A stretch of DNA of 42,917 bases, taken from the NCBI GenBank assembly GCA_945902075.1, contig CAMDMA010000032.1:1-42917 (forward strand), written 5' to 3'. Within the stretch, counting starts at the first letter, position 1, and the number at the start of each line of letters is the position of its first letter. Below the pieces are notes generated by a model. It saw only the letters and a program-made list of their open reading frames with translations. It searched no databases and was not told the DNA's origin. Made by a program: the position numbers and the translations under genes. Below are positions 1 to 42,917 of this stretch, one piece after another. The DNA is from Candidatus Kuenenia stuttgartensis (lineage in GTDB: Bacteria; Planctomycetota; Phycisphaerae; Phycisphaerales; SM1A02).

Positions 1-36
1 GGGGTGCATGTGAGTAGCACGCGTCGCGCTGCACGA

Positions 37-104
37 GCACGCCCCTATTCAGCACGCCCCTATTCAGCACGCCCCTATTCAGCACGCCACCGACTCAGCA
101 TGCC
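37..104. repeat. 15-bp tandem repeat across the scoB stop codon
   Basis: Three exact copies of a 15-bp unit (GCACGCCCCTATTCA on the + strand) lie at 37-51, 52-66 and 67-81, followed by degenerate copies up to about 104. The TGA stop of the CoA-transferase gene (95-97, minus strand) sits inside the most degenerate copy. Read past that stop in the same frame, the exact copies give VLNRG units and stay open to the window edge. Confidence 0.85.
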
Positions 105-766
105 ACCGTGCCGACCGTCGCGGGAACCAAGATCTCCGCGGTGGTCTTCGCGATCACTTCTTCGATCGTGACGCCGGGCGCGAGTTCTTTGAGTGCGAAG
201 CGCGGCCTTGTCGGATTCGATTTGTCCATCTCGAGTACGCAGAGTTCGGTGATGACCATGTCGATGCAGCGCCGGCCGGTCAGCGGCAGGGTGCACTGCG
301 GGATGATCTTGGACTCGCCCTTTTTGTTGACGTGCTCCATCACCACGATCACGCGGCGCACGCCCGCGACCAGATCCATCGCGCCGCCCATTCCCTTGAC
401 GAGCTTGCCCGGGATCATCCAGTTGGCGATGTCACCCTCTTGTGAGATTTCCATGGCGCCGAGAATCGCGAGGTCAATGTGTCCACCGCGGATCATCGCG
501 AAGCTGTCGGCACTTGAGAAAAACGAGTGGCCCGGTACGCCGGTCACCGTCTGCTTCCCAGCATTGATCAAGTCGGGGTCAACCTCGTCCTCACGCGGAA
601 ACGGCCCCATACCGAGGAGTCCATTTTCGGACTGGAGCCACACCTGCATGCCATGTGGCACGTAGTTGGCGACGAGGGTCGGCATGCCGATACCGAGGTT
701 GACGTAATAGCCGTCGCGGAGTTCGTGCGCGGCGCGCCGGGCGATCTGGTTGCGGTCGAGTGGCAT
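95..766 (-). CDS. scoB: 3-oxoacid CoA-transferase subunit B
   Basis: This is the B (beta) subunit of a family I CoA-transferase, which moves CoA between succinyl-CoA and a 3-oxoacid such as acetoacetate. The 223-residue protein is full length for the family. It has the early [10 protein letters not shown] motif and the SENG motif, whose Glu47 is the expected CoA-thioester nucleophile. I chose the ATG at 764-766 because the protein then begins just before the conserved domain; a longer open frame back to 910 has no family match and runs into the divergent gene. No Shine-Dalgarno is present, but a TATCAT box lies 9 nt upstream. The A subunit is not in the window and could lie beyond the left edge. 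Exact substrate (acetoacetate or 3-oxoadipate) cannot be decided from sequence. Confidence 0.93.
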
Positions 767-775
767 AGGGCGCGG

Positions 776-781
776 ATGATA
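776..781 (-). promoter_or_regulatory. Putative -10 box of scoB (leaderless)
   Basis: On the minus strand TATCAT ends 9 nt before the scoB ATG, and no Shine-Dalgarno lies between. A start site 6-8 nt after a -10 box would fall on or next to the start codon. No convincing -35 is visible. Confidence 0.5.
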
Positions 782-844
782 GGGCAGCGGGCACACGACT
801 TGCGCCCGGAAAGTCGTCGGCCGAATACACCACCGGCGGGCCGC

Positions 845-850
845 TATCCT
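845..850 (+). promoter_or_regulatory. Putative -10 box of the ALDH7 gene (leaderless)
   Basis: TATCCT ends 9 nt before the ATG at 860, with no Shine-Dalgarno between. It mirrors the divergent scoB box in the same 93-bp intergenic region, so the two start regions lie back to back. Confidence 0.5.
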
Positions 851-859
851 GCGCGCCTC

Positions 860-2413
860 ATGTCGCCAACTCTGCATCCCGTGCTCACCCGTCTTGGACT
901 CGCCAATCATGCCCGCCTCTGCGCGCCGGGAACGGCGAACTCAATTACTTCGGACAACCCGGCCACCGGCGAGCCAATCGCTGCGGTGCGACTTGATTCG
1001 CGCTCCGAGTATGAGGCCGCAGTCGAGCGCGCGATGCGTGCGCAGGTTTCGTGGCGGCAACTCCCTGCGCCCAAGCGTGGCGAAGTTGTTCGGCTGATGG
1101 GCAACGCCTTCCGCGAGGCCAAGGAGCCGCTCGGCGAGCTCGTGTCGCTTGAGATGGGCAAGATCAAGGCGGAGGGGCTTGGCGAGGTGCAGGAATCCGT
1201 TGACATCGCTGACTTCGCGGTTGGTCTTGCGCGTCAACTCTATGGGCTCACGATGCATTCGGAGCGCCCCGGTCATCGCATGTACGAGCAGTGGCAGCCG
1301 CTCGGCACGATCGGTTGCATCACTGCGTTTAATTTCCCAAATGCGGTGTGGGCGTGGAACGCAATGCTCGCAGCAGTCTGCGGCGACGCTGTGATTTGGA
1401 AGCCGTCGTTGGTCACGCCGCTCGTCGCGATCGCAACGACTGAGGTGTGCGCGCGCGTCCTTCGCACGCAGACCGTTTGGCAGCCTGAAGGCATTGATCC
1501 CGCGGATCTCTTTCCGCTCGTCATTGGTACCGACGCTGAGGTCGGCGAGCCAATGGTGGCCGATCGACGCTTGCCTTTGATTTCAGCGACCGGTTCATGC
1601 CGAATGGGCCGACGCGTTGGTGAGGTTGTCGCCCGGCGTCTTGGTCGCACACTGCTTGAACTCGGCGGGAACAACGCGATCATCGTGATGGATGATGCCG
1701 ATATGGAGCTGGTCACGCGCGCGGTCGTCTTCGGTGCCGTTGGTACCGCAGGTCAGCGTTGCACCTCGACGCGCCGCTTGCTCGTACACGAGCGCGTGGT
1801 CGACGGACTCTGCGAGCGGCTCGCGAAGGCGTACAAGGGCGTGCCGATCGGCGACCCGCTCGCAGCGGGAACTCTCATGGGTCCGCTTGTCAATCCTGCC
1901 GCGGTCACTGGCATGCGTCACGCATGCGAAGAGGCTGTCCGCGAGGGTTGCACGCTGCTTGCCGGAGGCACCGCTGGCATAGATCGCTTCAAGGGGACTC
2001 CGGGAAACTTCGTCGAGCCGACGTTGTTCCGCGTGCCGAAGGGCTGCCGTCCGCGGATCTGTTGCGAAGAGACGTTTGCGCCGATTCTGTACGTGTACTC
2101 CGTGTCGAGTCTTGATGAGGCCATCGAGATCCAGAACTCAGTGGACCAAGGATTGTCGAGCGCGATTTTCACGCTCAACATGCGTTCCGCGGAGCGGTTT
2201 CTTTCGACGGAAGGCTCCGACTGTGGCATCGCGAACGTGAACATCGGTACATCCGGCGCAGAAATCGGCGGCGCGTTCGGTGGTGAGAAAGACACGGGCG
2301 GTGGCCGCGAGTCTGGCTCGGACAGTTGGAAGCAGTACATGCGTCGCCAAACGTGCACGATCAATTGGTCGAAGGACCTGCCGCTCGCGCAGGGGATTCA
2401 GTTCGATATCTAA
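860..2413 (+). CDS. Aldehyde dehydrogenase, ALDH7 family
   Basis: NAD(P)-dependent aldehyde dehydrogenase of 517 residues, oxidising an aldehyde to its acid in the cytoplasm. Visible family landmarks are Asn158 in the FNFP motif, Lys181 in WKPS, the general base Glu267 in LELGG and the nucleophile Cys301 in GQRCTS. The C-terminal [18 protein letters not shown] stretch and the overall pattern match ALDH7 (alpha-aminoadipate semialdehyde or piperideine-6-carboxylate dehydrogenases, antiquitin). I chose the ATG at 860 because the frame further upstream overlaps the divergent CoA-transferase gene. The substrate is uncertain. A role in lysine or other amino-acid breakdown would fit the CoA-transferase next door, but that is inference. 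It ends 5 bp from the convergent gene at 2419. Confidence 0.92.
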
Positions 2414-2418
2414 GCCGG

Positions 2419-3093
2419 TTACGGCGAAGGGTACATCGCACGCACGCTCATCCCGGCGGCGATTTCAGGTGGATAGACATCGCCCTCGAATCCTGCGCTG
2501 TGCATCGCATGCAGAATCGCCTCCAACGGCGGCTCTTGACCTTGCTCATCGAGTACGCGGTTGGAGCGCGCGCCAAGGAAACTCACCGACGCCACGGGCT
2601 GCCGGTCGCGTCGCCCTTCAAGCATGGCGCGTGCCGTGCGGAAGCCACGCGCGATGTCGTCAAGACGAAACGCATCGCGGCCACTTGGTCTGAGAAACGC
2701 CAGGATGAGAAGTCGATCGAGGTCAAACTTGAGCACGTATGGTTCGCGGTCTTCCTTCGCGTGCAAACTGACGGCGTCGCGAAAAACGCGCGCATAGCTC
2801 GTTGCACTCGCCACCGACCACTGCGAGCCCGGCACAAGCCGCAGCAACGGCCCAATGATGCCTTGCGTGTTGTCGACGTCGTTCATCGCGCAGATCACCG
2901 TGCGATAGCGCCCGGCCGCGAGGTCGTCGAGAAGATGCTGCCCCCAAAGCAAGCGAATCCGCGGGCGGCCAGTGACCGCCCGCGGATCGCCGATGCATTC
3001 GAGCCGCGCGTGTGACAGAGAGAATGGAACAGGCTCGCGGCGCAGTGCGCCGTCATCAACCGTTCCGCTTTCTGGTTCACGCGCGTCGTTCAT
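2419..3093 (-). CDS. Hypothetical protein
   Basis: Predicted soluble protein of 224 residues that I do not recognise. It has no signal peptide, membrane segment or cysteine cluster. Mixed alpha/beta content is suggested by segments such as RYRTVICAMNDVDNT and YVLKFDLDRLLILAFL. An AAAGG sequence about 6 nt before the ATG supports the start. It lies 66 bp downstream of the exported cyclophilin gene on the same strand and may be co-transcribed. The opposite strand is also open over most of this span (2326-3015); the minus frame is preferred because of its ribosome site and its fit between neighbouring gene ends. No function can be assigned. Confidence 0.65.
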   Translation of the reverse strand: MNDAREPESGTVDDGALRREPVPFSLSHARLECIGDPRAVTGRPRIRLLWGQHLLDDLAAGRYRTVICAMNDVDNTQGIIGPLLRLVPGSQWSVASATSYARVFRDAVSLHAKEDREPYVLKFDLDRLLILAFLRPSGRDAFRLDDIARGFRTARAMLEGRRDRQPVASVSFLGARSNRVLDEQGQEPPLEAILHAMHSAGFEGDVYPPEIAAGMSVRAMYPSP

Positions 3094-3159
3094 GGAAGCC
3101 TTTGCAAGAGAGCTCCGCCAAGAGGCCGCATTGGCGAGATCCCAACGCGGTCTGGATAG

Positions 3160-3885
3160 TTACTGCTTGGGAGTCGTGGGAGTCGTGGGCGCGGCCGTCG
3201 GCGCAGCGACCGGCGCGGCCGTCGGCGCAGCGACCGGTGCGGATTTCGGCGCCGCGAGCTTGTCGGCATCGTCCTTCGAGATCATTTCAACCTTCGTCAC
3301 CAGCATGTCTTCGACGGGCCAGTCGCCCATACCATTTTTGGTGCCGCGCTTTGCCGTTGCGATTGCATCAACGACTTCCATGCCTGAAATGACCTTGCCG
3401 AACACGGCGTATCCCGCGCCACCCGAGATGGGCTGATCGAGCATGTCGTTGTCCTTCAGACTGATGAAGAACTGGCTTGATGCGCTCTTGGGGTTGTTGG
3501 TGCGTGCCATCGACAGCGTTCCACGCTTGTTCTTCAGGCCGTTCTGCCACTCGTTGTCGATAGGTGCCTTGGTCTTTTTCTGCTCGCCCGCTGGCGTGAA
3601 GCCGCCGCCCTGGATCACAAAGCCCGGCACCACGCGATGGAACACCGTGCCGTCGAAGAATCCGTCCTTGATGTAGCCAACGAAGTTCTCAACGGTGATC
3701 GGCGCCTTTGCGCGGTCGAACTCGATGACGATGTCGCCCTTGTTCGTACGCATCACCGCAAACTCGGCGGCGGCAGTTGCGGCCGGAGCCTTAGGCGCGG
3801 TGGCTGCGGGAGCGGTTTCCTGTGCGGTCGCAACGGAAGCGAAGAGGAGTGCGGCGGAGAAGACGGTTGTGGCGATCAGGCGCAT
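3160..3885 (-). CDS. Exported peptidyl-prolyl isomerase (cyclophilin type)
   Basis: Cis-trans prolyl isomerase of 241 residues, predicted to act outside the cytoplasm. A signal peptide (MRLIATTVFSAALLFASVATA) is followed by an Ala/Pro-rich linker and a single cyclophilin domain at about residues 45-210. Family motifs include FHRVVPGFVIQGG, the SSQFFI segment and the AVFGKV strand. The C-terminus is a low-complexity Ala/Pro/Thr tail containing an 8-residue repeat. I chose the ATG at 3885 because it opens the signal peptide and has AAGGAA 5 nt upstream; the frame continues to 4203 but would place the signal peptide internally. A TATCAT box about 32 nt upstream could be its -10. A second cyclophilin is encoded at 21434-22903. 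Confidence 0.93.
   Translation of the reverse strand: MRLIATTVFSAALLFASVATAQETAPAATAPKAPAATAAAEFAVMRTNKGDIVIEFDRAKAPITVENFVGYIKDGFFDGTVFHRVVPGFVIQGGGFTPAGEQKKTKAPIDNEWQNGLKNKRGTLSMARTNNPKSASSQFFISLKDNDMLDQPISGGAGYAVFGKVISGMEVVDAIATAKRGTKNGMGDWPVEDMLVTKVEMISKDDADKLAAPKSAPVAAPTAAPVAAPTAAPTTPTTPKQ
3188..3235. repeat. 24-bp tandem repeat in the cyclophilin tail
   Basis: Two identical 24-bp units (3188-3211 and 3212-3235) encode the repeated octapeptide APVAAPTA near the cyclophilin C-terminus. A unit length divisible by 3 keeps the frame, so copy-number change would alter only tail length. Confidence 0.8.
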
Positions 3886-4013
3886 ACTGGTTCCTTGGTT
3901 TGGTGCGAAGGGCGGCGATGATATCCCAACCTCTCGGCGCCTGCCGTTCCGGGCGCTTGTGCGCGATCGCGACAAAGTGGTTCCGCGCAGAGCCCGACTC
4001 GCATAGCATCGGG

Positions 4014-4040
4014 CCCCCTGGGGGAGGTGCATGCCTCCCC
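4014..4040 (+). promoter_or_regulatory. GC-rich inverted repeat before resB
   Basis: GGGGAGG at 4021-4027 pairs with CCTCCCC at 4034-4040 across a 6-nt loop, and CCCC just upstream (from about 4014) can compete for the same G run. It lies in the leader of the cytochrome c biogenesis operon, after a TAGCAT box at 4004-4009. The ATG at 4031 would lie in the loop and have its purine run only 2 nt away. This could be a leader hairpin; function is unknown. Confidence 0.4.
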
Positions 4041-4063
4041 GCATTTTCAAGCAGAAGCACCGC

Positions 4064-6580
4064 ATGACGACGCCACGATCCGAACCCGCGCGCGCAGCTG
4101 AATCTGGAACCGACTCTGGTGCGCCCTGGTGGCGCAAAGGACTCGTCGGCGCGACATTCGACCTCTTCTCGAATGTTCGCTTTGGTATTTGGCTTCTTGT
4201 CATTCTCTTCGTGTACTCGTCGGTGGGTTCCGCCGGAATCGTGTACCCCCATTCATGGAATATCTTCTCCGCCGACGCATGGTCGCATGATCAGTTCCGC
4301 CAATGGCGTGGACTTGAGATGACCGAGTTCGAGTGGTTCCACTGGTGGCCGTTCGATCTGATGATGATTCTCATCGCGCTGAACATCACGGTCACGACAC
4401 TGCGCCGCATTCCATTCAAGAGTGTGAACTACGGTGTCTGGACGATCCACACCGGGATTCTCGTGCTGATTGTCGGGTCGTTCATTTATTTCGGCACGAA
4501 GATTGAGGGTGATACGCCCGTCGCACGCCGCAAGGTTGTCGCATCGTTTGACGTGCTGGCGGCGGATGGCTCTGTGACGAAAGAGAGTGCAGAGTTTCTT
4601 GCGGCGCCGGGCACGCGGCTCGTCACAGGTGCTGGAGCGGCTGAGACAGTCTTTGAGGTCACATCGATCGATCCCGCGTGGGAATTGCTCACCGGTGACG
4701 ACAAGGGAAAGCGAACCTACAGCGTGACGGTTGCGGTCACGCGCGGCGGCAAGCGTTTCATGCGCCAACTGCTCGCGGGCTATCCAGCGCTCACGGAAGA
4801 CCTGATTTTTACCGACGATCCCGCGCAACCAATGAAGCGCGCGATCAAGGAGATTGGCAAGCCTATCTACGACGAGTCGCTGGTGATGAGCCTCGACTAC
4901 GAGGCGCAAGATTGGTTCTATCTTCGAAACGAGCTCGTCAAGTCGTGGGCGCTGTATGTGCGCCGCCCGGGCGATACGACTTGGACCGAGCGTCGCATTG
5001 ACGGGCTCCCGCTCTACAACGATTACATCGGCGATCGCGATTTGGTGTTTCAGTCGGGCGGCGATGAGTTGCTCCCCCTCGACCCGCTTGATATCCCCGT
5101 GCGCGCGACGGATGACGCCGATCCGTTTCCCGATGTGGATCTCCGCGTCACGGGATTCCTTCGTTACGCGATTGGTCGAAGTCGATATGCCGACGGATCA
5201 AACGGGGCTGAGCTGAATCCCGTCGCGATGGTGACGGTTTCGAGCGATCGCGGTCAGAAGGCCGACTATCGACTCGTCGCCCGCGATCCTGATCGCGCAA
5301 CAGCCGATGGCGGACTGTTGCGATTCGCGGCGATCGGTACAGAGGCGGAGTTTGAACAACTGTTGCGTCAGCCAACCATCGTCATTCGTATTCCAGCGCA
5401 GAACATCGAGATCCGCGAGGAGATTCGTGATGTTGCCGCGGCAAACCCCGAGGCGCCGTTTGTAGAAATCGCTGGAACCGAGTCGGAAGGGAAAGCCGCC
5501 TACGCCTATCGCGTGATGAATGTCCAGGATGATGTTCCGGTCGCGGGCACCAAGGTGTCGCTTGCAATTCTTGAGGTTCGCACGCCGAAGGGTCTCTTCC
5601 GACGCTGGGTATTCAGTGATCCTTCGCTCACGCGCGACGTGGTGCAGGCGGATGCTTCCGACGCGCACGGTGCGCCGAAGATGCAGGATGATTCCATCGA
5701 AATGTCGTACGAGCCCGGCAATGGACTTGCACTTGTCACGCTCGCGCATGGACCTGAAGAGGGGCGCATGCGGCTCGTGTCATCGATCGGCGCGAAGGCA
5801 AGCGTTGTCGAGATCAAAGAGCGTGAGACAACGCCGCTCGCTGGCGGAGTGACGGTGCGCGTCGAAGACTTGATTCCGCGCGCAGTGCTTGAGTCGAAGC
5901 CATTGGTCATCCCTCGCGAACAGCGGGAGCGCGATGCGATGGAAATGTTCTCGCAGATTCTCCTCGAAGCTCCGGGCGCGCCGGGTCAGTGGTTGCAGTT
6001 CAACCGTTGGGTGTTCGATGCTCCGGAGCGCGTGTTGCGAAAGTCGCCCTACGCGCCGAGCACGGTTCGGCTCACGGATGGGCGCGAGATGGAAGTGTTG
6101 TTCTCGCGTCAGCGCGAGCCGTTGCGCGCGGAAGTTTCGCTTGAGCAGTTCGTCCTAACCTCGCATATCGGTGGCTTTACCGGGGCGCAAGGTTCGATTC
6201 GTGATTACACGAGCGAGATTCGGTTTCGCGATCCGTCGAGCGCATGGAGCGAGCCGGTGTCGGTGAGCGTCAACAGTCCGGTCGAGCACAATGGGCTCTG
6301 GTTCTTCCAAGCGCAATGGGATCCGCCGGATAGCGCTGGTGCTGAGGGTGAGCGCGCGAGCCTCGGGCTCAACTACACCGTGCTCGGTGTTGGCAACCGA
6401 AATGGCGTCTACATCCAGTTGCTTGGTTGCTGTATCGCCGTTGCGGGGATGATGTATGCGTTCTATGTGAAGCCGGTGATCAAGCGTCGTCGGCAAGAGG
6501 CTGTGTTGGCAGGTTTGTCAAAGAACGGTGCGGGTTCGAACGTTCGTTCGATGAAGCCTGAACGAAAGGTCGCTCGATGA
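4064..6580 (+). CDS. resB: Cytochrome c biogenesis protein, ResB type
   Basis: Membrane component of System II cytochrome c maturation, which with CcsA/ResC carries haem across the membrane and attaches it to apocytochrome c. The 838-residue protein has three N-terminal membrane segments (around WLLVILFVYSSVGSAGI, FDLMMILIALNITVTTL and WTIHTGILVLIVGSFIYF), then a very large extracytoplasmic region, and a final membrane helix near GVYIQLLGCCIAVAGMMYAF with a basic cytoplasmic tail. It is much longer than typical ResB because of the extracytoplasmic region. The start is uncertain: ATG at 4031 lies in a hairpin loop with a purine run too close, so I prefer 4064. The stop overlaps the ccsA start by 4 bp. 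Confidence 0.88.
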   Translation: MTTPRSEPARAAESGTDSGAPWWRKGLVGATFDLFSNVRFGIWLLVILFVYSSVGSAGIVYPHSWNIFSADAWSHDQFRQWRGLEMTEFEWFHWWPFDLMMILIALNITVTTLRRIPFKSVNYGVWTIHTGILVLIVGSFIYFGTKIEGDTPVARRKVVASFDVLAADGSVTKESAEFLAAPGTRLVTGAGAAETVFEVTSIDPAWELLTGDDKGKRTYSVTVAVTRGGKRFMRQLLAGYPALTEDLIFTDDPAQPMKRAIKEIGKPIYDESLVMSLDYEAQDWFYLRNELVKSWALYVRRPGDTTWTERRIDGLPLYNDYIGDRDLVFQSGGDELLPLDPLDIPVRATDDADPFPDVDLRVTGFLRYAIGRSRYADGSNGAELNPVAMVTVSSDRGQKADYRLVARDPDRATADGGLLRFAAIGTEAEFEQLLRQPTIVIRIPAQNIEIREEIRDVAAANPEAPFVEIAGTESEGKAAYAYRVMNVQDDVPVAGTKVSLAILEVRTPKGLFRRWVFSDPSLTRDVVQADASDAHGAPKMQDDSIEMSYEPGNGLALVTLAHGPEEGRMRLVSSIGAKASVVEIKERETTPLAGGVTVRVEDLIPRAVLESKPLVIPREQRERDAMEMFSQILLEAPGAPGQWLQFNRWVFDAPERVLRKSPYAPSTVRLTDGREMEVLFSRQREPLRAEVSLEQFVLTSHIGGFTGAQGSIRDYTSEIRFRDPSSAWSEPVSVSVNSPVEHNGLWFFQAQWDPPDSAGAEGERASLGLNYTVLGVGNRNGVYIQLLGCCIAVAGMMYAFYVKPVIKRRRQEAVLAGLSKNGAGSNVRSMKPERKVAR

Positions 6581-8346
6581 AAGTCTCTCTCGCCATGACC
6601 CGTGCGCTGCTCATGACCTGCGCGCTGCTTGTTTCGGCCATCATCGCGCCGCCGATCTTCGCGGCTGATCCGGCCGACACTGCTGCGCCGTTTTCTGCCC
6701 GCGTCGTCCTTCGTCCACTCGGAACGGTCGCCGTCCAGAACGACGGTCGACTGAAAAGCCTCTCGAGTTTCGCGAATGAGACGATGGCATTCGTATCCGG
6801 TCCTCGGCGAATCGCGGGACAGGATCCGCTTTTCACCTATCTCGATATGCTGTTTCGACCGGATGCGTATCGCGATGCCGATGTGATTTACGTCAAGGGC
6901 GCTGGACCGCGCGCGCGCATTTCCGCAGCGGTCCTCGCGGCCGACAACACGCCTGAGATGCAAAAGCGCATGCGTGCGTTTGCTTCAAGCGGACTGATCT
7001 CAGAAACCATCATTCTGAAGCCTGAGATTGTCGCTGTGTTGCGCGAGATGCGAACAGACCTCATTCGTACTGCGAAAGTCGTTGATGCGGTCGACTCTGC
7101 GCTCACGGTGAAGGACCCGCGTTTTTTGTTGTCGCGGCTGCGGATCGTTCCGCGCGGCGATGGCGATGCGAAAGCTCAATGGCACGGTATCGCGGAGGTC
7201 ATGTTTGCAGACGGAAAAGAGCCCGTCCCTGGCTCGATGCTTCTCCTCGCAGAGCAGAAGGAACCGCCGGCAGACCTTTCGCCTGAGCAGCGTGCAGCGG
7301 TGGGTGATGCGTGGCGCGCGCTCGTGAACTCGTGGCTTCGTGGCGACGCGCCAGCGGTCAATGCCGCGATCGCGAGTCTCGCGGTAGAACTCCCAAAGAT
7401 CGATCCCAAGCTTTATCCCGATCAGGATCGGCTCGCCTGGGAGCACTGGTATTTCGAGAATGGCCACATGACGCGCGTGTGGCTTGTCTACATGGCGGCA
7501 TCGATCTTTCTCCTCCTCGGATTTGTCTGGCGTTGGCCGCGCGCTCGCATGGTGGGTTTCGGAATCTTCGGCATCGCAGTCGTCTTGCACACTGCTGCGG
7601 TCGGATTGCGTTGGTACATCTCCGGTCGCTGGCCAAACTCCAATATGTTCGAGGCGGTTACGACCGCCGCGTGGTTTGGCTGTATCTGCGCGGTCATGAT
7701 TGAATGGTTTGTCCGCCGTACCGCGATGTACAGCCTGTTTGCGCTCGGTGGCGCGGTGTCGGCGATGGTCGCGCTGATGGCCGCATATTTCCTTCCGGTT
7801 CAGCTCAATCCATCGATCAACAACATGATGCCGGTGTTGCACGACGTGTGGCTCTATATCCACACCAACGTCATCATCTTCAGCTATGTGCTCATCTTCA
7901 TGGCGGCGGTGAGTGCAGCGATCTACATCGTGCACCGAGCGTTCGGTGGAGCGGCGGCGTTCGCCCGCGTTGGCGGCGCTGGAAGTCTCATCGTGACCGG
8001 GCCACATGGCGAGGAGCGCATGGTTGCCGGTCGCGCACCGTTTGGTGAGATTCTTGATGGCGTGACGATGGTGCTGATGGAACTTTCCTTCGTCTTGTTG
8101 TGGGCGGGCATCGTGATGGGCGCGATTTGGGCAGATCACTCGTGGGGTCGACCCTGGGGTTGGGACCCGAAGGAGGTCTTCGCGCTCAACACATTCATCG
8201 TGTTCGCGCTGCTCGTCCATGTGCGTTTCAAAGTGAAGGACAAGGGCCTTTGGACGGCCTGGCTCGCGGTGATTGGTGCTGCGGTGATGCTCTTCAATTG
8301 GATCGTGATTAACTTTGTGATCACCGGCTTGCATTCGTATGCGTAA
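6577..8346 (+). CDS. ccsA: Cytochrome c biogenesis protein, CcsA/ResC type
   Basis: Haem-handling partner of ResB in System II cytochrome c maturation, 589 residues. A signal-like N-terminus and a roughly 270-residue extracytoplasmic region precede a C-terminal membrane domain of about seven or eight helices. The tryptophan-rich haem-binding signature (WGRPWGWDPKE) is clear, as are histidines in LHTAAVGLRWY and in the DVWLYIHTNVIIFSY helix, which fit the haem-ligand positions of the family. The ATG overlaps the resB stop (ATGA), implying translational coupling. The N-terminal extension is longer than in plastid CcsA, and together with the enlarged ResB suggests a lineage-specific extracytoplasmic module. 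Confidence 0.93.
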   Translation: MKVSLAMTRALLMTCALLVSAIIAPPIFAADPADTAAPFSARVVLRPLGTVAVQNDGRLKSLSSFANETMAFVSGPRRIAGQDPLFTYLDMLFRPDAYRDADVIYVKGAGPRARISAAVLAADNTPEMQKRMRAFASSGLISETIILKPEIVAVLREMRTDLIRTAKVVDAVDSALTVKDPRFLLSRLRIVPRGDGDAKAQWHGIAEVMFADGKEPVPGSMLLLAEQKEPPADLSPEQRAAVGDAWRALVNSWLRGDAPAVNAAIASLAVELPKIDPKLYPDQDRLAWEHWYFENGHMTRVWLVYMAASIFLLLGFVWRWPRARMVGFGIFGIAVVLHTAAVGLRWYISGRWPNSNMFEAVTTAAWFGCICAVMIEWFVRRTAMYSLFALGGAVSAMVALMAAYFLPVQLNPSINNMMPVLHDVWLYIHTNVIIFSYVLIFMAAVSAAIYIVHRAFGGAAAFARVGGAGSLIVTGPHGEERMVAGRAPFGEILDGVTMVLMELSFVLLWAGIVMGAIWADHSWGRPWGWDPKEVFALNTFIVFALLVHVRFKVKDKGLWTAWLAVIGAAVMLFNWIVINFVITGLHSYA

Positions 8347-9723
<1,377 letters not shown>

Positions 9724-9765
9724 AGACGCCGCGGTCATGAAGTTTGCGCGCGTAGACGCTCTCGC

Positions 9766-11553
9766 TCACCCCCGGAAGATCGCGCCAGCCTTTTTGCCGA
9801 CGAGCGCGGCGGCGGTCGCGAGCGCGATTCCGAGAAACGCCATCGCCCACACGCCGAGGGCGCTTGCGACGCCGGGGCCGTCGCCGAGTCGCTCAGCGAG
9901 GGTGAAGATCGCCTTTGTGATCGGATAGTCGCCTTCACGCTGTGCGAGGATGAGGCTGTCAGAGACTTCGAGCATCGCGAAGCAGAACGCGAGAATCGCA
10001 CCCGCCGCAAGGTTTGCCGCGAGTAGGGGCAGCACGATCTTGCGCGTCACCCGCCATCGACTTGCGCCAACATTGAACGCCGCTTCTTCAAGCGCGACCG
10101 AGGTTTGCTCGAGCCCCGCCGCCGCCGAACGCACCACGTAGGGAAGTCGTCGCACCGCGTACGCGAGAATGAGAAACGGGATCGGGTTTGGCATCGGTCC
10201 GAGGATGTCGCCGACAAACTTCAGCGGCGCGTTGATCGCCCAACTTTCGAGGCCTGCCGGCAGGACGGACAACAACGATGCGAGCCAATTGGGCGGCGTT
10301 CCGTTGAAGGGCCAACGCAAACTCGCGGCGACAAGTCCGAAGGCAAAGACGAGCCCCGGCACCGCAAGTGGCAGCATCACCAGCGCATCTAGAAGCGCGC
10401 GCCCGCGGACTGTGCCGCGTACGAGGAGGCGCGCCACAAACAGTCCGACCACGACATCAAGCACCGTCGCAACGCCAGCGAAGATGATGGAGTTACGCAC
10501 CGCGCCTGCTGCAAGCGGATGGGTGAGCGCCTGCACGAAGTGGTCGCCGGTCACGCTTGTCGGCAGAATCGTTCCATACCACTGTCCGTTGGCGGCAAGT
10601 GCGGTTCCGATGACGCCAATGTGCGGGAGCACGGCGACGAGTGCCACGCCGGCGAAGAGCATCGCCGCGAGCACGCCACGCCTGCCGGTGAGCGTCTTAA
10701 GGCCAGAGCCAGCGCTGGCCTTCGCCAGCATCGCATGGCCCTTCCCACCAAGAATCAATCGCCCGACGGTGTACGAGAGAATGGTTGCTGCGAGCATGAC
10801 CGCGGTCAGTGCGTAGGGTTGCCGCGATGCCTCCATCTCCTTGATCCCGTTAAAGATCTGGACCGGTGTGGTCTTCGAGAATTCGAGCATCAGCGGCGTG
10901 CCAAGTTCGGTGAAACTCCACACGAAGACAATCGTCCCACCCGCAAAGAGGCCCGGACGAATCAGCGGCAGCGTGACTTTGAAAAAACGCCGCACACGGC
11001 CCGCGCCGAGGTTGGTGGCCGCCTCTTCCATCGCAGGATCGAGGTTTGCGATCGCCGCGACAAGGTTCAAGTAGAGGATCGGGTAGAGCGCAATCGCTTC
11101 AAGCAGGATGATCAAGAAGAAGCCACCGAGGCCGAGGAAATCGATCGGCTCCGAAACAGCGTGGAGATCAAGAAGAAGCGCGTTGAGCGCACCCTCGCGG
11201 CCGAGGAGTTGCTTCATACCAATCGCGCCGACGAATGGCGGCAGAACAAGCGGTGCGAGGATCAATGTCGAGAGCAGAGGCTTGCCCGGAAAGGAAGCAC
11301 GCGCGGACAACATCGCGAGCGGGAGTGCAATCAGCACCGCAATCGTGGTCGTGCCACAGGCGATGAGAAACGCGTTGCGCAGGCCATCGCGTAGAACAGG
11401 GTCCGCGAAGACATTCAAGACGTGGAAGAAGGTCAGCGAGCCATCGTCCGCGACGAAGGCGCTCGCAACACCGAGCCAAATTGGATAAACCAGCGGCACT
11501 CCCACGATGATGAGGAGCGTTGCGAGCCAGATGCGTTGAGTCGAGGGCCGCAT
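9766..11553 (-). CDS. Fused two-domain ABC transporter permease (iron/thiamine type)
   Basis: Inner-membrane permease of 595 residues made of two fused binding-protein-dependent transport domains, as in FbpB and ThiP. Each half has about six membrane segments and an EAA loop that docks the ATPase: residues about 177-195 (EEAATNLGAGRVRRFFKV) and about 489-510 (EEAAFNVGASRWRVTRKI). The fused layout suggests uptake of Fe(III), thiamine, phosphonate or a similar small solute. No ATPase or solute-binding protein gene is adjacent, so the substrate is open. The ATG at 11553 has no Shine-Dalgarno but a TAGGAT box 9 nt upstream, suggesting a leaderless mRNA. Confidence 0.9.
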   Translation of the reverse strand: MRPSTQRIWLATLLIIVGVPLVYPIWLGVASAFVADDGSLTFFHVLNVFADPVLRDGLRNAFLIACGTTTIAVLIALPLAMLSARASFPGKPLLSTLILAPLVLPPFVGAIGMKQLLGREGALNALLLDLHAVSEPIDFLGLGGFFLIILLEAIALYPILYLNLVAAIANLDPAMEEAATNLGAGRVRRFFKVTLPLIRPGLFAGGTIVFVWSFTELGTPLMLEFSKTTPVQIFNGIKEMEASRQPYALTAVMLAATILSYTVGRLILGGKGHAMLAKASAGSGLKTLTGRRGVLAAMLFAGVALVAVLPHIGVIGTALAANGQWYGTILPTSVTGDHFVQALTHPLAAGAVRNSIIFAGVATVLDVVVGLFVARLLVRGTVRGRALLDALVMLPLAVPGLVFAFGLVAASLRWPFNGTPPNWLASLLSVLPAGLESWAINAPLKFVGDILGPMPNPIPFLILAYAVRRLPYVVRSAAAGLEQTSVALEEAAFNVGASRWRVTRKIVLPLLAANLAAGAILAFCFAMLEVSDSLILAQREGDYPITKAIFTLAERLGDGPGVASALGVWAMAFLGIALATAAALVGKKAGAIFRG

Positions 11554-11562
11554 GAACCCGAG

Positions 11563-11568
11563 ATCCTA
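11563..11568 (-). promoter_or_regulatory. Putative -10 box of the ABC permease gene (leaderless)
   Basis: TAGGAT on the minus strand ends 9 nt before the ATG at 11553, the same spacing as at scoB, ALDH7 and the ACT gene. No Shine-Dalgarno is visible. Confidence 0.5.
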
Positions 11569-11605
11569 ACGAACTGCGCTGGCGATGGCGGCCGCGCGGC
11601 GCGTC

Positions 11606-13189
11606 TCAACCCCACGATGCGAGGAGTTGCGACAGATCTTCGGCACCGACAGTCCCGTTTCCGCTCAGGTCAGCGCTTCCGGCCGAACCCCATTGACTGA
11701 GAAGAAGGCTGAGGTCCGCTGCGCCAACGAATCCGTCATTATCGAGATCTGCTGGGTTTCCGGTTGTTTCCGGCATGTACCACGCGACGACAACCGGAAA
11801 GGAGGTTGCGCCGGTGTTTCGCTTGAGTTCAAGCACGTAGTCACCGGCGGCGATATTCCGAAGGTAGAGGTGCTCGACGTTGTCAATCGCGCTGTTCGAC
11901 TCGACGTTTCCAGAGGCGTAGACGCCAACACCGTTTGTGCCGGAAATCGAGTCAAGGCCGCCACCGTTCAGTTTCCAAAGGCGCAGGTCGAAGTTCTGAA
12001 CCGTCGACGAGCTGAGGGTCGTGACCACCTGGCGGTTCCACGCCGCGAGCACGCTCGCTTCCGCGACAGGTTGGTGGAGGCGGAATGTCCAGTAGACGCT
12101 CGTGCCGGCGGTCACTGTCGCGAGATAGTCCCACCCACGGTGTGGTGTGAGTGTCGTCGGGGCGACGGAAGTCGTGCCATTTTTCTCACCGGCAGTGAAA
12201 ATCATGTGCGAACGATCGATGTCGAGGAGGTCGACGCCGTAGATCGGATCAAGCGGAGTGGTGGTGATGCCCTTCGTGGTGCCAGACTCGGGCGCGCCAT
12301 TCGACCAACCCGGGCGGTGGTTTGCACCGGCGAGAAGCGCGGCCTTGATGGTGATGCCCTTACTCGCGTTGGTGTTCGTCGAAACAGCAGGATCGCTGTC
12401 CGCAGCGTCGAACAGAAGCGCCGCCGCCGCACCGACGACCGGAGTGGCGAAACTCGTGAATTGGCCGGGTGCAACGATGTCGGGCTTGCGGCGGTTTGGG
12501 CCGTCGATTCCGGTTGGCGTCAGCGAGTTTGAGTGCGCACCATTGGGGAGACCCACAGCGATCACGTTGTAGGCGTAGGACATCATGGGCTGCCCTGCGC
12601 TGCCAGCGCCGTTGTTCACGCCGGCAGCGACGACGATGCTGTCTCGGTGGATGGTGTAGTCGAGCCGCCGGAGCGCGTCGTTGTCATTTGTCGTATTGCC
12701 AAAGGAACCGATCCACGAGTGGTTGAAGACCTTGACACCCGTTGGCGGGTTGAGCGGTGGAAAGCTGCTCCCCTGACCGACTTTCAGAAACGCCGAGGTC
12801 ACCCAGAAATTGGCATTCCACACCGACACACTCGTGATTCCGGGAGCGATCGACAGCGTATTGCCGTAAAGCGCTTTGCCAACCTCCGTCGAGTGCCAGC
12901 TTGCGGGGAGGCCCGTGCCGGAGAGCAGGTTGAAGGTTGTGCCAGCAAACTCCGGGAGCGTCGTGTCGGGCGCGTAGCGGCCATCGGCGTTCTCTTGCGC
13001 TTCGATTTGACCGATGCCGATTCCAGCACCGGTGGGAGTCGCGGCACCAAGGCGGGCGGCCAGGTCGGTGAAGCGGATGTCACTTGCCGTGTCGCGTGCG
13101 TGAAGCGTGGTCGCGAAGCAGAACGCTCCGATGAAGGTCATCGAAATCGTGGCGAGCGCTGTCGGCTGGTGCTGCTGCTTCTTGTTCAT
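11606..13189 (-). CDS. Secreted subtilase-like (S8) protein with dockerin-like tail
   Basis: Exported protein of 527 residues. A signal peptide (about residues 1-31, with FIGAFCFATTLHA) precedes a subtilisin-like region. The His box is degenerate (WHSTEVG, His99), a possible oxyanion Asn lies in NHSW (Asn157), and the Ser box is TSFATP (Ser246). The usual Asp box is replaced by GIGQIEAQ, with Glu63 near the expected position, so catalysis is uncertain. A beta-rich region follows. The last 50 residues hold two calcium-loop motifs (DLDNDGFVGAAD and DLSGNGTVGAED), each followed by LxxLLxxWG, as in type I dockerins. I chose the ATG at 13189 because it opens the signal peptide. A TTGAAT/TACGTT pair roughly 110 nt upstream is a weak promoter candidate. 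Confidence 0.85.
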   Translation of the reverse strand: MNKKQQHQPTALATISMTFIGAFCFATTLHARDTASDIRFTDLAARLGAATPTGAGIGIGQIEAQENADGRYAPDTTLPEFAGTTFNLLSGTGLPASWHSTEVGKALYGNTLSIAPGITSVSVWNANFWVTSAFLKVGQGSSFPPLNPPTGVKVFNHSWIGSFGNTTNDNDALRRLDYTIHRDSIVVAAGVNNGAGSAGQPMMSYAYNVIAVGLPNGAHSNSLTPTGIDGPNRRKPDIVAPGQFTSFATPVVGAAAALLFDAADSDPAVSTNTNASKGITIKAALLAGANHRPGWSNGAPESGTTKGITTTPLDPIYGVDLLDIDRSHMIFTAGEKNGTTSVAPTTLTPHRGWDYLATVTAGTSVYWTFRLHQPVAEASVLAAWNRQVVTTLSSSTVQNFDLRLWKLNGGGLDSISGTNGVGVYASGNVESNSAIDNVEHLYLRNIAAGDYVLELKRNTGATSFPVVVAWYMPETTGNPADLDNDGFVGAADLSLLLSQWGSAGSADLSGNGTVGAEDLSQLLASWG

Positions 13190-13346
13190 GACGATGCTGA
13201 TCCGATGGAGGGGGTGCCGAGCGAACAGTCGACTCGGGTTCCGAGGACCAGAGTCCGCGAAACGACTCTGCACGTCCGAACGTAACACGCGGTGCGGCTG
13301 ATTCAACGGGTTCTCGGCGAAAACAATGAGGTCCACTCAGATTGGT

Positions 13347-14234
13347 TCAGTTTGTGCGGGCGGGGACGTTGGCCGCGTCGGCCATCGGTCGGGAGGGACC
13401 CTGCGGCGACGCGAGCTCGTCGAGTACGCGCACTTCGACACGGGCATTTCGGGAGTCGGCCGCGGCGTCCATCGGGGTCGCCTCGACGCGCTCGCCGGTT
13501 CCGGCCGCCTCAACTCGCAGCCGCCACCAATCGATACCGCCGGCCGCAAGCCGCTTGGCTGCGGCGAGTGCGCGGTCAATCGAGAGCGTCATGCCGTCCT
13601 CTGGCTTGCCGTAACTTTCAGCCGCGCCAACGTGCCCTCGCACCTCGATGACAGTGGACTGGCCTTTGAACCGCCGCGCGAGGTCGTCAAGCGTCGCGAG
13701 CGCCTCGGCCGAGAGCGTCGCGGACTTCGTCTCAAACTTCACATGGGTGCCCTGGCCATAGTGGTCCGCTGGCCGCACGCTCTCCACGTTCCGATTCGCG
13801 CCTGCGGTCCCTTCGTCCTTACTCTCGCCGGAGCCGCGGTAGCGATCGGCGAGAATACGCTGGATGAGGAGCTGATCCTTCGGATCGGTCGACGTGAGGT
13901 CGACGTCATTATGAAACGCTCGACGAAGCGCGATGGCAAAGTCGATCATGTCAGGCTCGTTCGCAACTCCCTCTGACTGCTCGCCGCCGCCGCCAGCATT
14001 GCCACCCTTTGGCTGGACGTTGAGCGCAAACAGAATCACAAAGAAGCCCATCATCAGCATGACCATGTCTGCAAACGAGATCAGCCACTCGGGTGCACCC
14101 TCGTGCTCCTCGCCGCCGTGACCGCCGCCGCCGCCACCATGACCACCGCCGCCGTGCTTCTTCTTGTGCCCGCGACCAGCGTCGCCGTGGCCAGCGTCCT
14201 TCTTGCCGTGGGTGTCGTGTTTTGCGTCGCTCAT
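13347..14234 (-). CDS. motB: Flagellar motor stator protein MotB (OmpA-like C-terminus)
   Basis: Stator subunit that forms the proton channel with MotA and anchors it to peptidoglycan; 295 residues. One membrane helix (residues about 49-72) carries the essential Asp56 in SFADMVMLMMGFF. The C-terminal half is an OmpA/MotB peptidoglycan-binding domain, with VIEVRGHVG and the later NARVEVRVL segment. The first 46 residues are unusual: rich in Gly, with eight His and several Lys, a much more histidine-rich cytoplasmic tail than in ordinary MotB. The gene follows motA by 28 bp on the same strand. No other flagellar gene is in the window, so a non-flagellar stator role cannot be excluded. Confidence 0.93.
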   Translation of the reverse strand: MSDAKHDTHGKKDAGHGDAGRGHKKKHGGGGHGGGGGGHGGEEHEGAPEWLISFADMVMLMMGFFVILFALNVQPKGGNAGGGGEQSEGVANEPDMIDFAIALRRAFHNDVDLTSTDPKDQLLIQRILADRYRGSGESKDEGTAGANRNVESVRPADHYGQGTHVKFETKSATLSAEALATLDDLARRFKGQSTVIEVRGHVGAAESYGKPEDGMTLSIDRALAAAKRLAAGGIDWWRLRVEAAGTGERVEATPMDAAADSRNARVEVRVLDELASPQGPSRPMADAANVPARTN

Positions 14235-14262
14235 CGCGTTTTTCCAGTGATTTCAGCAGAGA

Positions 14263-15042
14263 TCACGCTGCAAGCTTGAGCGTTCGACGGACGGTATTCG
14301 GGATGAAGGCGAGCATCTTCTCCTGCGTCGCGCGGGGGTTGTCTCCGGCTTGAATCGAGAGAATGCCTTGAAGCATCATCTCCTTCGAGAGAATCTCTTC
14401 GCCGGAGCGCAGCGCGAGCTTGTCGCCCATCGGTCCCGCGACCGCGTTCGCGAGCACGGTGCCGTACATCGTTGCAACAACGGCGATCGCGAGCATGTGA
14501 CCAAGCGTCTGGATGTCGCCGCCGAGATTGCCGAACATGCCGACCTGTCCGATGAGCGTGGCAACCAGGCCGTAGCCAGGGGCATAGAGCTTGATGAGAT
14601 CGAAAAACTTCTTGCCAGCCTTGTGGCGCTCTTGCATCGCCATTACCTCAAGGCGCATCGTCGTCTCGATGATTTCTTCGTCGGTACCGTCGACGGCCAT
14701 CCGCAGGCCCTTGGACAGAAAGGGGTCTTCGATCTTCTCGATCTCGTTTTCAAGCGCGAGGATTCCATCGCGGCGAGCCTTATCCGAGAGGGTGCTCATG
14801 AGCTTGACGGTCTCGATCGGCGAAAGTCCTTTATTGAAGAGGAATCGCTTGATGTAACCGGGCACGCACTTGATGTTCTCCATAGGCATGGCCATGAGCA
14901 GCACCGAGACGGTTCCGCCGAAGACCATGATCAGGCCCTTTTCGGAGTAAAACATCTCAAAGTGGCCGTGCGAAGCCATCCACATGACGAGGATGCACGC
15001 GGCAAGTCCGATGATGCTTCCGATGACGCTGGCTTTATCCAT
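14263..15042 (-). CDS. motA: Flagellar motor stator protein MotA
   Basis: Proton-channel subunit of the flagellar stator, 259 residues. It has the MotA layout of two N-terminal membrane helices, a cytoplasmic region that contacts the rotor (about residues 75-150, KARRDGILALENEIEKIEDPF), and two C-terminal helices with the conserved PGYGLVATLIGQVGM and MLAIAVVATMYGTVLAN segments. I chose the ATG at 15042 because GAGGAGG lies about 10 nt upstream of it but only 1 nt from the alternative ATG at 15051, too close to act as a ribosome site there. It is the first gene of the motA-motB pair. The 258 bp before the divergent dehydrogenase hold no gene. Confidence 0.95.
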   Translation of the reverse strand: MDKASVIGSIIGLAACILVMWMASHGHFEMFYSEKGLIMVFGGTVSVLLMAMPMENIKCVPGYIKRFLFNKGLSPIETVKLMSTLSDKARRDGILALENEIEKIEDPFLSKGLRMAVDGTDEEIIETTMRLEVMAMQERHKAGKKFFDLIKLYAPGYGLVATLIGQVGMFGNLGGDIQTLGHMLAIAVVATMYGTVLANAVAGPMGDKLALRSGEEILSKEMMLQGILSIQAGDNPRATQEKMLAFIPNTVRRTLKLAA

Positions 15043-15266
15043 GACCTTCATGCCTCCTCAGGTGTCGACTTGCATCGAGCACCAACCTGCCAACCGACTC
15101 TGCCCGGAAACCCGGACCGTCGGGGATCGGCGCGACGGGCCTGCGACATCTGCGCCATCTGCGCCGATTCAGCCGAGAGGGGCCGTTTGTGAGGGTTCGA
15201 AGGGTCGGGGGAACCGCGCGCGTGCCGTCGCACCATTCTCGGACGACATCGGAGGCCGGTTGCGCT

Positions 15267-15272
15267 TATCCT
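15267..15272 (+). promoter_or_regulatory. Putative -10 box of the hydroxyacid dehydrogenase
   Basis: TATCCT lies 28 nt before the ATG at 15301, the same hexamer as before the ALDH7 gene. No Shine-Dalgarno is seen in the short leader. The match could be chance. Confidence 0.3.
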
Positions 15273-15300
15273 CGCCTCCTCGCACAACGCGACCGCAACG

Positions 15301-16281
15301 ATGAGCCTGTCACTTCCTCCCTTTTCCAGTGGCGCAAAGCCAAAGTCCCTTGTGGTTGTCACCGAGCACCTCGCGGACGAGGCTGCGGAATGGCTTGCGA
15401 GCCGATTCGAAGTTCTGCGCGCGGGAGCTTCGGAGCCTCGCTTCGTGGAGGCCGCTCGTGATATTGAGGCACTCGTCGTCCGAACCTACACCCAGGTCGA
15501 TGCCGCGCTTCTCGAAAAGCTGCCGAGGCTTCGCGTCGTCGGGCGGGCCGGGGTGGGGATCGACAACATCGACGTCGCCGCATGTCGTGCGCGCGGCGTG
15601 CAAGTTGTCTCGACCCCGGACGCGAACACGCAGGCCGTCGTCGAGTACGTGGTGTGCCTTCTCGCAGATGCGTTGCGCCCGCGCATGTTTCTTGATGAAG
15701 CGGTCTCGAAATCCGAGTGGGATCTCCTCCGCGAGGATGTCGTCGGGCTCTGGCAGATGGATGAACTTGTCCTCGGCATTCTCGGGCTCGGCCGGATTGG
15801 TCGCCGTGTGGCGGAGGTTGCGCGCGCGATCGGGTTCACTGTGCTGTACCACGACATTGCCGCGATTCCTGAACCGTTTCGTCACGGCGCGGAATCGGTG
15901 AGCCTTGAGCGCTTGCTTGTTGAGAGCGATGTCCTCACGGTGCATATCGATGGTCGACCCACGAACCGCGGATTTCTCGGGAGCGAGCGCATCGCATTGC
16001 TCCGTCCGGACGCCATCCTCATCAACACCTCGCGCGGCTGTGTGATCGATGCCGCCGCGCTCGCCGAGTGGCTCCGCGGGAATCCGGCCGCTGCCGCACT
16101 TCTCGATGTGCATGAACCGGAGCCGTTCGACGCGTCGTCGCCGCTCCTCGGTCTTGCGAACGCGCACTTGGCGCCGCACCTTGCGAGCCGCACGATGACG
16201 GCCATGGAAAACATGAGTTGGGTTGTGCGCGATGTGGCGGCCGTACTCGAGGGTCGTTCGCCGCGCTATCCGGCCTGGTGA
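15301..16281 (+). CDS. D-isomer-specific 2-hydroxyacid dehydrogenase (SerA-like, no ACT domain)
   Basis: NAD-dependent oxidoreductase of 326 residues. The Rossmann nucleotide-binding motif GLGRIG is at 162-167, with Asp185 at the end of the second strand predicting preference for NAD. The catalytic set is Arg245 (INTSRG), Glu272 (DVHEPEP) and His293 (LAPHLAS). Sequence style is closest to D-3-phosphoglycerate dehydrogenase, the first enzyme of serine synthesis, but it lacks the C-terminal regulatory domains of long SerA. Another 2-hydroxyacid substrate is possible. The last 16 bp overlap the end of the convergent recQ gene. Confidence 0.88.
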   Translation: MSLSLPPFSSGAKPKSLVVVTEHLADEAAEWLASRFEVLRAGASEPRFVEAARDIEALVVRTYTQVDAALLEKLPRLRVVGRAGVGIDNIDVAACRARGVQVVSTPDANTQAVVEYVVCLLADALRPRMFLDEAVSKSEWDLLREDVVGLWQMDELVLGILGLGRIGRRVAEVARAIGFTVLYHDIAAIPEPFRHGAESVSLERLLVESDVLTVHIDGRPTNRGFLGSERIALLRPDAILINTSRGCVIDAAALAEWLRGNPAAAALLDVHEPEPFDASSPLLGLANAHLAPHLASRTMTAMENMSWVVRDVAAVLEGRSPRYPAW

Positions 16282-18635
16282 CTGGGATCGGCATTTGCGG
16301 CAGGCGAATGACGCAGCGCGAGGAACATGCGAAGTTTCCCGTATGCGACGCGTTCGCCGAGGTGATCAAACACCGGACGGAGAGCGACGCTCCCACAGTG
16401 CGCAAACGCCTCAGCGATTTCTGCTTCCTCGGGATCGGTGAAGAACTCGCGTGGGTCGAGGTATTCGCCGCTCTCTGCGGCGAGAGCGAGGTGCGATTCG
16501 ATCGTGCTGACAGCGAGGCCACGGATGACTCCTGTGTCATCGACGCCGTGACCCTCGCGAAAGATGCGAAGCGTCTCACGGACCGTCGCGCTGAGTGACG
16601 GGCTTGACGCAGGCTTTGGGCGGAGAGTCGCACGATCCTCATTTTTTGCCGGGGATTGTGGACTTTTTGATGCAAAGGTCTTCGTGCCATGGACGCGCGT
16701 CCATGCTTCGATCGCGGCGGAGAAGACTGCGCCAAAATCGTTGAACCGTTTTTCGCCGATGCCCGGGATCGCAAGAAAGTGAGCACGCGTTGCTGGGTAG
16801 CCGCGCGCCATGAAGCGCAGCGAGACATCGGAGAAAATGACGTACGGCGGCACGTTGCGTTCGTCGGCGACTTGTTTCCGGAGCGTGCGGAGGTGTTCGA
16901 AGAGTTCGTCGTCGCACTCAATGGTGTCGGTGCGATTCGCCTTGCGGCTCAAACTCGGATCCATCGCTGCAGGCGTGATCGCCTTCGGGACGACGATCGC
17001 GTTCCGGTTGCGAAGTGCATCAGCGCCACGCTCCGTCACGTGCACAACAGCGAGACCGTCCGCGCCAAGGTCGAGGAGGCCTTCCTGGAGTAACTGCCGT
17101 CCGAGCGAAATCCACGCTGGACGCGCTCGGTCGCGACCGAGTCCGTAGGTCGAGAGCGACTCGTGATTCCAACGACGGATCTTTTCGGTGTTTGCTCCGC
17201 AGAGCACTTCCGCGATGTGCTGGAGCCCGACATTGAAGCCGCTCTTCTGCTGCACCCGGATCACACAACTCAGGAGCTTCTGCGCGTCGGTCGTGACATC
17301 CTCAAGCTCGCGGGGCGTAAGGCAGTTGTCGCACGCGCCGCAGCCTGTAGGTTCAGCGCCGCAGCCTGTAGGTTCAGCGCCGCAGCCTGTATCGGGCGCC
17401 GCGTCACAAGTGACTCCGTACTGCTCGCCAAAATAGCCAAGCAACGCCACTCGCCGGCATTGCGCCGACTCTGCAAACGACACCATGCGATCCAACTGCG
17501 CGCGCGAAACTGCCCGTGCATCGAGATCAGAGATTTCGTTCAGGAAATGCAGATGCTTCGCGACATCGCCGCGCGAATAGAGGAGGAGGCACTCCGCGGG
17601 GAGCCCGTCGCGACCTGCGCGGCCGGTCTCTTGGTAGTACCCCTCGATGTTTTTCGGGAGGTCGGCGTGCACAACGAAGCGAACATTCGGTTTGTTGATT
17701 CCCATACCGAACGCGATGGTCGCGCAGACGATTCTGGTTTCGTCGCGCAGAAACGCATCTTGGTTGCGGGCGCGTTCAGCGGCGTCAAGTCCGGCGTGGT
17801 AAGGACGCGCCGCGTGGCCAGCGTGGCGAAGAGCTGTTGCCATCGATTCCGCACCCTTGCGCGACTGGCAATAGACGATGCCGGAGTCGTTCGGCCGCGA
17901 CTCGACAAGCGCGAGAAGTTGTGCCGCTGGTTTGTCGGAGCCAACACCCTTTGCAACCACGCGGTAGTTGAGATTGGGTCGGTCAAAGCTCGCGACAAAG
18001 ACTTCGGGATCGCGAAGTCGTAGCTGCGCCGCGATATCCGCGCGCACGCGTTCAGTCGCAGTCGCGGTGAGCGCGATGATCGGAGCATCCGGTAGGAGCG
18101 CGCGCACGGAGGCGATTTGCCGATATTCCGGCCGAAAATCATGGCCCCATTCGCTGATGCAGTGTGCCTCGTCCACCGCGATCGCCTCAACGCGCCATCG
18201 GCGGAGCTGCGTAAGAAACTCGCTCGATACCAGTCGTTCTGGTGCGACATAGAGGATTCGAAACGCGCCCTCATCAAGTCTCTTCATCCGCTCTCTCAGT
18301 TCGGCACTGTCGAGAGTGGAGTTGATGAATGTCGCAGCCACGCCTGCCGCCTGCATCTGGTCGACTTGATCCTTCATTAGCGCGATGAGCGGACTTGCAA
18401 CCACCGTCAAACCGGCGCGCACCAGCGCTGGTAACTGGTAGCAGAGGCTCTTCCCAGCGCCCGTCGGAAGAATCGCCACCACATCGCGACCCGCGAGCGA
18501 GGCATCCATGATCTCGCGCTGCAGCGGGCGAAATGTGTCATAGCCGAAGACGCGTTTAAGCTCGGCGGGCAGCGGATCAACGCGCGTCGCAAGGCCGCTC
18601 TCGGTTGGGGAGAAATTGTGTGGCTCGTCCTTCAT
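16266..18635 (-). CDS. recQ: ATP-dependent DNA helicase RecQ
   Basis: 3'-5' DNA helicase of 789 residues for recombination and replication-fork repair. Walker A is PTGAGKS with Lys62, and the DEAH box is 154-157 within VDEAHCISEWGHDFRPEY. The second RecA fold ends in YYQETGRAGRDG. A zinc module then starts at Cys392 and ends at CGACDNC (Cys431, 434, 437), followed by a winged helix, an HRDC domain (about 590-660) and a C-terminal helix-turn-helix region (about 690-780) found in long RecQs. The zinc module is odd: a 7-residue unit TGCGAEP is repeated, adding Cys409, 417 and 424. A 26-bp palindrome lies 25 nt upstream. A weak TAATCC is 6 nt before the ATG. Confidence 0.97.
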   Translation of the reverse strand: MKDEPHNFSPTESGLATRVDPLPAELKRVFGYDTFRPLQREIMDASLAGRDVVAILPTGAGKSLCYQLPALVRAGLTVVASPLIALMKDQVDQMQAAGVAATFINSTLDSAELRERMKRLDEGAFRILYVAPERLVSSEFLTQLRRWRVEAIAVDEAHCISEWGHDFRPEYRQIASVRALLPDAPIIALTATATERVRADIAAQLRLRDPEVFVASFDRPNLNYRVVAKGVGSDKPAAQLLALVESRPNDSGIVYCQSRKGAESMATALRHAGHAARPYHAGLDAAERARNQDAFLRDETRIVCATIAFGMGINKPNVRFVVHADLPKNIEGYYQETGRAGRDGLPAECLLLYSRGDVAKHLHFLNEISDLDARAVSRAQLDRMVSFAESAQCRRVALLGYFGEQYGVTCDAAPDTGCGAEPTGCGAEPTGCGACDNCLTPRELEDVTTDAQKLLSCVIRVQQKSGFNVGLQHIAEVLCGANTEKIRRWNHESLSTYGLGRDRARPAWISLGRQLLQEGLLDLGADGLAVVHVTERGADALRNRNAIVVPKAITPAAMDPSLSRKANRTDTIECDDELFEHLRTLRKQVADERNVPPYVIFSDVSLRFMARGYPATRAHFLAIPGIGEKRFNDFGAVFSAAIEAWTRVHGTKTFASKSPQSPAKNEDRATLRPKPASSPSLSATVRETLRIFREGHGVDDTGVIRGLAVSTIESHLALAAESGEYLDPREFFTDPEEAEIAEAFAHCGSVALRPVFDHLGERVAYGKLRMFLALRHSPAANADPSHQAG
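17335..17397. repeat. 21-bp tandem repeat in the RecQ zinc module
   Basis: Two identical 21-bp units (17335-17355 and 17356-17376) and a third that matches for 15 bp (17377-17391) encode the heptapeptide TGCGAEP/TGCGA. They lie exactly between the first and last zinc-ligand cysteines of RecQ and preserve the frame. Confidence 0.9.
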
Positions 18636-18660
18636 CGACTTGGATTACGCGTTTGTTCGC

Positions 18661-18686
18661 CTGTGTGATACGAGCGTATGACACAG
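18661..18686. promoter_or_regulatory. 26-bp palindrome upstream of recQ
   Basis: Two 12-bp arms (CTGTGTGATACG and CGTATGACACAG) flank a 2-bp centre and match in 11 of 12 positions. The element begins 25 nt before the recQ ATG, in the 125-bp gap between recQ and the DUF885 gene. Length and symmetry suggest an operator for a dimeric regulator; a cruciform or hairpin is the alternative. Confidence 0.5.
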
Positions 18687-18760
18687 AGCGCGAGTATTGG
18701 ATTGAAGCGACCGGCACGCAGCGATTTCATCCCTGTGGACTCATTTCTTGCGACTCATTT

Positions 18761-20569
18761 TTATGGCTCACTTTTCGTCGCAAGCTTCGAGCGTGCGATC
18801 CATGCGTCGACGTTGCGCTCAAGTTGGTCGAGGGGAATGGGGCCATTGAGGAGGACGGCGTCGTGAAACGATCGAATGTCAAACGCCGCGCCGAGTGCCG
18901 CTTCCGACTTTGTGCGCAGCCGACGAATCGTGAGCTCGCCAATCTTGTATCCGCATGCTTGTCCAGGCCAGCCGATGTAGCGGTCGACCTCGTTCACGAT
19001 GTTGAGTTCGGACAACGCGGTATTCGCCTTCATGAAGTCAATCGCCCGCTGTCGCGACCATCCAAACGCGTGCATTCCCGGGTCGACGACCAGCCTGCAT
19101 GAGCGCCACATTTCATAGAGCAGCCGACCAAAGTCGTCGTAGGGGTCCTCAAAAAACCCCATTTCAATCCCGAGTCGTTCGGCATAGAGCGCCCATCCCT
19201 CTGTGAAAGCGGTGGAACTAAGGTCCTTACGAAACTCACGCATGCCCTCAAGTTCCTGCGCGAGCGCAATCTGAAAGTGGTGGCCAGGAACCGCCTCGTG
19301 GAGCGAAAGCGGGATGAACTCGTAGGTTGGCCGCTGGTCGAGCGCGTAGGTGTTTGCGTAGAACCAGCCGGGTTCGCCGCGTTCCGGACTTCCTGGCTGG
19401 TAGTACGCGGTGGTCTGCGCAGGCGCCATGAACTTGGGGATCTCTCGCACGCCATAGGTCAGGCGTGGGCAGGTTGCGAACAGGCTCGGCAACTTCGGAT
19501 CGATACGCTTACAGACCTCGCGGTAGCGCGCGAGAAGATCGTCCGCGGTTGTGCAGTAGAAGCGGGGATCGCTGCGAAGAAACGCGATAAACGCGGCGAA
19601 CCGCGCATCATCGGTCATGGCCGCGCGCGCCGGATCGGCGGCGTACCAGTCGGTTCGCGCGATGACCTGCATCATTTCAGCACGAATGCGGGCGACTTCT
19701 TGAAGTCCAGTCTCGTGAATTTCCTTGGCGGTGAGATTGGTTGTGGTGTGCGATTTGAGTTCGTATGCGTACCACGCAAGTCCATTTTTCATCTCGCTCG
19801 CGGCGATCGAATCACGGCAGCGGGGGAGATATTCGTCCACGAAAAACGCAGCGAACATGGTGAGCGCGGTGTCGATCGGATCGAGTCGCGTCTCGAAATC
19901 AGCGAGTAATGCTGCGCGCTGTTCGGGCGTGATTGACTTCGGAAGCGAGGCGAACGGCTTTCGCAACGAATCCCTGATGCTCTGCCGCGCTGCGCGGATC
20001 TGTGCGGGCACTTGTTCCACAGTGACCTTCGGCGGCATCACGCCCGCTTCGATTCCCGCGCGCATCACCTCGATCGTTCCGAGGAGCGAGCCAGGCACTC
20101 CGGCGAGCCTGCGCACATAGGCTTCGTAATCGTCGTAGTCGGCGAACGTCCCAAGGTCGCCCATTTGCGCGATCTCTTGGTGCGGCCCAAATCGCCCACC
20201 GACAGGCATCATCCAACCACCAAACGCGAAGCCATCAATTGACAACGCGAGGTCACGCGTCAGCAGCGCAAGGTCCAAACGGTCTCCATCGGAGAGCGTC
20301 GCGGGATCGACCCCGCGGAGATCACTGAGGAAGATCTCGAGTTGCGCCTCGCGTTTGTGGACGCCTGCGAGCGAGGTATCAGTCAACTCGCCTGCACGCA
20401 GTTCAACGCCGCGGCGGAGCGCCATCTCTGGGTAGACCGTGAGTCGCCATGCTTCGTACTCATCGGCAAGTTGTCGAAAGCGATCCGTGGCCGGACTGAG
20501 CTCGTCCGCGACGGCGATCGTTGGGGACAGCGCAAGAAGAAGTGCCAGGAGTGCGAGGCGGGCGGGCAT
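18761..20569 (-). CDS. Exported DUF885 family protein (putative metallopeptidase-like)
   Basis: Protein of 602 residues belonging to the DUF885 family, whose members are mostly uncharacterised and resemble zinc peptidases. The recognisable motif is HEAVPGHH in the C-terminal half, with a downstream EGWALYAERLG segment; together these could supply metal ligands and a catalytic Glu. A signal peptide (MPARLALLALLLALSPTIAVA) predicts export. I chose the ATG at 20569 because it opens the signal peptide and has a TACGCT box 6 nt upstream; the frame is open to 20701 but overlaps the divergent ACT gene there. Substrate and activity are unknown. Confidence 0.88.
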   Translation of the reverse strand: MPARLALLALLLALSPTIAVADELSPATDRFRQLADEYEAWRLTVYPEMALRRGVELRAGELTDTSLAGVHKREAQLEIFLSDLRGVDPATLSDGDRLDLALLTRDLALSIDGFAFGGWMMPVGGRFGPHQEIAQMGDLGTFADYDDYEAYVRRLAGVPGSLLGTIEVMRAGIEAGVMPPKVTVEQVPAQIRAARQSIRDSLRKPFASLPKSITPEQRAALLADFETRLDPIDTALTMFAAFFVDEYLPRCRDSIAASEMKNGLAWYAYELKSHTTTNLTAKEIHETGLQEVARIRAEMMQVIARTDWYAADPARAAMTDDARFAAFIAFLRSDPRFYCTTADDLLARYREVCKRIDPKLPSLFATCPRLTYGVREIPKFMAPAQTTAYYQPGSPERGEPGWFYANTYALDQRPTYEFIPLSLHEAVPGHHFQIALAQELEGMREFRKDLSSTAFTEGWALYAERLGIEMGFFEDPYDDFGRLLYEMWRSCRLVVDPGMHAFGWSRQRAIDFMKANTALSELNIVNEVDRYIGWPGQACGYKIGELTIRRLRTKSEAALGAAFDIRSFHDAVLLNGPIPLDQLERNVDAWIARSKLATKSEP

Positions 20570-20575
20570 CGGGGA

Positions 20576-20581
20576 AGCGTA
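20576..20581 (-). promoter_or_regulatory. Putative -10 box of the DUF885 gene (leaderless)
   Basis: TACGCT on the minus strand ends 6 nt before the ATG at 20569. The same hexamer precedes trpE. No Shine-Dalgarno is present. Confidence 0.45.
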
Positions 20582-20663
20582 CCGCATCAGATTTTCGTCA
20601 CGCACTCTGATCCACTGATGTCGCGGCCTTGTATTCGCACTGCTTCGCCGCGCGTTGATCGGG

Positions 20664-20669
20664 TAGCAT
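20664..20669 (+). promoter_or_regulatory. Putative -10 box of the ACT gene (leaderless)
   Basis: TAGCAT ends 9 nt before the ATG at 20679. The 9-nt gap (CTTCCTTCC) contains no Shine-Dalgarno. The same hexamer occurs upstream of resB. Confidence 0.5.
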
Positions 20670-20678
20670 CTTCCTTCC

Positions 20679-21149
20679 ATGAGCATGATGCCCCCGGACA
20701 CGGAAATCGGTTACGCACCCCCAATGGTGCGGCATTTCAGCATCTTTCTCGACAACCGCGTCGGCAAGCTCCTCGAGTTACTCGGCGGGCTTGATGAAGA
20801 GGGCAACGTCGCGGTTCGCGCGATTTCAATTCTGGACAGTTCGGACTATGCCGTGATTCGCCTGCTTGTCGATAAACCGGCGACGGCGCGCGCGATTCTC
20901 GACAAGCACCAGTTCGCCGTTTGTGAGACCGGAGTCCTCGTTGCCGAACTCAGTACCGGACATGAGCTCCATCACCTCTGCAAGTTTCTGCTTGCGGCAG
21001 AGCTCAATATTCATTTCGCGTATCCGACCATGCCACGGGCTTCTGGCGAGGCGACAGTGGTACTCTCGACCGATGACAACACGCTCGCGGGCCAAATCCT
21101 GCGACGCAAGGGTTTTCGCCTCCTCGGCGAAAGCGATCTCGAACTCTGA
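20679..21149 (+). CDS. Tandem ACT-domain protein
   Basis: Small cytoplasmic protein of 156 residues that appears to be two ACT-like folds, about residues 17-85 (VRHFSIFLDNRVGKLLELL, then a strand-rich AVIRLLVDK) and about 88-155. ACT domains bind small ligands, usually amino acids, to regulate enzymes. The arrangement resembles stand-alone planctomycete ACT proteins and distantly the small subunit of acetolactate synthase, but no partner enzyme is adjacent, so the ligand and target are unknown. It is followed after 45 bp by the CDGSH gene, possibly in the same transcript. Confidence 0.82.
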   Translation: MSMMPPDTEIGYAPPMVRHFSIFLDNRVGKLLELLGGLDEEGNVAVRAISILDSSDYAVIRLLVDKPATARAILDKHQFAVCETGVLVAELSTGHELHHLCKFLLAAELNIHFAYPTMPRASGEATVVLSTDDNTLAGQILRRKGFRLLGESDLEL

Positions 21150-21194
21150 GCGCGCAACGCGCAGCCCACCGCCAGCTTTTCTGGGAGCACCTCT

Positions 21195-21401
21195 ATGGCA
21201 CGCATCGTGAAACTTGACGCAACCGGCCCCGTGAAGGTTGAGCCGTCTGACAAGCCCATCTTCGTCTGCGCCTGTGGGCTCTCGAAGAAGTTCCCCCTTT
21301 GCGACGGGAGTCATAAGCCCACGCGTGAAGAGGAACCCGGTTGCACCTACAGATATTGCGCCGAAACAAACGCGGTGCTCGAGAAGTCCGTCGACCGATG
21401 A
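21195..21401 (+). CDS. CDGSH iron-sulfur domain protein
   Basis: A 68-residue protein with one CDGSH domain that binds a [2Fe-2S] cluster through three Cys and one His: Cys25 and Cys27 (CAC), Cys36 and His40 (CDGSH). Bacterial versions of this size are small soluble redox or cluster-transfer proteins; the partner is unknown. A GGGAG about 7 nt before the ATG supports the start. It lies 45 bp after the ACT gene and ends 32 bp before the convergent cyclophilin gene. Confidence 0.95.
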   Translation: MARIVKLDATGPVKVEPSDKPIFVCACGLSKKFPLCDGSHKPTREEEPGCTYRYCAETNAVLEKSVDR

Positions 21402-21433
21402 CACGGTCGTGACAGCCTTCCATCAGTCTTCCA

Positions 21434-22903
21434 TCAGCTTTTGGGGGGCGAGGCAGGCTGCCCTGGCTTTGATGATGGAATCGGCCCGAGGTTGATCGGA
21501 GCCGTCGCGCTCGGAACGGTGCCGAGTGATCCGCCCACGCCGCCGCTGCCGACCGACTTCACCGCAGGGGCCTGATTACCACCTTCGGCCGCCGAGCGCG
21601 GCATGGAATAGTTGCCGGTTGAGTCGGTCGAAAATCGGGTGCCGGTGTATTCGTGCGCGCGCTTTCGGATGACCCGCGCCGTGGCGATCGTGTCAGTCAA
21701 GTTGAGAGCGCGCGCGGTGTCGAGGCCATCGAACACCCGACCAAACACGGTGTAGTTGCCATCGAGGTCTTCGCGTGGCGCGAACAAAATCACGAATTGC
21801 ACGCCGCCTGTGTGTGGTGCTGGGGTTTCGGCAGCGCCGGTTGTGGGTCGCTGCTTCGCAAGAATGACTCGGCCAGAGAGCGGCGATCGTCGATTGAGTC
21901 GGTCGGTTTCATCAGGAATCGTCCAGCCGCCGGTTGAGTTTCCCCCGACCGCGCCCGACGCGGTTGCGGGATCCCCGCCCTGCGCGCCGAGGCCGCGGAG
22001 GATGCGATGAAAAGTCGTTCCGTCATAGTCGCCCGCCTCGACATGTTCGATGAAGTTTCCGACGGTCGCCGGCGCTTCCTCCTCGAAGAGTTCGAGCTGG
22101 ATCGAACCTTTCGTCGTGACCAATTCGACAAGCGGTAGGTCATCGCGCGCTTGGTCGCGCGCCATCGCAAGAAGCTCTTTGTCCCACATGTCACGCAGCG
22201 CTTGCACGCGGAAGGTGCCCTTACTGATCGCTTGCTGTTGCTCAGGAGAACGCGGTTGCGGAGCCGTGTTGTAGGCAGCCTGCGCCGAGTCGAAACGAAG
22301 GATTCCGGTGTAGGCGTCTCCAAGCACGATCTTGGCGTCGATGCTGCGCGTGGAAAAGTTGCGCTGCTCAATGACGGTGATGGCACGCTCAAAGCGCGCG
22401 GCAGCGATGAGCTCGCGGGCCCAAGCGATCGCGGCGGCTTCCGATGTGGGGTTTGCGGCAAGAAGCCGTTCGAATGCGCTGTCAATTGCTGCGTCATCGC
22501 CAAGCCAGATGGCGATTTGCGCGCGCGCCGGAAGCAGGCGGAGCATCATCTCGCGCGAGGTGGTTGGTGCGTTGAGGTCGTTGTCGATCGTGCTTGCGAG
22601 GCTGACAATGTCGGCTCGCGTTGCGTCATCGATGGTGCCACGCGACTTGATGTACGTCGAGAGGTCGCGAAATCGCTGCTCGCTGACCGAGAGTGGAGGT
22701 GGTAGAGGAACCGCAGGTTTTTGCGTTGCTTTGGGCGCGAGCGTCGGATTGCCACCCGGAGGCACCGGGATCGGTGTGATGGTTTGTGCCGACGCTGCGA
22801 AACTGCACGCGAAACTGCACGCGAAACTGCCGACAAAGCGAAGAGCGGACGATGCGGAACGTTGCGATGTGGAGTGAGACGGCATCATCAGGTGTGCTTT
22901 CAT
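21434..22903 (-). CDS. Exported cyclophilin-type peptidyl-prolyl isomerase with N-terminal helical region
   Basis: Exported protein of 489 residues. The N-terminal half (about residues 60-270) is helical and TPR-like, possibly a substrate-binding or scaffold region. The cyclophilin domain is at about 275-430, with IQLELFEEEAPATVGNF, a TTFHRILRGLGAQGGDP motif and NYTVFGRVFDGLD. A low-complexity Pro/Gly/Ser tail follows. The signal peptide contains a repeated FACS motif from a 12-bp DNA repeat. I chose the ATG at 22903 because GGAG lies 6 nt upstream and it opens the signal peptide; the frame is open to 22996 but that would overlap the upstream gene. It follows the PTPS-like gene by 53 bp. Confidence 0.9.
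   Translation of the reverse strand: MKAHLMMPSHSTSQRSASSALRFVGSFACSFACSFAASAQTITPIPVPPGGNPTLAPKATQKPAVPLPPPLSVSEQRFRDLSTYIKSRGTIDDATRADIVSLASTIDNDLNAPTTSREMMLRLLPARAQIAIWLGDDAAIDSAFERLLAANPTSEAAAIAWARELIAAARFERAITVIEQRNFSTRSIDAKIVLGDAYTGILRFDSAQAAYNTAPQPRSPEQQQAISKGTFRVQALRDMWDKELLAMARDQARDDLPLVELVTTKGSIQLELFEEEAPATVGNFIEHVEAGDYDGTTFHRILRGLGAQGGDPATASGAVGGNSTGGWTIPDETDRLNRRSPLSGRVILAKQRPTTGAAETPAPHTGGVQFVILFAPREDLDGNYTVFGRVFDGLDTARALNLTDTIATARVIRKRAHEYTGTRFSTDSTGNYSMPRSAAEGGNQAPAVKSVGSGGVGGSLGTVPSATAPINLGPIPSSKPGQPASPPKS
22797..22832. repeat. 12-bp tandem repeat in a signal peptide
   Basis: Two exact 12-bp units (GCGAAACTGCAC on the + strand at 22797 and 22809) and a third matching 10 of 12 bases encode the SFAC repeats of the cyclophilin signal peptide. 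Slippage would lengthen or shorten the hydrophobic core by 4 residues. Confidence 0.85.
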
Positions 22904-22956
22904 GGCTAGCTCCGGCCAGGGCGAACGCGCGCCTTTGCGAGTCGGTTCAGAGTCGG

Positions 22957-23853
22957 TCACGCGGGGTATCGGCAACTCGTCTTCTCTGTCTCCCAAACAC
23001 GGACGAAATGCAGCGCTCCACCGCGCGCGGCGATAGGCGCAACGAGTAGCCCGTGACAGACGCGGGCGATGTTCTCGACCGACGGATTGATGGTCGCGAA
23101 TTCGGGACAGTCAAGGTTGAGGTGCTTATGGTCGAAGCGGCGCATGATCTCCGCGTCGACGATCGCGCCGATCGCATCGAAGCTCATGGGTGCATCATCG
23201 CCAACGGCAACACCGACTTCGATGCGGTAGTTGTGGCCATGCCCATTCGGATTGTTGCACTTCCCGAAGGTCGCCAAGTTCTCCGCGTCGGTGAGTTCGG
23301 GAAGATGCAATCGGTGCGACGCTGCAAACTCGAAAGTCTCGGTCAGGATGGTGAGTGCAGGCGTGGAACTTGGCATGGCAGGTATCAAGGAGGAGAGCGT
23401 GGGTCGCCAGTCGAGTCCGATGGACCGAAACGGGCTTGCTCGGTAGGTGAGGGCAGCAAGGGGAGCAGGAAGAAGCGCGCGGATCGCAGTGGCGCCGGAT
23501 CGGAGGAGCTCGCCAGCATCGAACGGAGTACCGGTGAGAGCTTCCGCGCGAAGCGCGTCCCTCACCAGTGGAGGAAACACGGAGCGAACGGCACGATCGA
23601 TGGTCGTGATGTCGATGAGGTATCCGGTGCGGTCCGGCTCCCCGCGGCAGACGACCTCGAACTCGCCGATCGCTCCAAGTCCGAGCGCGGCAGCGCCAGC
23701 GAGGCCGGGCTTGAAGCGGCCGCCGGGGTCGGAGGGTCGCGCGTCGCCCCGGTCTTTCACGTGCAATCCAGTGATCGTAACCGTAGTAGCAGCAGTATCT
23801 TGCGGCGTGCATGCGGTGATTGCGAGGCGAACGGTTCGGGCGAGTTCAAGCAT
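22957..23853 (-). CDS. Tandem 6-pyruvoyl-tetrahydropterin synthase-like protein
   Basis: Protein of 298 residues with two PTPS/QueD-type halves. The C-terminal half (about 170-298) keeps the zinc ligands His180, His205 and His207, the catalytic Cys199 in KCNNPNGHGHNY, the FDHKHLN segment and Glu288 (VWETE). Its wording resembles true PTPS, including eukaryotic enzymes, more than QueD, whose Cys motif is shorter. The N-terminal half (about 1-150) keeps the strand pattern (IGEFEVVCRGEPDRTGYLIDI) but has lost the metal-binding histidines, so it is probably structural. It may act in tetrahydropterin or queuosine-like pathways, or in a folate bypass; context does not decide. I chose the ATG at 23853 because the domain begins there. 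Confidence 0.87.
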   Translation of the reverse strand: MLELARTVRLAITACTPQDTAATTVTITGLHVKDRGDARPSDPGGRFKPGLAGAAALGLGAIGEFEVVCRGEPDRTGYLIDITTIDRAVRSVFPPLVRDALRAEALTGTPFDAGELLRSGATAIRALLPAPLAALTYRASPFRSIGLDWRPTLSSLIPAMPSSTPALTILTETFEFAASHRLHLPELTDAENLATFGKCNNPNGHGHNYRIEVGVAVGDDAPMSFDAIGAIVDAEIMRRFDHKHLNLDCPEFATINPSVENIARVCHGLLVAPIAARGGALHFVRVWETEKTSCRYPA

Positions 23854-24117
23854 GGGTCGGGAAGGGCACTTCTGTGGTCCGTTTTCAAAATTGCTGCAAG
23901 GTAAGGAGTGAACCGTGTCGAAAAAGACGATATTCTTCTCCACGTAGGGTGTTTACCTACCCCCCTTGCCCCCGGAAGGGCTCGGTCTGAGGCTCTGTCT
24001 CGACCGGGCCTCTTTTTTGGCCCTCGTTTGAGGAGCGTTCGGGGGTTGGGCCTTTCGCCGAACCGCAAAGCAGTTTGGGGTCGCGGCCGCATGAGAAGCT
24101 TTGTTGGCGTTTGTTCC
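23854..24117. other. Intergenic region without a gene
   Basis: The 264 bp between the PTPS-like gene and ydjY, both on the minus strand, hold no supportable gene. It should contain the PTPS promoter and the ydjY operon terminator. A GGGCC/GGCCC stem with an 8-nt T-rich loop lies at 24006-24023, but there is no U-tract on the minus strand. The + strand frame from 23908 lacks a family match and overlaps coding sequence. Confidence 0.6.
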
Positions 24118-25056
24118 TTATCGGGACGGATCTGTCGCGTTTATGGCTCCGTCCGGCCCTTTCGGCTGGTTTGGAAGGGAAAGTCGGAGGATTACGGTCG
24201 TACCGGGCTTGGGCATGCGCTCGGTAAAGACCTCCCAAGTTGGTGCTGCAGCGGAGGCCTGATCCGGAATGACATCAAGGCAGCCGATCGTCTCGTCGCC
24301 AAAGGTAACCAATCCAACGATCGAGCCACTTCCGTCCGCAACGTAGCGTTCGCGGCCTGTTCGTAGATCGGTGTGGAACCGTGAGCCACCAAAGACAAAG
24401 CGATTCGGTGGGGGGGCGCTGGCACCCTTACCTAGTGGCGCCTCACGAATGAAATCCGTGATCGCGCGCTCAGTTCCATCCGGAAGTCGGACAGTGATCT
24501 CGACGGGAGAGCCGTTTGGCGCGATCCCCGCGATCGTGGTTGCGACGATCTCATCCCCGCCATTCTGCTCGATGCCATGCTGATCGACGATCTCCGTCCA
24601 CCGGCCGGGTGCTCCGGGAACGAAGCCAGCAAGTAAAAGAGCAGCGTGCACTTCGCTGGCGAGTCCTTCGAAGGCGAAAAGCGATTCGTGCTCGCGTGTG
24701 CCGTGCTGGCAAACCAGTTGCTCAAGGAAGCCTGTGTCGAGCACGGCGACAGCCTTCATCTCGACGATTTGTCGACTGCGATCGACGCGGAGCAGTGATG
24801 TCACATCGACAAACGCGACGGGTGCGGATGCGGGTGCGGGCGTCGTTGTGGGCGTAGTTGTTGGCGTCGTTGTGGGCGTCGGTGTTGGCGTCGACGCAAC
24901 CGCAATCGCGGGAGCTTCGTTTGCTCGTACTGGAGCGGAATCCGCTGTGCGCACGCGCTCTTGCGGCGCACACGCGCACAACAACACACTCACAAGGATC
25001 ACCTGCCCGAGCTTCCCGTTCAACCCGCGAGTCAGGCGAATCAACGCCAGATTCAC
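24118..25056 (-). CDS. YdjY-domain lipoprotein
   Basis: Predicted envelope protein of 312 residues. It starts at a GTG (25056) that overlaps the ruvC stop by 4 bp (GTGA). An N-terminal hydrophobic stretch ends in VLLCAC, a possible lipobox. A Thr/Pro-rich linker follows, then a YdjY-like domain (about residues 85-300) with CQHGTREHESL, SEVHAALLLAGFVPGAPG, RFVFGGSRFHTD and EVFTERMPKPGT, a pattern common in planctomycetes. The function of the domain is unknown. An ATG start at 25146 is possible but would lie deep within ruvC. It is the last gene of the ABC ATPase-ruvC-ydjY operon. Confidence 0.85.
   Translation of the reverse strand: MNLALIRLTRGLNGKLGQVILVSVLLCACAPQERVRTADSAPVRANEAPAIAVASTPTPTPTTTPTTTPTTTPAPASAPVAFVDVTSLLRVDRSRQIVEMKAVAVLDTGFLEQLVCQHGTREHESLFAFEGLASEVHAALLLAGFVPGAPGRWTEIVDQHGIEQNGGDEIVATTIAGIAPNGSPVEITVRLPDGTERAITDFIREAPLGKGASAPPPNRFVFGGSRFHTDLRTGRERYVADGSGSIVGLVTFGDETIGCLDVIPDQASAAAPTWEVFTERMPKPGTTVILRLSLPNQPKGPDGAINATDPSR
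24841..24892. repeat. 12-bp imperfect tandem repeat in ydjY
   Basis: About four imperfect 12-bp units of the type GGCGTCGTTGTG encode the TPTP/TTTP linker between the lipobox and the YdjY domain. Confidence 0.7.
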
Positions 25057-25586
25057 GCGACACCTCGTAGTCGTCGACCGCCACAGAGGGCGATCCCAAT
25101 CGCGTCGGCAACATCGGGGGGTTCGGGCATCGTGGCAAGCGCACACTGAGCCATCACCGCGCGCTGCATTTGCTGTTTGGTTGCGTTGCCGTTCCCGGTG
25201 AGCGCCTTCTTCACTTCGGCCGGTGGCAGCTCGGCAACGGGAATCCCTCGAAGTTCTGCTGCGAGCAGCACCACGCCCCGGCCATGCGCCATTTGGATCG
25301 CAGTGCGCGCGTGATCGGTGTGCGAGAACACCGCTTCGAGCGCCATATGAGTGGGTGTATGTTCGACAAGGAGAGCGGCGACATCCTCGTAGAGTTGGCG
25401 CAGCCGCGCGGCCAAGGTCGCGGTCGCACTCAGTCGAAAGATGCCAGCTTCGACGATGTTGCCATCGCCGCGCATATTGAAGTCGAGTACCGCGTAGCCA
25501 GCGATGCGCGTACCAGGATCAATTCCAAGTACGCGCGCATGCGGCTCGACACTGATCCAGGTACCACCGGCCTGGGTGCTTTTCAT
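25053..25586 (-). CDS. ruvC: Crossover junction endodeoxyribonuclease RuvC
   Basis: Holliday-junction resolvase of 177 residues that cuts branched DNA after RuvAB migration. The four acidic metal ligands are visible: Asp23 in GIDPG, Glu84 in LEAVF, and Asp158 and Asp161 in DVADAIGIAL. Other matches are the KKALTGNGNATKQQM segment. About 15 extra residues precede the usual RuvC start. The ATG overlaps the stop of the ABC ATPase gene by 4 bp, and its own stop overlaps the ydjY GTG by 4 bp. ruvA and ruvB are not in the window. Confidence 0.96.
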   Translation of the reverse strand: MKSTQAGGTWISVEPHARVLGIDPGTRIAGYAVLDFNMRGDGNIVEAGIFRLSATATLAARLRQLYEDVAALLVEHTPTHMALEAVFSHTDHARTAIQMAHGRGVVLLAAELRGIPVAELPPAEVKKALTGNGNATKQQMQRAVMAQCALATMPEPPDVADAIGIALCGGRRLRGVA

Positions 25587-26347
25587 GCATCCGCCCGCGC
25601 CATGCGGCCTCCACCGTCGCGGTCGCTCTCAAGATCGCCGTCGGCAAGTCGAACGACGCGTTCGCAGCGCGCGGCGATGCGATCGTCGTGGGTCACCATG
25701 ATGAGCGTGAGGCCCTTCGCGTGGAGTTCTTCGAAAGTCTCGAGGATCTGCTTACCTGTGGTCGAGTCGAGGTTTCCGGTGGGTTCATCCGCCATGAGGA
25801 TCGCTGGTCGACCGACGAGTGCGCGCGCAATCGCTGCACGTTGCTGCTGTCCACCGGAAAGCTCGCGTGGTCGGTGGTGCATGCGGTTGTCGAGTCCGAC
25901 GATCCGGAGACTTTCGGCCGCGCGATCACGGCGCTCCGGGCCGGAAACGCCCTGGTAAAGCAGGGGAATCTCCACGTTTTCAGCGATAGAAAGTTCGGAG
26001 ATTAGATTGAACGCTTGAAACACAAAGCCAATTTTCTGACCGCGGACGCGCGAAAGTTCGTCGTCGTCGAGGCTCTCCACCGCTGCACCGTCGAGTTCGT
26101 ATCGCCCTGCAGTCGGACGGTCGAGGCAGCCGAGTAGATTCATCAAGGTGCTCTTGCCGGAGCCGGAGGCGCCCATGATGGCGATGTACTCGCCGCGAGG
26201 GATCACAAGGTCGAGTCCGCGGAGCGCCTCGACGAGCACGCTGCCGTCGGGCTTGAAGTATGTCTTCTTGAGACCAATCAAGCGGGCAGCCGCGGGCGCG
26301 GTGCCTCCTGCGATCGTGGAGGCTCGGGGCGAAGGGGACGCGGGCAT
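25583..26347 (-). CDS. ABC transporter ATP-binding protein, MacB/LolD type
   Basis: ATPase of 254 residues, probably energising a membrane or envelope export complex. Walker A is GASGSGKST (59-67), the signature is LSGGQQQR (163-170) and Walker B is ILMADEP (183-189). The FVFQAFNLISELSIAENVEIPLLYQG stretch is typical of the LolD/MacB group, which works with FtsX-like permeases rather than solute-binding proteins. No permease is adjacent; an FtsX-like permease is encoded at the right edge of the window, but partnership is speculation. The ATG has no Shine-Dalgarno and a TACCAT box 8 nt upstream. It is the first gene of a three-gene overlapping operon and diverges from trpE across 48 bp. Confidence 0.94.
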   Translation of the reverse strand: MPASPSPRASTIAGGTAPAAARLIGLKKTYFKPDGSVLVEALRGLDLVIPRGEYIAIMGASGSGKSTLMNLLGCLDRPTAGRYELDGAAVESLDDDELSRVRGQKIGFVFQAFNLISELSIAENVEIPLLYQGVSGPERRDRAAESLRIVGLDNRMHHRPRELSGGQQQRAAIARALVGRPAILMADEPTGNLDSTTGKQILETFEELHAKGLTLIMVTHDDRIAARCERVVRLADGDLESDRDGGGRMARADA

Positions 26348-26355
26348 TGGGTCGG

Positions 26356-26361
26356 ATGGTA
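26356..26361 (-). promoter_or_regulatory. Putative -10 box of the ABC ATPase-ruvC-ydjY operon (leaderless)
   Basis: TACCAT on the minus strand ends 8 nt before the ATG at 26347, with no Shine-Dalgarno between. Confidence 0.5.
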
Positions 26362-26382
26362 GGTACTTACGCGCGGATCGGC

Positions 26383-26388
26383 TACGCT
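26383..26388 (+). promoter_or_regulatory. Putative -10 box of trpE (leaderless)
   Basis: TACGCT ends 7 nt before the GTG start of trpE. The intergenic space is only 48 bp and is shared with the divergent ABC operon, so both promoters must be very close to their start codons. Confidence 0.5.
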
Positions 26389-26395
26389 CCTGCGC

Positions 26396-27955
26396 GTGCA
26401 GGACTTGAAGGCTTCATTCGATTCGCAACGACAGGAAGCGCCGCTTGTCATGCTGTCGCGTCGCATGATGAGTGATCAGTTGACGCCGGTGCTCGCCTAT
26501 CGACGTTTGGTGCTTCCAGACGAGCGTACGGCGCCGAGTTTCCTGTTCGAATCGGTCGAAAATGGCGTGAATGTTGGCCGGTATTCAATCTTGGCGGCGC
26601 GGCCTGCGCTTGAGGTCACTTCGCGTGGGTTTACCACCACGATCGTCGATCACCGTCGTCACACACGACGCACCATCGAATCCCGCGACCCACTCGCGGT
26701 TCTGCGCGAACTCTCGCTTCCGTTTCGTCCGGCATCCGCAGCTGCGCTCGCGCCACTCCGGCTGCCGGCTGCATTCACCGGCGGATTTGTGGGCTTCGCA
26801 TCCTTTGACAGCGTGCGGTACCTCGAGCCGGAGAAGCTTCCGTTTGAGTCCGCGCCGCGCGACGACCGTGGTATTCCCGATCTCCACTTTGGCCACTACC
26901 GCGATGTGGTCGTCTTTGACCATGTCGCGAAGACGCTGCATGTCATTGTCTCCGCCCGGCTTGACGAGTTTCCCTCGCACGACCGAGCATTTACCGCGCT
27001 TGTCGATCGGCTTGATGCGCTCGAGTCGCAACTCGCGGCAGACGGCCCGCAGCTTGCACATGGCGCGATCGATATCGACCTCGCGCGGCGTCCGGAGACA
27101 CCCGCTTCAAACGTCACGCGCGAGGAGTTTGAGCGCATGGTGCTGCGGGCGAAGGAGTACATCACAGCGGGCGATGCGTTTCAGATTGTCCTTTCGCAAC
27201 GGCTTGAGCGCTCGACCAACGTCGATCCGTTTGATCTCTACCGCGCGCTTCGCGTCGTGAATCCGAGTCCGTACCAAATCTATCTCCAGGGCGAGGGCGC
27301 GATTTTGGTTGCATCGAGTCCGGAGATTCTTTGTCGCGTACACGAGGGGGTGGTGACCAACCGTCCACTCGCAGGGACGCGTCCGCGCGGCAAGAGTGTT
27401 GAGGAAGACGAGGCCCTCGAGTGTGAACTGCTCGCGGATGCCAAGGAGCGCGCGGAGCATGTGATGCTTGTCGACCTTGGGCGCAACGATATCGGCCGCG
27501 TTTGCGAAACAGGCTCGATTGAGATTGAGCGCTGCATGGAAGTCGAGCGATACAGCCATGTCATGCACATTTCGTCGACGGTCACCGGTCGCTTGCGCGC
27601 AGAATGCGATGCGTTCGATGCGCTGCGGGCAACGCTCCCGGTGGGCACCGTTTCGGGCGCTCCGAAGGTGCGCGCGATTCAGGTAATCGACGAACTTGAA
27701 CCAACGCGTCGCGGGCCGTACTCGGGTGGGATCGGTGCGATTGGCTTCTCGGGAAACATGGACATCGCACTCGCGCTGCGCACCATGGTGATTCCACTCG
27801 AGGCCAACGCGCACGCTCCGTGGAAGGTGCACCTCCAAGCGGGGGCGGGTGTTGTTTTAGACAGCGATCCGACCGCGGAGTGGCAGGAAACCATCAACAA
27901 GGCATCTGCGCTTGGTCGCGCGATCGATCTCGCGGAATCCGCGTTTCTCCGCTGA
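26396..27955 (+). CDS. trpE: Anthranilate synthase component I
   Basis: Chorismate-using large subunit that forms anthranilate with a glutaminase partner in tryptophan synthesis; 519 residues, normal length. Motifs are GDAFQIVLSQR, the RPLAGTRPRGKS segment, VDLGRNDIGRVC, GTVSGAPKVRAI and the C-terminal QAGAGVVLDSDP. The N-terminal regulatory part has SFLFESVENGVNVGRYS, close to the tryptophan-binding LLES motif. The start is a GTG at 26396, favoured because upstream space is limited and the N-terminus matches TrpE; an ATG at 26450 is the alternative. trpG is not in the window. It ends 11 bp from a convergent gene. Confidence 0.95.
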   Translation: MQDLKASFDSQRQEAPLVMLSRRMMSDQLTPVLAYRRLVLPDERTAPSFLFESVENGVNVGRYSILAARPALEVTSRGFTTTIVDHRRHTRRTIESRDPLAVLRELSLPFRPASAAALAPLRLPAAFTGGFVGFASFDSVRYLEPEKLPFESAPRDDRGIPDLHFGHYRDVVVFDHVAKTLHVIVSARLDEFPSHDRAFTALVDRLDALESQLAADGPQLAHGAIDIDLARRPETPASNVTREEFERMVLRAKEYITAGDAFQIVLSQRLERSTNVDPFDLYRALRVVNPSPYQIYLQGEGAILVASSPEILCRVHEGVVTNRPLAGTRPRGKSVEEDEALECELLADAKERAEHVMLVDLGRNDIGRVCETGSIEIERCMEVERYSHVMHISSTVTGRLRAECDAFDALRATLPVGTVSGAPKVRAIQVIDELEPTRRGPYSGGIGAIGFSGNMDIALALRTMVIPLEANAHAPWKVHLQAGAGVVLDSDPTAEWQETINKASALGRAIDLAESAFLR

Positions 27956-27966
27956 AAATACTGCGA

Positions 27967-28992
27967 TCACGCGAGGGGAATGGGTGTGTCATCATCTGGC
28001 GGTTGCGGCGGGCGCGGTGCATTTCTTGGGGGTTGCGCAGGGCTTGCGACATCGTTCTCGCCAACCGCGAACGGGCGCGAACGAGGACGCACACGAAAGG
28101 CGTCGCTTTCGAAGATGCACTCGGCAACGATGTCGGCATAGGCGCGCGTAAAGAGCGCACACGCACCAAATCCAATGGCCGCCATCAGTAGCGCGAGCGT
28201 TCCAACGACTCCACAGATCGCTGCAGGCGTCGAATCGGGTTTGAGCACTACGGTCGCGAGAAACATCGCGCACGCACCAAGGACAACGAGGAGAAATGAC
28301 ACGCGAATCCCAAGGAGCGTACGAGCCCAGCCCACGGTTGGCAGCGACTCCCGATCAATGAGATTTTCCGCGATCAGGCGGCCAAGCCGAAGTTGCGCCC
28401 CCATTCCCGCGGCGGCAACGCACCACCACGCGAGAATAAGCGCGTTGTAGAACGGCGCAGCACGTTGCGGAAGCAATCCGAAGGTCGCGAGGAAGGCATA
28501 AATGCCAATCACGGCGACGAAGCCGAGCTCGACACGCTGGGCCCGGATCATGCGCGCGAATGCGGGGAGCGCGGCAGCGCGCACGGAGTCCGGAAGTCGC
28601 CGGAAGCTTCGAAGCGCAAAGAGTCGGAATGCCGGAGCGAATCCGAGGGCGATGGCGATGGCCACTCCCCACGGAAGGAGAAAAGGGAGCGGAGTAAGAA
28701 GGAGTGCAGGCGCAAGCGCAGCGAACCCGAGCGACTGCCATGCGCGCATGAGTTCGTCGCGGTGTTCCGAGCTCTTCTCGGCGCGGGCCGCCCCGCCGAG
28801 GGTCGTCCGCTCACGCTTTGGGATGACTGTTCCGCACTCCGGGCAGCGCGTCCCACTCCGTTGGCCGCGCAGGTCGTAGCCGCATGTTTTGCAAGGAAAG
28901 GCCGAATCATCCACGGCAGCGGGAGCATCGCGAATCGAATGCGGCGCGTGGGCGGGGTCGGATGGTGACGGTCGTCGCGATTCTGCAGGCAC
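27967..28992 (-). CDS. Zinc-ribbon membrane protein of unknown function
   Basis: Protein of 341 residues. A zinc ribbon near the N-terminus (CKTCGYDLRG followed by CPECG, about residues 33-55) precedes a membrane domain with about six hydrophobic segments and a Pro-rich C-terminal tail. Zinc-ribbon membrane proteins with the CGYDLRG wording are frequent in Phycisphaerae-type planctomycetes but have no known role. I prefer a GTG start at 28992 because GGGAG lies 8 nt upstream; the frame is open to an ATG at 29172, but the added residues look non-coding. It diverges from the S41 protease gene across 306 bp. Confidence 0.75.
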   Translation of the reverse strand: MPAESRRPSPSDPAHAPHSIRDAPAAVDDSAFPCKTCGYDLRGQRSGTRCPECGTVIPKRERTTLGGAARAEKSSEHRDELMRAWQSLGFAALAPALLLTPLPFLLPWGVAIAIALGFAPAFRLFALRSFRRLPDSVRAAALPAFARMIRAQRVELGFVAVIGIYAFLATFGLLPQRAAPFYNALILAWWCVAAAGMGAQLRLGRLIAENLIDRESLPTVGWARTLLGIRVSFLLVVLGACAMFLATVVLKPDSTPAAICGVVGTLALLMAAIGFGACALFTRAYADIVAECIFESDAFRVRPRSRPFAVGENDVASPAQPPRNAPRPPQPPDDDTPIPLA

Positions 28993-29298
28993 AGAATATC
29001 TCCCGTTCGATAGTCCCGGACGGAACCATCGACCGATAGAAACGGTACACGACGGGCTCTTGTCTTTCCATCTTTCTAAGACAGCTTCAACCGTCGGCCC
29101 AAATCCGTCGACCTCCCGAGACACCAGAGACCGCCGATCACCACCTACTGGCATGCAATTCTGAGCAACCAAGAGTCATCGAGATGAATTGAAAGCTCCT
29201 ATCGTTTGAGTCTCGCCTCGAGAACCGTTGCCCCTGACCTCTTCCGATCCGTCATGATGTGTTTTGTCCCGTTTCGCCCCGCCTCGCGGAGTCCCTAC
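28993..29298. other. Divergent intergenic region
   Basis: The 306 bp between the zinc-ribbon gene (minus) and the S41 protease gene (plus) carry no supportable gene or RNA. On the minus side a GGGAG ribosome site and a TATCGA box about 16 nt before the GTG are visible. On the plus side GGAG lies 7 nt before the protease ATG. A TTG at 29206 opens the protease frame, but an ATG at 29299 is better placed. Confidence 0.55.
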
Positions 29299-31626
29299 AT
29301 GAAGTTCCTGCCGACGATCCTTCTTCCCAATCTTCGCCGTCCCGCACTCGCGCTCGTTGCAGCGTGTGTCGTGATGGCCCCGCTGGCGGGTACCACGCTT
29401 TCGCTTGCGTCTCTTCCAGTGACTTCGGACGAATCGGTCGACGTTTCGCGTTGGTCCGATTCGATTTGGAATGCCGCGAAGACCGGCGACCTTGCCGCCG
29501 TCGAGGCCGCGCTTCAGAATGTTCCCGACTCCCGCGCGCAGGGTGAATCGAAGCGACTTCGCGACTTTATCGCGACGCGCTCGCAGCATGTCGCGGAGGA
29601 CACCAAGACACGCGACGGCGACCGAGAGAAGGCGCTCGGTGAGTTGAACGAAGCGTTTGGCAAAAACGAAATTACCAAGGCTCTCACCGCGGCTGTCAAG
29701 TTGCAGACGCTCTCCGACGACTGGGCGGCTGCACTCGCGATGCCCGAGATCCAGGATCTCGTCAAGAAGGCGGAGTCATCGGAAGTCGATGCACAGGCCG
29801 CGGGCGATTGGCTGGTCGCGCAGGAGATTCTCTTCCGCTTGCGCACGCTCTTTGAAGAGTCGGGTGATGCGCTCGCATTCCGACGCTACGACGCACGACT
29901 CGACGAGGTGAACAAGCGCATCATGCTGCTCGCGCAGTACGCGCCGCGCGAACTTTGGACGCTCCGCGAGGGCTACGCCAAGCGCTTTGATCCGACGAAG
30001 CCGTTCCCAGAATTCAACGAAGCATTTGCCGACGATTGGAAAGAGTCGCTTGAGGGTGTTTCGAAGGGGATGCTGACTTCTGCGCTCACCACCGCGGCGA
30101 ACGACCACATCTCGTCCGGCGGTTGGGAACCGCTCGTCAGCGGTGGACTTGACGCGGTGCGCGTTCTCGCCACCACGCCAACATTGAAGGAGAATTTCCC
30201 CGGACTCGCCGATCCCGACAAGACGCGCATCCTTGTCGACGCGGCGGTCAAGGCTCGGGAAGAGCTCGCGGGGATGAACCGTGACGCGGTTGGGAAGCCG
30301 CAGTACCAGTCGGCACTTCGCGATGTACTCGCAGCCAACATGGCCGGTCCGCAACTCCCAGACAGCGTCATCTACCGCGAATTCGGCGACGGCGCACTCG
30401 AAGAGCTTTCGAAGCGTTTCGAGGATGAGTATTCGCAGGTCATCTGGCCGGAACAGCTCCGTCGATTCGAGCAGATGATCAAGGGTAACTTCGTCGGCGT
30501 TGGCATCATGATCCGCCACGACGATCGTCGCGACATTCAAGTGGTCAATCCGCTTGAGGGAAGCCCAGCGTCGCGTTCGGGTGTAAAGAGCGACGATCGG
30601 ATTGTTTCGGTGGACGGCAAATCGACGGTTGGTTGGACGCTCAACAAAGCGGTGGACTCCATCACCGGGCCAGCTGGCGAGACTGTCACGCTCACGGTGC
30701 GTCGCGAGGGAGCGGAACAGCCGGTCGACCTCAAGCTCGTTCGCGAGGAAATCAAGATTCGCTCGGTCAATGGCTGGTGGAAGAAGGCGCTTGATGAGAA
30801 GGGCCAGCCTCTGTGGGACTGGTACATCGCGCCTGAATCGGGCATCGGTTACATCCGCCTGACCAGTTTCAACGACGACAGCTTTGACGACTTCATGAAC
30901 GCGCTTCGCGAGATGCGCACGGAGCGTCCGCTCAACGGACTCATTCTCGACCTCCGGCACAATCCGGGTGGCTTGCTGAAGTCCGCGGTTGAATTTTCGA
31001 ACGCGTTCATCGAGGGAGGCGCGATCGTCGCCGGTCAAGACCGCAATCGCCGTCAGGTTTGGCAGATGATGGCGGAGCCTGGGCGCGCGGTGCTTAAGGA
31101 TCTTCCGTTGGTGGTGCTTGTGAATCAGGGCTCGGCCAGCGCGAGCGAGATCGTCTCCGGAGCGCTCAAGGCGCATGACCGCGCGGTCGTGCTTGGCGAG
31201 CGCAGCTTTGGCAAGGGCTCTGTGCAGACTGTGCACGGTTGCGGCGACCAGCGTGCGGATGCGCAACTCAAGCTCACAACGCAGTACTACGTTCTTCCAG
31301 CCGGCCCAGGCGAAACAGAACCTCGCCTTGTTCACAAAAAGCCCGGCTCGACCGACTGGGGTGTCAATCCGGATCTCACGGTGAAGATGACGCCAGATCA
31401 GATCGAGAAGTCGCTCGTTCTTCGACAGAACGCCGATGTGATCGAGGAGTGGAAGGACAAGGCCGATCAGAAGGAGCGTCCGAATGTTGCGGACCTACTC
31501 ACGAAGGGAATTGATCCGCAACTCGAACTTGCTCTGCTCGTTCTTCAAGCGAAGAGCCTGAAGCAGTTTGAGGCTGCCGCGCAGGCAGCGGCCACGGATA
31601 CAGCAACGCAGCCGAAGGGCGGCTGA
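29299..31626 (+). CDS. Carboxyl-terminal processing protease (S41 family)
   Basis: Exported serine protease of 775 residues. A signal peptide (residues about 1-40) is followed by a long helical N-terminal region, a PDZ domain (about 395-480, FVGVGIMIR and SPASRSGVKSDDRIVSVDG) and the S41 catalytic domain. The Ser/Lys dyad is Ser614 (QGSASASE) and Lys639 (SFGKGS), 25 residues apart as in Prc/Tsp. LDLRHNPGGLL is also typical. Such enzymes trim C-termini of envelope proteins or degrade misfolded ones. I chose the ATG at 29299 because GGAG lies 7 nt upstream and it opens the signal peptide. A strong terminator follows the stop. The N-terminal region is longer than in CtpA. Confidence 0.94.
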   Translation: MKFLPTILLPNLRRPALALVAACVVMAPLAGTTLSLASLPVTSDESVDVSRWSDSIWNAAKTGDLAAVEAALQNVPDSRAQGESKRLRDFIATRSQHVAEDTKTRDGDREKALGELNEAFGKNEITKALTAAVKLQTLSDDWAAALAMPEIQDLVKKAESSEVDAQAAGDWLVAQEILFRLRTLFEESGDALAFRRYDARLDEVNKRIMLLAQYAPRELWTLREGYAKRFDPTKPFPEFNEAFADDWKESLEGVSKGMLTSALTTAANDHISSGGWEPLVSGGLDAVRVLATTPTLKENFPGLADPDKTRILVDAAVKAREELAGMNRDAVGKPQYQSALRDVLAANMAGPQLPDSVIYREFGDGALEELSKRFEDEYSQVIWPEQLRRFEQMIKGNFVGVGIMIRHDDRRDIQVVNPLEGSPASRSGVKSDDRIVSVDGKSTVGWTLNKAVDSITGPAGETVTLTVRREGAEQPVDLKLVREEIKIRSVNGWWKKALDEKGQPLWDWYIAPESGIGYIRLTSFNDDSFDDFMNALREMRTERPLNGLILDLRHNPGGLLKSAVEFSNAFIEGGAIVAGQDRNRRQVWQMMAEPGRAVLKDLPLVVLVNQGSASASEIVSGALKAHDRAVVLGERSFGKGSVQTVHGCGDQRADAQLKLTTQYYVLPAGPGETEPRLVHKKPGSTDWGVNPDLTVKMTPDQIEKSLVLRQNADVIEEWKDKADQKERPNVADLLTKGIDPQLELALLVLQAKSLKQFEAAAQAAATDTATQPKGG

Positions 31627-31672
31627 TCGCCACCGGTCGACCGCGATTTGCTCGTCTGAATGAGACACAAAC

Positions 31673-31708
31673 GAGACGGCGCCGCAAATCGCGGCGCCGT
31701 CTCTCTTT
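31673..31708 (+). terminator. Rho-independent terminator after the S41 protease gene
   Basis: A perfect 13-bp stem (GAGACGGCGCCGC at 31673-31685 and its complement at 31691-31703) with a 5-nt loop is followed by TCTTT. It separates the protease gene from the pyruvate dehydrogenase operon. Confidence 0.9.
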
Positions 31709-31745
31709 GTGGAGCGTGTTGCGCTCGCGGCGGCATGCGCGAGCC

Positions 31746-31775
31746 TTGCGAAACTCTCCCTGTTTCGGGTATAGA
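31746..31775 (+). promoter_or_regulatory. Candidate sigma-70-like promoter of the pdh operon
   Basis: TTGCGA at 31746-31751 and TATAGA at 31770-31775 are 18 bp apart. They lie after the terminator and about 100 nt before the pdhA ATG. This is one of the few places in the window with a recognisable -35/-10 pair. Confidence 0.45.
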
Positions 31776-31875
31776 TGCACGACTTGCCGCCGGTCGCCCG
31801 GCGGTTTCCGTCGGATGTCGTCTTCCGACGAAGCAAGATCCTTCGATTCTGTCCCGTGTTCTGAGCGAATCCACG

Positions 31876-33033
31876 ATGGCCACCACCACCCCGAGCGGCA
31901 GTTCCGGCGCTCCTTCCTCCGGCGCGCGCAAGTTGCCGAGCCTCCCGCCCGACACGCTGAAGAACTGGCTCCGTCAGATGCACCTGATCCGCGAGTTCGA
32001 GGTGCGGTGCATGCAGAGCTACCAAGAGAAAAAGATCGGCGGCTTCTGCCATGTCTACATCGGACAGGAGGCCGTTGCCGTCGGATGCACGCACGCCGTG
32101 CGCCACGAAGATCCGATCATCACTGCGTACCGCGACCACGGTCACGCACTCGCTCGCGGAATGACCTCGCGCGCCTGTATGGCTGAGATGTACGGCAAGG
32201 TTGGCGGCTGCGCGAAGGGCAAGGGCGGGTCGATGCACATGTTCGACCGTCCGAACAATCTGTACGGCGGTCACGGCATCGTTGGAGCGCAGACGCCACT
32301 CGGAACCGGGCTCGCGTTCGCAACCAAGTATGAGGACGAGGTCCTCAACGGCGGCAAGAACAAGCGCGTCACGCTCTGCTTCCTCGGCGACGGTGCGGTG
32401 AATCAGGGCGCGTTCTACGAGACGATGAATCTCGCGGGGCTCTTTGATATTCCCGTCATCTTCATCGTGGAGAACAATGGCTACTCGATGGGCACCTCGA
32501 TCAACCGCGGCACCACGATGAGCCACGATCTCACCATCAAGGGTCGCGCGCATGGGCTCAAAGAAGCGACGATGGACGGCATGGATGTCCTCGCGGTGTA
32601 CCACGACATGTACGAGCTCGCGGAGTGGTGTCGGGCCAACTCGCGCCCCGCGTTCGTTGACATGAAGTGCTACCGCTACAAGGGCCACTCAATGTCCGAT
32701 CCGCGCAAGTACCGCACACGCGAAGAAGAAGAGCGTCATGAGCTCAACGATCCAATTGGAAAGTTTGAGCGGGTGCTCCTCGACCACGGCGTCATCACGC
32801 TTGAGGGTGGCGACGACTCGATCAAGGAGATCATGAAGTCGACGCGCGAGGAAGTTCGCGATGCGATTCAATTCTCGAACGAGTCCCCGGAGCCGCCGAT
32901 GTCGGATCTCTACACCGATGTGTTCCTCGAGCCGTGGAGCCGCTTCACGGGATCGAGCCTGCCAGAATTTATGGGAGGCGCTGAGAATGCCTGCCGCTTC
33001 CATTCGACCGATGGAAAGGAAGGCCTCGTTTGA
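31876..33033 (+). CDS. pdhA: Pyruvate dehydrogenase E1 component, alpha subunit
   Basis: Thiamine-diphosphate enzyme subunit of 385 residues that decarboxylates pyruvate with the beta subunit. The TPP motif begins with GDGAVNQ (171 on) and ends with the Asn pair at 200-201 in VENNGYSMGT. The phosphorylation-loop region RYKGHSMSDPRKYRTREE is conserved. The ATG at 31876 starts just before a Ser/Gly/Ala-rich linker and the domain; the frame runs upstream to 31660, but that would include the terminator. The stop overlaps the pdhB TTG by 4 bp. A related branched-chain 2-oxoacid substrate cannot be strictly excluded, but the wording is pyruvate type. Confidence 0.95.
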   Translation: MATTTPSGSSGAPSSGARKLPSLPPDTLKNWLRQMHLIREFEVRCMQSYQEKKIGGFCHVYIGQEAVAVGCTHAVRHEDPIITAYRDHGHALARGMTSRACMAEMYGKVGGCAKGKGGSMHMFDRPNNLYGGHGIVGAQTPLGTGLAFATKYEDEVLNGGKNKRVTLCFLGDGAVNQGAFYETMNLAGLFDIPVIFIVENNGYSMGTSINRGTTMSHDLTIKGRAHGLKEATMDGMDVLAVYHDMYELAEWCRANSRPAFVDMKCYRYKGHSMSDPRKYRTREEEERHELNDPIGKFERVLLDHGVITLEGGDDSIKEIMKSTREEVRDAIQFSNESPEPPMSDLYTDVFLEPWSRFTGSSLPEFMGGAENACRFHSTDGKEGLV

Positions 33034-34067
33034 CCGCAGTGCTCCACAACCCGCTCTTCCGCGAACCTTCGACGATTTCTGGCGCGACGCGCGAGATCGA
33101 GTTCCGTGACGCGATTCGCGAGGCGATGAGCGAAGAAATGCGCCGCGACAAGCGCGTCTTCCTGATCGGCGAAGAGGTCGCACAATACGACGGTGCCTAC
33201 AAGGTTTCGAAGGGCATGCTGGCCGAGTTTGGCGAGCGTCGCATCATCGACACTCCGATTTCGGAGTCCGGATTTGCGGGCATGGCGATTGGCGCTGCCG
33301 CGATGGGACTTCGACCGATTGTCGAGTTCATGTCGTGGTCCTTCTCGCTCGTCGCCGCCGATCCGATTCTCAACAACGCGCCGAAGATGCTGTACATGTC
33401 GGGCGGGCAGCTTGGATGTCCAATCGTCTTCCGTGGCAATGACGGCGCGGGTGGTCAACTTGGGTCGACGCACTCGTGGGCGGTTGAAGGCCTCTACTCG
33501 AACGTACCCGGCGTGAAGATTGTGATTCCGTCCTGCGCCGCCGACGCGAAGGGTTTGATGAAGACCGCGATCCGCGACGACGATCCTGTCTTCTTCCTTG
33601 AGAGCGAGCGACTCCTTTCGATCAAGGAGCATGTGCCAGAAGGTGAGTATCTCATTCCGTTTGGCCACGCTGCGGTTCGCCGCACCGGCACGCAGTGCAC
33701 GATTTGCTCGTGGGGTCGCCCGGTCAACTTCTGCATGGAAGCCGCGGAGATTCTCGCAAAGGAAGGCATCGACTGCGAAGTGATCGATCTTCGCACCGTG
33801 CGGCCGCTCGATCTGCCGACCGTCATTGCGAGCGTCAAGAAGACCAATTGTGCGGTGGTGGTTGACCAGTCGTGGAGCTTTGCTTCGCCGGGTGCTGAGC
33901 TCGCGTCGCAGATCCATCGACATTGCTTTGACGACCTCGACAACTTTGTCTACCGCGTTCACTCTGATGACGTTCCGACTCCGTACTCGAGCAAGCTCGA
34001 GCAGGAGTACCTTCCCAATGTTCGCAAGATTTGCGAAGCGGTTCGCGCGGCGACCTATCGCGCGTGA
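33030..34067 (+). CDS. pdhB: Pyruvate dehydrogenase E1 component, beta subunit
   Basis: Partner of the alpha subunit in the E1 heterotetramer, 345 residues. Motifs are REAMSEEMRRDKRVFLIGEEV, the DTPISESGFAGMAIGAA segment with the catalytic Glu, GQLGSTHS, and the C-terminal DLRTVRPLD segment. Translation probably begins at a TTG at 33030 that overlaps the pdhA stop (TTGA), implying coupling; the next ATG (33127) would remove conserved sequence. The N-terminal 25 residues look unconserved. Confidence 0.95.
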   Translation: MTAVLHNPLFREPSTISGATREIEFRDAIREAMSEEMRRDKRVFLIGEEVAQYDGAYKVSKGMLAEFGERRIIDTPISESGFAGMAIGAAAMGLRPIVEFMSWSFSLVAADPILNNAPKMLYMSGGQLGCPIVFRGNDGAGGQLGSTHSWAVEGLYSNVPGVKIVIPSCAADAKGLMKTAIRDDDPVFFLESERLLSIKEHVPEGEYLIPFGHAAVRRTGTQCTICSWGRPVNFCMEAAEILAKEGIDCEVIDLRTVRPLDLPTVIASVKKTNCAVVVDQSWSFASPGAELASQIHRHCFDDLDNFVYRVHSDDVPTPYSSKLEQEYLPNVRKICEAVRAATYRA

Positions 34068-34118
34068 TCTTGCTCCTTCGAGTTCTCTCCGCTTCACCCG
34101 ACCGACTGCGAAACGACC

Positions 34119-35462
34119 ATGCCGATTGAAATCACCATGCCCCGCCTGTCCGACACGATGGAAGCGGGCACCGTCATCAAGTGGAATGTGAAGGAAGGCG
34201 ATTTCGTCAAGTCGGGATCGGTTGTTGCGGACATCGAGACCGACAAGGCCACGATGGAGATGCAGTGCTTTGATGATGGCCGCATGGCTGCGATCCTCGT
34301 CGAGGCGGGCAAGCAGGTGAAGGTCGGCACGCCCATCGCGCTCGTCGCGTTGGAGGGTGAGGATCTCGCTGCGGTGAAGGCTGGGGGCTCGGCTACGAAA
34401 GTGCCGACGGCTCCGGTTGTGGTTCCTCCCGCGGCGACCAGTTCGGCCGCTCGGCCAGCGACTGTCACACAGACAGAGACACGCCACGGCATGGAAGGCT
34501 TTCCTACCGAGGGCGAAGACGGCCCGCGCATGCGCGTGAGCCCGGTGGCCCGCCGGATGGCGGAGGATCACGGGATCGACATCCGTCTCGTCCGCGGCAG
34601 CGGGCCTGGTGGACGCGTCATCAAGCGCGACGTTGAACAGGCGATCGAGAATAAGTCGGCGTCACAGGCCTCTGCGAAGTCGTCGACCATCGCATCATCG
34701 CAAGCGTTGTCTGTGTCGACTGGTGGCGTGCAGACGCCATCCGCGCCGCTTGCGCTCGCTCTTCCTGGTCGTGATGTTGCACTGACTGGAATGCGCCAGA
34801 CGATTGCGCGTCGGCTCGTCGAGAGTAAGACCACGATTCCGCACTATCAGGTCACCATGAAGTTCGACATGGATCGACTCATCGACCTGCGAGCAAACTA
34901 CAACGAGAAGTTGAAGTCCTCGGGCGTCAAACTTTCGGTCAACGACTTCCTTGTGCGCGCTTGCGCACTCGCAATGGCGGAGCATCCGTACTTCAACGCG
35001 AGTTTCGCTGGCGACCATGTGCGCATCCACGAGGTCGTGAATATCGGCGTCGCGATTTCGTTGCCCGAGGAGAAGGGCGGCGGACTCGTCGTTGGCGTGA
35101 TCAAGGACGCGGACCACAAGAGCCTGCGCCAGATTTCGGCCGACACCAAGACCCTCGCCGAGAAAGCACGCACGAAGGGCTTGTCCGTGCAGGACATGTC
35201 CGACGCGACCTTCACGATTTCAAACCTCGGCATGTTCGGCGTGGAGCACTTCACGGCGATCATCAATCCGCCGAACTCTGCGATCCTTGCCTGCGGCGCG
35301 GCGGTGCAGCAGCCAGTCGTCCGTGACGGTCAACTCGTGGTCGGGACGCAGATGCAGGCGACGCTTTCGCTTGACCACCGCGTAATCGACGGAGCGATGG
35401 CCGCGCAGTACCTCGCGAGCTTGAAGGAGTTCATCGAGGAGCCGGAGACCTTGGTGGTCTGA
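34119..35462 (+). CDS. pdhC: Dihydrolipoamide acetyltransferase (E2 of pyruvate dehydrogenase)
   Basis: Core subunit of 447 residues that moves acetyl groups to CoA. One lipoyl domain (about 1-75) has Lys43 in ETDKATMEM as the lipoylation site. A Pro/Ala/Thr linker leads to the peripheral-subunit-binding domain (about 130-170, VSPVARRMAEDHGID) and the catalytic domain, with His420 and Asp424 in DHRVIDG. A 51-bp gap separates it from pdhB and no Shine-Dalgarno is obvious. The E3 gene (lpd) is not adjacent. It ends 5 bp from the convergent lutC gene. Confidence 0.96.
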   Translation: MPIEITMPRLSDTMEAGTVIKWNVKEGDFVKSGSVVADIETDKATMEMQCFDDGRMAAILVEAGKQVKVGTPIALVALEGEDLAAVKAGGSATKVPTAPVVVPPAATSSAARPATVTQTETRHGMEGFPTEGEDGPRMRVSPVARRMAEDHGIDIRLVRGSGPGGRVIKRDVEQAIENKSASQASAKSSTIASSQALSVSTGGVQTPSAPLALALPGRDVALTGMRQTIARRLVESKTTIPHYQVTMKFDMDRLIDLRANYNEKLKSSGVKLSVNDFLVRACALAMAEHPYFNASFAGDHVRIHEVVNIGVAISLPEEKGGGLVVGVIKDADHKSLRQISADTKTLAEKARTKGLSVQDMSDATFTISNLGMFGVEHFTAIINPPNSAILACGAAVQQPVVRDGQLVVGTQMQATLSLDHRVIDGAMAAQYLASLKEFIEEPETLVV

Positions 35463-35467
35463 GCGGG

Positions 35468-36115
35468 CTAGGAAACCAGCACAATTTCGACGGCCGCCGG
35501 GCCGTGCACGCCTGTGACGAGCACGCCTTCGATGTCGGCGGTCTTCGATGGCCCGGTGATGATCGTGGTCGATGCTGCATCAAGCGCGTCCGTGGCCGAC
35601 TCGAAGAGGTCGACGAGGTCTGGCAGAATCTGCGCCGCACGGACGATGGCGACATGGATGGGCGGCGTGACCCAGGCGTTTCGGATGCGGCCATTTGTTG
35701 AGACGACAAGCGAACCGCTCTCTGCAATCGCGCAGTCGACATCGGTGATGCCGACGAAGCAGTCGAAGAGGAGGTCGTCGTTGTCGTTTGCCGCGAGGCG
35801 CGTGCCTGCGATTGCGCTTGCGCGGGCTGCGAGGTTCGCATCGCGCATCGCGACGACGACTTTCGCGTCGGCCTGTGCGTGCGTTGCAAGCAGCGTCGTA
35901 ACCGCTGCATCGAGTCCTGCTTCATCGACGCGTGTGACGCGCATTCCGACCGCCGCGGCCTTTGTCGCAAAGAGGTCGGCGAGATTCGCTGTGTCGCAGG
36001 TCACACGACGAACAACTGCGTGCGACGGCACTTCGCGCACCGTGACGGGTTGGGCGCGTACCGCGGCGCGCACGCGCGCGAGTAGGGCATCGACCGCTGA
36101 TTGACGCGTGGTCAT
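35468..36115 (-). CDS. lutC: LUD-domain protein, LutC type
   Basis: Third subunit of the LutABC-type L-lactate-oxidising complex, 215 residues, with a single LUD domain. The DVDCAIAESGSLVVSTN segment and the C-terminal TADIEGVLVTGVHGPAAVEIVLV match the family. The ATG at 36115 overlaps the lutB stop (ATGA), and an alternative ATG at 36139 lies within lutB. Role from family knowledge; activity not tested here. Confidence 0.9.
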   Translation of the reverse strand: MTTRQSAVDALLARVRAAVRAQPVTVREVPSHAVVRRVTCDTANLADLFATKAAAVGMRVTRVDEAGLDAAVTTLLATHAQADAKVVVAMRDANLAARASAIAGTRLAANDNDDLLFDCFVGITDVDCAIAESGSLVVSTNGRIRNAWVTPPIHVAIVRAAQILPDLVDLFESATDALDAASTTIITGPSKTADIEGVLVTGVHGPAAVEIVLVS

Positions 36116-37608
36116 CGTGACCCTCGTTTCGAGAACCACTCGCGGAAACTCTCACCTGTCGCAACGCCGAGATCGCGCGACTGCGTCCAGCCAGCGCCCG
36201 GGCCGGGCACGCGCGTCAGCCACGCGCGTTCGTCGCGAGAGTCCTTTTGCCCGAGCATGCGAGCATGCAGTCGCACCGCACCGATCGCCATGCGGAAGAG
36301 CGTGGGGCGTTCTGCAAGCCAGCGCCAAAGCGCGAGCGTTGCGCCCTCAGACTTCGGCGAAAGCCCACGCTCGCGCAGCCGCGTGCGATCATGCAAGAGA
36401 AACTTCGGGATATCGATCTTGACCGGGCACGCTTCATAGCACGCGCCGCAGAGCGAACTCGCGCGCGGGAGATCGGGATAGTTTGCGAGGCCGGCACCAC
36501 TTTGGGAAGCGTTCGCGCCACCCTGCGCGCGTTCGAGCTCAGGTGTGAGCACGGCGCCAATTGGACCGGCGTACATCGAGCCGTACGAATGGCCGCCGAC
36601 CTTGCGGTACACCGGACACGCGTTGAGGCACGCGCCGCAGCGGATGCAGCGGAGGAGATCGCGTTTTTCGCTTGCGAGCACACCCACCCGCCCAGCGTCG
36701 ACGAGCACAAAGTGAAGTTCCTTCGGCCCGCCATGCTCGCCCGCGCGACGCGGTCCGCAGACGAAACTCGTGTAGATCGTGAGCGGCTGCGCCGTGCCGC
36801 TGCGCGCAAGCAGCTTGAGGAAGGGTGCCAAGTCGCGCGCGCCACGAATGAGTTTCTCGATCCCGACGAACACGATATGAACTGGTGGGCCGCCGACCGA
36901 GAGATCGAAGTTGCCCTCGTTTGTGCAGATGACGGCGGAGCCTTCATCTGCGAGCAGAAAGTTCGCACCCGAGACGCCAATGTCGGCGGCGCGGTAAAGG
37001 CCGCGCATGTGCGCGCGCGCAATCATCGTGAGTTCGGTCGGATCTTCGGTGTAGCGCGCGCCGAGTTCGCGCACGAAACTTTTCGCCGTCGCCACGCGGT
37101 CTTTATGGATCATCGGCGTGACGATGTGCGACGGTGCGTCGCCGTCGATCTGGAGGATGAACTCGCCGAGATCGGTCTCGAGCGTCTTGATGCCGGCCGC
37201 CTCGAACGCCGGAAGCAGGCCGATCTCCTCGGTGACCATCGACTTGCTCTTCACGCACGACTGTGCTCGACCGTGGGCTTGGTGCGCGCGCGCGATCGAG
37301 AGTGCGATGTCGCACGCCTCGCGGCCGGTGGTCGCGGCATGGACGGTCGCGCCGGATTTCTCGGCGTTTGCGATGAAGCGTTCGAGCAGTTCGTCGAGGT
37401 GGTCGAGCGCGTACTGCTTCGTGTCGCGGGCGACGGTGCGGAGCGCGTCGTACTCGGCGCCGAAGTCGCGGTCGAAGATGCCGCCGCGCTGGGTGTCCTT
37501 GAGGTGCGTCGCGTTGCCGACGAACTGCTGGAGCTTGAGATCGCGCACAGCCTCGCGCGCGCGCGGCTTCATGTCGAAGGGAAGTGCGGGGGCGATGAGC
37601 GGGTTCAT
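36112..37608 (-). CDS. lutB: Iron-sulfur LUD-domain protein, LutB type
   Basis: Ferredoxin-like electron carrier and LUD-domain subunit of the lactate utilisation complex, 498 residues. The N-terminal LUD domain (about 70-300) includes GVSGANFLLADEGSAVICTNEGN. Cys321, 324, 327 and 331 (CIRCGACLNACP) form one 4Fe-4S site, and Cys387, 390 and 394 (CGACYEACP) part of a second. It overlaps lutA and lutC by 4 bp on either side, so the three products should be made in matched amounts. Confidence 0.94.
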   Translation of the reverse strand: MNPLIAPALPFDMKPRAREAVRDLKLQQFVGNATHLKDTQRGGIFDRDFGAEYDALRTVARDTKQYALDHLDELLERFIANAEKSGATVHAATTGREACDIALSIARAHQAHGRAQSCVKSKSMVTEEIGLLPAFEAAGIKTLETDLGEFILQIDGDAPSHIVTPMIHKDRVATAKSFVRELGARYTEDPTELTMIARAHMRGLYRAADIGVSGANFLLADEGSAVICTNEGNFDLSVGGPPVHIVFVGIEKLIRGARDLAPFLKLLARSGTAQPLTIYTSFVCGPRRAGEHGGPKELHFVLVDAGRVGVLASEKRDLLRCIRCGACLNACPVYRKVGGHSYGSMYAGPIGAVLTPELERAQGGANASQSGAGLANYPDLPRASSLCGACYEACPVKIDIPKFLLHDRTRLRERGLSPKSEGATLALWRWLAERPTLFRMAIGAVRLHARMLGQKDSRDERAWLTRVPGPGAGWTQSRDLGVATGESFREWFSKRGSR

Positions 37609-38441
37609 GCTTTTCCCCCATTCGGGGCCCCGTGCTTTTCCCCATTCGGGGCCCCGTGCTTTCCCCCATTCGGGGCCCCTGACTCCTGTACCTCCATGAG
37701 GCCGAGTGATTCCGCGAGCGCTTCCGCGGGCGAGATCACGCGCAGCGCGACGCCCTTTCGGTGTGCAAGGCCAGCGAGGTGCGCGGCGCAGCCCGTGTCG
37801 CTTGCGACGAGTGTGGTCGCGCCGGTCGACGCGACGTGTGCGAGTTTCTCTTCGCCAAGCGCAGTCGAGACCTCAGGGAACTGTGTGCTGAACATGCCGC
37901 CGAAGCCGCAGCACTGCGTCATGTCAGGAAGCTCGCGGACATCGCCGCCACATGCCGACCGCAAGAACGGCTCGGTGCAGCCGTGGCGGTGGATGCCGCG
38001 GAGGTGGCAGGCGTCGTGGCAGGTGAGCGGCGCAGTGGACGCGCGCGGACTTGACTTTGCGCGAAGCGTCGCCGGGTCGATGCCGAGTTTCGTTTCGAGG
38101 AACTCGATGAGTTCGAAGGTCTTCGCGGCAAGCGCGTCGACCGCCGCACGATCGCGCGAGCCGTCGGCGAAAAGCCCCGCGTACTTCTCGCGCACGACCG
38201 AGCAGCAAGAGCCGGACGGCGTGACAACCGCGTCATAGGGAGCGAAGACCTCGGTCATCCGTCGCGCAAGCAGGGCGGCGTCGCCGGGAAGGCCGTTCGA
38301 GAGCATCGGCTGGCCGCAACAGGTCTGCGCTGTGGGCAGCTCGACGGTGACGCCGCAGTGCTCAAGAACAAGCACCGTGGCCTTCAAGGCGCGCGGCGCG
38401 AGTGCTTCGGCAAGACAGGTTGTGAAGAGCGCGACGCGCAT
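37605..38441 (-). CDS. lutA: CCG-domain Fe-S oxidoreductase, LutA type
   Basis: Cysteine-rich CCG protein of 278 residues, first gene of the lutABC-type operon. The two CCG motifs are CCGQPMLSNG and CCGFGGMFS; other cysteines are in SGSCCS, CHDACHLRG and TGCAAHL. It resembles LutA and the cysteine-rich part of glycolate oxidase GlcF. The C-terminus is an unusual repeat, HGAPNGGK three times, from a 24-bp DNA repeat that runs up to the lutB start. The ATG has a TACAGT box 7 nt upstream and no strong Shine-Dalgarno. Confidence 0.93.
   Translation of the reverse strand: MRVALFTTCLAEALAPRALKATVLVLEHCGVTVELPTAQTCCGQPMLSNGLPGDAALLARRMTEVFAPYDAVVTPSGSCCSVVREKYAGLFADGSRDRAAVDALAAKTFELIEFLETKLGIDPATLRAKSSPRASTAPLTCHDACHLRGIHRHGCTEPFLRSACGGDVRELPDMTQCCGFGGMFSTQFPEVSTALGEEKLAHVASTGATTLVASDTGCAAHLAGLAHRKGVALRVISPAEALAESLGLMEVQESGAPNGGKHGAPNGEKHGAPNGGKA
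37608..37679. repeat. 24-bp tandem repeat at the lutA-lutB junction
   Basis: Three near-identical 24-bp units (37608-37631, 37632-37655, 37656-37679) encode the GAPNG(G/E)K tail of LutA. Each contains GGGGCCCC and a CCCC-ATTC-GGGG inverted repeat, so several hairpins could form in the mRNA right before the lutB start codon. Confidence 0.9.
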
Positions 38442-38448
38442 CCTGAGG

Positions 38449-38454
38449 ACTGTA
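38449..38454 (-). promoter_or_regulatory. Putative -10 box of lutABC (leaderless)
   Basis: TACAGT on the minus strand ends 7 nt before the lutA ATG at 38441. It implies a promoter for lutABC separate from the RCC1-like gene upstream. Confidence 0.45.
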
Positions 38455-38460
38455 CTGCAG

Positions 38461-38482
38461 GAAACAGGTGCCGGGCACTTTC
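38461..38482. repeat. Small inverted repeat, REP-like
   Basis: GAAA and TTTC flank a GTGCC-G-GGCAC palindrome in the 45-bp gap between the RCC1-like gene and lutA. The CAGGTGCCGGGCAC wording resembles short extragenic palindromes I recall from several bacterial genomes. It could also serve as a terminator stem for the RCC1-like gene. Confidence 0.4.
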
Positions 38483-38486
38483 AGGC

Positions 38487-40280
38487 TCAGTACGCGCCCC
38501 AGTTGCCGAGGAAGATCGAGAGGTCCGCGCCGCCGATCACGCCGTCGCCGTTGAGGTCGCCGAGTGGGGGATTGATGACGCCCCAGATCGAGAGCAGCAC
38601 CGCGAGATCCGCGCCGCCGACCGTGCCGTCGAGGTCGAAGTCTCCGCGCGCGACCTCGCAGTCGTCGAGCACGCCGTCGGCATCTTTGTCTTGCGCGCCG
38701 GTTGCGATTTCGCACGAGTCGAGCACGCCGTTCGCGTTGCAGTCGGCACTTCCCGCGTTGAGTTCGCAGCCGTCAAGCGCGCCGTTCTGGTTGCAATCAA
38801 GCGCTGGGTTCGCGGCGATCTCGCAGACATCGAGCGCGATGTCGGCGTCGCAATCCTTTGACGGGTCGAGCAGGATCTCGTAGGTATCGGGGATCGAGTT
38901 GCCGTTGCAGTCGCCCTGGCACGCATCGGGGATGCCGTTCGCGTCGACATCGGTCGCTGCACCTGAGGCGATGTCGCAGGAATCGATCTTGCCGTTGGCG
39001 TTGCAGTCGAGGGCGGTGCCTTGTGCGAGTTCGTACGCATCGGGCAGGCCGTTCGTGTTGCAGTCGAGTTCGCACGAATCGGGGCGGCCGTTGGCGTTGA
39101 TGTCGGCAGCTGTACCTGAGGCGATGTCGCAGGAATCGAGCACGCTGTTGCCGTTACAGTCGGTGAAGACGTTGATCTCGCAGCCGTCGTCGGTGCCGTT
39201 GTTGTTGCAATCGACGAACACCCTGTCGTAGCACAGCGAGATTTCGCAGAGGCCGTCGGTGCATTGGCTTGCGCTCACGAGTGGTGACGCTTCAAGCCGC
39301 ACGTTGAGCGTGCCGTCTGCGATGAGTGCCGTGAGTTGCTTGAGGGGAATGGTGACGGTCGCGGTGTCGGGCGCGGTGGGGCAGTCGTTTGCGCCATTCA
39401 CGAACAGGAGATTCGGCTGCAGTGCTCCGTCGAGCTTGAGGCTGAGGTACTCGCTCGCGAGGTTGAGATCCGCGCGCACGCGGATGGTGAGCGTCGCACT
39501 CGCCGCAGCTGCGGGAAGATTCGTGAACGCGAACTCGTGTGGCGTACCGGCGCCGATCGCGCCGAGGTTGCCGGAGTTGCGCGAGATGCTGGGCGTGGTG
39601 CAGAGTTTGACGACGGTGTGGTCTCCGCCCGCCGCGATCGCGGAGACTGGCCCGAGGTCCGCGGGGGTGTTGCACTGGCCGTAGTTGTTCCGTCCCCAGC
39701 AGGCGACTGTTCCGTCGTTCTTCAAGGCGACGGTGTGGAAGAAGCCCGCTGCGATCGCGGTGACGGTGCCGAGGTTCGCGGGGGTGTTGCACTGGCCGTA
39801 GTTGTTCCGTCCCCAGCAGGCGACTGTTCCGTCTTGCTTGAGGGCGACGGTGTGGAAGTAGCCCGCCGCGATCGCGGTGACTGGCCCGAGGTTCGCGGGG
39901 GTGCTGCACTGGCCGTAGTCGTTCCGTCCCCAGCAGGCGACTGTTCCGTCTTGCTTGAGGGCGACGGTGTGGTCTCCGCCCGCCGCGATCGCGGAGACTG
40001 TGCCGAGGTTCGCGGGGGTGTTGCACTGGCCGTCGTCGTTGTGTCCCCAGCAGGCGACTGTTCCGTCTTGCTTCAAGGCGACGGTGTGGTAGTAGCCCGC
40101 TGCGACTTTCACGATGTTGTTCGAGAGGTTGTCGATGTTGCTGAAGCCTGTGATGCCCCAACCGGCGACGCCTTGAGCCTGCGCCTCGCGCGGACCGAAG
40201 CACGCCGCGATCGCGACCACCGCCACCACGAACGCCGACCACATCGAACCAAGCTTCGCGATTGAACTTCGCTTTGTCAT
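38487..40280 (-). CDS. Secreted RCC1-repeat protein with calcium repeats and dockerin-like tail (paralog A)
   Basis: Exported protein of 597 residues, function unknown. In order: a signal peptide ending AQA at about residue 36; four 39-residue RCC1-like repeats (55-210, pattern AAG-xx-HTVALKxDGTVACWGxNxxGQC) and a partial fifth; a beta-rich module (about 225-330); a run of DCNxNGxxDxCE calcium-binding repeats (about 335-535); and a dockerin-like pair of EF loops (DLDGTVGGAD and DLNGDGVIGGAD) ending WGAY. The start has GAGGAG about 7 nt upstream. The neighbour at 40456-42366 is a close paralog with one more RCC1 unit. Probable surface or matrix protein; ligand unknown. Confidence 0.92.
   Translation of the reverse strand: MTKRSSIAKLGSMWSAFVVAVVAIAACFGPREAQAQGVAGWGITGFSNIDNLSNNIVKVAAGYYHTVALKQDGTVACWGHNDDGQCNTPANLGTVSAIAAGGDHTVALKQDGTVACWGRNDYGQCSTPANLGPVTAIAAGYFHTVALKQDGTVACWGRNNYGQCNTPANLGTVTAIAAGFFHTVALKNDGTVACWGRNNYGQCNTPADLGPVSAIAAGGDHTVVKLCTTPSISRNSGNLGAIGAGTPHEFAFTNLPAAAASATLTIRVRADLNLASEYLSLKLDGALQPNLLFVNGANDCPTAPDTATVTIPLKQLTALIADGTLNVRLEASPLVSASQCTDGLCEISLCYDRVFVDCNNNGTDDGCEINVFTDCNGNSVLDSCDIASGTAADINANGRPDSCELDCNTNGLPDAYELAQGTALDCNANGKIDSCDIASGAATDVDANGIPDACQGDCNGNSIPDTYEILLDPSKDCDADIALDVCEIAANPALDCNQNGALDGCELNAGSADCNANGVLDSCEIATGAQDKDADGVLDDCEVARGDFDLDGTVGGADLAVLLSIWGVINPPLGDLNGDGVIGGADLSIFLGNWGAY
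39651..40118. repeat. 117-bp tandem repeats (four units), RCC1-like
   Basis: Four 117-bp units encode 39 residues each of an RCC1-like blade, within paralog A. Units are very similar in DNA, varying mainly at the codons around the HTVALK and CWG motifs. Confidence 0.85.
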
Positions 40281-40455
40281 CGTGCAACTCCTCAGATCGA
40301 ACCTAATCGAACACTGGCGAACCTTCCGCGATTTCAACGCTCGCGAAAGTCTCGCCGATGCGTTCACGATTTGCTTCGCGGAATGGCAAACAGTTTTGAA
40401 ATCGTCAGTGTTTCGCACCCGAGAATCGGCTCCCCACAGTGCGCGTACCCGTGGA

Positions 40456-42366
40456 TCAGTACGCGCCCCAGTTGCCGAGGAAGATCGAGAGATCGGCACC
40501 ACTGATGATGCCGTCGCCGTTGAGGTCGCCGAGTGGTGGATTGATGACGCCCCAAATGGAGAGCAGTACCGCGAGGTCGGCGCCGCCGACGGTGCCATCG
40601 AGGTCAAAGTCGCCGCGCGCGAACTCGCAGTCGTCGAGCACGCCGTCGGCATCTTTGTCTTGCGCGCCGGTTGCGATCTCGCACGAGTCGAGCACGCCGT
40701 TCGCGTTGCAGTCGGCGCTTCCCGCGTTGAGTTCGCAGCCGTCAAGCGCGCCGTTCTGGTTGCAATCAAGCGCTGGGTTCGCGGCGATCTCGCAGACATC
40801 AAGCGCGATGTCCATGTCGCAATCCTTGGAAGGATCGAGCAGGATCTCGTAGGTGTCGGGGATCGAGTTGCCGTTGCAGTCGCCTTGGCACGCATCGGGA
40901 ATGCCGTTCGTGTCGATGTCGGTCGCGGTACCCGACGCGATGTCGCAGGAGTCAATCTTGCCGTTCGCGTTGCAGTCGGGCGCTGTGCCTTGCGCGAGTT
41001 CGTACGAATCGGGCAGGCCGTTCGTGTTGCAGTCGTACTCGCAGCTGTCGGGGCGGCCGTTGGCGTTGATGTCGGTAGCGGTACCCGAAGCGATGTCGCA
41101 CGAATCGAGCACGCTGTTGCCGTTACAGTCGGTGACCGCGTTGATCTCGCAGCCGTCGTCGGTGCCGTTGTTGTTGCAATCGACGGGCACCGTGTCGTAG
41201 CGCAGCGAGATCTCGCAGAGGCCGTCGGCACACTGGCTTGCGCCGACAAGCGGTGACGCCTCGAGCCGCACGGTGAGTGTGCCGTCTGCGACGAGTGCCG
41301 TGAGTTGCTTGAGGGGAATGGTGACGGTCGCGGTGTCGGGCGCGGCGGGGCAGTCGTTTGCGCCGTTCACGAACAGAAGATTCGGCTGCGTGGTTCCGTC
41401 GAGTTTGAGGCTGAGGTATTCACTCGCAAGGTTGAGATCCGCGCGCACGCGGATGGTGAGCGTCGCACTGGCCGCTGCTGCGGGGAGATTGGTGAACGCG
41501 AATTCGCGCGGGGTTCCGGCGCCGATCGCGCCGAGGTTGCCGGAGCCACGCGAGATGTTGGGCGTGGTGCAGATCTTGGCGACGGTGTGGTAGAAGCCCG
41601 CCGAGATCGCGGTGACTGGCCCGAGGTTCGGAGGCGTGTTGCACTGGCCGTAGTCGTTGTTTCCCCAGCAGGCGACGGTGCCGTCGTTCTTCAAGGCGAC
41701 GGTGTGCTCGCCGCCCGCTGCAATCGCGGTGACTGGCCCGAGGTTCGCAGGCGTGTTGCACTGGCCGAAGTTGTTGTATCCCCAGCAGGCGACGGTGCCG
41801 TCGTTCTTCAAGGCGACGGTGTGCACGCCGCCCGCCGCGATCGCGGTGACTGGCCCGAGGTTCGGAGGCGTGTTGCACTGGCCGGAGTAGTTGTATCCCC
41901 AGCAGGCGACGGTGCCGTCGTTCTTCAAGGCGACGGTGTGCTCGCCGCCCGCTGCAATCGCGGTGACTGTGCCGAGGTTCGGAGGCGTGTTGCACTGGCC
42001 GAAGTAGTTGTATCCCCAGCAGGCGACGGTGCCGTCGTTCTTCAAGGCGACGGTGTGGTAGTAGCCCGCCGCGATCGCGGTGACTGGCCCGAGGTTCGCA
42101 GGCGTGTTGCACTGGCCGGAGTCGTTGTATCCCCAGCAGGCGACGGTGCCGTCGTTTTTCAAGGCGACGGTGTGGTAGAGGCCCGCTGCGACCTTCACGA
42201 TGTTGTTCGAGAGGTCGTCGATGTTGCTGAAGCCAGTAAGGCCCCAGCCTGCGACGCCTTGCGCCTGCGCGTCGCGCGGACCGAAGCACGCCGCGATCGC
42301 GACCACCGCCACCACGAACGCCGACCACATCGAACCATGCTTTGCGATTGAACTTCGCTTTGCCAT
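40456..42366 (-). CDS. Secreted RCC1-repeat protein with calcium repeats and dockerin-like tail (paralog B)
   Basis: Exported protein of 636 residues and a close paralog of the next gene downstream. The domain order is the same: signal peptide (cut after AQA, about residue 36), five RCC1-like 39-residue repeats (55-249) and a partial sixth, beta-rich module, DCNxNG calcium repeats, and a dockerin-like tail ending WGAY. The 39-residue size difference from paralog A equals exactly one RCC1 unit. The ribosome-site region (GAGGAG and flanks) is identical to that of paralog A, so the duplication included it. The 175 bp between the two genes hold no gene. Function unknown. Confidence 0.92.
   Translation of the reverse strand: MAKRSSIAKHGSMWSAFVVAVVAIAACFGPRDAQAQGVAGWGLTGFSNIDDLSNNIVKVAAGLYHTVALKNDGTVACWGYNDSGQCNTPANLGPVTAIAAGYYHTVALKNDGTVACWGYNYFGQCNTPPNLGTVTAIAAGGEHTVALKNDGTVACWGYNYSGQCNTPPNLGPVTAIAAGGVHTVALKNDGTVACWGYNNFGQCNTPANLGPVTAIAAGGEHTVALKNDGTVACWGNNDYGQCNTPPNLGPVTAISAGFYHTVAKICTTPNISRGSGNLGAIGAGTPREFAFTNLPAAAASATLTIRVRADLNLASEYLSLKLDGTTQPNLLFVNGANDCPAAPDTATVTIPLKQLTALVADGTLTVRLEASPLVGASQCADGLCEISLRYDTVPVDCNNNGTDDGCEINAVTDCNGNSVLDSCDIASGTATDINANGRPDSCEYDCNTNGLPDSYELAQGTAPDCNANGKIDSCDIASGTATDIDTNGIPDACQGDCNGNSIPDTYEILLDPSKDCDMDIALDVCEIAANPALDCNQNGALDGCELNAGSADCNANGVLDSCEIATGAQDKDADGVLDDCEFARGDFDLDGTVGGADLAVLLSIWGVINPPLGDLNGDGIISGADLSIFLGNWGAY
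41620..42204. repeat. 117-bp tandem repeats (five units), RCC1-like
   Basis: Five 117-bp units within paralog B, homologous to the four-unit array at 39651-40118. KNDG is found in all five units here, whereas three of the four units of paralog A have KQDG. Confidence 0.85.
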
Positions 42367-42503
42367 CGTGCAACTCCTCAGATCGAACACGGACGAACCT
42401 TCGCCGATTTCTACTATGCTCGAATTCGCGCCGAAACCTCGGGCTCACGAACCGAGATTTGTGAAAATGCCTCGCGAATCCAGTTTCAAGCCGTCGGGCG
42501 GCG

Positions 42504-42917
42504 TCACACCCCCGACGCAGCACGCAGCACCGCGTCCGCGAACAGCGGGGCGGTTGCAGCGACGACGGCAGCCACCGCAACCGCCGCCGAAAGCAGCATC
42601 ACGGCCTCGACCGTGAGAAACGCAGCCACACGCGCGCGGCTCGCGCCAAGTCGCTTCATCAGTGCGAGTTCATCGGCGCGCAGGCGAATCGAAAGCGCGA
42701 ACGCCGTGGCCACCACCAGCGCGACAAGCGCGGTCGTCGCCAGCGCCACCGCGCCCAGCACGCGACCGACACCGAAGATCCGATCCAGCACGCGCTCGAC
42801 GAAGAGATCGGGCCGCACGAGCTGCAGCGTTTCGTCCTTCCCCGTGAAGCGACCGAGCAAGATCGCCTGCGCCTTCGCGTCGCGCGGAAACACCAGCGCC
42901 GCATCGATCGGAAACGC
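42504..42917 (-). CDS. FtsX-like ABC permease, C-terminal part (cut by window edge)
   Basis: The gene is open at the right edge, so only the last 137 residues are visible. They hold an extracytoplasmic end followed by two hydrophobic segments around the loop LRADELALMKRLGASRARVAAFLTVEA (described in parts: RADELALMKRLGAS, then RVAAFLTVEA), typical of the cytoplasmic coupling loop of FtsX/MacB/LolC permeases. The internal GTG at 42893 is not the start. A LolD/MacB-type ATPase is encoded at 25583-26347, but linkage is not shown. Confidence 0.82.
   Translation of the reverse strand, partial: AFPIDAALVFPRDAKAQAILLGRFTGKDETLQLVRPDLFVERVLDRIFGVGRVLGAVALATTALVALVVATAFALSIRLRADELALMKRLGASRARVAAFLTVEAVMLLSAAVAVAAVVAATAPLFADAVLRAASGV

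Follow-up and report, generated by a model that had tools for sequence, protein, structure and literature searches.

The window, by which we mean the whole 42,917-bp stretch of DNA analysed, carries on its reverse strand an intact recQ gene (16266..18635), an open reading frame from ATG that Pfam and NCBIfam assigned to a RecQ-family DNA helicase of 789 aa. The product matched the RecQ equivalog profile TIGR01389 with 706 bits in the NCBIfam profile search, the cut-off being 640. Pfam recognized a DEAD domain (PF00270, residues 36-197, 18045..18530), a Helicase_C domain (PF00271, residues 239-344, 17604..17921), the RecQ zinc-binding module RecQ_Zn_bind (PF16124, residues 356-439, 17319..17570), an RQC winged-helix domain (PF09382, residues 441-551, 16983..17315), an HRDC domain (PF00570, residues 576-642, 16710..16910) and a C-terminal HTH_40 domain (PF14493, residues 684-772, 16320..16586), all encoded on the reverse strand. 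The match to the zinc module spanned profile positions 2-66 of 66 and scored 45.5 bits, with a cut-off of 25. The marks of RecQ family membership were thus found throughout the protein: the RecA-like DEAD and Helicase_C domains with RecQ motif residues invariant in a 60-row alignment, the Cys4 zinc module with four invariant cysteines, and the RQC winged helix and HRDC domains. Judged by this full domain set and the equivalog score, the sequence is that of an ordinary bacterial RecQ DNA helicase, a family characterized by ATP-dependent 3'-5' unwinding. An antisense ORF (17163-18023) overlaps recQ.

The zinc module and its tandem repeat

Within the zinc module, ligands 1 to 4 are Cys393 (codon 17457..17459), Cys432 (17340..17342), Cys435 (17331..17333) and Cys438 (17322..17324), all on the reverse strand and all invariant among the 60 aligned RecQs. 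The translation contained three further cysteines between ligands 1 and 2, namely Cys410 (17406..17408), Cys418 in repeat unit 1 (17382..17384) and Cys425 in repeat unit 2 (17361..17363), again on the reverse strand. All three fall within 22 residues of ligand 2, and the same alignment listed none of them as invariant or nearly invariant. An earlier sequence-only reading of this DNA had pointed out the same residues, which do exist, but had numbered them one too low (392, 409, 417 and 424 for 393, 410, 418 and 425). Its spacing between ligands 1 and 2 was borne out, with 39 from Cys393 to Cys432 and 17 in E. coli RecQ when counted in the 1oyw alignment. By the presence of its ligands the zinc site looks complete; a broken zinc module was rejected, as all four ligands are present and invariant.

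Between ligand 1 and the CxxCxxC knuckle, Tandem Repeats Finder located a perfect 21-bp tandem repeat of 2.7 copies and 57 bp (17335..17391, reverse strand, 100% match), confirming the claim that a 21-bp repeat adds TGCGAEP units at this place. The repeat product consisted of two TGCGAEP units (residues 416-422 and 423-429), identical in their DNA, followed by the native TGCGA (430-434). This third, partial copy opens the CxxCxxC knuckle and holds ligand 2, Cys432. The added units copy the ligand-2 segment and so carry cysteines. Cys410 is a separate matter: it lies upstream of and outside the repeat, and copying of the ligand-2 segment does not account for it. No source of the EP residues of TGCGAEP was visible in the relatives.

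When the window was shuffled 40 times with its dinucleotides preserved, perfect tandem tracts (at least 2 copies, period 6-120) reached 21 bp at most, and the real tract measures 57 bp. We therefore rejected a chance repeat. A dispersed or mobile element was rejected as well. A search of the 3.31-Mb, 70-contig assembly with up to 2 mismatches returned the two tandem copies as the sole matches to the 21-mer, which is confined to the recQ tract.

The loop in models and in other RecQs

E. coli RecQ (PDB 1oyw/1oyy) could be aligned in sequence with residues 26-552 of the window RecQ (1oyw, E 9.6e-145). The top Foldseek hits were bacterial RecQ cores, and their E-values started at 4.6e-48, although the TM-scores by query length of the leading eight rows were only 0.40-0.51. 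E. coli RecQ and Cronobacter sakazakii RecQ (4tmu), which held the top ranks, share with the window RecQ a four-Cys zinc site with CxxCxxC, but the sequence alignments showed no counterpart of its loop cysteines in either. The Deinococcus radiodurans RecQ core (PDB 4q47/4q48) likewise has a Cys4 site, with a spacing of 17 and without the repeat; the published account describes a tetrahedral zinc site formed by Cys381, Cys398, Cys401 and Cys404 (PMC4163472).

The AlphaFold2 model of the window RecQ, built with 60 sequences, had a mean pLDDT of 87.8 and a pTM of 0.69. Block means around the ligands were high (94 for residues 391-400 and 92 for 431-440), while the loop at residues 411-428 (17352..17405, reverse strand) was predicted to be disordered, with pLDDT below 50. 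A control model of the repeat-free RecQ from a same-family genome (G004) retained the same flanking helices, joined by a short loop whose block mean was 72. The model suggests that the repeat loop is probably disordered, a low pLDDT being also a possible result of few homologues.

A search of the genus found a RecQ match in 9 of 16 genomes, including that of the window; the other 7 had no match at the cut-off and are uninformative. The ten nearest relatives read comprised eight same-genus RecQs, with spacings of 18-23, and two from genus g17, with spacings of 21 and 18. None of the ten contained an extra loop cysteine or the repeat. The nearest, from same-family genomes G031 (L092) and G004 (L007), share 73-74% identity and the same clade with the window RecQ; unlike it, they have spacings of 21 and 23 and neither extra cysteines nor a repeat. 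The sequence-only reading had called for such an alignment, and had named absence of the repeat from all close relatives, combined with a lack of effect on zinc binding, as telling against a role. The first half of this is what the ten relatives showed.

We then surveyed the loop more broadly. The sample was not random: it combined the best 80 of 594 named candidates, the loci from the relatives searches, and 100 further matches, of which 29 came from the family search and 71 were phylum-search matches without a locus, mainly from the top of the list with some rows skipped. Modules were parsed at 250 of 261 loci, the window's own included, with L001 and L002 excluded as duplicates of the window. 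The 11 loci dropped were ten with a different spacing between ligands 2 and 3 and one (L174) without the upstream motif. Some rows are near-duplicates, such as L178 and L190, and in L162 ligand 1 was parsed as the second Cys of CRC. Among the 249 other parsed modules of this survey, which includes the best 80 of 594 candidates, the spacing was at most 18 in 202, at least 24 in 16 and at least 39 in 3. An extra cysteine 2 or 6 residues past ligand 1, within the helix, occurred in 10 of the 249, and a cysteine at least 12 residues past ligand 1 in none, which marks the composition of the window loop as unusual. Of all the sequences read, that of the window genome alone has the cysteine repeat.

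In the 16 modules with long spacing, the added residues came after the YF or HF end of helix 1. The insertions in a Limisphaerales RecQ (L013, spacing 39), a Verrucomicrobia RecQ (L014, 48) and a Variovorax RecQ (L091, 45) enter the zinc module where that of the window RecQ does, but differ from its repeat in being of other sequence and free of cysteine. Further long cysteine-free inserts were present at this point in L100 and L217. Long inserts at one and the same point in other RecQs indicate that the loop tolerates length; natural insertions here reach about 30 residues (spacing 48, the usual value being 18).

A different variation was noted in ten same-phylum RecQs (L200, L204, L210, L211, L220, L226, L239, L240, L245 and L247), where the spacing between ligands 2 and 3 was altered from CxxCxxC by anything from one added residue to a longer insert.

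Origin of the repeat and fate of its cysteines

Tandem repetition was common elsewhere in the genome. Perfect tandem tracts of 40 bp or more numbered 25 in a sample of 442,917 bases, made up of the window and the first 20 kb of 20 contigs, whose starts may be repeat-enriched. Ten of these tracts reached 57 bp or more, and 4 of the 25 fell within the opening 502 bases of a single contig. The period was divisible by 3 in 18 of the 25 tracts. By hand count, 17 of these 18 fell within open frames 150 codons or longer, compared with 2 of the remaining 7, where open frames run from stop to stop and are unproven as genes, and a period divisible by 3 itself favours an open frame. Two further ORFs of the window carry repeats as well. 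An ORF with a CCG domain (Pfam CCG; 37605-38441, reverse strand), which we take to be LutA-like, ends in a C-terminal in-frame 24-bp repeat encoding GAPNGGKH-type units, and a cyclophilin ORF (Pfam Pro_isomerase; 3160-4203, reverse strand) carries a C-terminal in-frame 24-bp repeat encoding APVAAPTA-type units. Together with the tracts of the genome sample, these repeats indicate that tandem repetition within genes is ordinary here. The window also contains two adjoining, closely similar ORFs with RCC1 repeats (Pfam RCC1_2) and 117-bp tandem arrays (38487-42390, reverse strand). The two, 38487-41249 and 40456-42390, overlap when taken from the first start, and the pair looks like a gene duplication.

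We favour, with a probability of about 0.85, the view that strand slippage recently expanded the repeat in a length-tolerant and probably disordered loop of an otherwise ordinary RecQ, with nearly neutral effect. A single zinc would be bound by Cys393, Cys432, Cys435 and Cys438, as it is by the E. coli and Deinococcus enzymes, and the stretch from the first ligand helix to the CxxCxxC knuckle would accept changes in length. In this lineage, slipped-strand replication may have copied in tandem a short stretch with the native TGCGA at its end, most likely recently, to give two added heptapeptide units, or 14 residues. The reading frame survived because the unit of 21 is a multiple of 3. The TGCGAEP units would bulge as a flexible surface loop, and their cysteines would be by-products of ligand-2 copying, most likely unused; the expansion itself would be close to neutral. 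Slippage, proposed by the sequence-only reading as a source of variation, is well supported as the origin of the repeat by the DNA-identical units, the period divisible by 3, the many similar repeats in the genome and the absence of the repeat from the ten nearest relatives read. The matches listed from the open-licence literature contained no account of a repeat insertion or slippage in the RecQ zinc loop.

The earlier proposal that the additional thiols allow alternative zinc coordination or redox switching did not find support. In its full form, the helicase would be tuned by the extra cysteines, acting either as a metal site (an alternative one or a second one) or as a redox switch through a disulfide. 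The closeness of three thiols to ligand 2 is in its favour, as is the reactivity of exposed cysteines in RecQ helicases: in BLM, according to one report, Cd2+ acting on solvent-exposed cysteines blocks DNA binding and drives the formation of inactive multimers, and the sensitivity to Cd2+ is lower by about one order of magnitude in E. coli RecQ, which has fewer such cysteines (PMC4872126). By analogy, additional thiols at the surface could make a RecQ somewhat more sensitive to metals. However, all four canonical ligands are in place and do not vary in the alignment, lone cysteines 7 apart form no extra CxxC knuckle, and the segment is predicted to be disordered. Conserved extra thiols, as expected of a redox- or metal-switched protein, were found neither in the ten nearest relatives nor in any of the 249 other loops parsed in the survey that includes the best 80 of 594 candidates. 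The same report describes the zinc of BLM or E. coli RecQ as needed for folding but later dispensable for DNA binding and helicase activity (PMC4872126), and according to another, zinc in D. radiodurans RecQ seems dispensable for structural stability (PMC4163472). Where zinc is dispensable once the protein has folded, its release makes a poor switch, and a regulated switch at the zinc site of the window RecQ is poorly motivated. We consider such a metal or redox site very unlikely, and the sequence comparisons make any functional role of the extra cysteines unlikely. A related idea, that an accessory site for metal or thiol chemistry is evolving in the heptad loop, where copies of the ligand-2 segment compete for or store metal beside the zinc knuckle, with the number of units setting the response to metal or oxidant, appears very improbable as well. 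If the extra thiols were active, they would show how a short slippage event can bring a repair enzyme under a new influence of metal or redox state. Under the slippage reading the case is instead a caution, as the copying of a ligand segment can leave conspicuous cysteines near a metal site as a by-product.

Two other explanations concern the repeat itself. An artefact of assembly or strain mixture, in which the unit number or the whole repeat is unreal, might be suspected from an assembly in 70 contigs, but the 57-bp tract is shorter than ordinary short reads, the reading frame is preserved, and similar repeats occur elsewhere in the genome sample; we give this only a slender chance. A perfect repeat within a repair helicase also brings to mind a contingency-type locus, variable in length and under selection, whose unit number tunes RecQ or the mutation rate. 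A 21-bp unit, however, is unable to switch the frame on and off, 2.7 copies are few, and similar repeats occur in unrelated genes (such as the cyclophilin and CCG-domain ORFs of the window), and we consider this reading very unlikely too.

Placement of the RecQ and its neighbourhood

A quick, midpoint-rooted tree of 170 RecQs grouped the window protein, its genus and genus g17 with three Verrucomicrobiota at a support of 100, and the 47 other same-family RecQs of the tree fell elsewhere. Random thinning had left out of this tree the RecQs of G271 and G240, the nearest from the same phylum outside the family (56% identity). A more careful tree of 59 rows, also midpoint-rooted, included both. 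In it the 11 rows from the genus and g17 formed one clade (100/100), the g17 rows interleaving with those of the window's genus. Three Verrucomicrobiota joined this clade in a group (100/99) that belonged in turn to a larger set, mostly of Verrucomicrobiota (98/93). G271 and G240 took another part of the Verrucomicrobiota set, beside two Chthoniobacterales/Spartobacteria rows (94/93), and all 10 other same-family rows stood apart (100/100). Nesting among Verrucomicrobiota, apart from the RecQs of the same family, suggests that the resident RecQ of the lineage of the genus and g17 was probably replaced by horizontal transfer, and the branching suggests that such replacement occurred perhaps more than once in the phylum. 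The open-licence literature yielded no paper on horizontal transfer of RecQ that involved both Planctomycetes and Verrucomicrobia. The tree placement leaves the odds of the explanations for the repeat unchanged.

Directly upstream of recQ, the window carries a DUF885 gene (18761-20701, reverse strand). Less than 400 bases of sequence lie upstream of recQ at L007 and L092, and L093 has no DUF885 gene in about 1500 bases. The gene was directly upstream of recQ in 7 of 8 other same-genus loci (L004-L006 and L008-L011).
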